Below are positions 1 through 64,000 of a stretch of 64,000 nucleotides of DNA, in pieces. A program made the translations under genes and the position numbers. The DNA is taken from assembly GCA_016841825.1 (NCBI GenBank), contig JAENYK010000003.1, positions 124,001 through 188,000 on the forward strand, read 5' to 3'. This stretch comes from Halothermothrix sp. Lineage in GTDB: Bacteria; Bacillota; Halanaerobiia; DY22613. A model generated the notes under the pieces. It worked only from the letters and a program-made list of their open reading frames with translations. It did no database searches and had not been told where the DNA came from. The stretch's first letter is position 1; the number at the start of each line of letters is the position of its first letter.

Positions 1-1065
1 CCAGTCCTCTGGCACCAGGCTATGTTCTGTAAGCTGTTGCAAAACTCTATCAGGGTTGGCATTATCCTTGTCAATCTTATTTACGGCAACAATTATTGGA
101 ATATCTGCCGCTTTAGCATGGTTAATTGCCTCAATAGTCTGGGGCATAACACCATCATCAGCAGCGACAACTAAGATAGCAATATCAGTTAACTGAGCAC
201 CTCTGGCGCGCATAGAAGTAAATGCTTCATGACCAGGAGTATCCAGGAAAGTAATCTTTTTACCATTAATCATCGTTTGATATGCACCAATATGTTGGGT
301 TATTCCACCAGCTTCAGTTGCAGTAACATTGGTATTACGGATTACATCTAACAGAGATGTTTTACCATGATCAACATGTCCCATGATAGTTACAATCGGT
401 GGTCTAAATTGCATATCTTCAGGGCGATCTTCAATAATTCTCCGTTTTACCTTATCCTCTTCGGTAACAAATCTCACCCGTTTACCAAACTCCTCAACCA
501 TCAGTTCAATAGCTTCTGGTTCAAGATTTTGGTTCACTGTAGCCATAACACCTAAACCCATCAATTTGCCGATCAGTGAATTTGGCGATACGCCTAAATT
601 CTCTGCAAGACTCTTAACATTGATAGGTAATTTGATCTCCAAAACATCACCCTCGTTTTCAACAGCAGAGATCTCTTCAGCTACTTCAGCAGGAGCACTC
701 TGTTGAACCTGTCGTTCTTGTGGTTTGGAGTGATAAGATTTGTTCTTCTGATTCTTGTGACTCTTATTACTTGAACGTCTGGAATTATTATCTTTCTGTT
801 CCTGACTAGTTTTCACTTCTTGTTTTTGAACAGACGGCTTACCTTTCTGAGGTTCAGTCTGAACTGGCTTGACAGATTTCTCAACCTTTCCTTCTTTCGT
901 AGTTTCCTTTTTCTTAAGCATATCTTGCAAGACTTTTGCAGTAGCTTCTTCAACTGTACTCATATGATTAGTAACTTCTTCTCCTAACTCCTGTAATATT
1001 TGAACTAAATCTGAACTTTTAACACCTAATTTTTTAGCTAAACTATAAACGCGAACCTTTCCCAT
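1..1065 (-). CDS. infB: Translation initiation factor IF-2 (partial, N-terminal 355 codons)
   Basis: IF-2 is the GTPase that brings initiator fMet-tRNA to the 30S subunit and promotes subunit joining. The reading frame is open from the ATG at 1065 to the window edge, so the C-terminal half is missing. It starts with an IF2_N-type segment ([15 protein letters not shown]), followed by a Lys/Gln/Ser-rich linker and a second IF2_N-like segment near residues 170-215. The GTPase domain then shows G1 GHVDHGKT at residues 229-236, G3 DTPGHE and G4 NKID. A GGAGG site lies upstream of the start. The gene follows ylxQ closely, the standard nusA-ylxR-ylxQ-infB operon of Bacillota. Identity is certain; only the end is cut. 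Confidence 0.97.
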
Positions 1066-1088
1066 TCACACACACCTCCTACAAAGTT

Positions 1089-1412
1089 TTAATCCATTGC
1101 AATCTCTCCCGTTATCAGTTCTTTGAGGCGGTCTGCAAATCCCTGATCCAGTACAGCAAGTACTGTTCTCATCGGCTTACCAATGGCTTTACCCAAAATT
1201 TCTTTATCTCCCCAAATTACCAAAGGAGTTTTATAAAATTGACAATTAGAAGTATATTCTTTTTGAGTATTATCACTGGCATCTGTGGCGATGATAACCA
1301 GATAGACACTGCCTCTTTTCAAATCTTGTTTAACCTGAGTAGCACCAGAACTTATCTTACCGGCTCTTTTAGCCAGACCTAACATTCCAGAAATCTTCCG
1401 CTCATCTCTCAT
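1089..1412 (-). CDS. ylxQ: L7Ae/L30e-family RNA-binding protein YlxQ
   Basis: A 107-residue L7Ae-type protein with the family signature SGMLGLAKRAGKISSG near its N-terminus; the family binds kink-turn RNA. I place the start at the ATG at 1412 (MRDERKISGML) because an AAGGTGG site sits just upstream and the length then matches the family at about 100 residues. An ATG further upstream at 1457 would add an unlike N-terminal extension. The start overlaps the last codons of ylxR, so the two are probably translationally coupled. Its cellular role is less settled than that of its neighbours. Confidence 0.9.
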   Translation of the reverse strand: MRDERKISGMLGLAKRAGKISSGATQVKQDLKRGSVYLVIIATDASDNTQKEYTSNCQFYKTPLVIWGDKEILGKAIGKPMRTVLAVLDQGFADRLKELITGEIAMD

Positions 1413-1671
1413 ATTCAGCCACCTTACCGCGAAGTATGTTAACAATATCTTCATCAATAGATGTTTTAAAAGATCGTTCTAAACCTTTATTTTTGATGGC
1501 TTTATCCAGACACTCAGTTTTCCGACAGAGGTACGCACCACGACCTGGTTTTTTCCCTGTCTCATCAACAGAATATTCTCCTTCTGGAGAACGAACTATA
1601 CGAATCAAATTTCGCTTTTCCAATCGCTCTTGACAGCCAACACACTTTCGAATCGGTACTTTTTTGACCAT
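1402..1671 (-). CDS. rnpM: RNase P modulator RnpM (YlxR family)
   Basis: An 89-residue YlxR-type protein. The N-terminus has the family signature PIRKCVGCQE, and the central GRGAYLC motif is also present. YlxR of Bacillus subtilis has been reported to bind RNase P RNA and modulate its activity, hence the name RnpM. It lies between nusA and ylxQ as in most Bacillota and its stop overlaps the ylxQ start. The family call rests on motifs and synteny; the function in this organism is inferred. Confidence 0.92.
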   Translation of the reverse strand: MVKKVPIRKCVGCQERLEKRNLIRIVRSPEGEYSVDETGKKPGRGAYLCRKTECLDKAIKNKGLERSFKTSIDEDIVNILRGKVAEYER

Positions 1672-1744
1672 AAAAGTTCACCTCCAGGTTCTAGCTATAT
1701 AATCAAACGGGATATCTGCATCCACATTAATCAATTAATGTACA

Positions 1745-3010
1745 TTAAGACTTCTTTTCCTCCTTATCCGAAACAGCCTTTACATCTTCATCAGCCTCGA
1801 CATCTCTATGCCAACTCTCTTTTTGAATCACTGCAGCTCCATTCATCTCTTCAATCTCTAAATTCTCAGACAAGATGTCATCTTCTGGTTCTTCATCTAT
1901 CTGCCAGTTCTCAGCTACATACATGTCTTCAATAGATTTTTTCGCAACAGTAGGGGCTGGTTCTTTAAAAGGTTCAGTCTGAGCTTGAGATTCGCTCTTG
2001 ATATCAACCTTCCAGTTAGTTAGCTTTGCTGCCAGGCGAGCATTCTGACCTTCTTTACCAATAGCTAAAGATAACTGATAGTCGGGTACTATCACCTGAG
2101 CAATTCCTTCCTCTTTAAAGATCTTGACCGAAATAACTTTAGCTGGACTCAAAGCATTCGAAACAAATACAGCTGGATCTTCACTCCACTCAACAATATC
2201 TATCTTCTCACCATTCAACTCATCAACAACAGCCTGAACCCGTATCCCCCTTGGACCAACACAGGCACCAACCGGATCAACATCTGGTTTGTGAGAGAAG
2301 ACCGCTATCTTGGAACGAGCTCCCGCTTCACGGGCTACAGCCTTCAACTCCACAACTCCATCATAAATCTCAGGAACCTCCAACTCAAACAGACGTTTTA
2401 ACAGCCCTGGATGAGTTCTAGAGACCATAATTCGTGGACCTTTTGTAGATTGTTTTACTTCCACAATATACACCTTAATCCGCTCATTACTCTCATACTT
2501 ATCTGTCTTCATCTGCTCTGATGGGATAAGTAAAGCTTCAGTTCTACCCAGATCAATCACCACATTCTGCTTACTCCATCTTTGAACAATTCCTGTCATA
2601 ATATCTCCCTCACGATTCTGGAATTCTTCAAAGATAATCCCACGTTCAGCCTCTCTGATCCTTTGCACAACCACCTGTTTGGCAGTCTGTGCAGCAATCC
2701 GCCCAAAATTAGCTGGTGTTACCTCAATCTCCACAATATCACCCAGCTCATAGTCGGGGTGCTTCTTTCTGGCATCAACTAAAGATATCTCTAATGTAGG
2801 ATCTTCCACATCTTCTACCACGTTCTTCCGAGAAAAAACCTTAACTTCACCACTAACCCGGTCAATTTCCACGCGGACATTCTGAGCTGATCCAAAATTG
2901 CGTTTATATGCTGAGTTTAAAGCTGCGTCAATAGCTTCAATTAATAGATCTTTCGGTATTCCTTTCTCTTTTGCAATATCTTCTAATGCCCTTAGAAACT
3001 CGACATTCAT
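1745..3010 (-). CDS. nusA: Transcription termination/antitermination factor NusA
   Basis: NusA binds RNA polymerase and nascent RNA and controls pausing and termination. The 421-residue protein has the N-terminal RNAP-binding domain (about 1-125), an S1 domain (about 134-200), KH1 with GPRG at 252-255 and KH2 with IGKEGQN near 317-323. It ends in a strongly acidic tail of about 75 residues, longer than in Bacillus NusA (about 371 residues) but lacking the acidic repeats of enterobacterial NusA. The ATG at 3010 has a good AGAGGAGG site. It is the second gene of the rimP-nusA-rnpM-ylxQ-infB operon. Confidence 0.97.
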   Translation of the reverse strand: MNVEFLRALEDIAKEKGIPKDLLIEAIDAALNSAYKRNFGSAQNVRVEIDRVSGEVKVFSRKNVVEDVEDPTLEISLVDARKKHPDYELGDIVEIEVTPANFGRIAAQTAKQVVVQRIREAERGIIFEEFQNREGDIMTGIVQRWSKQNVVIDLGRTEALLIPSEQMKTDKYESNERIKVYIVEVKQSTKGPRIMVSRTHPGLLKRLFELEVPEIYDGVVELKAVAREAGARSKIAVFSHKPDVDPVGACVGPRGIRVQAVVDELNGEKIDIVEWSEDPAVFVSNALSPAKVISVKIFKEEGIAQVIVPDYQLSLAIGKEGQNARLAAKLTNWKVDIKSESQAQTEPFKEPAPTVAKKSIEDMYVAENWQIDEEPEDDILSENLEIEEMNGAAVIQKESWHRDVEADEDVKAVSDKEEKKS

Positions 3011-3142
3011 TAAACTAACCTCCTCTAATTAAACTCAACTGATAGACGATACTCCTTTCACAATGCTGCCTCCTAAATCCTATAAAATGTTAAATGTTTT
3101 CTGTAAAAGACGATTGTGTTAATAACTTCCCATTAAGGGGTT

Positions 3143-3604
3143 TTAAAATTCAACTGCCAAATTAATCTTCGCAATCTGATCCCTGGGAATCTCCACACGC
3201 TCGTCATCAATTAATAGAGCTACTTTATCGTCTACCAGACCAACTAATTCAGCAGTAAATTTTTTCTTCTTGTTATATGTCGGTTTGTATGTAGAAATAT
3301 CAACATTGTATCCAGCGAAACGAACAAAATCTGGATCTTTCTTCAAAGGACGATCAATCCCTGGTGAAGAAACCTCTAATGTATAAGTTCCAGGAATAGG
3401 GTCTTGCTCATCTAATAGATCGCTTAATCTGGCACTGACATTCTGACAGTCGTCTAAGGTAACACCTTCATCCCTGTCAATGTAAACTCGCAAAATATAT
3501 TGACCACCTTCTTTTAAATATTCCACATCCACTAATTCCAGATTAAATTCTGTAGTGATAGGTTCTGTCATTTTAAAAACAATGTCAGCTAGATTATTAC
3601 TCAT
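3143..3604 (-). CDS. rimP: Ribosome maturation factor RimP
   Basis: RimP assists 30S subunit assembly. The 153-residue protein has the family core with VDVEYLKEGG, LRVYIDRDEGVTLDDC and the LEVSSPGIDRPLKK signature. It starts the nusA-infB operon, and a GGGGGG-type ribosome binding site precedes the ATG at 3604. About 430 bp separate it from the end of polC; a hairpin at 3725-3747 suggests polC transcription ends there and the rimP operon has its own promoter, although I could not pick a strong -35/-10 pair. Confidence 0.96.
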   Translation of the reverse strand: MSNNLADIVFKMTEPITTEFNLELVDVEYLKEGGQYILRVYIDRDEGVTLDDCQNVSARLSDLLDEQDPIPGTYTLEVSSPGIDRPLKKDPDFVRFAGYNVDISTYKPTYNKKKKFTAELVGLVDDKVALLIDDERVEIPRDQIAKINLAVEF

Positions 3605-3724
3605 CTTGTCTCATCCCCCCTTTTTTGAATTACCCAGAAAATATTCAATGGGCTATTATTTAGTTTTCCAAAGAAAAACAAACATATAACAGGATATATA
3701 GGATAGAGCAATAAAAGAAATGAA

Positions 3725-3747
3725 AGAGTGGGCAAGTAACCCACTCT
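3725..3747 (-). terminator. Terminator-like hairpin after polC
   Basis: Perfect 8-bp stem AGAGTGGG/CCCACTCT with a 7-nt loop. On the minus strand it is followed by a T-rich stretch (about 11 T in 16), so it could end polC transcription before rimP. The tract is interrupted, so it is a moderate terminator at best. The rest of 3605-4037 holds the hairpin at 3807-3834 and otherwise no gene. Confidence 0.5.
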
Positions 3748-3806
3748 GTCATGTTTACACTCACAATAAGTTTCACAAACTAAAATAAAAACAATAAGCT
3801 AAAGCA

Positions 3807-3834
3807 GGAGGTTCGACTATTTCGAATAACCTCC
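3807..3834 (-). terminator. Second hairpin in the polC-rimP gap
   Basis: GGAGGTT/AACCTCC inverted repeat with an inner TTCGA/TCGAA pairing. On the minus strand, about 20 nt after the stem, lies the T-rich run TTGTTTTTATTTT. It is the first structure met after the polC stop, so it may be the main terminator with 3725-3747 as backup. Confidence 0.4.
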
Positions 3835-4037
3835 AGATACACGACATTCTGCACTAATTTTAACATAAAAAATAAAAGTTTGCAAGAGGTTTGGGCAACT
3901 AAGTTGATTCAACCCCCACTCCAGCAAAGTAATCCCAAAACGTTTACGGTAATATATCTATCTGTTCAGCGTTCATTCATAGTTTACCTCATTTTAGCTA
4001 TCTTAAACATCACCAGTGTAAAATCCCGGGATAACAT

Positions 4038-7000
4038 CTATCCGGCAGTCTCTTCTGCACTAAACTGCATGGCTTCAAATAGAGAAAATTGATTCTTCTC
4101 TGGCATTCCTTCCAAAGCACCATGTTCTTTTAAAACTTCGATTACTGTTTTAGAAAGTCGGGCTCTAGAAGCCAAATCTTCATGTGAGATAAACTCTCCG
4201 TCTTCACGACAGACCGCAACATTTCTCGCTGCATTCTCCCCCAAACCCTGTAAGCTGACAAAAGGCGGAATCAGTTTAGAAGTTCCCTCAACAATTTGAA
4301 ATTTGACCGGGTCTGATTTGTATAGATCAACTCTCTCAAATTCAATCCCCCGTAACATAGCTTCATGAACCATCTCCAACACGGTTAAGATACCTTTTTC
4401 TTTGGTTGAGGCATCATTACCTTTCTCCTCAATCTCTTGTTTAATCTTAACCACATTAGCCAAACCTCTGGCAACCATCTGAGCATCAAAATCACTGGCT
4501 TTAATGGAGAAATAAGTCGCGTAAAAAGCTACAGGATAGTGAACTTTAAAGTAAGCAATTCGATAAGCCATCATTACATATGCAGCTGCGTGGGCTTTGG
4601 GAAACATATAGCTAATGGTATTACAGGAAGTAATATACCATGCAGGCACATTATGCTCACGCATAATCTCTTCCCATTCAGGAACAAGACCTTTACCTTT
4701 ACGTACACTCTCCATAATTTTAAAAGCAATACCGTTCTCCAGGCCTTTCGCAATTAGATAGTTCATAATATCATCCCGCACGGAGATAACCTCAGCCAAA
4801 GTAGCTATTTTATTTCTAACCAGATCTGCTGCATTATTTAACCAGACGTTAGTTCCATGGGATAGTCCAGAGATACGTACCAGTTCCGCAAAAGTCGTCG
4901 GTCTAGTCTCCTCTAACATACCTCTGACAAACGAAGTACCAAATTCTGGAATACCAAAGGTTCCAACCGTTGTCCCTAACTGTTCAGGAGTCAAATTCAA
5001 AGGTTCAGTTGTGGAAAAAAGTTTCATCGTCTCTTTATCATCCAGAGGAACTTCACCGGGATCAACCCCGGTAATATCCTGTAACATCCTGATAGTTGTC
5101 GGATCATCGTGCCCCAGTATATCTAACTTTAACAGATTGTCATGGATAGAATGATAATCAAAATGAGTTGTCCGCACATCAGAGTTCACATCATTTGCCG
5201 GGTGTTGAATAGGGCAAAAATCAAATACCTCTGTATCGCTAGGTACGATCATTAGACCCCCCGGATGCTGACCAGTAGTTCTGCGCACACCAGCACAACC
5301 TTTGACCAGGCGATTAATTTCAGCAGCTCTGGCTGGTATCCCTTTCTCGTCAAGATAATTCTTCACAAATCCATAAGCTGTGCGTTCAGCAACTGTAGAG
5401 ATTGTGCCAGCCCGAAATACATAGTCCCGACCAAAAAGTTCTTCAGTATATTTGTGAACAATCCCCTGATATTCTCCAGAAAAGTTTAGATCAATATCAG
5501 GTACTTTATCACCATAAAAGCCCATAAAAACCTCGAAAGGAATGTCATGACCTTCTTTTTTCAAAGGTCGACCACAATTCGGGCAGACTTTGTCAGGTAG
5601 ATCTGGCCCAGAAGGGAATGATCCATCAGTAATGAATTCACTATATTTACAATCACTATTGTTACAGATATAATGAGGAATCATTGGATTTACTTCTGTA
5701 ATCTCGCACATAGTAGCCACTAAAGATGAACCTACAGATCCCCGGGAGCCTACCAGATAGCCATCATCTAAAGATTTTTTCACAAGCTTATGGGAGATCA
5801 GATAGTTCACCGCATACCCGTTATTGATGATAGAATTTAACTCTCTATCCAGGCGCTTCTGGATAATCTCCGGCAGCGGATCACCATAGACCTCATGAGC
5901 TTTTTTATACGACATCTGGCGAATCTCTTCGTCTGCACCTTCGATTTTGGGTGGGAACAAACCTTCGGGAACTGGACGAAGATCTTCGATCATCTCTGCG
6001 ATCAGATTAGTATTCTCCACAACAATCTCCTGAGCGATCTCCGGTCCCAAATAATTGAACTCTTCCAACATCTCCTCAGTAGTTCTCATGTATAAAGGAG
6101 ATTGATCTTCAGCATCCTCAAAGCCTTTCCCAGTCATCAAAATTTCCCTATAAATAGAGTCTCTCTCTTCAATAAAATGCACATCTCCAGCAGCTACAAC
6201 TGGTTTATTCTCCTCTTTAGCCAGATTATATAGACGCCGGTTCAACTGCTTCACATCTTCCAGGGAGTTTAAGCGTCCATTCCGGACCAGAAAAGAATTA
6301 TTGCCTAGAGGCTGCAGTTCCACATAGTCATAAAAACTAATTATCTGTTTTAACTGCTCATCAGTAGCTCCACTCAAAGCTGCCTGATACAGCTGACCTG
6401 CTTCACAGGCTGTACCAATCAATAGACCCTCCCGTAAACTCTGGAGGAGACTTTTAGGAACTCGTGGGTTTCGATAATAATAGTCCAGATGAGCCTGGGA
6501 GACCAACTTATACAGATTTTTTAGACCAGTATAATTTTTTACCAGAATACACAGATGATAAGTCCGTAACCGTTTCCAATCAATATCTTTGCTTAAAGTA
6601 TTTATATCTTCAAGGAATTTAATCCCTTCTTTTTCTTGTCGTAAGATCTCCAGCAGATGTAATAATATCTGTTCAGTAGCCGCGGCATCATCGCAGGCTC
6701 GATGGTGATTTTCTAATGATACATTAAAATGATCCGCCAGAGTATTCAGTTTGTGATTTTTCAATTCGACCAACAAAGCCCTGGATAGATTCAAAGTATC
6801 CAAAATTTTGATTGTTGAAATTACCTCAGTTCTATCTGATTTTCTTAAAGCTGCCTGTAAGAAACTTAAATCAAAGGTAGCGTTATGAGCAACCAGAACA
6901 CTTTCCCGGAAGAAATCAATAAATTCTGGGATGATCTCTGCTATGGAAGGAGCATCTTCTACCATTGTTTGATCAATTCCTGTCAGTTCAGTTATCTCTG

Positions 7001-8450
7001 AAGGAACCAGTTTACCCGGATTAACAAATGTCGAAAACCTATCAATAATTATTCCATCTTTTATCTTAACAGCACCAATTTCGATAATCTCTTCTAGAGC
7101 CGGATTAAAGCCAGTAGTCTCCACATCAAAGACTACCCATTGAATATCTTCTAATAGTTCCCTGTCAGGATTAATCACGATGGCTTCACCATCATCCATA
7201 AAATAAGCTTCACATCCAAAAAGGATTTTAATCTTTCCTTTAGCAGCGTTAAACGCTTCAGGAAATGCCTGAACAACACCATGATCTGTGATAGCAATAG
7301 CTTTATGCCCCCAATCAATGGCTGTCTTGATCAAATCACCGACCTCAGCCACAGAATCCATAGCACTCATTTTAGTATGTGCATGGAGTTCAACCCGTTT
7401 GACTGGAGCATTATCTTTTCTGCTATCATCTTTGTTGATCTCCATTATGTCATCAGGCATCAGAGTCAATTCCTGAGAGAACTTATCAAACTGAACTTTA
7501 CCTCTAGTTCTAATCCACATTCCCTGTTTCAGTTGCGAACTTAATTCACTATTTGGCTCAGCCCAGACTTTGCCAGTGAGAGAGTTGGTATAATCGGTAA
7601 TAAAAAACTGCACCATTTTTCTTCCACTGCGCAGATCCCGCTCTTCTACATCAAAGATTTTACCTTCTACAACTACCGAGCGTTCTTCATCAGTAATATC
7701 TTTCATCTCTGTTATCTGTTCATTATTGCTAATCTTTCTACCTAATAAAGCACCATCTTCCGGATCAGAACGTTTACGGCGGCGATAACCATTTCCACTA
7801 TTGTCCTGCCGTCCATTTCCATTAGAATAATTGCTTCCAGAATCACTTATATATGCAGGAGGTGCTTCACTGGGAGGCACAAATTCAGGTGGTGCAACAG
7901 GTGCAACCTCGACTTCATACGTACCTAACACAACTTCCGCGTCCAGTCCCAACTCATCTTTGATATACGATCTGATATATTCATCACAACGTTTCTCCAG
8001 CAAGAGGTTATACCCAAAAGTGCTTTCTACTTTGATTTCAACCTGCTGATCCTGAACCTCCAATAGTGCTCTTTCAAGCCAACCATTGCTGGAAGGAAGG
8101 TATTCTTTAAGCCGCTGGAGTAATTCTTCCCAGACTTCTGTAATACCTGACTTTAGATCAGTAACCTGGCGTTTGACCCTGGGAGTACAATTGACACCTT
8201 CCAATTCGGGAATAAAATGCTTTACCAGATCGCAAAAACATTGCTCAACCAATTCTAATTCCACTGCTTCAGGTAATTCGATAGATACCTGAGCAGTTCT
8301 CTGATCCGAATTTATCTCAATAAAGTTGAATTTTATCTGTTTGTAAAGTTCAATCTTCCCAGGATTATGAGTAGCCAGATCTTCCAGGAATAAAGCAAAA
8401 ATTTGTGCACCTTTGTCAGGAATCAATCTTACACAATCCATAAGCCTCAC
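4038..8450 (-). CDS. polC: DNA polymerase III alpha subunit, Gram-positive type PolC
   Basis: PolC is the replicative DNA polymerase of low-GC Gram-positives with built-in 3'-5' proofreading. The 1470-residue chain has the full domain order: N-terminal tau-binding region, OB fold (about 255-345), PHP domain split by the exonuclease (HAHTKMSAMDS near 355), DEDDh exonuclease (VVFDVETTGF near 437), zinc-binding CNNSDCKYSE...CPNCGRPL, polymerase core with KVPDIDLNF near 985, and the C-terminal fingers/HhH region. A Gly/Ser/Asn-rich linker follows the N-terminal domain. The ATG at 8450 has GAAAGGTGAGG upstream. It is last in the uppS-to-polC gene string, as in Bacillus. Confidence 0.98.
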   Translation of the reverse strand: MRLMDCVRLIPDKGAQIFALFLEDLATHNPGKIELYKQIKFNFIEINSDQRTAQVSIELPEAVELELVEQCFCDLVKHFIPELEGVNCTPRVKRQVTDLKSGITEVWEELLQRLKEYLPSSNGWLERALLEVQDQQVEIKVESTFGYNLLLEKRCDEYIRSYIKDELGLDAEVVLGTYEVEVAPVAPPEFVPPSEAPPAYISDSGSNYSNGNGRQDNSGNGYRRRKRSDPEDGALLGRKISNNEQITEMKDITDEERSVVVEGKIFDVEERDLRSGRKMVQFFITDYTNSLTGKVWAEPNSELSSQLKQGMWIRTRGKVQFDKFSQELTLMPDDIMEINKDDSRKDNAPVKRVELHAHTKMSAMDSVAEVGDLIKTAIDWGHKAIAITDHGVVQAFPEAFNAAKGKIKILFGCEAYFMDDGEAIVINPDRELLEDIQWVVFDVETTGFNPALEEIIEIGAVKIKDGIIIDRFSTFVNPGKLVPSEITELTGIDQTMVEDAPSIAEIIPEFIDFFRESVLVAHNATFDLSFLQAALRKSDRTEVISTIKILDTLNLSRALLVELKNHKLNTLADHFNVSLENHHRACDDAAATEQILLHLLEILRQEKEGIKFLEDINTLSKDIDWKRLRTYHLCILVKNYTGLKNLYKLVSQAHLDYYYRNPRVPKSLLQSLREGLLIGTACEAGQLYQAALSGATDEQLKQIISFYDYVELQPLGNNSFLVRNGRLNSLEDVKQLNRRLYNLAKEENKPVVAAGDVHFIEERDSIYREILMTGKGFEDAEDQSPLYMRTTEEMLEEFNYLGPEIAQEIVVENTNLIAEMIEDLRPVPEGLFPPKIEGADEEIRQMSYKKAHEVYGDPLPEIIQKRLDRELNSIINNGYAVNYLISHKLVKKSLDDGYLVGSRGSVGSSLVATMCEITEVNPMIPHYICNNSDCKYSEFITDGSFPSGPDLPDKVCPNCGRPLKKEGHDIPFEVFMGFYGDKVPDIDLNFSGEYQGIVHKYTEELFGRDYVFRAGTISTVAERTAYGFVKNYLDEKGIPARAAEINRLVKGCAGVRRTTGQHPGGLMIVPSDTEVFDFCPIQHPANDVNSDVRTTHFDYHSIHDNLLKLDILGHDDPTTIRMLQDITGVDPGEVPLDDKETMKLFSTTEPLNLTPEQLGTTVGTFGIPEFGTSFVRGMLEETRPTTFAELVRISGLSHGTNVWLNNAADLVRNKIATLAEVISVRDDIMNYLIAKGLENGIAFKIMESVRKGKGLVPEWEEIMREHNVPAWYITSCNTISYMFPKAHAAAYVMMAYRIAYFKVHYPVAFYATYFSIKASDFDAQMVARGLANVVKIKQEIEEKGNDASTKEKGILTVLEMVHEAMLRGIEFERVDLYKSDPVKFQIVEGTSKLIPPFVSLQGLGENAARNVAVCREDGEFISHEDLASRARLSKTVIEVLKEHGALEGMPEKNQFSLFEAMQFSAEETAG

Positions 8451-8553
8451 CTTTCAATTTTTTTACTTCTTGTAACCTGCTTATACTATAAAGTACGGAA
8501 ACTTTCTTTTCACTACACTATTCATCGAATTAAACACAGTATCCACCAATCAA

Positions 8554-9222
8554 TTATTTTTTCCGCCATTCTACAAAACTTACTCCCTGAACCTTATATA
8601 ACAGTTCATTCAAATGGGTAACATTCAAATCAGAGGGGAAATATACAACAAATCGAACTCGCAGTAAGTCATCCTCAGAATTATGATCCATGGTAATATT
8701 ACTAATATTAAGCCCATTCCCACCCAACACTGATCCAAGATCTCCCAATAAGCCAGTTCGATCAATAGCTCTGATTTCAATAACCTTCCTCTCATCTCTA
8801 CTGGCAAATTTGAACTCCAATTTATTAAGAAACATCAGTACAATAAAGGCGAGACCTGTAGTTACAAAGGCACTAAAATACATTCCAATTCCACAGGCTA
8901 GACCTATACCGGCAGTTGTCCAAAGGCTTGCGGCTGTTGTTAATCCTTTAACATTAACTCCTTCACGGATAATCGTTCCTGCACCTAAGAAACCAATTCC
9001 CGAAACTACCTGTGCCGCAATTCGCCCCGGGTCAGCATCACTACCCTGAAACAGATAGAACATCCCGATAGATACTATCATAATTAAGGCTGAACCTACA
9101 GATACTAATATATGTGTTCGAAAACCAGCCGGTCGGTCATGAAGCTCTCGCTCCCAACCAATCAATCCACCCAACAACAGAGCCACAACCAATCTAATTA
9201 AGATCTCTTTTTCATTCAACAT
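8554..9222 (-). CDS. MgtC/SapB family membrane protein
   Basis: A 222-residue protein. The N-terminal half has about four to five membrane helices with the family motifs RLVVALLLGGLIGWERE, AGFRTHILVSVGSALIM and GIGFLGAGTII. The C-terminal third is a soluble ACT-like domain of the kind found in MgtC. Members have been linked to magnesium limitation and to F-type ATPase control, but most, including this one, have no assigned substrate. It lies between polC and a glycosyltransferase, 15 bp downstream of the latter, an unusual partner for this operon. Confidence 0.88.
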   Translation of the reverse strand: MLNEKEILIRLVVALLLGGLIGWERELHDRPAGFRTHILVSVGSALIMIVSIGMFYLFQGSDADPGRIAAQVVSGIGFLGAGTIIREGVNVKGLTTAASLWTTAGIGLACGIGMYFSAFVTTGLAFIVLMFLNKLEFKFASRDERKVIEIRAIDRTGLLGDLGSVLGGNGLNISNITMDHNSEDDLLRVRFVVYFPSDLNVTHLNELLYKVQGVSFVEWRKK

Positions 9223-9237
9223 ATCTACGACACCTCC

Positions 9238-9882
9238 TTATTTGAGTGAGGAGTGTCTCTGACCAAGTATTTGTAATATCTCCCAATACATCTTTAATCG
9301 ATATAAAAATCCTCTGACCAAACCTAACTTTTCTTCTTTCATTATATGACTCATATTCACCAATTTAACTTCTTTACATCTAAAATTGTTAGCCCTGGCA
9401 TATTGAGTCAAAGCTATTTCTATTCCAAAACGGGTCATCTCCATATTATCTAAACCATCAAGCAGTGAACGTTTGAGCACTCTTTGTCCTGAAAGATAAG
9501 GTGCAAGAACCTGGGCCAGATCAGTGGTTAATCGTCCATTTCCAAAGATACCAATTGACATATCTGCTTCATCATTTAAGACAGGTTTAAGCAGATCATT
9601 CAGATGACTGACTGTCAATCCGATTAGATCAGCATCCAGAAACACAATCACTTCACCCTGGGCATTATCTACACCTACTTTCAATGCTCCACCTTTCCCA
9701 CAATTTTCATCTAAATCTATCACACTTATTGAATATTGGTGAGCTATCTCAGCAGTTTTGTCTGTTGAACCATCACTTACAACTATAATCTCGTCGATCT
9801 GTTCACAAGTAACAAGCACATCCAAAACTTTCCCTATGGTTTTCTCTTCATTAAACGCCGGAATCACCACTGAAACTTTCAA
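9238..9882 (-). CDS. GT-A family 2 glycosyltransferase (soluble)
   Basis: A 214-residue GT2 enzyme: VSVVIPAFNEEKTIGKVL at the N-terminus, DGSTDKT, and the metal-binding FLDADL motif near residue 80. It has no membrane anchor, unlike dolichyl-phosphate mannose synthase types, and is closest in layout to glucosyl-3-phosphoglycerate synthase-like and polyprenol-phosphate transferase families. Donor and acceptor cannot be told from sequence. It sits 38 bp after proS and 15 bp before the MgtC gene, probably in the same transcript. Confidence 0.82.
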   Translation of the reverse strand: MKVSVVIPAFNEEKTIGKVLDVLVTCEQIDEIIVVSDGSTDKTAEIAHQYSISVIDLDENCGKGGALKVGVDNAQGEVIVFLDADLIGLTVSHLNDLLKPVLNDEADMSIGIFGNGRLTTDLAQVLAPYLSGQRVLKRSLLDGLDNMEMTRFGIEIALTQYARANNFRCKEVKLVNMSHIMKEEKLGLVRGFLYRLKMYWEILQILGQRHSSLK

Positions 9883-9920
9883 AAATAACCCTCCTCTTTT
9901 TACTTACTCATAGTAAACAA

Positions 9921-11636
9921 TTAGACCAGCTGACTCTCCACCTGATCTGTTATGAAGTCCACTATCTCCTCTACTGCCACTTTCAGTTCATCCCCGGTGC
10001 CGCGGAATTTGACTTCAATCCGATTCTCTTTTAATCCTCGTCCACCTATGACAACCCGAACCGGAACTCCAATCAGATCAGCATCATTGAATTTGACTCC
10101 AGGCCGCTCATTACGGTCGTCTAACAGAACTTCAATTCCCCGATTATCTAAATCAGTATACACCTGTTCAGCTACCCGGGAAACCTCTTCATCTTTACCG
10201 ATTGGTATGATAACTACATGAAATGGTGCAATTGGCATCGGCCAAATAATCCCATGTTCATCATTATTTTGCTCAATAGCTGCACCGATAATACGGGTTA
10301 CACCAATTCCATAACATCCCATAATCAACGGCTGTTCTTTGCCATTCTCATCTAAGAAAGTTGCGTTCATCGCCTCACTATATTTGGTACCCAGTTTAAA
10401 TACATGTCCAACTTCAATGCCGCGAGCCACCTTTAATGGTTCGTTACAGTGAATACAACTATCCTCTTCTTTGACTATTCGTAAATCTATAATATCCTCT
10501 TCTCTAACAGTAAAATCCCGTCCAGGATTAACATGGCGATAATGATAATCCATCTGATTAGCACCAGTAACTCCATTTTGTATCTTCATTACCAATGGGT
10601 CAGCAATAATCCTAATATCTTTTAATCCTATTGGACCTAAAAACCCCACAGGTGCTGAGAATCTCTCTAACACCTCTTCATCAGATGCCAACCGAACATC
10701 TACAGCGTTCAGTTGGTTGCGCAATTTTACCTCATTTACCTCATCACAGCCACGGATCAAAGCGATAATCATAGTTTTACCAGCTACATAAGCCAGAGTT
10801 TTGATCATCTTTCCAGCTGGCAAGTTAAAAAATTCCACCATATTATCAATTGTCTTCACATCTGGAGTACTGACTTTGGCCAACTCTTTTAATTCTTCAC
10901 AACCATCCTCTAACGATACCATACTTTCTGCCCGTTCAACATTCGCTGCATATTGGCAATTATCACAGAAAACGATAGCATCTTCCCCAGAATCTGCCAA
11001 TACCATAAACTCATGGGAAGAACTACCACCAATGGCACCACTATCTGCTTCCACTGCCCGAAATCGAAGACCAATCCGTTGAAAAATTCGCGTATAAGCA
11101 TCATACATTTTTTGATAACTCAGGTCCAAACCTTCCTGATCTTTGTCAAAACTATAGGCATCTTTCATAATAAATTCACGACTGCGCATCACACCAAACC
11201 GTGGTCTAATTTCATCTCTCACCTTTGTCTGGATCTGGAATAGATTCAAAGGTAGTTGTTTATAGGAGTTGACTTCATGTCTAACCAGATCTGTCACTAC
11301 CTCTTCGTGAGTAGGACCAATACAATAGTCATGACATTTGCGATCCTGCAATCTGGCCATCAATGGACCCATAATCTCCCACCGACCGCTCTCCTGCCAT
11401 AATTCAGCAGGCTGTAAAGATGGCATCAGAACTTCCTGAGCACCTGCTCTGGTCATCTCTTCTCTGATTATATTCTCAATCTTACGTAAGACCCGCATCC
11501 CTAATGGGAGATATGTATAAATACCTGCAGACAGTTTGCGAATTAACCCTGCACGCAGCATCAACTGATGACTGACGATCTCAGCTTCAGTAGGATTTTC
11601 TTTCAAAGTTGGCAAATAAAATTGTGTCATTTTCAT
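9921..11636 (-). CDS. proS: Prolyl-tRNA synthetase, bacterial type
   Basis: A class II aminoacyl-tRNA synthetase charging tRNA-Pro. The 571-residue length and the editing insertion (about 225-400, between motifs 2 and 3) mark the bacterial long form. Motif 1 (AGIYTYLPLGMRVLRKIENIIREEM), motif 2 (FRDEIRPRFGVMRSREF-like) and motif 3 (GCYGIGVTRIIGA) are visible, followed by an anticodon-binding domain. The start ATG overlaps the ispG stop in an ATGA. No T-box leader is seen, as expected for an internal operon gene. Confidence 0.97.
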   Translation of the reverse strand: MKMTQFYLPTLKENPTEAEIVSHQLMLRAGLIRKLSAGIYTYLPLGMRVLRKIENIIREEMTRAGAQEVLMPSLQPAELWQESGRWEIMGPLMARLQDRKCHDYCIGPTHEEVVTDLVRHEVNSYKQLPLNLFQIQTKVRDEIRPRFGVMRSREFIMKDAYSFDKDQEGLDLSYQKMYDAYTRIFQRIGLRFRAVEADSGAIGGSSSHEFMVLADSGEDAIVFCDNCQYAANVERAESMVSLEDGCEELKELAKVSTPDVKTIDNMVEFFNLPAGKMIKTLAYVAGKTMIIALIRGCDEVNEVKLRNQLNAVDVRLASDEEVLERFSAPVGFLGPIGLKDIRIIADPLVMKIQNGVTGANQMDYHYRHVNPGRDFTVREEDIIDLRIVKEEDSCIHCNEPLKVARGIEVGHVFKLGTKYSEAMNATFLDENGKEQPLIMGCYGIGVTRIIGAAIEQNNDEHGIIWPMPIAPFHVVIIPIGKDEEVSRVAEQVYTDLDNRGIEVLLDDRNERPGVKFNDADLIGVPVRVVIGGRGLKENRIEVKFRGTGDELKVAVEEIVDFITDQVESQLV

Positions 11637-12724
11637 TTTCCAGTGACCTCCATTCCTTCCATCTGAACCAATTCTTTTAAAAATTCATCCAACAACTGAT
11701 CTTCCGGAACCTTACGGATAACCTCTCCATGTTTAAAGATCAGTCCCATACCCCGACCACCAGCTAGTCCAATATCAGCCTCTCTCGCTTCTCCGGGGCC
11801 ATTTACTACACATCCCATAACAGCAATCTTTAATGGTTTTTTAAAAAATTGAGTGCGAGCCTCAACCTCTTTTGCAATCTTTTCTAAATTAATCTCGCAT
11901 CTTCCGCATGTAGGACAGGAGATGATCTCAACTCCTCTCTCCCGTAATCCTAAAGATTTTAAAATCTGCCAGCCCACTTTAACCTCTTCCACAGGATCTC
12001 CGGTTAGAGAGACCCGAATAGTATCCCCGATCCCCTGAGCCAGAAGACTGCCAATCCCCACAGAAGATTTGACCGTACCCATTCCTGGACCTCCTGCTTC
12101 TGTCACCCCCAGATGAAGTGGATAGGTAAATCGTTCTGCAGCCAGTTGATATGCCCGAATTGTTCTCATTACATTTGAAGCCTTTAAAGAGATCACAATA
12201 TCATAAAAATCTAACTCTTCTAAAATCTGAATATGTTGGGCTGCACTTCTAACCATAGCTTCTGGTGTAGCTCCCCCATACTGTTTTAATAATTCTTTAT
12301 CCAGAGAACCGGCATTTACTCCAATTCGAATAGGAATCTTTCTTTCCCGGGATTTTTTGACAACTTGCCGAACTCTGTCCCGTTCTCCAATATTACCCGG
12401 ATTGATTCTCAGACCATCTACCCCCTCTTCAAGAGCCAGAAGAGCTAGTTTGTAATCAAAATGAATGTCTGCGATCAATGGAATTGGAATACGAGATTTA
12501 ATCTTTCCCAATTGAGAACCTGCTGCAGCATCAGGAACAGCGACTCTAATAATCTCACACCCCACTTCTGTTAATCTTTGAATCTGTTCCACTGTAGCTT
12601 CTACATCTCTAGTATCAGTATTTGTCATCGATTGAACCGATACAGGACTCCCCCCACCTACTGCCACAGATCCTTTATAGATTAAACGGGTAGGACGACG
12701 TTCTGGAAATAAGTTATATTCCAT
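11633..12724 (-). CDS. ispG: 4-hydroxy-3-methylbut-2-enyl diphosphate synthase IspG
   Basis: IspG (GcpE) is the iron-sulfur enzyme making HMBPP from MEcPP in the MEP isoprenoid pathway. The 363-residue chain has the TIM-barrel part (VQSMTNTDTRDVEATV) and the C-terminal [4Fe-4S] ligands in SCPTCGRCEI and GCVVNGPGEA. It lies in one string with dxr, which supplies an earlier step, and uppS, which uses the C5 product. A GGAGAG site precedes the ATG at 12724. It overlaps proS by 4 bp. Confidence 0.97.
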   Translation of the reverse strand: MEYNLFPERRPTRLIYKGSVAVGGGSPVSVQSMTNTDTRDVEATVEQIQRLTEVGCEIIRVAVPDAAAGSQLGKIKSRIPIPLIADIHFDYKLALLALEEGVDGLRINPGNIGERDRVRQVVKKSRERKIPIRIGVNAGSLDKELLKQYGGATPEAMVRSAAQHIQILEELDFYDIVISLKASNVMRTIRAYQLAAERFTYPLHLGVTEAGGPGMGTVKSSVGIGSLLAQGIGDTIRVSLTGDPVEEVKVGWQILKSLGLRERGVEIISCPTCGRCEINLEKIAKEVEARTQFFKKPLKIAVMGCVVNGPGEAREADIGLAGGRGMGLIFKHGEVIRKVPEDQLLDEFLKELVQMEGMEVTGK

Positions 12725-12726
12725 CT

Positions 12727-13164
12727 CTATCGCTCTCCTTTATTGTTTCTTTTTGCCGCACATTCATCACACAATCCATTATTTTTCTTCACCTGAGCGT
12801 AAGCCTCCTTACCACAGACAAGACAGTTCGTACCCATCTTGATCAAGCATTCACGACAGACTCCATGCTTATGGGTGTACTCGGGGTCTGGTTTGCCACA
12901 GATTTTGCAGACACATTCTTTACAGTAACCATTATATTTTTTTAACTGATTGGGCACAACTTTACCACATGCTTTACAGGCCAACTGCCCTTTTTTCTTT
13001 CGGGCTGCCTCTTCAGCACATTTCTCACAGATATGTTCATGTTTCATGATCCGAACCTGGGTGGCAGTAGAACCACAAATCTTACAATAACGATATTTTT
13101 TCTTGCCTTTAACATTTCCCGGATCAGTCCATTTAGATCCGCGCCGTTTCTTCTGTCTAGCCAT
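12727..13164 (-). CDS. Four-module Cys4 zinc-ribbon protein, unknown function
   Basis: I do not recognise this 145-residue protein. Sixteen cysteines form eight C-x2-C pairs at 27/30, 46/49, 63/66, 81/84, 86/89, 103/106, 114/117 and 132/135, giving four consecutive Cys4 modules with 14-16 residues between the paired knuckles. The N-terminal 26 residues and the inter-module segments are Lys/Arg-rich, which suggests nucleic-acid or ribosome binding. No signal peptide or membrane segment is present. It lies 2 bp upstream of ispG and 13 bp downstream of rseP with a good AAGGAG site, so it is a genuine operon member. Function is open. Confidence 0.85.
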   Translation of the reverse strand: MARQKKRRGSKWTDPGNVKGKKKYRYCKICGSTATQVRIMKHEHICEKCAEEAARKKKGQLACKACGKVVPNQLKKYNGYCKECVCKICGKPDPEYTHKHGVCRECLIKMGTNCLVCGKEAYAQVKKNNGLCDECAAKRNNKGER

Positions 13165-13177
13165 TTTAAATCGCTCC

Positions 13178-14281
13178 TTAGAATATTCTTGCGATGTCTT
13201 TATAGATAATCAGTGCGATCAAAGCCATCAAAACAACAAAACCTATAAAATGAACAAAACCTTCCTTCTCAGGATCAACAGCTTTACCTCGAACCAGTTC
13301 TATACCCAAAAAGAGGATCCTTCCACCATCAAGGGCAGGAAAAGGAAACAGATTGATAATTCCCAGATTTATACTCAATAAAGCCGTAAATCTTATCAGA
13401 TATTCCCAACCTACTTCTGCTGCATCTCCCACCATTTTGGCAATCAGTACAGGACCGCCTACTTCAGCAGGTGTTTGAAATGTAATCATATCCCAAAAAC
13501 CTTTGACAATCAATCCAATTAATGCCCAGGTATATTTGACCCCTTCCCAGATTGCTACACCAATGTTGACCCGTCTATTGTAAACCTGCGGGGAGATACC
13601 AATAATCTTTCTCCCTTCTTCTATCCTGGTCTGAATCTGAAGAGTTTTTTGTTGATTACCTCTTTCGTAAACTAACGAGATAGTATCTGATTTACTTTGA
13701 TCAATAATAACCGAAATGTCATTCCAGGTATTTACTGGCTGACCATTAATCGAAACAATCCGGTCACCTTCCCTGAGTCCAGCCTCAAAAGCAGGCTCAT
13801 CAGGAAAAGATAAACCGATAATCGGTTGATCAGAGGCTTCTTCTGGTAAGCCGACCACCGCATAAATTCCAGAAAATAAAATAGCTGCCAGAACAAAATT
13901 CATCAAAGGGCCAGTAAATAACACCCAAAATCGAGAAAAGATCGATTTCTGATATAGTGCTCTTCCCGATGCAACAGCCTCCTGATAAGCTGCTAATTCT
14001 TCTCCTTCTAACTCTTCTTCCGCATTGGGAAATTCTCCAGTCATCTTGCAAAAACCTCCCAAAGGTAATATCCGTAAAGAATAAAAAGTTTCACCTTTTC
14101 TAAAACCAATTAACTTGGGACCAAATCCCAGGGCGAACTCTTCAACCCTCACTCCAGAAGCTTTAGCCATAATGTAGTGGCCAAATTCATGGGCAAATAC
14201 CAATAGTCCCAACACAATAATAAAGGTAATTATAGTTCTTGAGATAGTTACCGCACCTACTAAGAGTCCCAAACTCAACAT
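13178..14281 (-). CDS. rseP: Site-2 intramembrane metalloprotease RseP/RasP
   Basis: Zinc metalloprotease that cuts membrane-embedded substrates such as anti-sigma factors. The 367-residue protein has the HEFGH active site at residues 31-35 in the first helix, the second-ligand motif NLFPFPALDGG in the third, and one PDZ domain between them (about 155-210), as in Bacillus RasP. The ATG at 14281 overlaps the dxr stop by 7 bp. The dxr-rseP order is conserved in Bacillota. Confidence 0.95.
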   Translation of the reverse strand: MLSLGLLVGAVTISRTIITFIIVLGLLVFAHEFGHYIMAKASGVRVEEFALGFGPKLIGFRKGETFYSLRILPLGGFCKMTGEFPNAEEELEGEELAAYQEAVASGRALYQKSIFSRFWVLFTGPLMNFVLAAILFSGIYAVVGLPEEASDQPIIGLSFPDEPAFEAGLREGDRIVSINGQPVNTWNDISVIIDQSKSDTISLVYERGNQQKTLQIQTRIEEGRKIIGISPQVYNRRVNIGVAIWEGVKYTWALIGLIVKGFWDMITFQTPAEVGGPVLIAKMVGDAAEVGWEYLIRFTALLSINLGIINLFPFPALDGGRILFLGIELVRGKAVDPEKEGFVHFIGFVVLMALIALIIYKDIARIF

Positions 14282-15423
14282 CCTTCCACCATCCTCTCGG
14301 TCTCACCTCTGGCCCAGTTATCAGCAGCTAAAATCTCTTCCAGGTCAGGTGAATCTATAACTTGATGTCTATTCATTATCCGGGTAATATAGTCAGGAAT
14401 CTCCTGAAATGTAATCTTCCCCTGCATAAACTTAGCCACTGCCACCTCATTAGCTGCATTCATTACTGCTGGCAGTGTACCGCCTCTTCTTCCCGCCCGA
14501 TAAGCCAGATCTAAACATGGAAACAGTTCTTTTTTAGGTTCTTCAAAAGTCAATTGAGCAACTTTGACCAGATCAAGCCTTTCCAGCCGATTCTTCTCTC
14601 TCTCCGGATAGGTCAAAGCGTATTGAATAGGTATGCGCATATCAGGTAGCCCTAATTCAGCCAGAATCGAAGAATCATGAAATTCCACCAGGGAATGAAT
14701 GATACTCTGGGGATGGACTACTACATCAATATGATCATAGTCTATTCCAAATAGCCAATGGGCTTCTATTACTTCCAAACCTTTATTCATCAAGGTTGCA
14801 GAATCAATAGTAATCTTTCCTCCCATATCCCAATTTGGATGCTTCAAAGCCTGAGTGGGTGTTACTTGCTCCAAATCTTCAGCAGTATATCTCCGAAAGG
14901 GACCACCAGAAGCTGTCAAAATCAATCTGCTAACCCACTTAACCTCTTCACCCTGTAACGCCTGAAATAGAGCATTATGTTCACTATCAACAGGCAGAAT
15001 CTGAACCTCGTGTTTAGCCGCTTCTGCCATAACCAACTCTCCAGCTGTCACCAGGGTCTCCTTATTAGCTAAAGCAATATCTTTACCAGATCTAATCGCT
15101 TCAAGAGTGGGACGTACTCCGACTGCACCTACCAGAGCATTAACAATCAGATCAATCTCTGGATGATTGACAATTTGCAGCAAACCTTCCATACCCGATA
15201 ATACTTTAATATTCTGCCCCTTTAACTTATATTCTAACTCATCAAGAGAGTCAGGATTCATCAAAACTACCAATTCGGGATGATATTTTAACGCCTGTTC
15301 CGCCAAAAGATCCACCCGGGAGTTAGCCGTCAAAGCAATAACTTCGAATCCGCACTCATCCACTACATCCAGTGTCTGGGTTCCAATCGAACCCGTTGAT
15401 CCTAAAATACCAATCTTTTTCAT
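14275..15423 (-). CDS. dxr: 1-deoxy-D-xylulose 5-phosphate reductoisomerase
   Basis: Dxr (IspC) makes MEP from DXP with NADPH, the first committed step of the MEP pathway and the target of fosmidomycin. The 382-residue chain begins with the NADPH-binding GSTGSIGTQTLDVV, and later shows PVDSEHNALFQAL, TASGGPF, the catalytic-loop region and MNAANEVAVAKF. The start has AAAGGGGAGTG upstream. It overlaps rseP and follows the AI-2E transporter by 7 bp. Confidence 0.97.
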   Translation of the reverse strand: MKKIGILGSTGSIGTQTLDVVDECGFEVIALTANSRVDLLAEQALKYHPELVVLMNPDSLDELEYKLKGQNIKVLSGMEGLLQIVNHPEIDLIVNALVGAVGVRPTLEAIRSGKDIALANKETLVTAGELVMAEAAKHEVQILPVDSEHNALFQALQGEEVKWVSRLILTASGGPFRRYTAEDLEQVTPTQALKHPNWDMGGKITIDSATLMNKGLEVIEAHWLFGIDYDHIDVVVHPQSIIHSLVEFHDSSILAELGLPDMRIPIQYALTYPEREKNRLERLDLVKVAQLTFEEPKKELFPCLDLAYRAGRRGGTLPAVMNAANEVAVAKFMQGKITFQEIPDYITRIMNRHQVIDSPDLEEILAADNWARGETERMVEGC

Positions 15424-15430
15424 CTAGTGT

Positions 15431-16507
15431 TCACTCCCCTTTTGCAGAAAAAATTGTTATTACTCCTGATTTGGTCAGGGCTTTAAGCACAATCACAGCT
15501 GCTGGACCAATAAAGAAACCAACCACTCCCAATGCTTTAGCCCCAACGTACATGGCCACCATGGTAGCCAGAGGATGAACTCCGATACTCTTACCAATTA
15601 GCCTTACCTCTGCCAGTTGACGAACTACAGCCATCACTCCATACAGAACTAACAGAGCCAGACCATAATAAACATGCCCAGTAGCCATAGAATAGATGGC
15701 CCAGGGAATGAAGATTAAAGTGGGACCAATAACAGGAATCAAATCCAATAATCCAGAGGCGAAACCGATTATCAAAGCATAGTTACTATCTAACAACTCC
15801 AGACCAACGATAGCGATAAGAGTAGTAATTGAGATCAAAATCACCTCAGCCCTGATAAAGCCAATAGCACCCTGAATTATCTCATTTTTGGCAGAACGCA
15901 ATTTTCGTTGAAATCGTCGGGGAATTAATCTCCAAAACAGATCCCCCAAAAGTCGTCGATCACGGCTGATGAAAAAGGTAGCAATAAAACTAATCATCAA
16001 CACTGTCACTAGACTTGGCAGTCTTGCCAATAATCCCAAAAGTTCCCGGATAATAGTTTTAAAATTATTTGTGAAGAATTCATATAAATCCTGTAGGATC
16101 TTATTAACCGCTTCCTGCTGACCAACAGACAGATGCCATCTAGTCATCAAATTTTTTAATTCATCATTATGGTTTAGAATCCATTGAAATTGATCCCAGA
16201 TCACCTGATAGCTAGGCAGATTATGAGATAAACGTTCCAATTCCATATATATTCGAGATACCCCAGCAACAACAAATACTCCAAAAATTACTAAAATCAA
16301 TCCTAATACTAGACCTACAGCCAACCCCCGGGATAGTTTTGTCTTCTTCTCAAAAAAGTGTACCACTGGTTCGATCAACAAAGCAACAATAATCGCTATA
16401 ATAAACGGAAGAAAGTAAACCAACGCATATTTTAGAATAAAAAATCCTCCAATAATCCCAACTAATCCAATTAAAACCAAATATATCTTTTTCGAATCAA
16501 TTTTCAT
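15431..16507 (-). CDS. AI-2E family transporter (DUF20/PerM type)
   Basis: A polytopic protein of 358 residues with about eight predicted helices and the family's C-terminal motifs PVIGPTLIFIPWAIYS and VRLIGKSIGVHPLATM. AI-2E/PerM family members export small molecules or act as ion antiporters; the substrate here is unknown. I start at the ATG at 16507 (MKIDSKK) because GGATGTGAT lies 3 bp upstream, nearly the anti-16S consensus; an ATG at 16525 is possible but poorly served. It is placed between cdsA and dxr, so it belongs to the envelope/isoprenoid string. Confidence 0.88.
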   Translation of the reverse strand: MKIDSKKIYLVLIGLVGIIGGFFILKYALVYFLPFIIAIIVALLIEPVVHFFEKKTKLSRGLAVGLVLGLILVIFGVFVVAGVSRIYMELERLSHNLPSYQVIWDQFQWILNHNDELKNLMTRWHLSVGQQEAVNKILQDLYEFFTNNFKTIIRELLGLLARLPSLVTVLMISFIATFFISRDRRLLGDLFWRLIPRRFQRKLRSAKNEIIQGAIGFIRAEVILISITTLIAIVGLELLDSNYALIIGFASGLLDLIPVIGPTLIFIPWAIYSMATGHVYYGLALLVLYGVMAVVRQLAEVRLIGKSIGVHPLATMVAMYVGAKALGVVGFFIGPAAVIVLKALTKSGVITIFSAKGE

Positions 16508-16598
16508 TTTATCACATCCAAACATTCAAACATAATCCTGCTCACAAAATAATAGCAGTAAACAGTCCACATAATCAAATTTCTCTGCAAATATACCT

Positions 16599-17408
16599 TT
16601 AAAATAACAAAGCTATCAGATAAAAAGTCAAAGGTAGAGTAAATAACGCACTATCAAAACGATCCAAAATTCCTCCATGCCCCGGAATTATATTACCCGA
16701 ATCCTTAACTCCGGCGTCTCGTTTTAAAGAAGATTCAAATAGATCGCCAATCTGTCCAACAAAGCCAATAGCTATAGCTATAATCAAAATTTTAGATATA
16801 TTTATTCCAACTATTACCCCAAAAAGAATACCAGCTAACCCACTGCCAAAGATCCCTCCCAAAAAACCTTCTAAAGTCTTTTTAGGACTGATTTTGGCTG
16901 CCAGAGGTTTACTACCCAAACTTCTGCCAACAAAATAAGCACAAGAATCTGCTGCCCATGTGCAGGCTAGAGCCAACCAGACAGCATATTTCCCGGGTAA
17001 TATAGTGTTTTCAAGATTACGTAACAAAATAAAATGAACCATCAAACCGGCAACATAGATCACACCAAAACATGTAACTCCAACATTAATAATCGAATTA
17101 TCAGTACCATTTTTAAATAGCTGAACAGAGAAGATCAGAAAAAGTGCCAGGACTATTCCAGGGATTACATACTCGGAAGAAAATCCAGAGTTATTATTAA
17201 AATACGTCAGAAAAATTAGAATTAGACCTGAAAGCACTCCAGTTCCAACAAAAGGTTTTAACCCCTTCGCTCTAACCATCTTATAAAACTCCATCAGACC
17301 AACTACTGTCAAAAAAGATATCGCCAATAAATACAGAATATCTCCATATCCTATGACTAAAACCGCCAGTCCAATACCAACAAGACCACTAATTACTCGT
17401 ATCAACAT
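16599..17408 (-). CDS. cdsA: Phosphatidate cytidylyltransferase CdsA
   Basis: CdsA makes CDP-diacylglycerol, precursor of all acidic phospholipids. The protein (269 residues from the ATG at 17408) has about eight membrane helices and ends with the family signature SSLKRDAGVKDSGNIIPGHGGILDRFDS, abbreviated here by its key KRD, KD, PGHGG and DR residues near 225-250. The chosen start has AAGGGG 8 bp upstream; a GTG 9 bp earlier is less likely. It follows uppS as in most Bacillota. Confidence 0.95.
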   Translation of the reverse strand: MLIRVISGLVGIGLAVLVIGYGDILYLLAISFLTVVGLMEFYKMVRAKGLKPFVGTGVLSGLILIFLTYFNNNSGFSSEYVIPGIVLALFLIFSVQLFKNGTDNSIINVGVTCFGVIYVAGLMVHFILLRNLENTILPGKYAVWLALACTWAADSCAYFVGRSLGSKPLAAKISPKKTLEGFLGGIFGSGLAGILFGVIVGINISKILIIAIAIGFVGQIGDLFESSLKRDAGVKDSGNIIPGHGGILDRFDSALFTLPLTFYLIALLF

Positions 17409-17544
17409 ACTAGCCACCCCTTAAAGTCTATCTTACTAACCAGATTCTAGATCTTTGTGCCTATCTATTTCACTAAAATCTTGCAGATAATTTTAAAATA
17501 ATATTCCAGCTTATAACAATTTAATCTCTCTCCTAAAAAATCGA

Positions 17545-18285
17545 TCAAATTCGTCCAAATCTTCGATCTCTATTTTGAAACTCCCAAACTGCTCTAATCA
17601 GATCCTTTTTGCTAAATTCTGGCCAATAAATTGGGGTAAAAACAAATTCAGCATAAGCGGATTGATAAAGTAAAAAATTACTCAACCTTTGTTCTCCACT
17701 GGTTCGAATCACAAGTTCTACATCGGGTAATCCACTGGTATAGAGAAATTTTTCAAAATATTCTTCATCAATCTCCCGCGGTCGATTCTTTTCCACTAAA
17801 ATCTTATTTACAGCGTCAATAATCTCAGCACGCGATCCATAATTCAAACAAATATTCAAGTTAAAACCATCGTTAGTAACAGTCTTACGCTCCAGATCTT
17901 CCATCAAACGCAGGAGATTAGTATCTATCCCCTCACGTCTGCCAATAATTCTGACCCGTACATTCTCCTCAACCAACTCTTCCAGTTCTTCCCGAAATGT
18001 CTTTTTAAACAGATCCATCAAAAAATTTACCTCATTAACTGGGCGCTGCCAATTCTCCGTAGAAAACGCGTAGGCTGAAAGATACTGAATCTTTAAATCT
18101 TTACAGGCATAACATATCTGCTTTAAAGTCTTAACACCTTTTTGGTGTCCAGCATTCCGCGGCAACCTCCGTTTTCTAGCCCAACGTCTATTTCCATCCA
18201 TAATTATCGCAATATGACGGGGAACTGCGGTAAGATCCAGATCACTTTCTGTTAGTTTTTTTGCTTTAAATAGATCTTTAAACAT
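17545..18285 (-). CDS. uppS: Undecaprenyl diphosphate synthase UppS
   Basis: Cis-prenyltransferase producing the C55 carrier lipid for peptidoglycan and other envelope polymers. The 246-residue protein has the signature IIMDGNRRWARKR with catalytic Asp, the AFSTENWQRP motif and the C-terminal VIRTSGEQRLSNFLLYQSAYAEF region, all in family order. AAGGAGGAG precedes the ATG. It heads the envelope string downstream of the structured intergenic region 18286-18502. Confidence 0.97.
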   Translation of the reverse strand: MFKDLFKAKKLTESDLDLTAVPRHIAIIMDGNRRWARKRRLPRNAGHQKGVKTLKQICYACKDLKIQYLSAYAFSTENWQRPVNEVNFLMDLFKKTFREELEELVEENVRVRIIGRREGIDTNLLRLMEDLERKTVTNDGFNLNICLNYGSRAEIIDAVNKILVEKNRPREIDEEYFEKFLYTSGLPDVELVIRTSGEQRLSNFLLYQSAYAEFVFTPIYWPEFSKKDLIRAVWEFQNRDRRFGRI

Positions 18286-18347
18286 CAGAATCTCTCCTCC
18301 TTAACAAATCCTCAGCAGAAATGACCTCTCCTCTGAGGTATGTTAGA

Positions 18348-18372
18348 AACCCCCTCTAGATAAGAGGGGGTT
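18348..18372 (-). terminator. GC-rich hairpin between PASTA gene and uppS
   Basis: A 10-bp stem AACCCCCTCT/AGAGGGGGTT with a 5-nt loop. It has only a short TTT run on the minus strand after the stem, so it may be a weak terminator or attenuator before uppS. A second, 6-bp pairing CCTCAG/CTGAGG (18310-18315 with 18333-18338) lies nearer the uppS start. Confidence 0.5.
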
Positions 18373-18460
18373 AAAGTCGATGTAATAGCTCTATGATTAC
18401 ATCTTGTGTTAACGACTTCAGAAGGAGATTAGTATTCATCACTTCGAAAAGGTCGTTAAA
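18372..18460. repeat. Structured intergenic element, copy 1
   Basis: Shares a fixed block order with 46976-47124: TTAAAGTCG, a 7-bp hairpin, GTTAACGACTTCAGAAGG, a variable insert, GTCGTTAAAA. Here AAGTCG is at 18374-18379, the hairpin arms are ATGTAAT (18380-18386) and ATTACAT (18396-18402), CGACTT at 18413-18418, TTAACGAC at 18409-18416 and GTCGTTAA at 18452-18459. The middle AACGACTT block can pair either with AAGTCG upstream or with GTCGTT downstream, not both. It sits between a PASTA gene and uppS, both read from the minus strand. Confidence 0.7.
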
Positions 18461-18502
18461 ATAGAACATTGACATAAAATATAATTCAACCCGTTTGTCA
18501 TC

Positions 18503-18727
18503 TCATACTTCTTCCCCAGTTGAGTATGTATCAACACTATAAGTAAGCTCCAATTCACCAGTTTCAATCTGGCGAACTCTAACAATACGATTTTTTAACT
18601 CAGGCGGATACTCCTTGCCCGGGAAATAATTCTCGATAAGTTGGAAAGCCAGACCATTCTTTTTCAGACAGTCCAATCCTTCCTGCAGCTCTAATCCGAT
18701 TAAATCTGGTATCCCTATCACATCCAT
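18503..18727 (-). CDS. Small free-standing single-PASTA-domain protein
   Basis: A 74-residue protein that is essentially one PASTA domain: IPDLIGLELQEGLDCLKKNGL matches the opening strand and helix of PASTA repeats, and the C-terminal half gives the RIVRVRQIETGELELTYSV strands. PASTA domains normally occur in tandem on PBPs and Ser/Thr kinases and sense muropeptides outside the cell. Here there is no signal peptide, membrane segment or kinase, so it would be cytosolic. It lies between frr and uppS, 39 bp after frr, probably co-transcribed. Function unknown. Confidence 0.75.
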   Translation of the reverse strand: MDVIGIPDLIGLELQEGLDCLKKNGLAFQLIENYFPGKEYPPELKNRIVRVRQIETGELELTYSVDTYSTGEEV

Positions 18728-18766
18728 CGCCCTTTCAATGTATAAACCTAATTCGAATATAAGGAC

Positions 18767-19324
18767 TTAAACTTCCATTATCTCCGCTTCTTTTTCTTCT
18801 AATAATTGGTCAACTTTGGCGATGTAGTCGTCAGTTAGTTTCTGAATGTCGTCTAATCCTTTATACATATTATCTTCAGGAATCTCACCCTCATCTTTAT
18901 ACATCTTAAGTTCATCATTAGCATCTCGACGAATATTACGAATCGCCACCCGTTCTTCCTCGGCTTTCTTTTTGACAACCTTGACCAACTCTTTACGGCG
19001 CTCTTCGGTTAATTGAGGAATACTTAAACGAATAATTTCACCATCACTATTAGGATTTAGGCCCAGATCAGATTTTAAAATAGCTTTCTCGATCATTGGA
19101 ATCTGACTCTTGTCCCAGGGTTTGATTGTTAGCAGTCTTGCCTCCGGTACAGCAATCTGAGCCATCTGATTTAAAGGAGTCAAAACACCATAATAATCAA
19201 CTTTGATGTTCTCCAACAGAGACGGTCTAGCTCTACCAGTACGAATAGTGCCAAATTCTCTCCTGGTCGCCTCAATAACTTTTTTCATCTTCTCTTCAGT
19301 TTCCCGCAAAACTTGTCCTACCAT
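18767..19324 (-). CDS. frr: Ribosome recycling factor
   Basis: RRF, with EF-G, splits post-termination ribosomes. The 185-residue chain shows the family pattern throughout: [54 protein letters not shown] and the C-terminal [18 protein letters not shown]-like helix. GGGGGAGG precedes the ATG. It follows pyrH by 26 bp in the conserved pyrH-frr pair. Confidence 0.97.
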
Positions 19325-19350
19325 ACACTTAAACCTCCCCCGTTATTATT

Positions 19351-20061
19351 TTAGCGTACAATAGTTCCTATTTTTTCTCCCATAATTGCACGCTTAATAT
19401 TACCTAGTTCACTTAAACCGAATACAAGGATAGGTATTTTATTATCCATACAGAGTGAAATAGCAGTCGAATCCATTACCTTTAAACCCCGTTTTAAAAC
19501 TTCTATATAAGTTAATTCAGTAAATTTAACCGCATCAGGATTATGTATGGGGTCAGAATCATATATGCCATCAACATTAGTTGCTTTTAAGATGGCATCA
19601 GCGCCAATCTCCGCAGCTCTTAATGCCGCAGTAGTATCAGTAGAAAAAAATGGGTTTCCAGTACCAGAAGCAAAAATAACCACCCGTCCTTTCTCCAAAT
19701 GGCGAATAGCTCTTCTACGAATATATGGTTCTGCAATCTGACGCATCTCAATGGCTGACAAAACCCGTGTATCTAATCCCTCTTGCTCCACAGCATCCTG
19801 CAAAGCCATAGAATTGATAACTGTAGCCATCATCCCCATATAATCAGCAGTGCCTCTATCCATACCTTTAGCAGCACCTGCAATACCTCTAAAAATATTC
19901 CCACCACCGACCACAACAGCTAACTCTACTTTAGTAGATTCAACGATATGTTTAATCTCTTTAGCAATCTGAGATATAAACTCAGGATCTATGCCATAGC
20001 CCTGTTCTCCAGCAAGAGCCTCACCACTCAGCTTCAAAATAACTCGTTTAAATTTTGGCAT
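19351..20061 (-). CDS. pyrH: UMP kinase
   Basis: Bacterial-type UMP kinase of the amino acid kinase fold, converting UMP to UDP. The 236-residue protein starts [21 protein letters not shown] and has [28 protein letters not shown] and the [17 protein letters not shown] nucleotide-binding segment. It lies after a clear terminator for tsf (20132-20163), so pyrH-frr is likely a separate transcript or fed by read-through. Confidence 0.97.
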
Positions 20062-20131
20062 CCAGAATTTACCCCCAATTAAAAAGTTCTCGACAAAAGT
20101 TAATATCCCTCTAAAACCAAAAAATTATTTT

Positions 20132-20163
20132 AAAAAAGAGAACACCAAAAGTGCCCTCTTTTA
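20132..20163 (-). terminator. Rho-independent terminator after tsf
   Basis: On the minus strand an AAAGAGGGCAC stem pairs with GTGTTCTCTTT across a short loop and runs into six T residues. It lies directly behind the tsf stop codon. Confidence 0.8.
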
Positions 20164-20172
20164 TTGAGTTCG

Positions 20173-20823
20173 TTACTGTTGTTTATAAGACAGTACTTCT
20201 TCTACGAAGTTATCCTGTTTTTTCTCCAAACCTTCACCCAGTTCATAGCGAACAAAACGACGAATTTTGATGTTCTCACCAATCTTTGCAATTTTCTCAG
20301 TAACTAGTTCCTGAATAGTCATACTATCATCTTTAACATATGCTTGCTCTAACAGAACTCTCTCAGCATAGAACTTCTCCAGACGACCAGTAACCATCTT
20401 CTCAACAATATTAGCGGGTTTACCCTCATTAAGAGCCTGTGCGGTCAAAATTTCTTTTTCTTTCTCGATTGAACCTGGTGCAACTTCTTCCCGGCTTACA
20501 TACTCAGGATTCATCGCAGCAATATGCAGCGCAATGTTATTAACTAACTCTTTAAATTCATCAGTCTTAGCCACAAAGTCAGTTTCACAGTTAACCTCAA
20601 GCAATACACCAATTCTACCACCCATATGTATATAAGAGTGTACTAAACCCTCAGCAGCAATTCTACTGGACTTTTTAGCCGCAGCAGCAATACCTTTTTC
20701 TCTTAAATACTCAGCAGCCTTATCGATATCACCATTGGTCTCTCCCAAAGCCTTTTTGCAATCTAAAACACCTGCTCCAGTTCTTTCGCGCAGTTCTTTA
20801 ATCATTTCCATAGTGACAGCCAT
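20173..20823 (-). CDS. tsf: Elongation factor Ts
   Basis: EF-Ts is the guanine-nucleotide exchange factor for EF-Tu. The 216-residue protein has the N-terminal UBA-like [20 protein letters not shown] and the signature [22 protein letters not shown], with the short single-core form typical of some Bacillota and thermophiles (about 200-220 residues versus 293 in Bacillus). I start at the ATG at 20823, 9 bp after AAGGAGGT; a TTG at 20832 is too close to that site. Confidence 0.96.
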
Positions 20824-20857
20824 AGCTTGCAACCTCCTTTTTATTATTCAAAATAAA

Positions 20858-20892
20858 GGGCGCTACAAGGGCAGTAAAACCCTCTAGCGCCC
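20858..20892 (-). terminator. Hairpin between rpsB and tsf
   Basis: GGGCGCTA pairs with TAGCGCCC, extended by GGG/CCC inside, and is followed on the minus strand by TTTATTTT. It looks like a leaky terminator or attenuator that could lower tsf relative to rpsB. Confidence 0.6.
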
Positions 20893-20904
20893 CTGAATAT
20901 CTAA

Positions 20905-21669
20905 TTATTCTTCGTCATTCTCATCCTCAGCGTATTCATCGTTATCGTTCTCGACTTCATCATCTTCACTTTCGGGAATGAACTGCTCACCCTGCTTACC
21001 TTCTAACACAGCGTTAGCAATAACACTAGTTAAAAGTTTGACCGCACGGATTGCATCATCATTACCAGGAATTACAAAATCAACTACATCCGGATCACAG
21101 TTGGTATCAACGATAGCGATTACAGGGATGCCAAGTTTGTTGGCTTCTGCTACAGCGATATCCTCTTTGCGTGGGTCAGCAACAAAGATCGCATCAGGTA
21201 CTCTCTTCATATTACGAATACCACCCAGGAAACGTTCCAATCTATCCCGTTCTTTGGAAAGAATAATAACTTCTTTCTTAGGAAGACGATCAAAAGTACC
21301 GTCTTCTTCCATTCGTTCCAATTCCTCAAGACGATCAACACGCTTACGGATAGTCTGATAGTTGGTCATAGTACCACCTAACCATCTCTGGTTAACATAT
21401 GGCATACCACAGCGCTCAGCTTCACGTTTAATGGTCTCCTGAGCTTGTTTTTTAGTACCAACAAACAGAATGTTCTTACCTTGACTAGCCAGATCACGAA
21501 CAAAATTATATGCAACATCAATTAACTTAACAGTTTGCTGCAAGTCAACGATGTAGATACCATTACGCTCTGTAAAGATATATGGCTTCATCTTAGGATT
21601 CCATCTTCTTGTTTGATGACCAAAGTGAACACCAGATTCTAATAGCTGCTTCATGGACACTACAGACAT
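20905..21669 (-). CDS. rpsB: 30S ribosomal protein S2
   Basis: S2 of the small subunit, needed with S1-type factors for initiation complex structure. The 254-residue protein has [22 protein letters not shown], the [15 protein letters not shown] block and [23 protein letters not shown] (key residues D, N and the PGNDDA loop). The last 30 residues are an acidic Asp/Glu/Asn tail not found in shorter S2 proteins. AGGAGG precedes the ATG. It has its own promoter at 21851-21879 and a long structured leader. Confidence 0.97.
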
Positions 21670-21672
21670 GAC

Positions 21673-21845
21673 TTACACCTCCTCTCAAATGGTTTTTATC
21701 CTCCGCCCGGATCATTCCCCATTGAAACCAGAAACTGGCACCCTCAATGTGGGTTACCGAACGTGTGTATTCGTGCCATGTACAACTTGTACAGGCACAA
21801 TGACACAGAAAAAAGATGTATGATAATATTTTAACCACACATCCT
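21673..21845 (-). promoter_or_regulatory. Structured 5' leader of rpsB
   Basis: About 175 nt separate the predicted start site from the rpsB ATG. Read on the minus strand it folds as GTGCC-T-GTACAA / TTGTAC-AT-GGCAC (21773-21798), then GGTAACCC/GGGTGCC (21737-21758), then CCAG/CTGG (21728-21738). A leader of this length and pairing fits autogenous control by S2 or another r-protein, but I know of no exact match, so the function is inferred. Confidence 0.5.
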
Positions 21846-21850
21846 TAGCT

Positions 21851-21879
21851 AGTATACCACAAAGATACAATTATATCAA
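21851..21879 (-). promoter_or_regulatory. Sigma-A promoter for rpsB
   Basis: TTGATA (-35, 21874-21879) and TATACT (-10, 21851-21856) with a 17-bp spacer, just downstream of the cheD stop. This separates the translation genes from the chemotaxis genes. Confidence 0.8.
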
Positions 21880-21900
21880 CTATATTTTTTTCATTTTTTT

Positions 21901-22383
21901 TTATAATTCTGAATCCCCCATTTTAACAGATTTTATAATAACTAAACCATTCTCGGTATAAAACTCCATGGTGCGTCCATGAGACCCACCAGTATCTTCT
22001 GCAATCAAAGGAATCCCACACTCTTCTAACTTCTTTTTTACAGCTTCTGTATTACGTGCTCCAATTCTCATAAGATCATTGTCAGAATCAAAGTTGAACA
22101 TCTGAGCTCCACCCGCCATTTTAGCTTTTAAACGTCTTCGTTCAACTCCTAATTTGCTCAACTTTTCTAATAATAGCTCCAGTGCAGTATCAGCATATTT
22201 GGCCAGGTTAGTTTGAGATCTCATGGTTGTACTATCAGGCAGCATCACGTGTGCCATGCCACCGATGCGCTTTTTCCCGTCATATAGGGTAACACCTATA
22301 CAGGACCCGAGGCCGGAGGTTATCAATACCCCAGGAGATTCTATAACATTAAGATCAGCCATCTTAACCCGAATTATCGTCAT
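21901..22383 (-). CDS. cheD: Chemoreceptor glutamine deamidase CheD
   Basis: CheD deamidates receptor glutamines and, bound to CheC, tunes its CheY-P phosphatase activity. The protein (160 residues from the ATG at 22383) begins MTIIRVKMADLNV, then TSGLGSCIGVTLYD with the catalytic Cys, and GGMAHVMLP with the catalytic His, followed by AKMAGGAQMF. The start overlaps the cheC end by 20 bp; an upstream start would only add sequence overlapping cheC. The cheC-cheD coupling supports the CheC-CheD complex. Confidence 0.95.
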   Translation of the reverse strand: MTIIRVKMADLNVIESPGVLITSGLGSCIGVTLYDGKKRIGGMAHVMLPDSTTMRSQTNLAKYADTALELLLEKLSKLGVERRRLKAKMAGGAQMFNFDSDNDLMRIGARNTEAVKKKLEECGIPLIAEDTGGSHGRTMEFYTENGLVIIKSVKMGDSEL

Positions 22384-23005
22384 AACATGCCCCCAACCCC
22401 AAAGCCTTAATAATTGAGTCAAGTGACCCTTGACCTGGTATAAAGAATAAATTACCGCGAATCTCCTCCTGATCCACATGAAATTGAGTCTCAACTAATA
22501 GTCCATGATCTCCCATCTGACCAAACTCAACCATAAAAACCCCAAGAATAGCACCAGCCATATCTACTGCAAAGGCAGGCACTGATTGAATTAACACAAA
22601 TCCAGTCATCTGATTGAATGCACTCAGATATGAACCGGATAAAATATTGACAATTTCTTTTAATGCAGAAACCTCCATATCGGAAAACGAATCACTGGAT
22701 ACCCTCATTCCTAAAACTTCTAAAAGTTTAAAAGCACTCTTCTGCTCTAATAAAAAGAGCATATGCCCTGGGGCTTCCCCTAGTACACGTAAAGTAATCC
22801 CCACAACAGGCACATCAGCACCTCCATATAGTTCAGGTACCTCAGATAATTCCACAATATTCACTTTCGGTACAGTCATATCAATTTTTCTACCCAAAAA
22901 TTGGGCAAACGCGGTAGCCGAATTACCGGCTCCGATATTTCCAATCTCTCTTAGGGCATCCAACTGAATTGGCGAGAGCTCCGTAATAGGTCGAATCTTG
23001 CCCAT
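22364..23005 (-). CDS. cheC: CheY-P phosphatase CheC
   Basis: CheC dephosphorylates CheY-P in the adaptation system used by Bacillus. The 213-residue protein carries both phosphatase helices, LREIGNIGAGNSATA near residue 20 and LKEIVNILSGSYLSA near residue 120, each with the E-x2-N catalytic pair, so it should be active at two sites. It lies between cheW and cheD with short spacing. Confidence 0.94.
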   Translation of the reverse strand: MGKIRPITELSPIQLDALREIGNIGAGNSATAFAQFLGRKIDMTVPKVNIVELSEVPELYGGADVPVVGITLRVLGEAPGHMLFLLEQKSAFKLLEVLGMRVSSDSFSDMEVSALKEIVNILSGSYLSAFNQMTGFVLIQSVPAFAVDMAGAILGVFMVEFGQMGDHGLLVETQFHVDQEEIRGNLFFIPGQGSLDSIIKALGLGACYDDNSG

Positions 23006-23016
23006 AATAGACCCCC

Positions 23017-23496
23017 TTAATTAATCTGAGCTCCTTCATTTGTTGCTATTTCTAGATTGAGAATCTTCTCTAGATTTAAAAGAACAATTAGCCGGTTTTC
23101 AATCTTACCAACCCCACTCAAATATTCTTTCTCAATCCCTCCGGCAACTGATGGAGCAAGCTCGATGGCATTTGTCTCAATCCAGAGTACTTCATTAACA
23201 TTGTCAACTAATAAACCAATTTGATAGTCTTTAATCAAGACGGTAATAATCCGAGTACTCTCCTGTATATTTGAAGATTCCAGTCCAAATCTCTGACGCA
23301 GGTCAACTACAGGAATAATCTCACCACGAATATTAATAACACCTTTGACATAATGGGGAGCATTTGGCACACGGGTAATCTTGGTATAACGATGAATCTC
23401 TTGGGTTCGTAAGATTTCAACACCAAATTCTTCTTTATCAATCTGGAATACCACATATTGGTGACGATTCACAGCCTGAACACTCTTATCCTTCAT
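23017..23496 (-). CDS. cheW: Chemotaxis coupling protein CheW
   Basis: CheW links chemoreceptors to the kinase CheA. The 159-residue SH3-like protein shows YVVFQIDKEEFGVEILRTQEI, VPNAPHYVKGVINIRGEIIPVVDLR and the C-terminal LIVLLNLEKIL. The ATG at 23496 is 9 bp after GAGGGGAG; an upstream GTG at 23505 touches that site. It lies between cheA and cheC. Confidence 0.96.
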   Translation of the reverse strand: MKDKSVQAVNRHQYVVFQIDKEEFGVEILRTQEIHRYTKITRVPNAPHYVKGVINIRGEIIPVVDLRQRFGLESSNIQESTRIITVLIKDYQIGLLVDNVNEVLWIETNAIELAPSVAGGIEKEYLSGVGKIENRLIVLLNLEKILNLEIATNEGAQIN

Positions 23497-23513
23497 CAGA
23501 TACACTCCCCTCT

Positions 23514-25541
23514 TTAAGCTATATTGCGGACATCTAAGATCAAAGCAACCTCACCATCTCCCAGAATAGTAGCCCCACTAATATGTGGTACATCTATCAA
23601 AAATTCACCTAAAGACTTAATAACTATATCCTGTTGGTTGATTAGTTCGCTTACAATCAATCCGACCTGTTTTTTGCCAGTTCCAATTACCACGACAGAT
23701 AATTGTTCTGTATTATCATTCAAATCAGGAATAGATAAACCCAATAATTTATGTGACCAGACCAGAGGAATAAGATGACCGCGCAAGACGAATACTTCCT
23801 GACCTTGAACCATCTGTACCTGTTCTGCTGTAATATCCTCTGCACCTTCAATTACAGATAACGGAATTGCATAAGTTTCGTCACAAACTTTTACTAATAA
23901 TGCCTGGGTAATTGCTAAAGTTAAAGGAAGAGATATATTAAATGTAGTTCCTTTGCCCAACTCTGTATCAATGTAAATATGACCATCCAGAGATTCAACC
24001 GTCTTTCTAACCACATCCAGACCAACACCTCGTCCAGAAATATCGGAAATAACTTCTGAAGTGGAAAAACCCGGTCTGAAGATTAACATAATCTTCTCAT
24101 GGTCACTCATCTTAGTCAAATCATCTCTGGTAATCACACCACGTTCGAGAGCCTTTTTGGTAATCTTTTTAGCATCCAGACCACGACCATCATCAGTTAC
24201 CTGAATTAAGATCTCATTACCTTTTTGAGCGGCAGATAAACGTAATTCTGCAAATTCAGATTTACCAGCTTTCTTTCGGGTTTCTGGATCTTCAATCCCA
24301 TGGTCTATCGCATTTCTAAGTAAATGAACCAATGGATCGCCAAGGCTATCTATAATCGAACGATCCAATTCCGTCTCAGCACCATCAATTATTAAGTTGA
24401 CCTTCTTATTCAACTCTTTAGATAAATCCCGGACCATCCGGGGGAATCTGTTAAAGATACGCTCGATAGGTACCATTCGAACTTGCATAACTGTATGCTG
24501 CAGGTTCATGGTCACCCGATCTAATTGTTGCAAAATATCTCCAAATAGTTCATTGCTGACATTCATCCGATTACTAATCTCTTCCAATCGGGTCTTGTTA
24601 ATTAAAAGTTCAGCAACTAAGTTCATCAAACTGTCCAATTTATCAATGTCAACCCGTACAGTTGGTGTAATCTTAAGATCCTGTTGAGTCAATTGAGCAT
24701 TGGATTCTTCGCTCTCTTCAGATGCAACTTCCACTGCAGCAGCAACCTCTTGAATACCGTTTTCAATATAAGGTCCGGTCTCACCAGTTAAATTGTCTTC
24801 AGTAATACGCACAATCTGGATACCCTTAACATCCGTAATATCAGTAACAATGCTTTCGATCTCTTTTTCAGACTCTTTAGTGAGATATAAAATTTTGAAC
24901 TCATAATCAAACTTCTCATCTTCGATCTCTTTTAGAGAAGGGATACTTTTGACTACAACTCCAGCCTCTTTTAAATTCTTGATTACCATAAAGCCCCTTA
25001 CAGCCTTAAGTAAACAATCTTTGACCAGTTCCACATCCAAAACATAACAATAGTAATCAGTCTTCAAATGACTAATAATAGTACTCTGCTCATCGGAGTT
25101 AGTATCCATCAGGTCGACTTCTACAGAAGTAGATTTGACGGTTGGTGATGCCGCTCCATCTTTAATACTATCCACATTTTGCAAAAGTTCGATAATATCA
25201 TCAACTTCACTGGTTTCAGCACCTGAATGGGATATCTCTTTGACCAGTTTATCCAGCCTGTCCAAACATTTAAAAAGAATATCCACTATTCCCGTTGTTA
25301 ATACCATCTTTTTTGCACGAATCCTATCCAGAACATTTTCCATTTCATGAGTTAAGTTAGCCATACGGTCAAACCCCATGGTAGCAGCCATCCCTTTTAA
25401 AGAATGGGCAGCCCGAAAGATATTATTAATTAATTGCTCATCGCTAGGGTTATGTTCGAGTTCTAACAAACTTTGATTAAGTGTTTGCAAATATTCCTCG
25501 GATTCATCCAAAAACATTCTCAAATATTGAGACATGTCCAC
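23514..25541 (-). CDS. cheA: Chemotaxis histidine kinase CheA
   Basis: CheA autophosphorylates in response to receptors and passes phosphate to CheY. The 675-residue chain has the P1 Hpt domain with phosphoacceptor His46 in AAHSLKGMAATMGF, a P2-like region (about 160-250), the P3 dimerisation helices (about 300-360), the P4 ATPase with HLLRNAIDHGIE (N box) and DDGRGLD/GRGVGLDVV (G boxes), and the P5 CheW-like domain. All five domains are present in full. It is 33 bp downstream of cheY. Confidence 0.97.
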   Translation of the reverse strand: MDMSQYLRMFLDESEEYLQTLNQSLLELEHNPSDEQLINNIFRAAHSLKGMAATMGFDRMANLTHEMENVLDRIRAKKMVLTTGIVDILFKCLDRLDKLVKEISHSGAETSEVDDIIELLQNVDSIKDGAASPTVKSTSVEVDLMDTNSDEQSTIISHLKTDYYCYVLDVELVKDCLLKAVRGFMVIKNLKEAGVVVKSIPSLKEIEDEKFDYEFKILYLTKESEKEIESIVTDITDVKGIQIVRITEDNLTGETGPYIENGIQEVAAAVEVASEESEESNAQLTQQDLKITPTVRVDIDKLDSLMNLVAELLINKTRLEEISNRMNVSNELFGDILQQLDRVTMNLQHTVMQVRMVPIERIFNRFPRMVRDLSKELNKKVNLIIDGAETELDRSIIDSLGDPLVHLLRNAIDHGIEDPETRKKAGKSEFAELRLSAAQKGNEILIQVTDDGRGLDAKKITKKALERGVITRDDLTKMSDHEKIMLIFRPGFSTSEVISDISGRGVGLDVVRKTVESLDGHIYIDTELGKGTTFNISLPLTLAITQALLVKVCDETYAIPLSVIEGAEDITAEQVQMVQGQEVFVLRGHLIPLVWSHKLLGLSIPDLNDNTEQLSVVVIGTGKKQVGLIVSELINQQDIVIKSLGEFLIDVPHISGATILGDGEVALILDVRNIA

Positions 25542-25574
25542 CTGGCATCCCCCCTTTATGTTTGCTTATTTTCC

Positions 25575-25937
25575 TTAACCTATAACCTTGTTGACAGCCT
25601 CCAAAACTCTTTCATTTTTGAAAGGTTTTACAATAAAGTCTTTCGCTCCAGCCTGAATAGCTTCTATAACCATAGCCTGCTGGCCCATAGCACTACACAT
25701 AATGATCTTAGCACCACTATCCGATCCCAGAATCTCACGAACTGCAGAAATCCCATCCATCTCGGGCATAGTGATATCCATGGTAATCAGGTCAGGTTTA
25801 AGTTCATTATACTTTTCGACTGCCTGTTTACCATTCTCTGCTTCCGCAATAATTTCGTAACCGGCTTCTGTCAGGATATTTTTAATCATCATTCGCATAA
25901 ATGCTGCGTCATCAACGATCAAAACGCGTTTCGCCAT
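25575..25937 (-). CDS. cheY: Response regulator CheY
   Basis: A 120-residue stand-alone receiver domain. The acidic pocket D9-D10, phosphoacceptor D54 (LITMDITMPEMDG), and the conserved Lys in FIVKPF are present. Its position first in a cheY-cheA-cheW-cheC-cheD string identifies it as the chemotaxis regulator acting on the flagellar switch. AAAGGAGG precedes the ATG. Confidence 0.95.
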   Translation of the reverse strand: MAKRVLIVDDAAFMRMMIKNILTEAGYEIIAEAENGKQAVEKYNELKPDLITMDITMPEMDGISAVREILGSDSGAKIIMCSAMGQQAMVIEAIQAGAKDFIVKPFKNERVLEAVNKVIG

Positions 25938-26036
25938 TTCTGTACGTACCTCCTTTAAGGGTTTTTCCAGATTTAGATATATTTTTTTCTCAAGACTTAT
26001 TCGACGTTTAACTAACTAACTCCTGCAAATACTGTG

Positions 26037-26066
26037 AAAACTCATGACAAAAGACCCATGAGTTTT
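26037..26066 (-). terminator. Terminator after codY
   Basis: Perfect 10-bp stem AAAACTCATG/CATGAGTTTT with a 10-nt loop, 30 bp behind the codY stop. The trailing T tract is part of the stem arm, so it is of moderate strength; the symmetry means it could work on both strands. Confidence 0.65.
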
Positions 26067-26096
26067 CATAATAACCTCATATTCAACATTTTTCGA

Positions 26097-26882
26097 CTAT
26101 TTATTTTTTAACTTTTCCAGCTCGTCAGGCAAACGTTCATTAAGCACTTTAATATAAGTTCCTTTCATTCCTAATGAACGGGATTCAATCACTCCAGCAC
26201 TCTCGAATTTTCGCAAAGCATTGACAATTACTGAACGCGTAATTCCAACCCGGTCCGCAATCTTACTGGCTACTAACAAACCCTCATTACCTTCTAACTC
26301 CTCAAAAATATGTTCGACAGCTTCCAATTCAGAATAAGACAGGGTCTCCAGAGCAATCTGTACAGCCGCCTTCTTCCTGGCTTCCTCTTCTAACTTTTCA
26401 GCTTTTGAACGTAAAATCTCCATCCCAACTACTGTAGCTCCATATTCAGCTAATACCAGATCCCCTTCGTCAAAAGGATCGCCAAAACGAGCAAGAATCA
26501 ATGTTCCCAATCGATTTCCGCCACCTATAACAGGAACAATAGTTGTTAATTTTTGAGTGAAGATACATTTGGCTCCTTCTTTAAAGACACAATCGCCTGC
26601 ACGCTGTTCAATATTCTGTCTTGTTTGAACAGTTTTTAAGAGCCATTTATTATAATCATCTGGAAAAGCCGCTTTTAGGATAACCTCCTCCATCATCAAA
26701 CTACATTCAAACTCGTCTAACAGATGATATCCCAAAAGTCTACCTCCGTCACTAACTACGTATACGTTACAATGAATAGATTGGCATAAAACCGCAGCCA
26801 TCTCACTAAAATCAACAGGCTGACCAGCTGACCGTTGAATTAATCTGTTTATCTGCCTGGTCTTATCTAAAAGTTTTTTCAT
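26097..26882 (-). CDS. codY: Global transcriptional regulator CodY
   Basis: CodY represses nutrient-scavenging genes when GTP and branched-chain amino acids are high. The 261-residue form from the ATG at 26882 starts [20 protein letters not shown], with the GAF sensor (about 1-155) and a C-terminal winged helix containing [22 protein letters not shown] (key recognition helix SVIVNALRK). AAGGAG lies 8 bp upstream of that ATG, and the length matches Bacillus CodY (259); a start at 26930 would add 16 residues. It is downstream of hslU, the classical hslVU-codY order. Confidence 0.96.
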
Positions 26883-26975
26883 CTGACTTGCTCCTTTCCT
26901 TAAATTGTTCATGAATAAACTGTTTGACAACTATTTTGTCATTCAAGATCATTTTTAATTCGCACGAGAATTAAC

Positions 26976-28373
26976 TTATAAAATATATTTGCTCAAATCC
27001 TTATCTTTGACTACATCATCCAATTGCTGTTTAACAAAATTCAAATCAATAGCCACCTTCTGCTGATCAATTTCAGGAGCTTCGAAGGATAATTCTTCTA
27101 AAAGTTTTTCCAGTATAGTATGCAATCTCCGGGCTCCAATATTCTCAGTCTGTTCATTAACCAGGTGAGCAATTCTGGCAATCTCCCTAATGGCTTCATC
27201 ACAGAACTCTATCTCAAGCCCTTCAGTAGATAACAAAGCCGCATACTGCTTAGTTAAGGCATTCTCCGGCTCAGTTAGAATCTGTCGAAAATCTTCTTCA
27301 GAAAGGCTGGTCAATTCAACCCGAATGGGAAAACGACCCTGTAGTTCAGGAATCAGATCAGATGGTTTAGAAAGATGGAATGCACCTGCAGCCACAAATA
27401 GAATGTGATCTGTTTTCACGGGTCCATATTTAGTCATCACTGTAGAACCTTCCACAATGGGCAAAATATCTCTCTGTACCCCTTCCCTGGATACATCTGG
27501 CCCCCTGCCTGATTCTTTTCCCGCAATCTTATCAATCTCATCGAGAAAGATAATCCCTGACTCCTCAACCCGACGAATAGCTTCCATGGACACATCATCC
27601 ATATCAATTAACTTTTGCGCTTCTTCCTGTTGTAGAACTTCTCTTGCCTCTTTGATAGATGCTTTGCGCTTTTTCTTTTTAGATGGGAACATTCCCGAAA
27701 ACATATCCTGAAAATTAATTCCCATCTCCTCAATACCCGCTCCAGAGAATATCTCAATCATTGGAGGACTCTGCTGTTCAACCTCAATCTCAATGGTCTG
27801 ATCGTCTAACTCACCACTCCGTATCCTCTCAAGAAGTTTTTCGCGCCGTTCTTTTAAACGGGCATAATTATCTTGATTCTCCTGATCTTTATCATCTTCG
27901 TCAGTCGAATCATACTTGCCAAAAAGCATATTTAACGGATTACTCTGTCTTTGTGAAGGAAGTGGAAGCATAATATCTACAACTCGTTCTTCTGCTAAAT
28001 GAGCTGCTTTATCTTCTACCAGAACCATCTTCTCCTTACGAACCATTCTAATAGATGTCTCCACTAAATCACGAATCATAGAATCTACATCCCTACCAAC
28101 ATAGCCCACTTCAGTAAATTTAGTTACTTCAACTTTGATAAAAGGTGCTCCTGCTAATTTAGCAAGCCTTCTAGCAATCTCTGTTTTTCCAACACCAGTA
28201 GGCCCAATCATTAAAATATTCTTCGGAACTACTTCATCCCGTAACTCTATGGGTAATCTTTTTCGACGAAAGCGATTTCTCATAGCAATAGCGACAGATC
28301 TTTTAGCCTGATGTTGACCAATAATATATTTATCAAGTTCTTCCACTATCTGACGTGGGGTTAATTCTTCCAT
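26976..28373 (-). CDS. hslU: ATP-dependent protease unfoldase HslU (ClpY)
   Basis: AAA+ unfoldase that feeds substrates to HslV. The 465-residue form starts [20 protein letters not shown] with AAGGGAGGG upstream of the ATG at 28373. Walker [16 protein letters not shown], the GYVGRDV pore loop, a highly charged I-domain (about 140-230), Walker [12 protein letters not shown] and the C-terminal SKYIL tail that docks on HslV are all present. It lies 22 bp after hslV. Confidence 0.97.
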
Positions 28374-28395
28374 CAAATTCCCCTCCCTTAAACTT

Positions 28396-28926
28396 TTAAG
28401 ATAGTTCTTCAACAGTAATATTTTGATTTGTATAAATACAGACTGATCCAGCGATTATTAATGCCTTTTCAGCAATCTCTTTAGCAGATAAATCGGAATT
28501 CTCAACTAAAGCCAACGCTGCAGAATGAGCATATGGTCCACCTGAACCGATAGCGATAATTCCTTTATCGGGTTCGATTACATCTCCTGTTCCCGAAATC
28601 ACCAATAATGTATCTAAGTCTGCTACAATTAATAAAGCTTCTAATTTACGTAACATTTTATCTGTTCGCCATTCTTTAGCTAATTCAACAGCCGCTCTCT
28701 TCAAATTACCATGAAATTCTTCTAATTTCCCTTCAAATTTTTCAAAAAGAGTAAAGGCATCAGCTGCTGCACCAGCAAATCCTGCTAAAACCTGATCATG
28801 GTGGATTCGTCGGACTTTTTTCGCACCATGTTTCATTATTGTGTTACCCATGGTAACCTGACCATCACCCGCCAGGGCGACTTTACCCTTATGTTTTACT
28901 GCAACAATCGTTGTGGCCTGAAACAT
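28396..28926 (-). CDS. hslV: ATP-dependent protease subunit HslV (ClpQ)
   Basis: Proteasome-like peptidase partner of HslU. The 176-residue protein begins [25 protein letters not shown], so a four-residue propeptide precedes the family's N-terminal Thr-Thr (Bacillus ClpQ uses Ser instead). [11 protein letters not shown] and the C-terminal ITVEELS are also conserved. GGAAGGAGG precedes the ATG and a promoter lies at 29051-29080. Confidence 0.97.
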
Positions 28927-29050
28927 TCCTTCAAGCCTCCTTCCATAAAAGATATTTGTTTACGGTAAATAACCGCACATATCTAGCTAACATTTATGCA
29001 TAACTAATATATACGTAAACTAATATAAAAAAGTTCCTTTATAACAATAT

Positions 29051-29080
29051 ATATTACCATATTGAGCAAAATTATGTCAA
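29051..29080 (-). promoter_or_regulatory. Sigma-A promoter for hslVU-codY
   Basis: TTGACA (29075-29080) and TAATAT (29051-29056) with an 18-bp spacer in the 204-bp gap between trmFO and hslV. The long A/T-rich leader of about 120 nt shows no obvious fold. Confidence 0.7.
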
Positions 29081-29130
29081 GTTATAATGTTGATTATTCT
29101 TGTCGTAATAATTAATTCTATGTAAATAAT

Positions 29131-30480
29131 CTAATTTGAAATATTTAAAAGATCATTCAGCACCATGAATTTATGTAAACTTTCCAATCCACGTTCAGAA
29201 ACTTTTTGTTTTTTGAGCTGCTTATCTTTAATCTTCTCCTTCAAAGGTGGAAGAATACCAAAATTGATATTCATCGGTTGAAAAGACTTTTGTACAGCAG
29301 AAGAGATATAATGGGTTAATGCTCCATGAGCCGTTTCTGACGGAAATATCAGGGGTTTTTCTCTCCTGGCCAGTCTCACTGCATTAATTCCGGCAATGAT
29401 ACCCATAGCAGCAGATTCTACATAACCCTCTACCCCTGTAATCTGTCCTGCGAAAAGAATCTGAGGATGGGATTTTAACTGAAGTGTAGGTTGCAGCAAT
29501 TTTGGTGAATTAATAAAAGTATTGCGATGCATTACTCCATAACGGACAAATTCTGCTTCTTTTAATCCAGGGATCATGGAAAACACTCTCTGCTGTTCTC
29601 CCCATTTTAATCTCGTTTGAAAGCCTACCAGATTGTACAGAGAACCTTCCAGATTATCCTGACGTAGTTGAACAACAGCATAGGGATTCCTACCAGTTCT
29701 GGGATCTGGTAAGCCAACAGGTTTCAAAGGCCCAAAAGCCAGGGTTTTGATCCCCCGGCTGGCAATCTCCTCAATCGGTAAACATCCTTCGAAAAATTTA
29801 CCTTTTTCAAAATCCTCAACTGGAGCTCTATCGGCTTCGACTAACTCATGCCAAAAGTTTTCATATTCTTCTTTAGACATTGGGCAATTAAGATAATCCC
29901 CATCTTCTTTCTCTTCATATCTGGATGCCCGATAGACAATATCAAGATTCAAACTATCATAACTGATAATAGGTGCAGCTGCATCGAAAAAATACAGATA
30001 TTCTGCACCTAATAGTTTTCGGATTACTTGTGCCAGAGGTGCAGAAGTTAAAGGTCCGGAAGCAATGATAGTAATATGATCTGAGAGCAGATATTCGCTT
30101 AATTTTCCATCAGCACAGGCTTCTTCATTCCTGATAGTTATTCGAGGATGAGCTATAAGTCTCTCGGTTACCTCTTCAGCATATCGATCCCGATCTACCG
30201 CCAGAGCCCGACCTGCCGGGACAGTATGCTCATCAGCAGCAGTGAGAATGAGCGAATTTAACTCTCGCATCTCTGCTTTCAATAGACCTGCTGCATTCCC
30301 CAGATGGTCTGCTTTCAATGAATTACTACAGATCAACTCGGCAAAGTATCCCGTATGATGAGCTTCTGTCATCTTCTCGGGACGCATCTCCCATAATTCA
30401 ACTTCAATACCTGAATTTGCTATCCTCCAGGCTGCCTCAGATCCCGCAAGACCTGCACCGATCACCCTGATCTTAGTCAT
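29131..30480 (-). CDS. trmFO: Folate-dependent tRNA uridine-54 methyltransferase TrmFO
   Basis: FAD- and methylenetetrahydrofolate-dependent enzyme forming ribothymidine-54 in tRNA. The 449-residue chain begins with the Rossmann motif IRVIGAGLAGSEAAW, then CSNSLKAD, and the C-terminal FAGQITGVEGYVESAAMG block. It overlaps the topA end by 8 bp, so it is coupled to topA in the smg-topA-trmFO transcript, as in Bacillus. The neighbouring xerC/codV gene found there in Bacillus is absent. Confidence 0.97.
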   Translation of the reverse strand: MTKIRVIGAGLAGSEAAWRIANSGIEVELWEMRPEKMTEAHHTGYFAELICSNSLKADHLGNAAGLLKAEMRELNSLILTAADEHTVPAGRALAVDRDRYAEEVTERLIAHPRITIRNEEACADGKLSEYLLSDHITIIASGPLTSAPLAQVIRKLLGAEYLYFFDAAAPIISYDSLNLDIVYRASRYEEKEDGDYLNCPMSKEEYENFWHELVEADRAPVEDFEKGKFFEGCLPIEEIASRGIKTLAFGPLKPVGLPDPRTGRNPYAVVQLRQDNLEGSLYNLVGFQTRLKWGEQQRVFSMIPGLKEAEFVRYGVMHRNTFINSPKLLQPTLQLKSHPQILFAGQITGVEGYVESAAMGIIAGINAVRLARREKPLIFPSETAHGALTHYISSAVQKSFQPMNINFGILPPLKEKIKDKQLKKQKVSERGLESLHKFMVLNDLLNISN

Positions 30481-32548
30481 TTTCTTTGCTCCCTTTTTCA
30501 GAATACGAACATTCTTTATTCGAACATTGAATAGTTTTACCTTTTTTCGATCTCTTCTCTACCATAATCGAACCACATTCAGGACATTTTTTCTGAACTG
30601 GTTTATCCCAGAGGACAAAATCACATTCGGGATAAGCACTACAACCATAAAAATTTCTACCTTTTTTAGTTTTCCGTTGGACTAATTCCCCTGCATTACA
30701 CTGGGGACAACTAACCCCGGTCTTAACCATATAAGGTTGGGTATTTTTACACTCAGGATATCCCGGACAAGCCAGAAACTTACCGTAGCGACCATGCTTG
30801 ACAATCATGTTTCGGCCACATTTTTCACAGATAACATCTGTGACTTCTGGTTCTAATTCCACATCGCTCATCTCTTCTTTAGCAGCTTCTAATCTCTTCT
30901 CAAATTTTTCATAAAATTCTTTTAATACCTTTACCCAATCCATTTGACCATCTTCCACCTCATCTAGCCGACCTTCTAAAAAAGCTGTAAACTCTACATC
31001 GGTAACATCAGGAAAATGATTGATCAAAAGATCTGTAACAATAAAGCCCAACTCAGTAGGCAAAAGTGATTTTCCATCTTTTGTTACATAACCCCTCTGT
31101 TGAATAGTGGCGACGATAGGTGCGTAGGTGCTGGGCCGTCCAATACCATTCTCCTCAAGAGCTTTGACTAGACTGGCCTCAGTGTACCTGGGGGGTGGTT
31201 GAGTAAAGTGTTGTTCTGGTACAATCTTAGTTAGGTTCAATTTATCACCCTCATTTAAAGGTGGCAATTCCTGATCTTCTTTTTGAGAACCAAATGAGTC
31301 CACCGCAAGAAAACCTTTAAATATATTAGTAGTTCCGGTTAATCGGAAAAGATATTTTCCGGCTCGAATATCAATCGTCAGAATCTTATTCACTGCAGGA
31401 CTCATCTGACTGGCAACAAAACGTTCCCAGATTAATTTGTACAACTTATATTGTTCAGACTGCAAATGTTCTTTAATAGCCTCAGGTTCATAGTTGACAG
31501 ACGTAGGTCTGATGGCTTCATGAGCATCCTGTGAACCTTCTTTAGCCTGATAAGAACGTTTCTTCTCAGGAACATAAGTGTCTCCAAATCGTTTGGCAAT
31601 ATATTCTTTAGCTTCAGCCTGTGCCTCCTCAGAGATACGGGTAGAATCGGTACGTATATAGGTTATAAGACCAACAGTACCCTGAGGTAGATCCAGACCT
31701 TCATACAATTGTTGAGCGACATACATGGTCTTTTTGGTACTAAAACCAAGAAGATTGGCCGCAGCCTGTTGTAAACTACTGGTTGTAAATGGTGGATAAG
31801 GATTCCTCTGACGTTTACGTTCTTTGACCTTCTCCACATGATAGGTTTCAGATTTTAACTGAACTTCATGTGTTCGAGCCTCAGTCTCATTGGAAATCCT
31901 GGGTTTCTTGTTGCTAATTCGATGAAGTTTAGCTATAAAACTATCTGTACCGTGATTCAGATGAGCATCAATAGTCCAATACTCTTCAGGTTTAAAATCC
32001 CGAATCTCCCGTTCCCGGTCACAGATAATCCGTACAGCTACCGTTTGAACTCTACCGGCACTAAGTCCCTTGCGAACTTTATTCCACAGAAGCGGACTTA
32101 ACTGATACCCTACCAGTCGATCAAGGATCCTTCTCGCCTGTTGAGCATCAACCCGATTCTTATCAATGACTCTAGGTGTTTTAATTGCATTTTGAATAGC
32201 TTTTTTAGTGATCTCATTAAACTCGATTCTACAAGCTTTACTCTCATCAATATTCAAAGCCCTGGCTAAATGCCAACTAATTGCTTCTCCTTCCCTGTCA
32301 GGGTCAGTAGCCAGATAGATCTCATCACTCTTTTTAGCTGCTTTTTTTAAAGTGTTTAAAGTCTTCCCTTTACCTCTAATGGTAATATATTTAGGTTCAA
32401 AATCATGCTCAACATTTACACCTAACTGACTTTTGGGTAGGTCAATAACATGACCCATAGATGCTTCTACATGAAATTGTCTACCGAGAAATTTACCTAT
32501 AGTCTTAGCCTTAGCTGGTGATTCTACAATTACTAATTTACCTGACAC
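30473..32548 (-). CDS. topA: DNA topoisomerase I
   Basis: Type IA enzyme that relaxes negative supercoils. The 691-residue protein has the TOPRIM domain (LVIVESPAKAKTIGKFLG, ATDPDREGEAISWHL), the catalytic tyrosine in GLITYIRTDSTR, and three C-terminal Cys4 zinc modules (CEKCGR..CPGYPEC, CPQCNA..CSAYPEC, CPECGS..CSNKEC). It starts with GTG after GGAGGTG. It lies between smg and trmFO. Confidence 0.97.
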   Translation of the reverse strand: MSGKLVIVESPAKAKTIGKFLGRQFHVEASMGHVIDLPKSQLGVNVEHDFEPKYITIRGKGKTLNTLKKAAKKSDEIYLATDPDREGEAISWHLARALNIDESKACRIEFNEITKKAIQNAIKTPRVIDKNRVDAQQARRILDRLVGYQLSPLLWNKVRKGLSAGRVQTVAVRIICDREREIRDFKPEEYWTIDAHLNHGTDSFIAKLHRISNKKPRISNETEARTHEVQLKSETYHVEKVKERKRQRNPYPPFTTSSLQQAAANLLGFSTKKTMYVAQQLYEGLDLPQGTVGLITYIRTDSTRISEEAQAEAKEYIAKRFGDTYVPEKKRSYQAKEGSQDAHEAIRPTSVNYEPEAIKEHLQSEQYKLYKLIWERFVASQMSPAVNKILTIDIRAGKYLFRLTGTTNIFKGFLAVDSFGSQKEDQELPPLNEGDKLNLTKIVPEQHFTQPPPRYTEASLVKALEENGIGRPSTYAPIVATIQQRGYVTKDGKSLLPTELGFIVTDLLINHFPDVTDVEFTAFLEGRLDEVEDGQMDWVKVLKEFYEKFEKRLEAAKEEMSDVELEPEVTDVICEKCGRNMIVKHGRYGKFLACPGYPECKNTQPYMVKTGVSCPQCNAGELVQRKTKKGRNFYGCSAYPECDFVLWDKPVQKKCPECGSIMVEKRSKKGKTIQCSNKECSYSEKGSKEND

Positions 32549-32571
32549 AATTTCACCTCCTACTCCTTCAA

Positions 32572-33060
32572 TTAATGTACAAATAAATTCTCTCCATCCT
32601 TAATTGTTGTGAAAACTGGTATATGGTGTTTGATTCGGGCCAGAACAGTTCGATCCCGAATAGAAGTTTTCAGTAAATACCATAGTTCATTCTTTCCAGC
32701 CTCTTCAAATGCTATACTCGAAGCTTTCTGAATAATATCTTCTAACTCACCATCAGTGAGCAACTTCTGATAAAGCAACTCCATCAAGATCAGTTGTGCT
32801 TCTTCAGTAAAAACTATACGTTCCCTTAATGATAATATTCGGGTTGAAGTTGGAAGATATTTGAGATTTTGAAAGCTATCCGATAGGCCTATTATCTCCG
32901 CTGAAGAAAAAATTAATTCGAAAGCAATCTCAATCTCTTTTAACTCATATCCCAGGTCTAATAACCCGTTAATGATCTCTTCCTCATTCTCTTGAACATC
33001 CTCATTATGCAGAAGTTTTTGAACTAAAATAGTCACAATCTCAATAATATTTGAATTCAT
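32572..33060 (-). CDS. smg: Smg family protein (DUF494)
   Basis: A 162-residue acidic helical protein. The RIVFTEEAQLILMELLYQ segment and overall helix pattern match the DUF494/Smg family, known in proteobacteria from its place between smf (dprA) and topA. The same order, dprA-smg-topA, occurs here, which strongly supports the call. I start at the ATG at 33060, 6 bp after GGGGGAG. The biochemical role of Smg is not known. Confidence 0.75.
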   Translation of the reverse strand: MNSNIIEIVTILVQKLLHNEDVQENEEEIINGLLDLGYELKEIEIAFELIFSSAEIIGLSDSFQNLKYLPTSTRILSLRERIVFTEEAQLILMELLYQKLLTDGELEDIIQKASSIAFEEAGKNELWYLLKTSIRDRTVLARIKHHIPVFTTIKDGENLFVH

Positions 33061-33091
33061 CTTCTTCTCCCCCATTTTTTGTGCTTATACT

Positions 33092-33120
33092 ATTATATGG
33101 GCTTTAATAGAGTTTGTAAA
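33092..33120 (-). promoter_or_regulatory. Sigma-A promoter for smg-topA-trmFO
   Basis: TTTACA (33115-33120) and TATAAT (33092-33097) with a 17-bp spacer, about 30 bp upstream of the smg start. Confidence 0.8.
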
Positions 33121-33257
33121 GTAGTGCTTTTTAAAACCGCAAAATATGAAAAATTTGCATTTAATTCTGAATCTTCTGCCTACTTAGTTCTACACCCCTC
33201 CTTATTCTCCTGCTTATCACATCTTTTTTTCAAAAAACATTTTTCTTTTACATATGA

Positions 33258-34355
33258 TTACTTAATAGCAAATTTCTGGCCCGGAGCCTGGATGATCGCC
33301 CCCAGCAGTTCCAGATGAAATAATTGCGTATTCACCTCTGCCATATCTAAGCCCAGTTCTTCTACCAATTCATCACCACTCATCTCTCCCCTCTCCAGAA
33401 GCGAGAGAATCTTACTTTGCAGCATATTTAATTGATATTGACAACCAGTCTGGGAAGTTAGAGTTTGGGGAGCATCTGTTTCATATATATATCCATTTAA
33501 TTCACTTATTATGTCTTGCACTGAAGTAATTAATCGGGCTCCCTTCTGAATGAGGTTATTGGTTCCTCTACTCAGCGGGCTAAAAACACTGCCTGGAACC
33601 GCAAAAACCTCTCGATTCTGCTCTAAAGCCTGATCTGCGGTGATTAATGATCCACTTCTAGTATTGGCTTCCACCACTACTGTTCCAAGAGAAAGACCAC
33701 TAATGATCCGATTTCGTGCGGGGAAATGACTCTTTTCAGGAAGGGTAGTCGGTGGAAAAGTCGAAATGACAGCACCTGAAGTAATGATCCTCTGATAAAG
33801 GTCTGTATGCTCTTTCGGGTAAATATAATCAACACCCGAACCCAGTACAGCTATAGTTCTTCCGCCGGCATCAAGAGCAGCCTGATGTGCCATACCATCG
33901 ACTCCTAAAGCCATACCACTAACAACAGTAAACCCTGCCTCCACAAGTTCTCTGGCGAGCTTTCTGGTTATCCGTCCACCATAGGTAGTCATCTTTCTGG
34001 AGCCCACAATAGCAATACTCTGAAAATCTTCTTTTCTCAGCTCGCCACGATAATAGATAACTGGAGGTGGATCATAGATCTCTTTCAAATTAAATGGGAA
34101 ATCTGGATCATTTTGTGTTACGATATTGATCTCTGCTGCTCTACATTGATAAAGAAATTTATCTAAATCAAGCTCATCTCTGGTTTTGATGATCGAAGCA
34201 GCTGTTTTTTCTCCGATGCTATGGATATGACATAACTCTGCCTTATTAGCTTGCCAGACCTTCTCCGGAGACCCAAAGTGGTCCAAAAGTCGTTTTACCA
34301 AAACCGATCCAATGCCCGGAATCAAAGATAAACCAACCCAATATTTGCGATCCAT
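33258..34355 (-). CDS. dprA: DNA-processing protein DprA
   Basis: DprA loads RecA on incoming single-stranded DNA during natural transformation. The 365-residue form from the ATG at 34355 (MDRKYWVGLSLIPGIG, GAGGAGG upstream) has a SAM/HhH-like N-terminus, the Rossmann core with AIVGSRKMTTYG, VSGMALGVDGMAH, LGSGVDYIYP and the C-terminal winged helix (SLLERGEMSGDELVEELGLD). With comM and yraN close by, this is the common dprA/comM/yraN locus, here split by two extra genes and an inversion. Confidence 0.95.
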   Translation of the reverse strand: MDRKYWVGLSLIPGIGSVLVKRLLDHFGSPEKVWQANKAELCHIHSIGEKTAASIIKTRDELDLDKFLYQCRAAEINIVTQNDPDFPFNLKEIYDPPPVIYYRGELRKEDFQSIAIVGSRKMTTYGGRITRKLARELVEAGFTVVSGMALGVDGMAHQAALDAGGRTIAVLGSGVDYIYPKEHTDLYQRIITSGAVISTFPPTTLPEKSHFPARNRIISGLSLGTVVVEANTRSGSLITADQALEQNREVFAVPGSVFSPLSRGTNNLIQKGARLITSVQDIISELNGYIYETDAPQTLTSQTGCQYQLNMLQSKILSLLERGEMSGDELVEELGLDMAEVNTQLFHLELLGAIIQAPGQKFAIK

Positions 34356-34557
34356 AAATCCTCCTCGTGAAATATCGTAAAATATGAACATTTTCAGTAC
34401 TATGTTCTACGACAAGTCTGTTTCTCCTGCTGAAAGTTCACATTTTATTAAAAAATGAGATTTATTTTGATGGTAATTTCAATTAATATAACCACAATAT
34501 TCTTTATAAATTTATTTGGGAGTAAATCTAACAATTTCCCTTACACAAATAAAATAA

Positions 34558-34576
34558 GCTCAGGAATTACCTGAGC
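34558..34576 (-). terminator. Terminator after the beta-lactamase-like gene
   Basis: GCTCAGG/CCTGAGC perfect 7-bp stem with a 5-nt loop, followed on the minus strand by TTATTTTATTTG. It lies 15 bp behind the stop at 34591. Confidence 0.75.
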
Positions 34577-34590
34577 AAAATTTAATAATC

Positions 34591-35394
34591 CTATCCATAG
34601 ACCATCTCGTTATAAGCAATTCTGGCAATCTGAGCGATAGCTTCCATCCCGGCATTTTCATCTTGAAGATCCTTACACATGCCCACAAAAATAAAATCTT
34701 TGATTGGGTTATAAATAATTCCCACATCATGAACAACCCCAGTAATTCCCCCAGTTTTGTGAGCAACAGTCATCGCATCCGGTTTACCAACAGTATCTTC
34801 AGTATTCCCATGAGGGAGATATTTGGGAATCATCTCGTTCAACATTTGAGCTTGCATAATCTCCAGGACCCTATTACAAAGTAACCAACTATGAATCTTC
34901 CCTTCTCCTAAAAGCCGCAAAAGTAAGGCCATATCCTGAGGAGTTGTCGAACTAACTCTGGGGTAGGGATGGGGGATAACCATCAGTTTACCACTGGAAT
35001 AGGTATCAACTAATCCTAATTTTTGAATAGTTTCATTAATCCTTTCTACCCCTAAAAGATCAACAATCACATTAGTGGCTGTATTATCACTTTGAATAAT
35101 CATCAGTTTTGCCAGATCTCTGAGGGTATATTCACGAAGCGACAGGTGTTGAATAATACCTGAACCTCCCACAATGTCATCATTAGAGATAGTGATCACA
35201 TCATCCAACGCAAAATCTTTTGCAAAGTTACGCAAAAAAAGTTCTACCAGGATAGGTATCTTGATAATACTGGCTGAAGGAAAGATTGCACCTTCATTAT
35301 ATGTAAATCCCCGGGTTCCCGCAAAATCTTCAATATAAACTCCAATAGTTCCGGCAAGCTCTTCAATTATTTTCATAATCTGTTCATGCATCAT
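34591..35394 (-). CDS. Class A beta-lactamase-fold serine hydrolase, no signal peptide
   Basis: A 267-residue penicillin-recognising protein. The S-x-x-K motif is at 42-45 (SIIK), SDN at 102-104, and KTG at 213-215, in the right order and spacing. The segment between SDN and the TTPQDMA block does not show the E-x2-LN omega-loop motif that class A enzymes use for deacylation, and the N-terminus has no hydrophobic leader. It is therefore more likely an intracellular esterase or peptidase-like relative than a resistance enzyme. It is monocistronic, between dprA and the DUF3231-like gene. Confidence 0.8.
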   Translation of the reverse strand: MMHEQIMKIIEELAGTIGVYIEDFAGTRGFTYNEGAIFPSASIIKIPILVELFLRNFAKDFALDDVITISNDDIVGGSGIIQHLSLREYTLRDLAKLMIIQSDNTATNVIVDLLGVERINETIQKLGLVDTYSSGKLMVIPHPYPRVSSTTPQDMALLLRLLGEGKIHSWLLCNRVLEIMQAQMLNEMIPKYLPHGNTEDTVGKPDAMTVAHKTGGITGVVHDVGIIYNPIKDFIFVGMCKDLQDENAGMEAIAQIARIAYNEMVYG

Positions 35395-35601
35395 GCATAA
35401 CCCCTTTCATCTGTCACTCAATTGGTATTGGTAATGTATCTATTTTCTAGTTAAATTCCAGATATCCTTTACTTTAGTCAGGTAATTTTGAATAATAGGG
35501 GATTTGCCATTTGATTATTTCAATGTTTTTGCTAAACTATAGTATGTTCTATTCATATTTTTAGAATGAAAATGATATCCTAAAAAAAAGGAGGGATATT
35601 T

Positions 35602-36570
35602 ATGATATTTACAAAAACTAAAACTCTTAATGTTAACGTTCAAGAATGTTTTGATACCTGGTCAATGTTAAACCACCGATATATTATCATTAATCATTTT
35701 CGAACCCAGGCTAACTCGGTTCATGATAAGGATTTTAAGCATATCCTGCTAAGTCAGCTTCAGGCGTTAGAACATGAGACTCTGATTTTGGAAGAACATT
35801 TAGAAAGAATGAACGCTAAAGGTCCAGAACCTGCGACTAAAAAAGTTAGTGCAGTTACTAACTCAGAAGTAACCAAAGATAAAGATGTGGCCAGAATCTT
35901 CCATCTTGTATTAAAAAATGAAATCAATAAGATGGTCAAAATTTTCAGAGATACAACAACCAGTAATCATTTGCGAGAATTTTATCTACAGATGGTCGAT
36001 AAGTTTTTAAATAGATTCTATGATTATGAAGAATATATGAAATATAAAGGCTGGGCTGAAAGTCCCCCTTTATATAAATATGTTCCCCCCAAAACTAATG
36101 AGCATATATCTACAACAGAAGTTTATTACCTGTGGGAACATTATGTCTATCGGACTACCAATATTCATATGACCAATATTTTAAGCAAATATGTCGAGGA
36201 TACAGATTTTAAAATTCTTTTGTTTGCTGGACTCAAAGTGTTGGATAATCAGCGTAATAAGTTAGAAAATCTTCTTATAAAATATGGAGTTACGCTCCCA
36301 GAGAAATATTCAAATATTTTTCCAACACCTGAAGATCCTACCATTTTTGAAGACACATTTATTTTTAAGATTATTATCACTGGAATGCAAAATGCTGCCT
36401 CCCTACACGGAGCTGCTCTGGTGGATTCATTAGTCAATAGTGAAGTGAGAACATTGTTTAAAGAACTGGTCTTTTCTGAGCTAGATATTATCAACAAAAT
36501 GGACAAATACGGCAAAGCCAAAGGTTGGGTTCTCACTGTACCAGTATTTAACATGGAAGAAAATCAGTAA
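35602..36570 (+). CDS. DUF3231-like helical protein (two-domain)
   Basis: A 322-residue all-helical protein made of two similar halves (about 10-155 and 165-315). The second half fits the DUF3231 pattern: EVYYLWEHYVYRT, a K-x-L-x6-L helix, LPEKYSNIFPTPEDPTIFEDTF and a closing KGW. DUF3231 proteins occur in spore-formers and resemble four-helix ferritin-like folds; some are linked to spores. There is no signal peptide. The gene stands alone with AGGAGGG upstream and its own terminator at 36603-36650. Function unknown. Confidence 0.65.
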   Translation: MIFTKTKTLNVNVQECFDTWSMLNHRYIIINHFRTQANSVHDKDFKHILLSQLQALEHETLILEEHLERMNAKGPEPATKKVSAVTNSEVTKDKDVARIFHLVLKNEINKMVKIFRDTTTSNHLREFYLQMVDKFLNRFYDYEEYMKYKGWAESPPLYKYVPPKTNEHISTTEVYYLWEHYVYRTTNIHMTNILSKYVEDTDFKILLFAGLKVLDNQRNKLENLLIKYGVTLPEKYSNIFPTPEDPTIFEDTFIFKIIITGMQNAASLHGAALVDSLVNSEVRTLFKELVFSELDIINKMDKYGKAKGWVLTVPVFNMEENQ

Positions 36571-36602
36571 TATATCTTTTCTAAAATTCAATTATCTACA
36601 TT

Positions 36603-36650
36603 ATAGAACTCCCATTAAATGAATCACCTAATGCGAGTTCTATATTTTTT
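36603..36650 (+). terminator. Rho-independent terminator
   Basis: TAGAACTC/GAGTTCTA stem with an inner CATTA/TAATG pairing, followed by TATTTTTT. It closes the DUF3231-like gene. The remaining 36651-36856 is A/T-rich leader of yraN with no clear promoter that I could pick. Confidence 0.8.
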
Positions 36651-36856
36651 GGATAAATTTTAATGATGTTTAATATCCTTTTGACCTTTATCACTACAAA
36701 TTATTAATTACTTAAACCATTAGAATAATAGTATATTATTTAACTAAAATGTAGTATATTTTTAATTTTTTCATAATTTCAGGCAGGTATTTTTGATTTT
36801 TTCACGAATATCTCCATTTACAAAAAGAATACTTTTACTGGAGGTGGAACAATCTG

Positions 36857-37219
36857 ATGAATAAGATTGAATTGGGAGAAATGGGTGAGCTGTTAGCATT
36901 AGAATATCTAATTAATGAAGGATACACGCTTCTTGCTAAAAATTATCGCACAGCTTTCGGTGAGATTGATCTGGTTGTCAGTAAAGATGAGACCATTATC
37001 TTTGTAGAAGTCCGAACCCGACGCACCCTATCCTTTGGTACACCCGAAGAGAGTATCACCAGAGTCAAACGTGAACGCTTAATTAGACTGGCTTTACAAT
37101 TCTGTGCCCATCATTATCTCTATTCCCAAAATCTTCGTTTTGACGTAATAGCAATCTATCTGGATAATGATAAACCTAAACTCCACCACATTCCCCATGC
37201 TTTCTCTCAGGAGGTGTAA
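36857..37219 (+). CDS. yraN: UPF0102 nuclease-fold protein YraN
   Basis: A 120-residue protein of the UPF0102 family, a PD-(D/E)xK-type fold. GEMGELLALEYLINEGYTLLAKNYRTAFGEIDLV, abbreviated by its key G-E, NYR and GEIDLV elements, and the FVEVRTR motif (the E-x-K/R active-site strand) are present. GGAGGTGG precedes the ATG. It ends 3 bp before comM. Function is not established, but the locus is tied to DNA uptake and processing. Confidence 0.92.
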   Translation: MNKIELGEMGELLALEYLINEGYTLLAKNYRTAFGEIDLVVSKDETIIFVEVRTRRTLSFGTPEESITRVKRERLIRLALQFCAHHYLYSQNLRFDVIAIYLDNDKPKLHHIPHAFSQEV

Positions 37220-37222
37220 TCT

Positions 37223-38743
37223 ATGCTGGCAAAAATTCTCAGTACTTCATACCTGGGAGTAGAAGGTTATCCCGTAACGGTAGAAGTAGACATCTCTTCA
37301 GGACTTCCTGCTTTCGAACTAGTAGGTCTACCTAATACAGCTATCAGAGAAGCTAAAGAACGGGTTCGAACAGCTTTAAAGAATAGTCCTTATCCTTTCC
37401 CACCACAACGTATAACCACTAACCTGGCTCCTGCTGACATTCCTAAACAAGGTTCTTATTTTGATTTACCGATCGCTATTGGAATTCTGGCTGCTCAAAA
37501 CGTAATTCCCACTCACTCTCTGAATGAATATGCCTTTGTGGGTGAATTATCTTTAGATGGGAATATCAAACCTATTAAAGGTGCATTAGCGATGGCTCTT
37601 ACTGTTCGCGATCTAAACCTGAAAGGATTAATTCTCCCCCGGGAGAACTATCAAGAAGTCATCACGGTTCAACAGATTGAATTAATACCGGTCTCCAATC
37701 TAAAAGAAGTAGTAGATTTTGTTCAGACCCATCAATATAAGAGACCTGATACTATCTCTCCTCCTGAACCTGCAGAACCTTGCGACATTGATTTGAAGGA
37801 TATAAGAGGTCAGCATTTTGCCCGACGGGGTCTGGAGATCGCTGCGGCTGGTGGGCACAACCTACTATTAATCGGTCCACCTGGCTCTGGAAAAACACTT
37901 TTGGCTAAAGCTCTCCCTTCAATTCTACCTCCACTAACCGAAGAAGAAGCCCTTGAAGTGACCAGAATTCACAGCATAGCGGGACAGATTAGTCATCATT
38001 CTACCCTGTTCACCCAACCACCTTTTCGCCAACCTCATCATAGTATAACCCCAGCTGCATTAATTGGTGGTGGGCGAATACCAGTCCCCGGAGAGGTTAG
38101 TCTGGCTCATAACGGTATCTTATTTTTAGATGAGATGACAGAGTTTCGACGAAACATGTTAGATCAACTGCGCCAACCTCTGGAGAATGGCCAGGTAATT
38201 ATCACGCGTAATCGTTATCGATTAACTTTTCCCACACAATTTATTCTAGTAGGTGCTGCCAATCCCTGTAAATGTGGATATTATGGTGATCCTATCACTC
38301 CCTGTATCTGCTCTCCAAAGGAAGTTAAAAAGTATTTTCAACATATCTCAGGTCCTCTTCTGGATCGGATTGATCTACAGATTCAGGTCAGCAGAGTTAG
38401 TGGGAAAGAGCTCTTATCACAACATCGAAGTGAGTCTTCTGGTGAGGTGCAAAACAGAGTGGAACTAGCCCGGGAGATACAAAGAATACGATTTGTTAGT
38501 GAAAGATTCAAGCTGAATAGTCAGATTAGCCCTGCCAGATTAGCGCAATACTGTCCTCTAACCTCCCAAGCCAGACAAAGCCTAACTCAGGCTTTAGAAC
38601 AATTACAGCTTTCTGCACGGGGATACCACCAGATCATCAAGATTGCTCGCACTCTGGCAGATCTTCGACAGTCAACAATTATTCAATTACAAGATATAGC
38701 TGAAGCGATTCAATATCGCTCTTTAGATCGTATCTATCGTTAA
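37223..38743 (+). CDS. comM: ComM/YifB family AAA+ helicase-like protein
   Basis: A 506-residue Mg-chelatase-like AAA+ protein. The N-terminal ChlI domain (SGLPAFELVGLPNTAIREAKERV) is followed by Walker A GPPGSGKTLLAKALP, Walker B GILFLDEMTEF, and the C-terminal ARGYHQIIKIARTLADL block. ComM promotes branch migration in natural transformation of proteobacteria; the Bacillota homologue is assumed to act similarly. It directly follows yraN and no strong terminator is visible behind it. Confidence 0.93.
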   Translation: MLAKILSTSYLGVEGYPVTVEVDISSGLPAFELVGLPNTAIREAKERVRTALKNSPYPFPPQRITTNLAPADIPKQGSYFDLPIAIGILAAQNVIPTHSLNEYAFVGELSLDGNIKPIKGALAMALTVRDLNLKGLILPRENYQEVITVQQIELIPVSNLKEVVDFVQTHQYKRPDTISPPEPAEPCDIDLKDIRGQHFARRGLEIAAAGGHNLLLIGPPGSGKTLLAKALPSILPPLTEEEALEVTRIHSIAGQISHHSTLFTQPPFRQPHHSITPAALIGGGRIPVPGEVSLAHNGILFLDEMTEFRRNMLDQLRQPLENGQVIITRNRYRLTFPTQFILVGAANPCKCGYYGDPITPCICSPKEVKKYFQHISGPLLDRIDLQIQVSRVSGKELLSQHRSESSGEVQNRVELAREIQRIRFVSERFKLNSQISPARLAQYCPLTSQARQSLTQALEQLQLSARGYHQIIKIARTLADLRQSTIIQLQDIAEAIQYRSLDRIYR

Positions 38744-38841
38744 GAATTATTCAAATATTACTCGTAAATTTACTCAAATACATCCTAATAAAAGAGCTAA
38801 ATTGAAAGCGATTTCCAGGTCGTCACTCCTTCAATAGACAA

Positions 38842-39078
38842 CTATTTTGTATATTCTGTTTCTTTATCATCTTCTAATATAATGTATTCTTTAAAATTTA
38901 ATCCTTCCCGTTCACAAAGAATCATTAGACCCTTTAAGAACTTCTTACCTACACCACGATCATTACGCAAAACTCGATAAATATAAGAATAATCCAGATT
39001 CAATTTACGAGCCAGCATCACCTCACTCCAGCCGCGATCTTCCATTAACTTTTTGGTTTTTTCCAGATTTAGCCTCAT
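38842..39078 (-). CDS. Small XRE-like HTH regulator
   Basis: A 78-residue protein that is one lambda-repressor-like HTH: LEKTKKLMEDRGWSEVMLARKLNLDYSYIYRVLRN, key elements being W-S-E-V-M-L-A-R-K-L and the recognition helix YSYIYRVL. It has a perfect consensus promoter and AAAGGAGA site. Repeated TATTGACA boxes overlap that promoter, which suggests autoregulation or mutual control with the divergent XRE gene at 39246. Confidence 0.78.
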   Translation of the reverse strand: MRLNLEKTKKLMEDRGWSEVMLARKLNLDYSYIYRVLRNDRGVGKKFLKGLMILCEREGLNFKEYIILEDDKETEYTK

Positions 39079-39114
39079 AAGTCAATCTCCTTTCTGTTTT
39101 TTACCTATGTCAAT

Positions 39115-39143
39115 ATTATAATTTCTATTGTTACTTTTGTCAA
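39115..39143 (-). promoter_or_regulatory. Consensus promoter of the small XRE gene, with repeated boxes
   Basis: TTGACA (39138-39143), 17-bp spacer, TATAAT (39115-39120) on the minus strand. The octamer TATTGACA occurs twice in the same orientation, over the -35 (39138-39145) and near the start site (39108-39115), 30 bp apart. Further TTGAC half-sites lie at 39157-39163 and 39191-39197. Confidence 0.75.
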
Positions 39144-39183
39144 TATAATTTACAAAATTGACTAAATTTTTTTCAAAAACCTA

Positions 39184-39212
39184 TTGCCAGGAGTCAATTA
39201 ATAGGTTACAAT
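39184..39212 (+). promoter_or_regulatory. Promoter of the larger XRE gene
   Basis: TTGCCA (39184-39189), 17-bp spacer, TACAAT (39207-39212). The spacer contains AGTCAATTA, an inverted TTGAC half-site like those over the opposing promoter. Confidence 0.65.
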
Positions 39213-39245
39213 AATATTATAAGGCTAAAAAAGGAAGTGTTTACT

Positions 39246-39710
39246 ATGTCTAATCTAAATAAAGAAAACTTCGGTGAATATTTAAAATATCTCCGGGAAC
39301 TTAGAGATATCAGTATTACTCAACTTGCCAAATTATCTCGCGTCAGCCCTTCTTATATCTCCAGAATAGAGAATGGGGGTCGCCGTGCTCCTAAACCTGA
39401 TATTCTCAAGAGAATGGCTCCTCATTTAGGTATTGGCTATACCGAATTGATGGTAAAAGCAGGATATTTGACTAAACAGGCAGAAAATCTCTGGATTGAA
39501 GATGAAGAGACTAAAGATCTATTTGTCTCGTTGACGGAAGGCAAAAAAGAACTGTTAAGGGCTGTTGATGGCCTTTCTGAAGATACCATCTTTCTGCTAG
39601 TCACGGTTCTTAAGAACATAATGCGAGAAACAACCGGATATAAGGAAGAATATGACGAAACAGAAGAACCTCAGACTAAAGATCAGGATAAGATTGAAAG
39701 TGAACAATGA
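39246..39710 (+). CDS. XRE family transcriptional regulator
   Basis: A 154-residue regulator. The N-terminal HTH (FGEYLKYLRELRDISITQLAKLSRVSPSYISRIENGGRRAPKPDIL, key residues Q-L-A, S-x-Y-I-S-R-I-E-N-G) is of the SinR/Rgg-like XRE type, the middle is helical and the last 25 residues are Glu/Lys/Asp-rich. I start at the ATG at 39246 after AAGGAAGTG. It is divergent from the small XRE gene at 39078, with 167 bp between carrying both promoters. Targets unknown. Confidence 0.82.
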   Translation: MSNLNKENFGEYLKYLRELRDISITQLAKLSRVSPSYISRIENGGRRAPKPDILKRMAPHLGIGYTELMVKAGYLTKQAENLWIEDEETKDLFVSLTEGKKELLRAVDGLSEDTIFLLVTVLKNIMRETTGYKEEYDETEEPQTKDQDKIESEQ

Positions 39711-39730
39711 CCAGGTATCCCATAAATGCT

Positions 39731-39770
39731 AAAAACCCTGACTAACCAATGTTTGGTTGTCAGGGTTTTT
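39731..39770. terminator. Bidirectional terminator
   Basis: AAAAACCCTGAC/GTCAGGGTTTTT with an inner AACCAA/TTTGGTT pairing. A run of five T or A flanks each side, so it can end both the XRE gene and the convergent aminomutase gene. Confidence 0.88.
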
Positions 39771-39834
39771 ATGTGCCCATATTTCATTTAGCTGTAACTG
39801 AAAACAGCACCTTTTTCGTCCTTCGGTATCTCTC

Positions 39835-41085
39835 CTACTGGTCCACATATTGGACCTGAATATGATTTGGATATTTTATAATCTCACCTTCCCATGTTCT
39901 AATGGTAACATAATCCTTACCTCTCGAGATCAAATAGGTTGGCAGAATAGGTGTCTTCCCTTTGCCCCCAGGAGCATTAATAATATATGCAGGAATAGCC
40001 ATCCCAGAAGTATAACCCCGTAAATATTCCATAATTTCAATGCCTTCATCAATTGAGCAGACAAAATGTTCAGTTCCCCGTACATGTTTCGGATGGAAGA
40101 TATAATAGGGGCGTACACGAATAGTCAAAAGTAAATGATTCAATTTCCGCATTATAAACTTGTCATTATTTACTCCATTCAATAACACAGTTTGATTACC
40201 CAAAGGGACACCAGCAGAACTCAAACGCTCAGCAGCTACTTTGGCTTCTTCAGTAATCTCTGCGGGATGATTAAAATGAGTGTTAATATAGATAGGATGA
40301 TATTTTTTCAAAATATCACACAGTTCCGGAGTGATTCGTTGAGGCATGGTAACTAAAGTTCGGGTTCCAATGCGAACATATTCTACATGGGGAATCGAAG
40401 TCAGTTCGCTTAATAACCAATCAATCATCTTATCAGATAAAGTTAATGGGTCACCTCCGGTAATCAGAACATCCCGAATCTCTTGATTGTCGCGGATATA
40501 CTGAATCGACTCTTCCAGAACATCTTTCGGTCTATGCCGATCAGTCTGGCCTATATTGCGTCGTCTTTGACAGAATCGACAGTACATCGCACATTCGTTG
40601 GTGACATTGATGATCAATCTATCTGGATAACGTCTAGTAATTGATCCAGCCGGGTTAGTAAACTCCTCACCCATAGGATCTAAATCTCCCAGGGTATCTA
40701 AAACCTCTACCCTCTGCGGAACCGCTAATAGGTAAATTGGACCACGATTATCGGCCGGATCGATTAAACTCAGATAATAGGGTGAGATCGCCCACCGATA
40801 TTCAACACCTACCGCCTTAATTTCCGCTTTTTCTTCTGGTGTAAGGTTTAATACCCTGGACAAAACCTCCACGTCACTGATCCGATTTGCCAGTTGCCAA
40901 TGCCAATTATTCCAATCCTCTTCTGTTCCTCCCAGAATTTTGAGAATTTTGGCTTTCTGGACTTCAATCATCTCTTGCCGCTGAAAACCATCAGGTATAC
41001 TATCCCTCACATCTAAATAATCCTGAATCTTCGACTTCAAAACATCAGCCCTCTTTAAAGATATCTCTCTTCCTCTTCCCTTCAT
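39835..41085 (-). CDS. eam: Predicted glutamate 2,3-aminomutase (KamA family)
   Basis: A radical SAM, PLP-dependent aminomutase of 416 residues from the ATG at 41085 (GGAAGGAGGAG upstream). The [4Fe-4S] motif C-x3-C-x2-C is in NECAMYCRFCQRRR, and the PLP lysine in APGGKGKTP. Lysine 2,3-aminomutase binds the substrate side-chain amine with two Asp residues 37 apart. At those positions this protein has Lys333 (in HPKHV) and Asn370 (in IINAPGG), the pair reported for Clostridioides difficile glutamate 2,3-aminomutase. So beta-glutamate, a compatible solute, is the likely product. Monocistronic with promoter at 41166-41194. Confidence 0.82.
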   Translation of the reverse strand: MKGRGREISLKRADVLKSKIQDYLDVRDSIPDGFQRQEMIEVQKAKILKILGGTEEDWNNWHWQLANRISDVEVLSRVLNLTPEEKAEIKAVGVEYRWAISPYYLSLIDPADNRGPIYLLAVPQRVEVLDTLGDLDPMGEEFTNPAGSITRRYPDRLIINVTNECAMYCRFCQRRRNIGQTDRHRPKDVLEESIQYIRDNQEIRDVLITGGDPLTLSDKMIDWLLSELTSIPHVEYVRIGTRTLVTMPQRITPELCDILKKYHPIYINTHFNHPAEITEEAKVAAERLSSAGVPLGNQTVLLNGVNNDKFIMRKLNHLLLTIRVRPYYIFHPKHVRGTEHFVCSIDEGIEIMEYLRGYTSGMAIPAYIINAPGGKGKTPILPTYLISRGKDYVTIRTWEGEIIKYPNHIQVQYVDQ

Positions 41086-41165
41086 AACTCCTCCTTCCAA
41101 ATCTATAAAAATTTTTTATATTTGTCCCCCAGGGACAGCTAAATCAGGCATAAGCCTCAACTTAT

Positions 41166-41194
41166 ATTATATCACATTTGTCAGGGTATTTCAA
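41166..41194 (-). promoter_or_regulatory. Promoter of the aminomutase gene
   Basis: TTGAAA (41189-41194), 17-bp spacer, TATAAT (41166-41171). The leader of about 75 nt contains two small hairpins, AGGC/GCCT and TGTCCC/GGGACA (41123-41137), whose role is unclear. Confidence 0.78.
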
Positions 41195-41292
41195 ATTATA
41201 TTGTAAAATTTTTACATTTATTTTTCATATATTTTAACTTTGAGTATCTTTGTTGCCTAATATCTAAGTTTTACCCAATTTTTACCAATAAA

Positions 41293-41345
41293 TATTCTTA
41301 AAATATCTGTTATCATTTTATTCAATAACAGATATTTTAAGAATA
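41293..41345. terminator. 21-bp perfect inverted repeat
   Basis: Arms 41293-41313 and 41325-41345 pair perfectly over 21 bp with an 11-nt loop. It is A/T-rich, with T-rich sequence on both sides, and lies between the permease gene ending at 41427 and the aminomutase promoter. It probably terminates the ABC operon on the minus strand; the length and perfection are unusual. Nothing else is seen in 41195-41426. Confidence 0.6.
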
Positions 41346-41426
41346 CTTTTTAATCTAATTTTAACGTTCTAGTTTTTGTATTCACTATCTATTAATCTAG
41401 CTTATACTAAATTACTCCACTAACTA

Positions 41427-42047
41427 TCAGAAATCCTCTCTGCTGTTGAAAAACCAGATAGCCAGAAGTGAGGTCGCAAAATATACTATTAATAAAATTA
41501 CTGCAATCATAAACCCATGAGATAAAGTAAATTCGTCGATATTGTCCAATGGACCCAATAATCGATTAAAAAATTTTCCTACCTGGGGTATCAACAATGG
41601 GATAAATACCACGAAGAAAAGCAAACGCAGATAATTGCTGGCTTTGATATAACCGATTTTAAAGAACATAGCAAAATACGCCCCTACAAAGACCAACATT
41701 ATCGGTAAAACTATTGAAATAACGAGTAATCCTTGCTCTCCAGCTCCCAATCCCAGGATGTTTAGAGTAACAGCCACAGCAGCGAAGACTAGTGCAATAA
41801 CTAACTCTGAAAGATATTTGCTTACTACAATTGTCGATGTTTTTAAAGGCATTGTCTTTAAAAGAAATAACGTGTTATTCTTCTCCTCTACATAGGCTAA
41901 CCTCAATGATGTCATAACAATTCCAACACTTAAAAAAGTCTCTCCTGGAAAATTTGGAATAATGCAAAATACCAGATAAAGAACACCGAAGAAACCCACG
42001 TACTTAATCTGAGATGAAATATCTTTGACGATCAATTCTATCATCAT
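41427..42047 (-). CDS. ABC-2 type permease, 206 residues
   Basis: Six-helix membrane protein without a nucleotide-binding domain. The YVEEKNNTLFLLKTMPLKTSTIVVSKYL segment (key EKNNT, TMPL and SKY) matches the ABC-2 permease family often paired with YtrA-type GntR regulators. It is a paralogue of the first gene in this operon (43354-43971), which has the same EEKNNT and TLPLS motif. The start overlaps the ATPase stop by 4 bp. Exported substrate unknown. Confidence 0.82.
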   Translation of the reverse strand: MMIELIVKDISSQIKYVGFFGVLYLVFCIIPNFPGETFLSVGIVMTSLRLAYVEEKNNTLFLLKTMPLKTSTIVVSKYLSELVIALVFAAVAVTLNILGLGAGEQGLLVISIVLPIMLVFVGAYFAMFFKIGYIKASNYLRLLFFVVFIPLLIPQVGKFFNRLLGPLDNIDEFTLSHGFMIAVILLIVYFATSLLAIWFFNSREDF

Positions 42048-42922
42048 ACTTCCCCCCTAACATAGGCAATAAAAATCTCCTCTAAACCCACATCATTAAT
42101 CTCCATCTCACCTTTTAACCGCAGATGATACGCCTTTAATCTATCCAGACTATTAATAATTCCCACACATTGAGAACCTACATTACGAAAACTAATAAAC
42201 TCATGAGAGATATGGTCAATCTGCTCAGCGTTTTCTAAAGTAAACATAACTTTTTTATAATTTTCTAATACTAACTCTTTTTCTTCAGAAAAAATTATTT
42301 TGCCATCATCAATAAAAGTAATATAATCAGCCACTTTTTCTATATCCTGAGTGATGTGAGATGAGAAAAAGACTGATTTGTTTTCATCTTTAATCAATTC
42401 AAGAATTCCCTGTAAAACGTCATACCTGGCCGCTGGATCAAGACCAGATGTGGGTTCATCCAAAATCAATAGTTCTGGTTGATGTGCTAGCGCCAGAACA
42501 AATGACAGTTTGACTCGCATTCCTTTTGATAATTGCTTAACTTTTTTGGATTTGCTAATCTTAAACTTATTCAATAATTCAGTGCAATACTGATCATTCC
42601 AGGTACTGTAAATGTTTTTAAAAAAGTTAACAGTCCAACCAACACTCATTTCTTCATAAAAATATTGATTTTCACCTACAAAACCAATCTTATCTTTAAT
42701 ACCCATCTCATCCTCTTTCATCATCTGACCAAAGAGTTTGATCTCTCCTGTATCCCGATGAATCAGATCCAGAATTGCTTTGATCGTCGTAGTCTTGCCG
42801 GCACCATTTTGACCAATAAAACCCATGATATATCCTCTTGGCAATTCTAAATTTATATCATTTAATTTAAATTGAGGATAACTTTTCGACAAATTTCGAA
42901 CCTGTAATATTAACTCACTCAT
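42044..42922 (-). CDS. ABC transporter ATP-binding protein
   Basis: A 292-residue ABC ATPase: Walker A GQNGAGKTTT, the signature LSKGMRV, Walker B LLILDEPTSGLDP and the H-loop FFSSHITQD. The C-terminal 75 residues are the extension typical of exporters of the BcrA/YtrB kind. It energises the two permeases of the operon. Its ATG overlaps the gntR stop in TAATG. Confidence 0.92.
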   Translation of the reverse strand: MSELILQVRNLSKSYPQFKLNDINLELPRGYIMGFIGQNGAGKTTTIKAILDLIHRDTGEIKLFGQMMKEDEMGIKDKIGFVGENQYFYEEMSVGWTVNFFKNIYSTWNDQYCTELLNKFKISKSKKVKQLSKGMRVKLSFVLALAHQPELLILDEPTSGLDPAARYDVLQGILELIKDENKSVFFSSHITQDIEKVADYITFIDDGKIIFSEEKELVLENYKKVMFTLENAEQIDHISHEFISFRNVGSQCVGIINSLDRLKAYHLRLKGEMEINDVGLEEIFIAYVRGEV

Positions 42923-43302
42923 TATTTGTCCCTCCTATTGTATATATTTTTTACCATCTGAGTTATTTGATTCAGATCTAAACCCAGATCAATCGCTCTT
43001 TTTATCCCCTGTTCCAACATAGTATCCACCTCTTTTAGTTGAACCTCCTGGATCTCCTTCTTGTTCAATTCGCTGACAAAACTCCCTAAACCCTGTCGCG
43101 TGTAAATATAGCCTTCCTGTTCTAACTCTGCATAAGCTCTTTTTATTGTTATTACGCTGGTAGTCAACTCCTGAGCCAGACTCCTGATTGAGGGTAATGC
43201 CTCTCCACCAGACAACTGACCGTGTAATATCTGTACCTTAATCTGATCCACTACCTGTTGATATAGTGGTTTATCACTCTTCTGAGATAATGTGATTAAC
43301 AA
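42922..43302 (-). CDS. GntR family (YtrA-type) repressor
   Basis: A 126-residue regulator with an N-terminal winged helix (PLYQQVVDQIKVQILHGQLSGGEALPSIRSLAQEL, key residues P-L-Y, G, L-P-S-I-R-x-L-A) and only a short C-terminal dimerisation part of about 50 residues, the YtrA subfamily layout. It starts with TTG after AAAGGAGG. As the second gene of its own operon, whose promoter carries a long palindrome, it is almost surely an autorepressor. Such regulators often respond to envelope-active compounds. Confidence 0.9.
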   Translation of the reverse strand: MLITLSQKSDKPLYQQVVDQIKVQILHGQLSGGEALPSIRSLAQELTTSVITIKRAYAELEQEGYIYTRQGLGSFVSELNKKEIQEVQLKEVDTMLEQGIKRAIDLGLDLNQITQMVKNIYNRRDK

Positions 43303-43353
43303 ACCGTGCCCTCCTTTCTTATTGGGGCCTGGATAATAGACTACTATTCTGTG

Positions 43354-43971
43354 CTAATTAATTTCTTTCTTTTTAAAGAAATAGATTGAAAATAAAGAGG
43401 TGAGCAGATATAAACCAACTAATAGAATACTAATTAAACTCATCCAACCCCATCCTATATTCAGGTTTCCCAGAGAATTCCTCAACGCAAATGGAGACTT
43501 AAACATAGGAAACACCAGTACAAAAAATGCAATCAAATAGATCACAATAAAACTAGTGTATGCTTTCTGATAACCTTTATAGAAAAAGAGAATAAAGAAT
43601 ATACCCATCAACATTACCATAACTGACATAACCAAAATAAATTCTAATACCTGTGTAGGTTGAATAGGTATCTGAGTTCCAATTAATTTTTGAATAACCC
43701 CGAAGATTAAAAAGATCACTGTCACAATTAAAGTAGATACATATTTACTGAATACGAAGGTAGAAACACTTAACGGCAGTGTTTTAAACAAAACAAAAGT
43801 GTTATTTTTCTCTTCTAAATATGCTATTTGCATTGCAAACATAAAAATTCCTACAATCAGATAAGCATCTCCAGGTATCTCTGTCAAAAAATTGAACAAT
43901 ATAGACAACAATAATATTAGTACCAAAGTCTTCCAAAAAGCCTGTAAATCTTTGAATATTAATGATTTCAA
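43354..43971 (-). CDS. ABC-2 type permease, first gene of the GntR operon
   Basis: Six-helix membrane protein, 205 residues from a TTG start at 43971. I choose this start because GAGGAGG lies 5 bp upstream and the length then equals the paralogue at 41427-42047; the open frame extends to 44181 but runs through the promoter and operator. The AYLEEKNNTFVLFKTLPLSVSTFVFSKY segment parallels the paralogue. Two half-size permeases plus one ATPase give a complete exporter. Confidence 0.82.
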   Translation of the reverse strand: MKSLIFKDLQAFWKTLVLILLLSILFNFLTEIPGDAYLIVGIFMFAMQIAYLEEKNNTFVLFKTLPLSVSTFVFSKYVSTLIVTVIFLIFGVIQKLIGTQIPIQPTQVLEFILVMSVMVMLMGIFFILFFYKGYQKAYTSFIVIYLIAFFVLVFPMFKSPFALRNSLGNLNIGWGWMSLISILLVGLYLLTSLFSIYFFKKKEIN

Positions 43972-44045
43972 ACTATTCCTCCTCTCCCTCTGCGAACCAC
44001 TAATTTTCCTTATTATACCACTAAGCCCCCAATAAATCTCAAAGT

Positions 44046-44082
44046 GTTTATACTGTGTATACATTATATACACAGTATAAAC
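44046..44082. promoter_or_regulatory. GntR operator, 16-bp perfect palindrome
   Basis: Arms 44046-44061 and 44067-44082 form GTTTATACTGTGTATA and its exact complement around a 5-bp centre. The inner GTGTATA/TATACAC halves resemble YtrA-family operators (GTGTA...TACAC). It covers the -10 box and start region of the operon promoter, where a bound repressor would block transcription. Confidence 0.82.
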
Positions 44083-44102
44083 AGAATTTACACTTCTGTC
44101 AA
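44074..44102 (-). promoter_or_regulatory. Promoter of the GntR/ABC operon
   Basis: TTGACA (44097-44102), 17-bp spacer, TATACT (44074-44079), reading towards the permease gene at 43971. The -10 lies inside the operator palindrome. Confidence 0.85.
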
Positions 44103-44264
44103 GAGGAATTTTTATTTTTACTGAAAATATCTTAAAAATCTTCTCACTCGTTAATCTATAACACAAAATTCTCCAAAGCATGCAGGATTAAAAATAATCT
44201 TGTGGAATACCCAATATAAATAAGGGAGAAAGAGAATAATATACAAATGAAAGGAGTGATAGAA

Positions 44265-45698
44265 TTGCATAAACTAAAAGTCACCTTGACGACAATCTTG
44301 TTATTACTAATTATCAGTACAGGTACTTTTGCCTCATTCTATTATGAAATCCCCTATCAAAAAGAATTTTTGACAGTGGATGAAGATGGTACTATTTTAC
44401 TCCACAAGGAGTTTGCTTTTCACGTTCTGCCTTCATCAACTGAAGATGGCACAGAAGTCTGGGTAGGTCTTCCTACTGATGGAACAAGAGTAAGTGAAGC
44501 CTCTTACTCACTTAATGGTCAAAGCTCCACTCCTACATATGATGTTGAAGATGACAATGATCAATACTTTGTATCTTTCACCAGATTCCCAGCCATCAAA
44601 CCTGGGCAGACGGGTGAGTTCACCTTTACTGCAAAAATTCCTGATCTGGTATATTGGCTTGACAAAAAACAACTGGATAAAGCCCCTGAAGATCAGCTGG
44701 TCTCTATATCCTATATCCCTGCCTGGTGGGAAAAAGGAACTGTGAAAAATCTGGAGTTAACGATGAACTTGCCCCAGAGGATAAATCTTGAGGAATTGAC
44801 CATAACTAATAACCCTACATCTACCCAGATTGTTAATGGTGGTCTACAACTTGTCTGGAAATACTCTAATGTCAATCCAAATGAGAAATTACACCATGCA
44901 ATCACTCTTCCACGAGATTATTTTGCTGCAAATTTTACACCAAAACAGACCTGGATGTCGACTTCTACAATAATTCTGATTACTGTATTCATCCTCGTCA
45001 TCGTCCTGGGAATAACTATATTGATTGTTTATTCAGTCAAAAATCGACGTTACCAAACACCGATAATGTATATGAAGGGAGATAAAGCATATACCTCTTT
45101 TGACCCTATTGAAACTGCTCTCTTCTATAATTTATCGACCGATTTTATTAGTAAATTAATTATCGTTGGTTTAATGGAAAAGAGAGTTGTTCAATTTAAG
45201 GATAACCGATTGCAGAGATCTGCGACTCTGGAATCGCTTAATTGGTATGAAGAACTCTTTCTGGACAGTGTTGATCAAAATGTAGAGATCATTCCCGAAA
45301 AATGGAAAAAGAATTTCTCCGAAATGGTCAGTCATTTCTATGAAAAGATCAAAGGTTATTGCGGTCAGCAGACCATGTCCTACTATAACAATCTGCTAAA
45401 AAAAGAGGATTTCTCCGAGAATGAAGATCCCCGTTGGGCAATTTTGCAGGAACAATTAGCTAAGGGTACTTTTGAAAAACCTGATAATAAAGAACGAATC
45501 AGCAGCTATACTCCTGCATATCTTAATGCTTACATGCCTCTTTTCTACATGACTGTAATCAATTCTTCTTTGGCACAAGAAAATCACAAACAGTATAGTC
45601 ATGTGTTCCCCGGTGCTACTGGTGGTGGAGGAAACTCTGGCCCTGGTTGTGCCTGTGCTTGTGCCTGCGCCTGTGCCAGTAGTGGAGGTTGTACATAA
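44265..45698 (+). CDS. Membrane protein with a C-terminal (Cys-Ala)5 tail, likely radical SAM substrate
   Basis: A 477-residue protein. After a signal-like helix come an extracellular beta-rich region (about 30-225), one membrane helix (about 232-257, TIILITVFILVIVLGITILIVY) and a cytoplasmic part, a layout like DUF2207 proteins. The tail reads GGGGNSGPG, then CACACACACA, then SSGGCT: six Cys in the last 16 residues. I start at TTG 44265, 4 bp after AAAGGAGTGAT; ATG 44247 is possible. The stop overlaps the radical SAM start in TAATG, and that gene's ribosome site is inside the tail codons. The tail faces the cytoplasm, where the enzyme could modify it. Modification is inferred. Confidence 0.8.
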   Translation: MHKLKVTLTTILLLLIISTGTFASFYYEIPYQKEFLTVDEDGTILLHKEFAFHVLPSSTEDGTEVWVGLPTDGTRVSEASYSLNGQSSTPTYDVEDDNDQYFVSFTRFPAIKPGQTGEFTFTAKIPDLVYWLDKKQLDKAPEDQLVSISYIPAWWEKGTVKNLELTMNLPQRINLEELTITNNPTSTQIVNGGLQLVWKYSNVNPNEKLHHAITLPRDYFAANFTPKQTWMSTSTIILITVFILVIVLGITILIVYSVKNRRYQTPIMYMKGDKAYTSFDPIETALFYNLSTDFISKLIIVGLMEKRVVQFKDNRLQRSATLESLNWYEELFLDSVDQNVEIIPEKWKKNFSEMVSHFYEKIKGYCGQQTMSYYNNLLKKEDFSENEDPRWAILQEQLAKGTFEKPDNKERISSYTPAYLNAYMPLFYMTVINSSLAQENHKQYSHVFPGATGGGGNSGPGCACACACACASSGGCT

Positions 45699-46954
45699 TG
45701 CCTAAAACTCGATTCTCTCCGATTTACGGAGCTGTGGATAGCTTTAACTGGCATCTACGCCCTGAGAAACAGGATTCTAAAGTAGCAGGAATACTGATAA
45801 TTAACGGGGTTAAGGTCATCTACCTCAACCCCTCTGCTTATTTTTATCTCCATACTTACCTTAGTTTAAAACAAAATGTCAGGCGAACAGTGTGGAAATC
45901 AGCTTTTCATCTAGGTATCTCACCGAGAAGGGCCAGACAGGACTGGAACAAACTATACGCTGACCTGATACAGGCTTCAGACGGATGTTGTGAAGGAACC
46001 GGAATACAGGTTCTAAATTATGCTCAACCCTTCTCCACTCCTCTACGAGTAGATTTAGCCTTAACATATAACTGTAATAATGACTGTACTCACTGCTATG
46101 CCGGTGGTAACCGACAAACAGAGGAATTATCTACTCGAGAATGGCAAGATATCATTGATAAATTACATCAGATTGGAGTTCCCCAGGTAATCTTCACCGG
46201 CGGAGAAAGTCTATTACGTCCCGACTTAGAAATTCTGGTAAACCATGCGAAAAACCATAACATGATTACTGGACTAATCACCAATGGTCGATTGTTAACC
46301 TCTGAACGAGTAACGAACCTGGTGAAGTCTGGATTAGACTTCGTCCAGATAACTGTTGAATCAATTAAACCTGACGTTCATAATCAGATGGTAGGTGCTG
46401 ATGCTCTGGAGGAAACCCTTATGGGTGTACAAAAAGCCCTGAATTCTCCTTTACGGGTGACAACAAACACTACTATCACTCAATCTAATGCCGATACCCT
46501 ATTGCAGACACTAGAGTATCTGATGAAGATTGGCGTGAGTAGAGTTGGCATCAATGGGATTATACGGGCACACCGGGGCAAAAAAACAGATGGAATTGAT
46601 TACGGAGAGATGAAAGAACTCCTCTCAAAAGTTCTAACACTCTGTCAAAAGCAAGGAACCGAAATGATCTGGTTCACGCCTACCTGCTATCAAGAGCTAA
46701 ACCCTATCTCATTAGAGTTAGGCGTTAAGAGTTGTAGTGCAGCATCAATTGTTCTAACCATTGAACCTACTGGACGGGTGATACCCTGTCAATCTTATTT
46801 TGAAGGGTTGGGAGATGCCCGCTATGACTCCTTTGAAAAGATCTGGAACCATCCCCTGGCTATCCAACTTAGAGAGAGACAGTGGGTACAAGAATCTTGC
46901 CGCCAATGTGAAAACTTTACTAGCTGTGGTGGCGGGTGCCCGTTGGAGAAATAA
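45698..46954 (+). CDS. Radical SAM/SPASM protein with PqqD-like N-terminal domain
   Basis: A 418-residue predicted peptide maturase. Residues about 20-105 look like a PqqD/RRE winged-helix peptide-binding domain (GVKVIYLNPSAYFYLHTYL followed by a helical pair). The radical SAM core has C-x3-C-x2-C in NCNNDCTHCYAGG and the GGE motif in FTGGES. The C-terminus is SPASM-like: a Cys before LTIEPTGRVIPC, then C-x2-C-x5-C-x3-C in CRQCENFTSCGGGC, ligands for auxiliary clusters. Such enzymes install thioether or C-C links on peptides. It is coupled to the Cys-tail gene. Confidence 0.88.
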   Translation: MPKTRFSPIYGAVDSFNWHLRPEKQDSKVAGILIINGVKVIYLNPSAYFYLHTYLSLKQNVRRTVWKSAFHLGISPRRARQDWNKLYADLIQASDGCCEGTGIQVLNYAQPFSTPLRVDLALTYNCNNDCTHCYAGGNRQTEELSTREWQDIIDKLHQIGVPQVIFTGGESLLRPDLEILVNHAKNHNMITGLITNGRLLTSERVTNLVKSGLDFVQITVESIKPDVHNQMVGADALEETLMGVQKALNSPLRVTTNTTITQSNADTLLQTLEYLMKIGVSRVGINGIIRAHRGKKTDGIDYGEMKELLSKVLTLCQKQGTEMIWFTPTCYQELNPISLELGVKSCSAASIVLTIEPTGRVIPCQSYFEGLGDARYDSFEKIWNHPLAIQLRERQWVQESCRQCENFTSCGGGCPLEK

Positions 46955-46975
46955 TCACTTAATAAGACAATGATA

Positions 46976-47124
46976 TTAAAGTCGCATTAACAGCAGGCTT
47001 TTAATGCCTTAAGTTTAACGACTTCAGAAGGGGATCTGTACCTCCACTAAAGTAAACACTATTTAGTTATTTATACTCCCACCTATAGAGGCTGGGAGAC
47101 TTCCCTTCTGAAATGTCGTTAAAA
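46976..47124. repeat. Structured intergenic element, copy 2
   Basis: Same block order as 18372-18460. AAGTCG at 46979-46984, hairpin arms GCATTAA (46984-46990) and TTAATGC (47001-47007), CGACTT at 47019-47024, TTAACGAC at 47015-47022 and GTCGTTAA at 47115-47122. The outer arm is extended by CAGAAGGGGA/TCCCTTCTG. The insert adds ACTAAA/TTTAGT and CTCCCA-CCT/AGG-TGGGAG hairpins, giving a multi-branched fold. It ends about 40 bp before the lipoprotein start. Confidence 0.72.
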
Positions 47125-47162
47125 CAAACTTTACTAAACTAATATAGTTATGGGGGATTTTT

Positions 47163-47732
47163 ATGAAGACTTTTAAAAGATTATCTATTTTATTTTGTCT
47201 TTTATCAATCTTGCTCATGGTAACAGGATGTGGAATGTTACAAAAGGAAGAATTTGATGGCAAGCGGATAGGTATAATCCTTAATTATCAGATGTCAACT
47301 GATTCTAAGATTAAAATCAATGATTTTACAAATTTTACTGAAAAAATTGCAGAAAGAATAGTCAAAAGATTAGATAATATGGCTGTGACCATATTAGATC
47401 AAAAAATACCCGATGAGGCATCTCTGAAAGAATTAGCAGAGAGGAATAACTTTGATTACTTACTAATTGCTAATTTTTCAGATATTTCTTATACCTTAGA
47501 ATTTAAAATCAATTTAGGCAAAAGTACACTAATTACTAAGCGTGTATCAAGCAGCTCCAATACACTAGACTACACTCTGTATAGTATCAACCCTTTTCAG
47601 CGGATTCATACCGGAACGAAAATCGGTAAATATGTCTCAACAACCAGATCACAGACAAAATCCTTTGATAGAAGTAAGATTATCCAAAACGCTTTGTTCC
47701 ACTCAATCTCGTTAACTGGTATGGGAATATAA
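47163..47732 (+). CDS. Predicted lipoprotein, unknown function
   Basis: A 189-residue protein with a lipoprotein signal peptide: positively charged MKTFKR, a hydrophobic stretch and the lipobox VTGC with Cys23. The mature part (DGKRIGIILNYQM, a repeat of predicted strands and helices, KLVSTTRSQTKSF-like C-terminus) matches no family I recognise. It probably sits on the outer face of the membrane. It follows copy 2 of the structured element and ends before a strong terminator. Nearness to the radical SAM pair may be coincidental. Confidence 0.75.
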   Translation: MKTFKRLSILFCLLSILLMVTGCGMLQKEEFDGKRIGIILNYQMSTDSKIKINDFTNFTEKIAERIVKRLDNMAVTILDQKIPDEASLKELAERNNFDYLLIANFSDISYTLEFKINLGKSTLITKRVSSSSNTLDYTLYSINPFQRIHTGTKIGKYVSTTRSQTKSFDRSKIIQNALFHSISLTGMGI

Positions 47733-47750
47733 TAGATCATCTAAATATCT

Positions 47751-47781
47751 AAAGGGGTCCCTCGTTTGAGGAACCCCTTTT
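47751..47781 (+). terminator. Rho-independent terminator after the lipoprotein
   Basis: AAAGGGGTCCCTC pairs with GAGGAACCCCTTT with one mismatch and a GTTT loop, then a short T tract. It is nearly symmetric and may also end the convergent nuclease gene. Confidence 0.8.
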
Positions 47782-47802
47782 AGTTAGGGAATATCGTCTT
47801 GT

Positions 47803-48666
47803 TCAAGAACAATAGAACTCTTGAGTTAACCTGACCACTTCAGCTTCTGGCAATCCGGTTAATCTGATTATCCTCTCCAGAGGCATTTTATCCTCAAGCA
47901 TATTCTTGACAACCTTTCTCATTCCTTCGGCAAATCCTTCCAAATGATAAGATGTAACCAATCTCATAATTTTTTCACGCTCCTTTTGACCAAATTCCTC
48001 TACTAAACGCTGTTGATAAATAACCTTTTCCTCTGCAGTGAGAGAAAGACCTGAATCAAAGTAGGCAATAACTAACTCTACTTGGTCAGTTGGCAGATTA
48101 AGATCTGCTATCATCCGTGTATGAGCTAATTTGACGTCTATCTTATCTGAAGAACTATACTTCATCCTACTTAGCATGGCAGCAGCTACAGGATTGAGAT
48201 AATCCTTATACTCCTTCCAATCTATCTGCTTTAGCTGAACTTTCAAAAATTTGAATTTTAAAACCTGCAAAAAAGTAAATTCCAGAATATACTCATCCAT
48301 TTCCTCTATTTTCGTACCTGATGAAAAGACCACAATAGGTAAAATCTTATCAAAAGGATACTTCTCATGTAGCCGAACAAAGTAACTAAACATCTGACGA
48401 TTATAATCCCTAACCCGTTGTTCTTGCCCTTCTATGTGGAGGATAATCCTTGAACTTTCATCTCTCATTTGCACACGAAAGACGAGATCGGCAATCTTTG
48501 TGCGTAATTCACCCAGATCAAGTAATTCACAGTTTTCTTCACTAATGCTATCTCCTTTGATCAAATAGGCAATCTCCGCAAAATATAACTCCAGAAATTC
48601 CAATAAAAAAGTATCAACTAACAGTTTGAACAGCTTGTCATAATCTGTGTAATCACTATTCACCAT
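47803..48666 (-). CDS. Rpn family recombination-promoting nuclease
   Basis: A 287-residue PD-(D/E)xK-type protein formerly called transposase_31/YhgA-like. It opens with YDKLFKLLVDTFLLEFLELYF, and the active-site strand pair is IADLVFRVQ and IILHIEGQEQ (Asp, then E-x-Q). YDKILPIVVFSSG-like and the C-terminal helical SYHLEGFAEGMRKVVKNML part complete the family pattern. Rpn proteins increase RecA-independent recombination and some act in phage defence. It stands alone, next to a possible transposase remnant. Confidence 0.88.
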   Translation of the reverse strand: MVNSDYTDYDKLFKLLVDTFLLEFLELYFAEIAYLIKGDSISEENCELLDLGELRTKIADLVFRVQMRDESSRIILHIEGQEQRVRDYNRQMFSYFVRLHEKYPFDKILPIVVFSSGTKIEEMDEYILEFTFLQVLKFKFLKVQLKQIDWKEYKDYLNPVAAAMLSRMKYSSSDKIDVKLAHTRMIADLNLPTDQVELVIAYFDSGLSLTAEEKVIYQQRLVEEFGQKEREKIMRLVTSYHLEGFAEGMRKVVKNMLEDKMPLERIIRLTGLPEAEVVRLTQEFYCS

Positions 48667-48709
48667 ACTTCACTACCCCCTTATTTTTAAATAAGGTGGC
48701 AAATCTAAT

Positions 48710-48787
48710 ATGTCTCTTCACTACAAAAAAGATTTCAAGATCGAGTTAATTATTTTAAAGGAAAACATAAATCGGGTGGGCAATTAA
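48710..48787 (+). pseudogene. Possible remnant of an IS3-type transposase OrfA
   Basis: A 25-codon frame starts MSLHYKKDFKIELIILKEN, like the YSKEFKLE opening of IS3-family OrfA proteins, and stops. A one-base shift then reads AINLGELKIYGELEPY, which loosely fits the following helix-turn-helix. No ends or OrfB are visible. The surrounding 48667-49166 is A/T-rich with no intact gene. Weak call. Confidence 0.25.
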
Positions 48788-49166
48788 CCTGGGGGAACTA
48801 AAGATATATGGTGAGTTGGAACCTTATAATCTCAATTTGATATATCTATTATTATAATATCATTAAAATCCTTCTTTAGCAAGATCAAATTAATAAATTT
48901 TCATTAATTTGGTCTATTTGTCATAAGACAACTTTACTTTATTCAAATATTAACTTGTTTATTATGTAATATATTAATTCTTTATCAGATTAATTGATAA
49001 CACTCAAAATTCAGGATTACTTCTAACCGTCCCAAATTTGCCACTATAAAATTTGGTAAAATTTTATTGGAAAATCTCCCTTTTTTCACGTACCGAAAAT
49101 TTATAATTTATTTCAAAACTCCAGACTATCATGTATTCAAAAGTATATATCTGCTTTTTTAAATTT

Positions 49167-49195
49167 AAAGAGCCACCTCATTGAGGCAGCTCTTT
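49167..49195. terminator. Terminator after hcp
   Basis: AAAGAGC/GCTCTTT and CCTC/GAGG nested stems with a short loop, directly downstream of the hcp stop. T tracts occur on both sides, the longer on the plus strand, so it is probably bidirectional. Confidence 0.75.
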
Positions 49196-49206
49196 TTGAA
49201 ATAGTA

Positions 49207-50493
49207 TTAACCTAGCATCTTTTGTAAATCTTCCTGGGCATCGCCAGTCAGCTGTAAACCAAAATTCTGAACTAAGGCGTCAACAACACCAGAGGTCAAA
49301 AATTCTGGAGCTTTCGGACCAATATAAACATTCTTTACGCCTAAACTGAAGAGACCTAAAAGAATGGCAACTGCTTTTTGCTCAAACCAGGAGAGAACAA
49401 TGTTCAATGGTAGATCATTTACACCACAATCAAAAGCTTCTGCTAAAGCAACAGCAATCTTCACAGCAGAACCTGAGTTGTTGCATTGACCCAGATCTAT
49501 ATATCGTGGTATACTAGTTCCCGGTACTGTACCATAATCTACATCATTAAACCTAAACTTACCACAAGAAGTAGTCAGAATTACACAGTCTTTAGGAAGA
49601 GAAGTAGCCAATTCTCTGTAATATTCACCACCTTTACCAGGAGCATCACAGCCAGCTATCACGAAAAACTTACGAATTTTGCCATCCTTCACCGCCTGAA
49701 TAATCTCTGGAGCGATAGACAGGACTGTTTCGTGATGATAACCTGTAATTAGGGTCTTATCAGAATCAACATTTGCTTCTGGTAAAGCAAGAGCTTTTTT
49801 AATCATGGGAGTAAAATCATCGTTTTCAATCTTTTGGACACCCTCTAAACCGGTAATTTCATAAGAGAAAAAACGATCAAAATAACTTCCATTAATTGGC
49901 ATAACACAGTTAGTGGTCCCCAGGATAGCTCCCGGAAACTCTTCAAATACTTTACGTTGGTCAAACCAGGCTTTACCTACATTACCTTTCAAATGCTTAT
50001 ATTTGCGCAATTCGGGATAACCATGAGCAGGTAACATCTCAGAATGAGTATAAATATTAATTCCTTTGCCTTCGGTCTGCTTTAATAATTCCTCTAGAGC
50101 ATATAGGTTATGACCTGTTACCAGGATGCAATGACCTTCAACCTTATCTTCACTGACTGTAACCGGAGATGGTATACCCAGTTTTGCAGTGTGAGCTTTA
50201 TCCAACACATCCATGATCTTTACAGTCGCCTGACCTACTTTTAAGGCCATCGCGATATGATCTGCCAGATTAAAATTAACATTAGTCAATGTAGTATACA
50301 GTCCTTCTTGAGTAATTCCATCCACCTCTGAATCAATATAACCTAACTGACGTGCATGGGTAGCATAAGCTGCAACACCTTTTAATCCAAAGATAATAGT
50401 ATCTTGCAGACTTGCAATATCCTCATTCTTACCACATACACCAATCTTTGTACATCCACCCTTTGGGGTCTGTTCACATTGATAACAAAACAT
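49207..50493 (-). CDS. hcp: Hybrid cluster protein / hydroxylamine reductase, short form
   Basis: Iron-sulfur protein reducing hydroxylamine and NO in nitrosative stress. The 428-residue form from the ATG at 50493 (AAGGAGG upstream) carries N-terminal cluster ligands C3, C6, C14, C20 (MFCYQCEQT..GGCTKIGVC), and later the hybrid-cluster region ligands around EGHCILVTGHN, CVMP, AGCDAPGKGGEYY, TTSCGKFRFND and LGQCNNSGSA. The length fits the short class lacking one helical domain. The promoter has two CRP/FNR-type sites, fitting control by an HcpR-like regulator. Confidence 0.95.
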   Translation of the reverse strand: MFCYQCEQTPKGGCTKIGVCGKNEDIASLQDTIIFGLKGVAAYATHARQLGYIDSEVDGITQEGLYTTLTNVNFNLADHIAMALKVGQATVKIMDVLDKAHTAKLGIPSPVTVSEDKVEGHCILVTGHNLYALEELLKQTEGKGINIYTHSEMLPAHGYPELRKYKHLKGNVGKAWFDQRKVFEEFPGAILGTTNCVMPINGSYFDRFFSYEITGLEGVQKIENDDFTPMIKKALALPEANVDSDKTLITGYHHETVLSIAPEIIQAVKDGKIRKFFVIAGCDAPGKGGEYYRELATSLPKDCVILTTSCGKFRFNDVDYGTVPGTSIPRYIDLGQCNNSGSAVKIAVALAEAFDCGVNDLPLNIVLSWFEQKAVAILLGLFSLGVKNVYIGPKAPEFLTSGVVDALVQNFGLQLTGDAQEDLQKMLG

Positions 50494-50563
50494 CCAACAA
50501 CGCCTCCTTATATTTTGATTTTTATTCTGTGCATTTTCAGGGGTAACTCCCTTTCGCATCTTG

Positions 50564-50627
50564 ATTATAACCTATATCCAACTCAGTTCACGATGACAAA
50601 TATCACGACCGGCTGTGATTTTTATCA
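50564..50627 (-). promoter_or_regulatory. hcp promoter with two tandem CRP/FNR-type operators
   Basis: The -10 TATAAT is at 50564-50569 with no good -35. Two TGA-N6-TCA sites lie upstream: 50594-50605 and 50616-50627 (the latter in TGTGATTTTTATCACT). Their centres are 22 bp apart, two helical turns, and fall near -42 and -64, the class II activator position plus one. HcpR-type regulators of hcp use a TTGTGA-N6-TCACAA-like site. Direct view of sites; regulator inferred. Confidence 0.72.
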
Positions 50628-50746
50628 CTTTTTCGAATAGACGAATTTGTTAACATCCTGTGCAGTGAATCTGGTATTTAAAATGGAAAGATAATAGATA
50701 AAATCAATAGTTTAAAAATTATTTACGATCAGTTGGTTAGTTATCC

Positions 50747-50787
50747 CTAAACAAAGAAAACCCCTGTTAGTTTATTCATAACAGAGG
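50747..50787 (-). terminator. Terminator of the tiny-ORF operon
   Basis: CCTCTGTTA pairs with TAACAGGGG (one G-T) around a 9-nt loop and continues into TTTTCTTTGTTT on the minus strand. Confidence 0.8.
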
Positions 50788-50801
50788 CCAGCACATTACA
50801 T

Positions 50802-50888
50802 TTATTTTTTTAAATTATCCCTGTTGTAAGACTCTTTCAAACTTCGTTTCAGCTCATACTCTGCGATTACCACGAGGTCGTAAGTCAT
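50802..50888 (-). CDS. Tiny ORF a (28 residues), YDLV family
   Basis: Starts ATG 50888 with AGGAGGGG 7-14 bp upstream. The peptide begins MTYDLVVIAEYELKRSLKE and ends with a Lys pair. It parallels tiny ORF b in M-x-YDLV, an E-[WY]-EL core and R-x-L. It is the third gene of a tiny operon and its start lies inside ORF b in another frame. No signal peptide. I do not recognise the family. Confidence 0.55.
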   Translation of the reverse strand: MTYDLVVIAEYELKRSLKESYNRDNLKK

Positions 50889-51003
50889 TATTACTACCCC
50901 TCCTTTTTAATCTTTTCTTATTCTTTCTACCATTTGATCCATCCAATTTTCTTAAGTTTCGATTGAGTTCCCACTCTAAATTCAGCACTAAATCATAATT
51001 CAT
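50854..51003 (-). CDS. Tiny ORF b (49 residues), YDLV family
   Basis: Starts ATG 51003 with AAAGGAGGT 8 bp upstream; the start overlaps the ORF c stop in ATGA. The peptide begins MNYDLVLNLEWELNRNLRK, followed by a very basic stretch rich in Arg, Lys and Asn. Its last part overlaps tiny ORF a in a different frame. The shared MxYDLV...E[WY]EL pattern with ORF a argues that both are translated. Function unknown. Confidence 0.55.
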   Translation of the reverse strand: MNYDLVLNLEWELNRNLRKLDGSNGRKNKKRLKRRGSNNDLRPRGNRRV

Positions 51004-51098
51004 CTTGGATTACCTCCTTTGTTTTCACTTAACAGCAGCCAGTTACAGCGGATAACACTTTTGATCTTCATATCTTGAACCAGATAATAATGAATCAT
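51000..51098 (-). CDS. Tiny ORF c (32 residues)
   Basis: Starts ATG 51098 after GAGGTG. The peptide begins MIHYYLVQDMKIKSVIRCN, then a short Trp-Leu-rich patch. Its [HNT]-Y-[YD]-L-V opening is like ORFs a and b. It is the first gene after a perfect consensus promoter and overlaps ORF b by 4 bp, implying coupled translation. Confidence 0.5.
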   Translation of the reverse strand: MIHYYLVQDMKIKSVIRCNWLLLSENKGGNPR

Positions 51099-51143
51099 CT
51101 TTACACCTCAAATTTATTTTATTCTCAAATGATAATTATTTAC

Positions 51144-51159
51144 TTGATATTAATATCAA
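51144..51159. promoter_or_regulatory. 16-bp palindrome in the tiny-ORF leader
   Basis: TTGATATTAATATCAA, a perfect palindrome 45 bp downstream of the -10 and 45 bp upstream of ORF c. It could be an operator, although A/T-rich palindromes arise easily by chance. Confidence 0.4.
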
Positions 51160-51202
51160 TAAAATTAATAATTTTAATATGTATATTAATTTTCTTAACT
51201 GT

Positions 51203-51231
51203 ATTATACTATCTCTATGACTTTCTGTCAA
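51203..51231 (-). promoter_or_regulatory. Perfect consensus promoter of the tiny-ORF operon
   Basis: TTGACA (51226-51231), 17-bp spacer, TATAAT (51203-51208) on the minus strand, no deviation from the sigma-A consensus. The only downstream genes before a terminator are the three tiny ORFs. Confidence 0.88.
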
Positions 51232-51429
51232 GAGTTTTTAAAAGAAAAACTTAATTTTTTTGATATATTTATTTGAAATATTAATTTATCTGTTGCAAAT
51301 CGTTATTTTGACCAGTGAAATAATTAAAATTATTTATAAGCACATAATTTCATTTACCAAAATGCTCATTCCACAGAAAAAAGGGGTTGTATCATACTCT
51401 GCCTGAAGGGAAGTTGATCTGCTATTTAT

Positions 51430-51599
51430 AGCATTATCTACTATGTTACCTATCTGGATAAAAAATATTTTGAACATATTCCATATAAACTGTCCTTCAC
51501 TTTTCTGGCTGAAGATGCTGCCAAACCAATTCTTTTCAACCAGACCCTTACCTCTCTGGCGTGGCTAATCGGGAGTGTAAGCATTTTGCTAAGTATGTA
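51430..51599 (+). pseudogene. Coding-like remnant of a membrane protein
   Basis: A frame of about 55 codons ending at TAG 51597-51599 reads like real protein (YYVTYLDKKYFEHIPYKL, then LAWLIGSVSILLSM) but has no start codon or ribosome site, and is closed upstream by a stop. It may be the decayed C-terminus of a transporter. The rest of 51232-51636 shows nothing else. Confidence 0.3.
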
Positions 51600-51636
51600 G
51601 ATTTTTCAGAAAAGAACGCAGTATTAGTCTACAACT

Positions 51637-51672
51637 AAAAAAGCCTGAACCAATGTCTGCTCAGGCTTTTTT
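51637..51672. terminator. Bidirectional terminator after batE
   Basis: AAAAAAGCCTGA/TCAGGCTTTTTT with a 12-nt loop; A and T tracts on both sides. Ends the bat operon on the minus strand. Confidence 0.88.
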
Positions 51673-51710
51673 CTGATTATATTTTACTCCTCATATCGGA
51701 TAATCTCTCT

Positions 51711-52502
51711 TTATAATCCATTCAGGGCATTGTCCAGATTAACTGAAACAATATCCTCTCTACTAATCCAACCTTTTTTACCATCCTGTCTGTGAACTGC
51801 AACCCAATCCTGGCGAACTGACTCTATCTCCAATCTGTTACCTAATTTTGTTAGATAGTGTACTTCACCTGTTTCGTTTGGCTCAAACCGCACTACTGCT
51901 TCTTCTATAACCACAATAGCTGGATTAGACGCATAATTATGATAAAGACCAATCCCCAGTCCCGACAAAAGAATAATTAGTCCTACAGCACTCAATACGC
52001 TCGGTATCTTAAATAAATAACTGTATCTGGGAAGATACAACAATAGCATGACTAACAGAACCACCACTGCAGAGATTACGGTAGTTAGCATAATTAGTTC
52101 ATTAAGTGTCAAATATTCACTCACTCTCTCCCAAAAACCAATCACCTGATCAATCTGTAAATCTTTAACCAAAAGTTCCATATTAGACTTTAAATCTGGA
52201 TCCCGGGGAATCAACTTACTGGCTCTTAGATAATTAACCAGAGCACGTCCTTTATCTCCTATACGATAATAAGAGTTAGCCAGATTATACAAAACTGTCC
52301 CACTGGTATAACCATTCTGCAAAATCTCTTTATAAGTCTCCACCGCTTCTAAATATTTACCCTGTTCATAAAAGCTATTGGCCTGATAAAATAGTGATTC
52401 AACATTTTGTACTTCCCCGGCATGCACAAGTGGAGTCTGAGCAAAGATAAAGATCACCAGTAAAAATATCATATACCAGCTAAACTTTCTTAAAGAACAC
52501 AT
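51711..52502 (-). CDS. batE: BatE-like TPR/SH3 membrane protein
   Basis: A 263-residue protein: signal peptide, two TPR units (about 35-105, SLFYQANSFYEQGKYLEAVETYKEIL), two membrane helices (about 130-185) and a C-terminal bacterial SH3 domain ending in GWISREDIVSV. This is the BatE layout. It is the last gene of the operon; its ATG overlaps the batD stop in TAATG. Confidence 0.82.
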   Translation of the reverse strand: MCSLRKFSWYMIFLLVIFIFAQTPLVHAGEVQNVESLFYQANSFYEQGKYLEAVETYKEILQNGYTSGTVLYNLANSYYRIGDKGRALVNYLRASKLIPRDPDLKSNMELLVKDLQIDQVIGFWERVSEYLTLNELIMLTTVISAVVVLLVMLLLYLPRYSYLFKIPSVLSAVGLIILLSGLGIGLYHNYASNPAIVVIEEAVVRFEPNETGEVHYLTKLGNRLEIESVRQDWVAVHRQDGKKGWISREDIVSVNLDNALNGL

Positions 52503-54271
52503 TATGCCACCTCCCCTTTGCTAATCAGGGTTACAATCTCTCTGGCTTTGTCTAAAATCAATTCCATATCCTTATTGGTACTATAATAGCCTGCGAAACG
52601 TTTTTCATCAATATCTGCAAAAAATTCTTTGATCTTCTCCAACACCACTACCGGCATCCCCGCCTTTAAAAGATGCTCTGTCTCATATTGAGAGATACCG
52701 GTGATCGTGATCTGATAATATTCTTTTAAATAATTCTGGATAGTCTGATAAAGCTGATTATAAAATTGTATATTTTCCCCTGTTTTGATCAGACTCCCAG
52801 AATTCTTGAGAATTTGTTGAGTTCTTAGCGTAAATTCCTTACGTCTCTTAAGCAAAGGGTTTTCCCGATTTAACAACCATCTCAATCCCAATCCACAAAG
52901 AAAGATACCTCCCAAGATTAGATTAAATATTTTATATGCAGGTGCAGCTATTTGACCTATTGGTACTAACCTTCCTACGCCACCTTTGATATACAGGATA
53001 TCTTCACCCAAAATCTGTTCTGCATTGTTAGCCTGACGATAATCAACTGGTGAACTTGTTGTAGTCTCACTACCGATTACCTGAATAGGAATGGCATCTT
53101 CATGAATAGTATGATATTGTTCTTCATCGGGATTAAAATAACTAAAACTAATAGCTGGCAAAGAGTCAGTTTTCTCCAGAGGAATAATCACTTGTTCAAA
53201 TATCTTTTCCTGTCTCTGTTGATTCTGATTTTTTGTATCTGTAGCTACTGTCTGCGCTTCATAATATTTAAATTGAGGCTCCCTGGCAATAACAGGGCCA
53301 GTCACAGTATTGAAATTACCTTTCCCTGTAATTTTGCTTCTAATAGTGATCGGTTCTCCTGGTTTTACCTGTTTAGGACTTATGGTTAGATCTAAATCAA
53401 AATTACCGACCGCTCCATTAAAATCTATCGGTCTATCTACCTGGGGTAAATCCAGTACCTCAATAGTTAAATCATCAGCAGTTAGTTCTATGGGAATCAG
53501 ATCATAGTTGGGTTCAAAAAAACTATCAAACATACTATTACCCTGATTATTCTGCCGGGGAACAATCAGTTCTGCCTGAACCATTATCGACGACAGGTTA
53601 TATTTACCTTTAGAAATAGCCTGAACATTGGTCTTAAACGGTATTACATGATAATACTTTCCGTTTCGCAACTCCATATCCTGTGCTGGTTTCGGAAAAT
53701 TTTCAGCTACAAAACTGTCTACATTCATTTCTGGAAAATGGATGTTCTGTAGATCTACACTCTGATGGTAATACAGCTTTACTGTCAGAGGAAATTTCTC
53801 ATTCACGTATACTTGATTTTTCGGTACCTCTATCTCCAAGAATACATATTGTTTAATCTGTTCTTCCAGCGTTTGATTTTGAGAACCTGTAGTATTTGAA
53901 ACATTTAGCGTAATAGGTTTAGTACTATAATTTTTATCATTATAATTAATCTTTATCGCAGGAATATTTATTGTACCTGTTTGAGTTGGAGTTAGTGAAT
54001 AAATATGACGCAATGTTTTTGACTGTTTACCATTTATTATTCTAACCTCAGTACTTGGACCATAATATTGCACTCTGGCATTATCTATATCAAAATACGG
54101 TTCAGCAACATCAATACTACCATTTATCTCAACCGTCAGGGTCACAGATTGACCTAATCTTACCTCAGTGTTATTCACATATGCTTTGACTTCAATCTCC
54201 TCAGCAAGAGCAGGGATACTTAAAAATATCAGCAGAAGAAAAACATTGAGTATAGTTAAAAATTTGCTCAT
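52502..54271 (-). CDS. batD: BatD-like protein
   Basis: A 589-residue exported protein from the ATG at 54271 (AAAGGAG upstream; the frame extends further but into batC). It has a signal peptide ending near ALA-EEIEV, several tandem beta domains of the BatD/oxygen-tolerance family (IEVKAYVNNTEVRLGQSVTLTVEI, PGEPITIRSKITGKGNFNTV), a membrane helix near residue 460 and a C-terminal helical cytosolic part. Probably assembles with BatA/B at the membrane surface. Confidence 0.85.
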   Translation of the reverse strand: MSKFLTILNVFLLLIFLSIPALAEEIEVKAYVNNTEVRLGQSVTLTVEINGSIDVAEPYFDIDNARVQYYGPSTEVRIINGKQSKTLRHIYSLTPTQTGTINIPAIKINYNDKNYSTKPITLNVSNTTGSQNQTLEEQIKQYVFLEIEVPKNQVYVNEKFPLTVKLYYHQSVDLQNIHFPEMNVDSFVAENFPKPAQDMELRNGKYYHVIPFKTNVQAISKGKYNLSSIMVQAELIVPRQNNQGNSMFDSFFEPNYDLIPIELTADDLTIEVLDLPQVDRPIDFNGAVGNFDLDLTISPKQVKPGEPITIRSKITGKGNFNTVTGPVIAREPQFKYYEAQTVATDTKNQNQQRQEKIFEQVIIPLEKTDSLPAISFSYFNPDEEQYHTIHEDAIPIQVIGSETTTSSPVDYRQANNAEQILGEDILYIKGGVGRLVPIGQIAAPAYKIFNLILGGIFLCGLGLRWLLNRENPLLKRRKEFTLRTQQILKNSGSLIKTGENIQFYNQLYQTIQNYLKEYYQITITGISQYETEHLLKAGMPVVVLEKIKEFFADIDEKRFAGYYSTNKDMELILDKAREIVTLISKGEVA

Positions 54272-54284
54272 AACATCAACTCCT

Positions 54285-55148
54285 TTACCAGTCCTTAAAG
54301 TCATCAGGTTGATGATCAGTTCTGGGCTGCATTGGAATAAATTGACCATTCTGCTCCTTAAACTGCTCTAAAAGCTGTAGAGCTTCGTCCATTGTTAATT
54401 GCAGAGCCTGTACATCTTTGGCAGCGTCTGTCTGCTCATCTTCTTTCTCCCCAGCTGCCGAACTCTCTTCAGCCTGTAATTCTTCTTCGGAACTTTGCTG
54501 TTCTTCCTGATTCTCCTGCGTCTGCTTTTGTTGGTCTTGCTGCTGTTGATCATTTTCGCCCTGTTGATCCTGACTATCAGTCCGGTTATCTCCATTTTGA
54601 GTATCCTGTTGATTATTTTGCTGATCTTCTGAGTTTTGAGAATCATTCTGCTGTTCTTCCAGCTGTTTTTTCAAATCATCCAGCTTCTTCTTAACAAATT
54701 CATAATTGTATTTAGCATCTTCATCAGTAGGATCATTTTGGATCACCTGCTGATAGTGCTGTAAGGCGACCTCAAATTGATTTATAGCCTGTTGTGGATT
54801 CTGTTGAACCAAAGATTCTCCCTGACGATATTCTATATTGCCCAGATTATATTTTACATTCTCACTCAGTTCCTCATCCTGACTTAGCTCTAACGTCCGA
54901 TTATATTGATTTACAGCCTCCTGATATTTCCCCTGAGCATACAGTGCATTACCCAGATTATAATGAATATCCGGTTCATCAGGAGCATCAATCAGTGCCT
55001 GATTAAAAGCCTGAACAGCTTGATCATATTCTTCGGCTGTATAATGGCCATTACCTTCTGCCATCTGATTAAGCCAACTTTTGAAGGTAAAACCTGTTGT
55101 TACAATCAATAACAGGACTGTCACAAGGATAACATAAAACCGCCTCAT
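54285..55148 (-). CDS. batC: BatC-like TPR protein with Gln-rich tail
   Basis: A 287-residue protein with an N-terminal membrane anchor, three TPR units (about 38-150; DEPDIHYNLGNALYAQGKYQEAV) and a long Gln/Asp/Glu/Ser low-complexity segment (about 160-250), then a short C-terminal helix. The TPR plus low-complexity form is typical of BatC. The low-complexity codons are varied, so the region is not a recent repeat expansion. ATGA overlap with batB. Confidence 0.82.
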   Translation of the reverse strand: MRRFYVILVTVLLLIVTTGFTFKSWLNQMAEGNGHYTAEEYDQAVQAFNQALIDAPDEPDIHYNLGNALYAQGKYQEAVNQYNRTLELSQDEELSENVKYNLGNIEYRQGESLVQQNPQQAINQFEVALQHYQQVIQNDPTDEDAKYNYEFVKKKLDDLKKQLEEQQNDSQNSEDQQNNQQDTQNGDNRTDSQDQQGENDQQQQDQQKQTQENQEEQQSSEEELQAEESSAAGEKEDEQTDAAKDVQALQLTMDEALQLLEQFKEQNGQFIPMQPRTDHQPDDFKDW

Positions 55149-56146
55149 GACTGCACCCCCTTTTTCTTCCCAATAAGCATTTCAGCACAGATCAGTGTAA
55201 TTCCAATCAGTAAAAATATTTGATACCGTTGATGATAATTTTTCTTTCGGGTAGTCGTATATTCATTCTTTTTTAATTTATCAATAAATTGATTATACAT
55301 TGATTCCAGGCTGGCTATATCGCTACCGGAGATATATGCACCGGAGGCACTAAGAGCAATGTCCTTTAGTAAACTTTCATCTAAATTTGATTTGACCACA
55401 TTTCCATTTTCATCTTTTAAGAACTGACGGTGTCCATCTTCCACTACCGGGATCAATTCACCACTGGTCGTACCCATACCGATTACTAATACCTGAATAC
55501 CTGCCTCTGCTGCATCTCTGACAATCTTTACTGGGTCACTTAGATGATTTTCACCATCAGTGATAAGAATCAAGACCTTATTTTCTGCAGCTACATTTTC
55601 AAAAGCTCTCATCGCACCCTCGATAGCCTCTCCAATAGCGGTGCCACCTTGCGGCATGATCTCTGGATTCAGTGATTCAACACCCTGCATAAACGCATTA
55701 TAATCAACAGTTAAAGGAACCTGTAGAAAACTGGTTCCGGCAAAAGTAATTAAACCCACCCGATCACCCTGTAATTGATCAACCATATCCTGAATGATTA
55801 ACTTTCCCCGCTGTAGACGACTCGGTTTAACGTCTTCTGCCAACATACTCTTGGAAGCATCCATTGCAATGATAACATCCACTCCCCGATGTGTCACCGT
55901 CTCCCAGCGAAAACCCCATTGGGGACCTAAGAGAGCCACAAGGACAAAAGATACACCTGTTAATAACAGACCAATCTTTAATCTTTTCTCAGTAGGGTTG
56001 TAGTTATTCAACAGTTGGGATAAAAGACTGGAATCGATCAATCTGGCCAGATCCCGCTGACGAATCTTATTGCTCCAGATATAGAAAATCAGTAGAATTG
56101 GAATCAGGCAAAATGTATAAAGGTAATGTAGATTTTCGAATCTCAT
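55145..56146 (-). CDS. batB: BatB-like VWA-domain protein
   Basis: A 333-residue protein from ATG 56146, which overlaps the batA stop in ATGA. Two N-terminal helices precede a von Willebrand A domain with the complete MIDAS: AMDASKSM (D-x-S-x-S), GGTAIG (Thr) and LITDGENH (Asp). A C-terminal helix anchors it. MIDAS domains bind divalent metal and partner proteins. Confidence 0.87.
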   Translation of the reverse strand: MRFENLHYLYTFCLIPILLIFYIWSNKIRQRDLARLIDSSLLSQLLNNYNPTEKRLKIGLLLTGVSFVLVALLGPQWGFRWETVTHRGVDVIIAMDASKSMLAEDVKPSRLQRGKLIIQDMVDQLQGDRVGLITFAGTSFLQVPLTVDYNAFMQGVESLNPEIMPQGGTAIGEAIEGAMRAFENVAAENKVLILITDGENHLSDPVKIVRDAAEAGIQVLVIGMGTTSGELIPVVEDGHRQFLKDENGNVVKSNLDESLLKDIALSASGAYISGSDIASLESMYNQFIDKLKKNEYTTTRKKNYHQRYQIFLLIGITLICAEMLIGKKKGVQS

Positions 56147-57150
56147 GGTAATCGCCTCATTACAGTATTTTGTAAGACAATCTCTAAACAAAGACTAAGC
56201 AGACCCAAAATAATAAAATAACCAAATATTTCTTTATATTGATAGAATTGATTCATCTCAATCTCTGTTTTTTCCAATTTATCTATCTCATCATAAATAT
56301 GATACAATTCCTCTGTATCTGTTGCCCGATAATAGCGACCGCCGGTCTTTTCAGCTACCTCGGTTAATAACTGGTCATCGATATCTATCCGGACATTTTG
56401 ATAGACTTTGGTGCCAAAAGGAGTAGTCACTGGATATGGAACCAAATCGCGACTTCCTGCCCCAATAGTATATATTTTGATTCCCAAAGCTTTTGCAGCC
56501 TCAGCAGCCACTTCCGGAGTAATCTCACCCTGATTATTATTACCATCTGTTAACAAGATCAAAACTTTACTTTTGGCGTCACTATCTTTCAACCTATCAA
56601 GAGAAGCCATAATGGCAGAACCAATGGCTGTACCATCCTCAACCATTCCAATCTCAATCTCTGCCATCCGTTGAACCAGCCATTCCTGATCCCAGGTCAA
56701 AGGAGCCACTGTATACGGTCTCCCCGCAAAGATCACCATCCCCAGACGGTCATTCACTCTCCGGGGAACAAAATCTTCCAATACCTGTTTGACAATATCT
56801 AATCTATTATGCCTTTTTCCTCCGATGGTAAAATCTTCTGCCAACATACTCGTGGATATATCGACAGCTAACACAATATCAATACCCTCTTCGACCACTC
56901 TTTCTTTCCGAACCCCCAATTGAGGTCTGGCCAGTGCTATAATCAATAACAACAGAGCCAGTGTCCGTAAAAGTGGGATAAGGGGCTGTAAACGCACTCG
57001 CCAGGAGCCCGACAATCCTGTCAGATGGCTTACTGACGGATAACGAATGCTGACCTTCCTACCTCTGATATATTTAAAATATAATATTACCGGAATTAAT
57101 AGGATTAGAAGCAGAAAAAGGGAATCTTTCAAGATCAAGTTTTTATACAA
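56143..57150 (-). CDS. batA: BatA-like VWA-domain protein
   Basis: A 335-residue protein starting with TTG 57150 after AAGGGGGAGAGG. Layout as batB: N-terminal helices, VWA domain with AVDISTSM (D-x-S-x-S), DGTAIG and LLTDGNNN, and a C-terminal helix. It overlaps the preceding gene by 8 bp. BatA and BatB are paralogues that probably form one complex. Confidence 0.87.
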   Translation of the reverse strand: MYKNLILKDSLFLLLILLIPVILYFKYIRGRKVSIRYPSVSHLTGLSGSWRVRLQPLIPLLRTLALLLLIIALARPQLGVRKERVVEEGIDIVLAVDISTSMLAEDFTIGGKRHNRLDIVKQVLEDFVPRRVNDRLGMVIFAGRPYTVAPLTWDQEWLVQRMAEIEIGMVEDGTAIGSAIMASLDRLKDSDAKSKVLILLTDGNNNQGEITPEVAAEAAKALGIKIYTIGAGSRDLVPYPVTTPFGTKVYQNVRIDIDDQLLTEVAEKTGGRYYRATDTEELYHIYDEIDKLEKTEIEMNQFYQYKEIFGYFIILGLLSLCLEIVLQNTVMRRLP

Positions 57151-58114
57151 CTTCCTCTCCCCCTTCCTCTATTTCCACTATCTTAGTCTCATCTACAAAA
57201 TTTCTCGCTTTAATAAAAGCCTGATGAATCTGTTCATACTCCGGAATATGACGGGCATATTTGACCAGATCTGCATGCTGAAGAAAATCTTTTAATAACT
57301 CCTGATGCTGTTGGGACAGTTTTAATCTCAGCAAAGCCTGTTCTAAAAACTCCTGAGTTGTCATCTCCCGGGCTTTAACAGTATATCGATTCTCAATGTA
57401 TTCCCTGACTATTTCAGAAAGAATAGTAAAATATTTATCAATCTGACCTTCTTCCAGAAGATCGGAAGTTTCTAAAGCGGCCAGTCGTTGATACGCAACG
57501 ACATGCGCGGGCAAAGGTGTAGATAAGGTTTCTACATTATGTTGTCTCTTTTTGAAATAATGCCAGATCAAAACTCCTATCACAATCAACATAATTAGAC
57601 CAACTAGAAGATAATATAACATATAATCAGACGGTACCTCAGCCAATGGTTTTAGATCTCTAATATCACTGTCCTGACTGTTTAATAGGCTTTCCACAAG
57701 CAGAATCGATGGTTCCGTTTTCCATTCAGCTTTTTCCCCATCAGGGGTGGTATAGGGAATACTAATTTCCGGGAAGATATACTCCCCTGGTTCAAATGTA
57801 GTAAAATGATAGCTGATAGTATGCTGCACAATCCCCCATCTTTTATTAACCTGTGCGTCTCCAACCATTACCTGTTCAACTTTTTCAGGTGGTACAATCT
57901 CTGGTAATTGGATAGAATATCCTGGTTCTGTCAGCACGGTAAGGTTTAAAATCATCTGATCTCCTATATGGTAAATATCTTGCGAAAAATCTATATTAAT
58001 CTCTACAGGTCCAGTAAATTCAGGTTTAGTCTGAATGTACCAGATACCCACACCAATCACTGCAAGTACAATAATAACTATCCCCATTATCCCTAGTTTT
58101 TTAGATAATCTCAT
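57143..58114 (-). CDS. Bat-operon membrane protein with BatD-like ectodomain (DUF4381-like)
   Basis: A 323-residue protein: N-terminal helix (about 7-28), an extracellular beta domain (about 35-150; IYHIGDQMILNLTVLTEPGYSIQLPE), a second helix (about 165-187) and a C-terminal cytoplasmic helical region. The position between the DUF58 and batA genes is that of the DUF4381-type protein of other bat operons. I start at ATG 58114 with AAGGAG upstream. Confidence 0.72.
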   Translation of the reverse strand: MRLSKKLGIMGIVIIVLAVIGVGIWYIQTKPEFTGPVEINIDFSQDIYHIGDQMILNLTVLTEPGYSIQLPEIVPPEKVEQVMVGDAQVNKRWGIVQHTISYHFTTFEPGEYIFPEISIPYTTPDGEKAEWKTEPSILLVESLLNSQDSDIRDLKPLAEVPSDYMLYYLLVGLIMLIVIGVLIWHYFKKRQHNVETLSTPLPAHVVAYQRLAALETSDLLEEGQIDKYFTILSEIVREYIENRYTVKAREMTTQEFLEQALLRLKLSQQHQELLKDFLQHADLVKYARHIPEYEQIHQAFIKARNFVDETKIVEIEEGGEEVV

Positions 58115-58129
58115 AATCCCCACTCCTTG

Positions 58130-59005
58130 TTACATCCGGTTCTTTCGGGCCTTGAAATATCTTATCAAAATATCAAGATACTCCCGGTCTGTTCTAATAT
58201 CAATGGATTTGAGGCCAGCGGAAGTAAAGATACGTTTTCGCTGTTCCTGATTGCCCTCAAATTTTTGCCGATATTCCCCTCGAATCCGGGGATTGGAACT
58301 ATCCAATACAATCTCAGTCCCAGTCTCAGCATCCTGAAAACTGATCAAACCAATAGGAGGGAGTTCTTCTTCTACTGGATCAGTGATTGTGATTGGGATC
58401 AAGTCATGGCGTTTACTGGCAATCTGAATGGCTTTTTCATAACCACTATCTATAAAATCAGAAATCAGAAAGCAGATAGTACTCTGTTTAGTAACCTTAG
58501 TCACATACTCCAAAACACCGGTTAGATCAGTGCCATAATGTTCAGGTGTAAAATACAACAGCTCACGAATGACCCGCAATACATGTTTCCTTCCTTTACG
58601 GGGAGGAATGTGTTTTTCAATCTTATCTGAAAAGATAATCAAACCCACTTTATCATTATTTTCAATGGCAGAAAAAGCCAGTAAAGCACACAATTCTGCT
58701 GTTAGTTCGTTTTTTAAGTTATTGACTGTGCCGAAGTGAAATGATGAACTGGCATCAACCAGTAACATAATAGTCTGTTCCCGCTCTTCTTCAAACTCTT
58801 TGACATATGGCTGACCCATACGGGCAGTTACATTCCAATCAATTGAACGAATCTCATCACCGGGCAGATATTGACGGACTTCACTAAATTCAATTCCTAC
58901 ACCTTTGAAAGCACTGGCATACATCCCTGCCAACATATTATCCGCCAGCCGATTAGTCTTGATCTGAATTTTACGTACCTTTTTTAGAATCTCTTCATTA
59001 ATCAT
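58130..59005 (-). CDS. DUF58 domain protein
   Basis: A 291-residue cytosolic protein with the DUF58 signature YLPGDEIRSIDWNVTARMG, followed by the VWA-like LLVDASSSFHFG. DUF58 proteins are nearly always encoded next to MoxR ATPases, as here. Start ATG 59005, with GGAAGG about 12 bp upstream. The role is probably as MoxR partner in assembling or activating the membrane VWA proteins. Confidence 0.9.
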   Translation of the reverse strand: MINEEILKKVRKIQIKTNRLADNMLAGMYASAFKGVGIEFSEVRQYLPGDEIRSIDWNVTARMGQPYVKEFEEEREQTIMLLVDASSSFHFGTVNNLKNELTAELCALLAFSAIENNDKVGLIIFSDKIEKHIPPRKGRKHVLRVIRELLYFTPEHYGTDLTGVLEYVTKVTKQSTICFLISDFIDSGYEKAIQIASKRHDLIPITITDPVEEELPPIGLISFQDAETGTEIVLDSSNPRIRGEYRQKFEGNQEQRKRIFTSAGLKSIDIRTDREYLDILIRYFKARKNRM

Positions 59006-59025
59006 AAACAATCATCCTTCCTGGT

Positions 59026-60018
59026 TTAAGGTACTGGAATCTCGTCAAAGATTTTCTGAATCAGATCCTCAGAAGTCAGTCCTTCTGCCTCAGCCTCATA
59101 AGTTACAGCAATCCGATGACGTAAAACATCCATCCCAATAGTTTTTACGTCATGAGGAATGACATATCCTCTTCCCTGAATGAAAGCAAAAGCTTTGGCA
59201 GCCAGACAAAGGTTAATGGTGGCTCTGGGAGATGCTCCATATTCTATTAGATTGATCAGTTCTTGCAGTCCATATTCTTCAGGATTACGGGAAGCAAAAA
59301 CCAGATCAATAATGTAATCTTTAATCTTCTCATCCAGATAAATCTGATCTACAACACTACGCAAATCCATAATCTCTTCAGGAGTGATCACCTGATCAAC
59401 AGAGTTGTCACGTTTTGTGAAGGCCATACGATTTAAAATTTCTTTTTCTTCATCTATTTTCGGATAGGTAATCTTAACTTTCAGCATAAAACGATCTAAT
59501 TGGGCCTCTGGTAAAGGATAGGTTCCCTGTTGTTCTAATGGGTTTTGAGTAGCTAATACCAAAAAAGGTCTGGATAAGAAGAAAGTTTCCTCACCAATAG
59601 TGACTTGCTTTTCCTGCATTGCCTCTAACAGAGCACTTTGCACTTTGGCTGGTGCCCGATTAATCTCATCAGCCAGAATAATATTAGCAAAAATTGGTCC
59701 CTTCTTGGTGACAAAATCACCTCTTTGCGGATTATATACCAGTGTACCAACTAAATCAGCTGGTAGAAGATCTGGAGTGAACTGAATTCGTTGATATTTA
59801 GCAGCAATCGCCGAGGCCAGGGTCTCTACTGATAGTGACTTGGCTAGACCGGGTACACCTTCTAATAGAATATGACCATTAGCCAAAAGTCCCACTATCA
59901 GTCTATCGACCAGATCCTTTTGCCCAACAACAACTCTACCAATCTGTTCTTTCAATCGAATGATCACTTGACTTTTGTTCTGTACCAGTTCTTGAATCGC
60001 AGTAACTTGATAGTCCAC
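59026..60018 (-). CDS. MoxR family AAA+ ATPase
   Basis: A 330-residue AAA+ protein: Walker A GVPGLAKS, Walker B ILADEINRAP, sensor LATQNPLEQQGTYPLPEAQLDRF (key N-P and R-F) and the C-terminal GASPRATINL lid. MoxR ATPases act as chaperones maturing metal-containing or VWA complexes. I start at GTG 60018, 8 bp after AAGGGAG. It is first of the eight-gene bat operon. No clear promoter was found in 60019-60308. Confidence 0.93.
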   Translation of the reverse strand: MDYQVTAIQELVQNKSQVIIRLKEQIGRVVVGQKDLVDRLIVGLLANGHILLEGVPGLAKSLSVETLASAIAAKYQRIQFTPDLLPADLVGTLVYNPQRGDFVTKKGPIFANIILADEINRAPAKVQSALLEAMQEKQVTIGEETFFLSRPFLVLATQNPLEQQGTYPLPEAQLDRFMLKVKITYPKIDEEKEILNRMAFTKRDNSVDQVITPEEIMDLRSVVDQIYLDEKIKDYIIDLVFASRNPEEYGLQELINLIEYGASPRATINLCLAAKAFAFIQGRGYVIPHDVKTIGMDVLRHRIAVTYEAEAEGLTSEDLIQKIFDEIPVP

Positions 60019-60308
60019 TTCTAACACTCCCTTAACTTTTAATTCGATTTTATCAAAATAATTTTAGCTCAGATTTTTCACGAAATTGTTACAGATGAAG
60101 AAAAAAGTGCAGTAAAGCTGAATTTTCAACTTTAAAGACATCCTTTATTTTAGTTCGATCAGATGAAGGTTAGTACCTGCCTGAAAAAAGAATTTTGCTA
60201 GAATATGAAGGAGATATTGAGAAAAAACTAGCCAGCTTCTATGGTTTATGATAAAATCTAGTTATACAATCATTTCGTCTTATATCCATCCGAAGGGAGA
60301 GAATTAAT

Positions 60309-60956
60309 TTGCAATATTATATCTTTTCTGTACTGTTAGCTTATTTCTTTGGCTCTATTAGCCCAAGCGTACTTTTGGGTAAATATATCTACAGACGTGA
60401 TTTACGGGCTTATGGTAGTAACAATCCCGGAACATGTAATACTGTGTATGTGTTAGGAGTCAAAGCCGGTGCGATTGTTTTGCTCGTTGATGCCTTTAAG
60501 GGTATTGCTCCACTCTGGATAGTTAGTCAACTTTTCGCTCCATCAGTTGCTGATCCTCAATTTCTTCTCTTATTAACCGCCTTCTCTGCCGTCTTAGGCC
60601 ATTGTGCCAGTATCTTCCTCAGACTTAAAGGTGGCAAAGGTTTTGCAACTTTTTGTGGTGTCACTATTTTTCTTTTTCCCAAAATATCAATAATTTTGTT
60701 CGTTATCTTCACCCTGACTGTGCTAATCAGTAAATATATTACTATTGGAACTTTTACAGTAGTAATTCTGTCTCCTCTGGTACAGGTCTATAACCACTAT
60801 TTGGACCCTACATTTACCATTAAATCTTTAACAGTACTCTTTGCCATTAGTCTTCTGGTCATTTATCGTCATCGTGAAAATGTAGTAAAATTAATCAAAG
60901 GTACTGAGATATCTATTCGAACACCACGGATCAGTAATGAGGAATTACATGGTTAA
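60309..60956 (+). CDS. plsY: Glycerol-3-phosphate acyltransferase PlsY-like
   Basis: PlsY transfers acyl groups from acyl-phosphate to glycerol-3-phosphate, the first step of phospholipid synthesis. The 215-residue protein has five helices and the three motifs: GSNNPGTCN (usual form GSGNxGATN), LRLKGGKGFATFCG and RHRENVVKLIKGTE. Starts with TTG. Motif 1 is altered at two positions, so this may be a divergent paralogue. Confidence 0.85.
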   Translation: MQYYIFSVLLAYFFGSISPSVLLGKYIYRRDLRAYGSNNPGTCNTVYVLGVKAGAIVLLVDAFKGIAPLWIVSQLFAPSVADPQFLLLLTAFSAVLGHCASIFLRLKGGKGFATFCGVTIFLFPKISIILFVIFTLTVLISKYITIGTFTVVILSPLVQVYNHYLDPTFTIKSLTVLFAISLLVIYRHRENVVKLIKGTEISIRTPRISNEELHG

Positions 60957-61093
60957 TCTATTTCCAAAACTAAGAAACTATCTTCACTAACCGTTTCGAG
61001 TTAGCAGTACGAGCGCCAGGCAAGATAAAGAAAAGTTTTCTTCACTTTCTTGCACTTACCCTTCTACAGATGCATAGTTTGCCAGACACAAAA

Positions 61094-61132
61094 AGCCTTT
61101 CATCCGAGAAAATATACTCAGGATGAAAGGCT
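61094..61132 (-). terminator. Terminator after the PlsC-like gene
   Basis: AGCCTTTCATCC/GGATGAAAGGCT 12-bp stem, 15-nt loop, TTTTT on the minus strand, starting 5 bp after the stop at 61137. Confidence 0.88.
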
Positions 61133-61136
61133 CACA

Positions 61137-61865
61137 TCAAACATTTCTATCTTTCCGATTTCGAATAATCAAATCCCATTCACCATCAAATGGGCGTAAA
61201 GCCCCCTGACATAGATTAGTCATCCAATTCATCTTATCGGGATGTGGGCCATCCCCGGGATAAGTTGGAGTCAGATCTTTGACCACCAGAGCCATTCGCC
61301 GGGCAAAATCCTCATCTGTCTCCTCCGAAGCACAGAACAGTGGTTCACCAAATCGGATATGAACCGGCTTCTGATAGGATAATTGATGACTCCCTGCGAT
61401 AGCAGCAGGCAAAATCGGAACCTGTAACTTTCGGGCTACACTAAAAGCTCCTACATGAAATGGAAATTGCTTTCCTTCACCATGGGCAATCCGCCCTTCC
61501 GGAAAGATCCCCAGAACATGACCTTGTTTAATCACCGTCAACATACTTTTCATCGTCTTGACCCGGGAACTAGGATCATCGCGATGAATTGGCACGATTG
61601 GTTTGTCCATAAAGTTAATAAAGGTTCGATTCCACCATTTATCATATATTCCATCATACTCAGCCACAAACATCAATCTGGGTTGAGCAGGTAAGATTGT
61701 ATAATAATAAAAAGGATCAGACCAATTTAAATGATTAGAGATTAAAATATAAGGACCTGTTTTTGGAATATTTTCTTTACCATCTACTTTGATATTTAGT
61801 GCTGATTTGAATAATCGATCCACTAGTTTACGGGCAACCCTAAATTGAATTGGAGGTTTCTTCAT
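61137..61865 (-). CDS. 1-acyl-glycerol-3-phosphate acyltransferase, PlsC family
   Basis: A 242-residue acyltransferase with the H-x4-D catalytic motif SNHLNWSD, the substrate-binding FPEGRIAHGEG and VPILPAAIAGS. It would make phosphatidic acid from lysophosphatidic acid, the step after PlsY, whose gene converges on it. Start ATG 61865 with AAGGAAG 8 bp upstream. It follows the sugar permease genes by 27 bp and may be read with them, an odd pairing. Confidence 0.88.
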   Translation of the reverse strand: MKKPPIQFRVARKLVDRLFKSALNIKVDGKENIPKTGPYILISNHLNWSDPFYYYTILPAQPRLMFVAEYDGIYDKWWNRTFINFMDKPIVPIHRDDPSSRVKTMKSMLTVIKQGHVLGIFPEGRIAHGEGKQFPFHVGAFSVARKLQVPILPAAIAGSHQLSYQKPVHIRFGEPLFCASEETDEDFARRMALVVKDLTPTYPGDGPHPDKMNWMTNLCQGALRPFDGEWDLIIRNRKDRNV

Positions 61866-61892
61866 TATGATCACTTCCTTAACTAGAATAAA

Positions 61893-62729
61893 TTATTTTT
61901 CACCACCAAAGGTTAAACCCTGAATGATATATTTCTGCAATAATAGTGCCAGTAAAAATACTGGTAACAGGATGATGGTTCCGGCAGCAGTCATCATTCC
62001 CCAATCAGGCCCAAACTGCCCCATAAATCCACTAACAGCCACCGGTGCAGTTTTAATAGTTGAACTAGTTAAAACCAAAGCATAGAGAAAATCATTCCAT
62101 GACATGATAAAAGAAAAAATCGCCGCCACTACCAACCCAGGTGCAACCAGCGGCAGAAAAATTGAAATAAATACCCGCAGGCGTCCTGCTCCATCCAACA
62201 TCGCTGCTTCCTCAAAAGCACCCGGAACTCCTTTAAAAAAGGGAATCAATAACCAGATCACATATGGGAGACTAAAGCTTGTATGAGCCAAAATCAATGC
62301 CCCATACGTGTCCAATAAACCCATTCTGGAGACCAACAAAAAGATGGGCAAGCTCAAAGTAATCGGCGGAATCATCCGACTAACCAGAACCCCTAAACTA
62401 AGAGTACCACTACCTCTAAACTTGAATCTGGCAAAACCATAGGCAGCCAATGATCCAAGCCCAAGTGAGATTATAGTAGTCACAATCGCAATAATTCCAC
62501 TGTTTTTCAGATAATCTAAAAATGATCTTTCAAACAAGATATTCTGATAATTAGTCAATGTTGGTTTGAAAGATTCGAAAGGTGAGATGGATGTCCAGAT
62601 CTTAATCTTAGGTTTTAGACTGGTTGAGACCACCATATAAATTGGAAAAAGTTCTACTACCAAAATTGCCAGAACAACAAGATAAAACAATACTTTTTTC
62701 CAGACACTCCATTCTTTAAAACCGAACAT
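61893..62729 (-). CDS. Sugar ABC transporter permease, MalG type
   Basis: A 278-residue six-helix permease of the carbohydrate CUT1 class. The EAA loop reads EEAAMLDGAGRLRVFISIFLPLVAPG (key E-A-A, D-G-A, G, P), which docks on the ATPase. Pairs with the MalF-type gene just upstream. Start ATG 62729, with AGGGG 9 bp upstream. No ATPase gene is visible in the window; a shared MsmK-like ATPase is possible. Confidence 0.9.
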   Translation of the reverse strand: MFGFKEWSVWKKVLFYLVVLAILVVELFPIYMVVSTSLKPKIKIWTSISPFESFKPTLTNYQNILFERSFLDYLKNSGIIAIVTTIISLGLGSLAAYGFARFKFRGSGTLSLGVLVSRMIPPITLSLPIFLLVSRMGLLDTYGALILAHTSFSLPYVIWLLIPFFKGVPGAFEEAAMLDGAGRLRVFISIFLPLVAPGLVVAAIFSFIMSWNDFLYALVLTSSTIKTAPVAVSGFMGQFGPDWGMMTAAGTIILLPVFLLALLLQKYIIQGLTFGGEK

Positions 62730-62741
62730 TCCTACCAACCC

Positions 62742-63668
62742 CTATTCACGATACATATTTTTAACCAGAAATGTTGTAAAGATTAATGCGATAAACACTA
62801 GTATATATGAAGCTGCTGAAGCATAACCCATATCCCAGAAATTAAAGGCGTATTTATAGATATGGACTGAGAGTAAGGTGGTTGAAGTACCTGGCCCTCC
62901 TCCAGTCATAACAAATATCTCGGGAAATGCCTTTAATGCATCCACAGTTCGCAAGATTATCGCAATAAGAATCGTCGGTTTCAACAATGGAATAGTGATA
63001 TGAACCAGAGTATTCCATTTGGAAGCTCCATCCAGATAAGCAGCTTCAAATGTCTCTTTTGGCAATCCAGATAACCCTGCATACAGTATAATAAACATAA
63101 ATGGCCACATTCTCCAGATATCCTGGATAATAATCGCCATAAATGCAGTTTTCGGATGACTTAACCATTCAATCGCCCCTAATCCCAACTTCTCCAAAAA
63201 GAAATTAGCCGCACCATATTGAGGGTTGAAGATAAATCTAAAGGTCATCCCAGAGACCACTGGCAAGACAAAGATTGGTAATAATAACAAAGCCCTTGCC
63301 ACTTGACTTCCCCAAAACTCTCGATTGAATAAGATAGCCACAGCAAAACCGATGATCAATTCAAATATAACAGCTATTACAACGAAAGAGAGTTGTAAAC
63401 CCAGAGCACTCCAGAACTCTTCAAACCCCAGTATCCGTAGATAATTCCCAAGACCTATCCAGATTGGTTCACTCTGTTCTAACATATTCCATTGATGAAG
63501 AGATATCTTCAGTGAATAGAGTAATGGATATAAAAGTACAATCCCCAATAGTAGCAGAGCTGGACCAACAAAGGCAAATGGAGTAATCTTTTTACGGAAA
63601 TAATGGTATTTCCCATGTTGGGAAATACCATTACTCCACTCAATTATCTTTTTACTTAAGGTATCCAT
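62742..63668 (-). CDS. Sugar ABC transporter permease, MalF type
   Basis: A 308-residue permease with six helices and the EAA loop FEAAYLDGASKWNTLVHITIPLLKP (key E-A-A, D-G-A, P). The open frame reaches 63707, but the ATG at 63668 avoids extra overlap with the binding-protein gene, so the start is uncertain. Substrate cannot be told from the permease. Confidence 0.88.
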   Translation of the reverse strand: MDTLSKKIIEWSNGISQHGKYHYFRKKITPFAFVGPALLLLGIVLLYPLLYSLKISLHQWNMLEQSEPIWIGLGNYLRILGFEEFWSALGLQLSFVVIAVIFELIIGFAVAILFNREFWGSQVARALLLLPIFVLPVVSGMTFRFIFNPQYGAANFFLEKLGLGAIEWLSHPKTAFMAIIIQDIWRMWPFMFIILYAGLSGLPKETFEAAYLDGASKWNTLVHITIPLLKPTILIAIILRTVDALKAFPEIFVMTGGGPGTSTTLLSVHIYKYAFNFWDMGYASAASYILVFIALIFTTFLVKNMYRE

Positions 63669-64000
63669 TTTGCTCAAGGATCTCCTTAATCTTCTGATCC
63701 ATCTCATTAACTGCTTGTTCTGAAGTCATCTCTCCACTAAGTGCATTGGCAAAATAAGTGCGGACAACATCAGAGATCTCGCTGTACTCGGGGAATCTTG
63801 GACGGTTAACACCGATCTCAAAGTTCTCCAGCTGTGCCTGATACCAGGGGTATTCCTTCTGTAAATCTGGATCTGTTAGCAGATCTTTGCGAACCGGGCT
63901 CATACCTTTTTTGACTAATTTTTCACCCGCTTCTTTGCTAGCCCACCAATAAGCGAACTCTGCAGCTGCGGCTTTATTCTCAGCATCTTTTGGAATCGCT
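63652..64000 (-). CDS. Sugar ABC transporter substrate-binding protein (C-terminal part)
   Basis: The frame is open to the window edge and gives 115 codons of the C-terminal lobe: IPKDAENKAAAAEFAYWWASKEAGEKL, SPVRKDLLTDPDL and a closing Met-Asp-rich helix, all typical of family 1 sugar-binding proteins. It would be a lipoprotein upstream of the two permeases. The N-terminus lies outside the window. Confidence 0.9.
   Translation of the reverse strand, partial: AIPKDAENKAAAAEFAYWWASKEAGEKLVKKGMSPVRKDLLTDPDLQKEYPWYQAQLENFEIGVNRPRFPEYSEISDVVRTYFANALSGEMTSEQAVNEMDQKIKEILEQNGYLK

Follow-up and report, generated by a model that had tools for sequence, protein, structure and literature searches.

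Does a radical SAM enzyme modify the tail of the membrane protein encoded directly in front of it? This question is raised by a two-gene locus in the window, a 64,000-nucleotide stretch of contig C41 from a 5.08 Mb genome, in which a gene ending in alternating Cys and Ala codons runs into the gene of a radical SAM/SPASM enzyme (Table 1). A sequence-only reading of the locus had proposed that the enzyme performs RiPP-like chemistry on this Cys tail. The linkage of enzyme and tail was borne out across genomes, in 71 of 72 cases; that the tail is modified, and in what way, we infer.

The C-terminal end of the 477-residue protein is GCACACACACASSGGCT, with residues 462-477 reading CACACACACASSGGCT. 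Six of its seven cysteines fall within these last 16 residues, the seventh being C366, and a Gly-rich hinge precedes the tail, in agreement with the initial reading. The gene was assigned a TTG start, directly 5' of which lies AAAGGAGTG; the upstream ATG at 44247 therefore falls at the ribosome site. The stop codon overlaps the ATG of the enzyme (TAATG), and the ribosome site of the enzyme gene lies within tail codons, both as originally described. Scans for promoters and terminators at the locus gave nothing clear.

Table 1. Features of the membrane protein and enzyme genes, in window coordinates.
Feature	Position	Strand	Evidence
Ribosome binding site of membrane protein gene (probable), within AAATGAAAGGAGTG	44248..44256	+	read from sequence
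Tail-bearing membrane protein gene, 477 aa, TTG start	44265..45698	+	sequence, hydropathy, charges, AlphaFold2
Gly-rich linker TGGGGNSGPG	45618..45647	+	read from sequence
(Cys-Ala)5 repeat, aa 462-471	45648..45677	+	sequence; invariant in type A and in 21 aligned members of three types
Tail end SSGGCT, aa 472-477, last Cys C476	45678..45695	+	sequence and type A comparison
Ribosome binding site GGAGG of radical SAM gene, in Ser-Gly-Gly codons of the tail	45684..45688	+	read from sequence
Radical SAM/SPASM enzyme gene, 418 aa, start overlapping upstream stop (TAATG)	45698..46954	+	sequence, Pfam, AlphaFold2
Enzyme N-terminal domain, aa 1-94, predicted RiPP recognition element (RRE; PqqD-like)	45698..45979	+	AlphaFold2, Foldseek, profile, Pfam in homologues
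Radical SAM core domain, aa 122-274, CX3CX2C at 126/130/133	46061..46519	+	Pfam, sequence
SPASM domain, aa 346-418, Cys 346, 364, 401, 404, 410, 414	46733..46951	+	Pfam, alignment, sequence

The tail is kept while the rest of the membrane protein drifts. The same pair is found in three genomes of the window's phylum that belong to other families; these type A membrane proteins are 42-45% identical to that of the window and their enzymes 51-55%. Across the four type A membrane proteins, 14 of the 16 tail columns are invariant, and with a fifth member found by profile search, all five end in [SG][SG]GGCT. In an alignment of three tail types (21 members, 17-23% identity), 12 columns are invariant, and 11 of these fall in the tail. 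A chance origin was ruled out at about 6e-17 per position for (CA)5, given the frequencies of Cys (0.9%) and Ala (6.3%) in the window's long ORFs. A DNA microsatellite or recent repeat expansion was also ruled out as the origin, because the third codon positions of the repeat units differ in 58% of comparisons across 80 distinct tails, only one of which has identical units; the zero difference at codon positions 1-2 is by construction, the tails having been picked by their Cys-Ala letters.

The tails also share a residue pattern. In types A to E, nearly every Cys has Ala or Val directly after it, and mostly Ala, Ser or Gly before it. At Cys +3, Ala, Ser and Gly predominate, although types B, D and E contain exceptions. 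Tail length, spacing and side residues vary between members (CA, CASS, CAHSS, CVSC, HSAC), and in most homologues a Gly-rich linker precedes the tail.

Searches with a single window protein returned no related loci, because the families are too diverged. For a tail-first search, 85,000 species genomes were scanned for codons of CACACACAC. Most matches listed were microsatellites or wrong frames in GC-rich genomes, and these artefacts were excluded on the basis of ORF length and context. At least 17 loci held genuine long genes ending in Cys-Ala tails. In Heimdallarchaeota, Methanomassiliicoccales, another Thermoplasmatota and a Chloroflexi the motif ...(CA)nGGGR stands at the very end of the protein, and in Lachnospiraceae and other Clostridia the form ...(CA)nGGGRAGC[ST]xKDFY is followed by a short extension. 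In 16 of the 17 listed loci the tail gene adjoins a radical SAM gene, complete or truncated; the remaining locus (L072) is cut by the end of the retrieved stretch.

An enzyme-first search was based on a profile of 17 enzymes that contains no tail sequence, which avoids circularity. About 1,240 genomes were covered (250 Lachnospiraceae, 399 from the window's phylum, 301 Chloroflexota and 293 Thermoplasmatota), and a match at E<=1e-120 was taken as a close relative. This gave 72 close relatives (Lachnospiraceae 22, window's phylum 15, Chloroflexota 20, Thermoplasmatota 15). In 71 of them (22/22, 14/15, 20/20 and 15/15, respectively), the gene directly beside that of the enzyme encodes a membrane protein whose tail is a Cys-(Ala/Val) repeat; without the nine that are the profile's own rows, the figure is 62 of 63. 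Because genomes within these groups are related, the counts do not represent independent events, but they come from both Bacteria and Archaea. In the sole exception (L173/L227), the contig stops 344 residues into the adjoining membrane protein, before the tail would be reached. No close relative was found beside a tail-less membrane protein, the arrangement named beforehand as contradicting the proposal. As a control, 20 regions with other radical SAM genes from the genome of the window were inspected, and none had an ORF containing C[ASGV]C[ASGV]C. The pairing is nearly obligatory in Bacillota, Chloroflexota and Thermoplasmatota, is present in at least one Heimdallarchaeota genome, and occurs in both gene orders.

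Below the threshold for close relatives, five weaker enzyme matches (L179, L180, L181, L201 and L203; E 1e-79 to 1e-94) stand beside (His-Ser-Ala-Cys)n tails, whose membrane proteins have the same layout as the Cys-Ala-tailed ones. In this type, Cys is followed mostly by His or Val and the +3 residue is mostly Ala. Tails of the (His-Ser-Ala-Cys)n kind beside deeper-branching enzymes of the same group were also recorded at L222, L223, L224 and L203.

In a maximum-likelihood tree, the tail-associated enzymes form one clade (support 100/98) apart from 12 other radical SAM enzymes of the window genome, which served as the outgroup and include several long branches. Each tail type has its own enzyme group, with weaker support for type B, and the (HSAC)n enzymes branch first within the tail-associated group, given that outgroup. 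Enzyme and tail very likely belong together functionally.

The enzyme passes the general Pfam cut-offs for Radical_SAM (E=2e-25) and SPASM (PF13186, E=3.5e-9), as anticipated from its SPASM-like cysteines. The radical SAM motif (C126/C130/C133, CX3CX2C) is invariant in 17 homologues, and PF13186 is matched in 17 of 17 enzyme members. An AlphaFold2 model (pLDDT 88.6, pTM 0.89) predicts an RRE-like, radical SAM and SPASM fold, in which residues 9-94 form four strands then three helices, followed by the radical SAM barrel and a C-terminal SPASM region. The PqqD/RRE-like N-terminus ascribed to the enzyme at the outset was recovered in part: no Pfam detection was obtained in the window enzyme itself, where the HMM stays below detection, but PqqD (PF05402) is above the Pfam cut-off in three homologues (L082, L020 and L183) and the predicted fold agrees.

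Structural comparison places the enzyme close to SkfB. A Foldseek search with the model ranked SkfB first (PDB 6efn, E=1.8e-18, 403 columns) and SuiB next, with EpeE and anSME also among the matches. The enzyme profile likewise found SkfB as its best match in the PDB (E=1.1e-35, positions 32-398, RRE included); the match to CteB covers only the part after the RRE. The window enzyme falls under every curated cut-off of the named NCBIfam radical SAM equivalogs (PqqE, NirJ2, SkfB, StsB, PapB, GeoRSP and ACGX), its best match being TIGR04055 at 139 bits against a cut-off of 500. Among the best 25 families listed for each homologue, no equivalog cut-off was reached.

SkfB, the sporulation killing factor sactisynthase, has the same order of RRE, radical SAM and Twitch/SPASM domains and acts on Cys of a ribosomal product, as is presumed here. 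It carries a Twitch domain with one auxiliary cluster (PMC6231123). The window enzyme retains most of the Cys expected for two, whereas most second-cluster Cys are missing from the aligned type C enzymes, whose domain is reduced and Twitch-like as in SkfB. The substrates also differ: SkfA is a small exported peptide, whereas the presumed substrate here is the C-terminal tail of a membrane protein of 300-570 residues. The small dedicated precursor of sactipeptides, with its leader and Cys core, is absent, and the only Cys-rich partner found is the 477-residue membrane protein. The SCIFF/ranthipeptide maturases (CteB, PapB) and the ACGX-repeat system (TIGR04340) also pair SPASM radical SAM enzymes with regularly spaced Cys; unlike here, their substrates are small peptides (general knowledge; PMC8172795). 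The window enzyme or its relatives score far below the NCBIfam cut-offs of those models. The tail is likely the substrate of the enzyme.

The membrane protein as a whole reaches no Pfam or NCBIfam family cut-off, and some relatives match zinc-ribbon models only. Hydropathy and an AlphaFold2 model (pLDDT 83.4; pTM 0.50, so that domain placement is uncertain) indicate an N-terminal signal/TM segment, a beta ectodomain (residues 27-216) and a TM helix (residues 233-261). Residues 281-447 are predicted to be cytosolic, with a winged-helix-like part (281-318) and a helical part, before the Gly-rich linker and a disordered Cys-Ala tail. For most members, hydropathy and charge favour a topology with the N-terminus inside, the domain outside and the tail in the cytoplasm. 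A zinc ribbon lies between the TM helix and the tail in many type C members, as expected of a cytoplasmic segment. The cytoplasmic orientation originally suggested for the tail fits this charge and zinc-ribbon evidence, as a prediction. One Thermoplasmatota tail protein (L231:4063-5487) carries two TFIIB-type zinc ribbons (PF13453) in this position. In Foldseek, the ectodomain resembles ribophorin I and the N-domain of M1 peptidases with low TM-scores; this was treated as a resemblance of ectodomain folds and set aside as a guide to function.

DUF2207 proteins have an N-terminal TM segment, an ectodomain, a second TM segment and a Gly-rich C-terminus, a layout like that of the window protein. 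To our knowledge, none has a Cys tail or a radical SAM partner. The label "DUF2207-like" first given to the window protein had to be dropped: it has no HMM match, and its relatives all score under the Pfam cut-off, with sub-threshold matches to PF09972 in 5 of 21 members (best 18.7 bits, L047, against a gathering score of 24.4). In Streptococcus mutans, a protein of the DUF2207 family influences stress tolerance (PMC10457818).

The nearest known analogue is found among TIGR04222 membrane proteins, subsets of which have Cys-rich C-termini and are proposed MNIO (DUF692) substrates (PMC12452194). There too, a membrane protein with a low-complexity, Cys-rich C-terminus lies beside a RiPP-type modifying enzyme. 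That system differs in that the enzyme is an MNIO and not a radical SAM protein, that the membrane protein has several TM segments, and that the tail is predicted to be extracytoplasmic; the pairing is also loose, in that roughly one genome in three has no MNIO, and the system occurs mostly in Actinomycetota (PMC12452194). The pair described here is therefore distinct in enzyme class, predicted membrane side and tightness of pairing. The TIGR04222 HMM, with its cut-off of 43 bits, gave no match to the window membrane protein and matched two homologues weakly, at 17.5 and 16.2 bits, and no MNIO gene is among the immediate neighbours of the window pair. Membership in DUF2207, TIGR04222 or the NCBIfam radical SAM equivalogs was ruled out at the curated cut-offs.

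Together, the two genes would form a protein-maturation pair. The membrane protein would offer its disordered Cys-Ala tail to the cytoplasm, and the enzyme would recognise the protein through its N-terminal RRE-like domain, probably by binding a short region before the Gly-rich linker. The SAM cluster would serve to abstract hydrogen from tail residues, and at the SPASM/Twitch auxiliary cluster or clusters Cys sulfurs would be joined to backbone carbons, most likely as sactionine-type thioethers. The modified tail may then stay on the membrane protein and serve on the cytoplasmic side as an element for metal, redox or partner binding, and the outer domain could be a sensor; a role in metal or redox sensing is a guess. 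Taken as a whole, this reading, in which the cytoplasmic tail is acted on by the enzyme and Cys thioethers are the most likely outcome, appears reasonably probable.

The form of the rings can be proposed by analogy. Known sactionine bonds include Cys5-Ala12 of ruminococcin C1 (RumC1) and the unnested Cys31-Gly34 and Cys25-Ser28 of streptosactin (PMC8172795). Because of these precedents and the tail pattern, a chain of thioethers from Cys(i) to the small residue (Ala, Ser or Gly) at i+3 is proposed; this streptosactin-like arrangement would fit most tails, but some Cys of types B, D, E and (HSAC)n do not conform to it. One mechanism for all members is not assured, as type C enzymes are without most second-cluster Cys.

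SPASM enzymes also epimerise residues, form C-C or ether bonds and oxidise Cys, and the sequence therefore does not fix the reaction. The chance of a thioether-linked product is about even. A modified tail of another kind, in which Ala or Ser is epimerised, Cys is oxidised or a metal-binding heterocycle is formed to give a metal-chelating tail, seems unlikely. Bufferins, which carry metal-chelating thiooxazoles made by MNIOs, illustrate such an outcome, and the MNIO/TIGR04222 analogue has Cys/Gly/Ser-rich C-termini beside an oxidative enzyme. EpeE and anSME, among the structural matches, bring in epimerase and SPASM radical SAM enzymes, and dense, evenly spaced Cys would suit metal binding, as would the His present in the tails of deep-branching members. 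Against this, the closest solved structure by both sequence and fold is the thioether-forming SkfB.

The adjacency could instead reflect a tail that helps the enzyme. An unmodified tail would then bind an Fe-S cluster or metal and serve as membrane anchor, electron donor or cluster source, the real substrate lying elsewhere. Alternating Cys can bind metal clusters, and a physical complex would also give strict pairing. We consider this improbable: the RRE-like domain and the architecture shared with SkfB suggest that the enzyme acts on a peptide, the variable length, spacing and side residues of the tails resemble a core peptide rather than one fixed cluster site, and no third gene is conserved across the inspected loci. 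The enzyme might, finally, adjoin an unmodified metal- or redox-sensing tail through operon history only. This reading is very hard to reconcile with 71 of 72 pairings in two domains of life, both gene orders, tail types that match enzyme clades and the tail-free control regions, and its probability is accordingly slight.

The open-access papers searched yielded no description of the enzyme-tail pair or of the tail motif, with most subscription papers and bioRxiv preprints outside this scope; among them, work on TIGR04222, MNIO and DUF2207 supplies analogues only. Neither protein is covered by a specific Pfam or NCBIfam model. Radical SAM RiPP mining seeks mostly short precursors, and a substrate formed by the last 16-50 residues of a 300-570-residue membrane protein is therefore easily missed. 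The evidence is evenly poised on whether, in bacteria, Thermoplasmatota and Heimdallarchaeota, a radical SAM enzyme gives a membrane protein a lasting multi-thioether (or metal-binding) element by converting its cytoplasmic Cys-Ala tail. If so, RiPP chemistry would mature a resident membrane protein, perhaps a sensor, instead of making a secreted peptide, and together with the MNIO/TIGR04222 case this would suggest that two unrelated enzyme classes were recruited to decorate Cys-rich membrane-protein tails. Provided that the tail is modified, such maturation would also take place in gut and rumen Lachnospiraceae, and many natural enzyme-substrate pairs with simple repeats would be available for studies of thioether chemistry.

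Several observations concern the surroundings of the pair. In the window, divergent neighbours (41427-44181, minus strand) encode a GntR regulator, an ABC ATPase and two ABC-2 permeases, none of which was seen at the other inspected tail loci. Downstream (47163-47732, plus strand) lies the gene of a putative lipoprotein of 189 residues, for which no Pfam family reached its cut-off. The inspected loci have no protease, exporter or other RiPP gene in common. A diverged relative of the membrane protein (L226, G433:C80; E=3e-40) is cut by a contig end. At the Lachnospiraceae locus L050, two different tail proteins (2001-3248, minus strand; 4855-6120, plus strand) flank one enzyme gene, and a single enzyme may serve two substrates there. 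Chloroflexota matches near 1e-60 come from a second radical SAM paralogue that has diverged and mostly adjoins the first; it was recorded beside or near the first at L185, L192-L196, L198-L200 and L229:5702-6844. This paralogue has lost SPASM Cys ('PAQG' against 'PCQS' in the first) and matches Radical_SAM weakly; it may act as a partner subunit.
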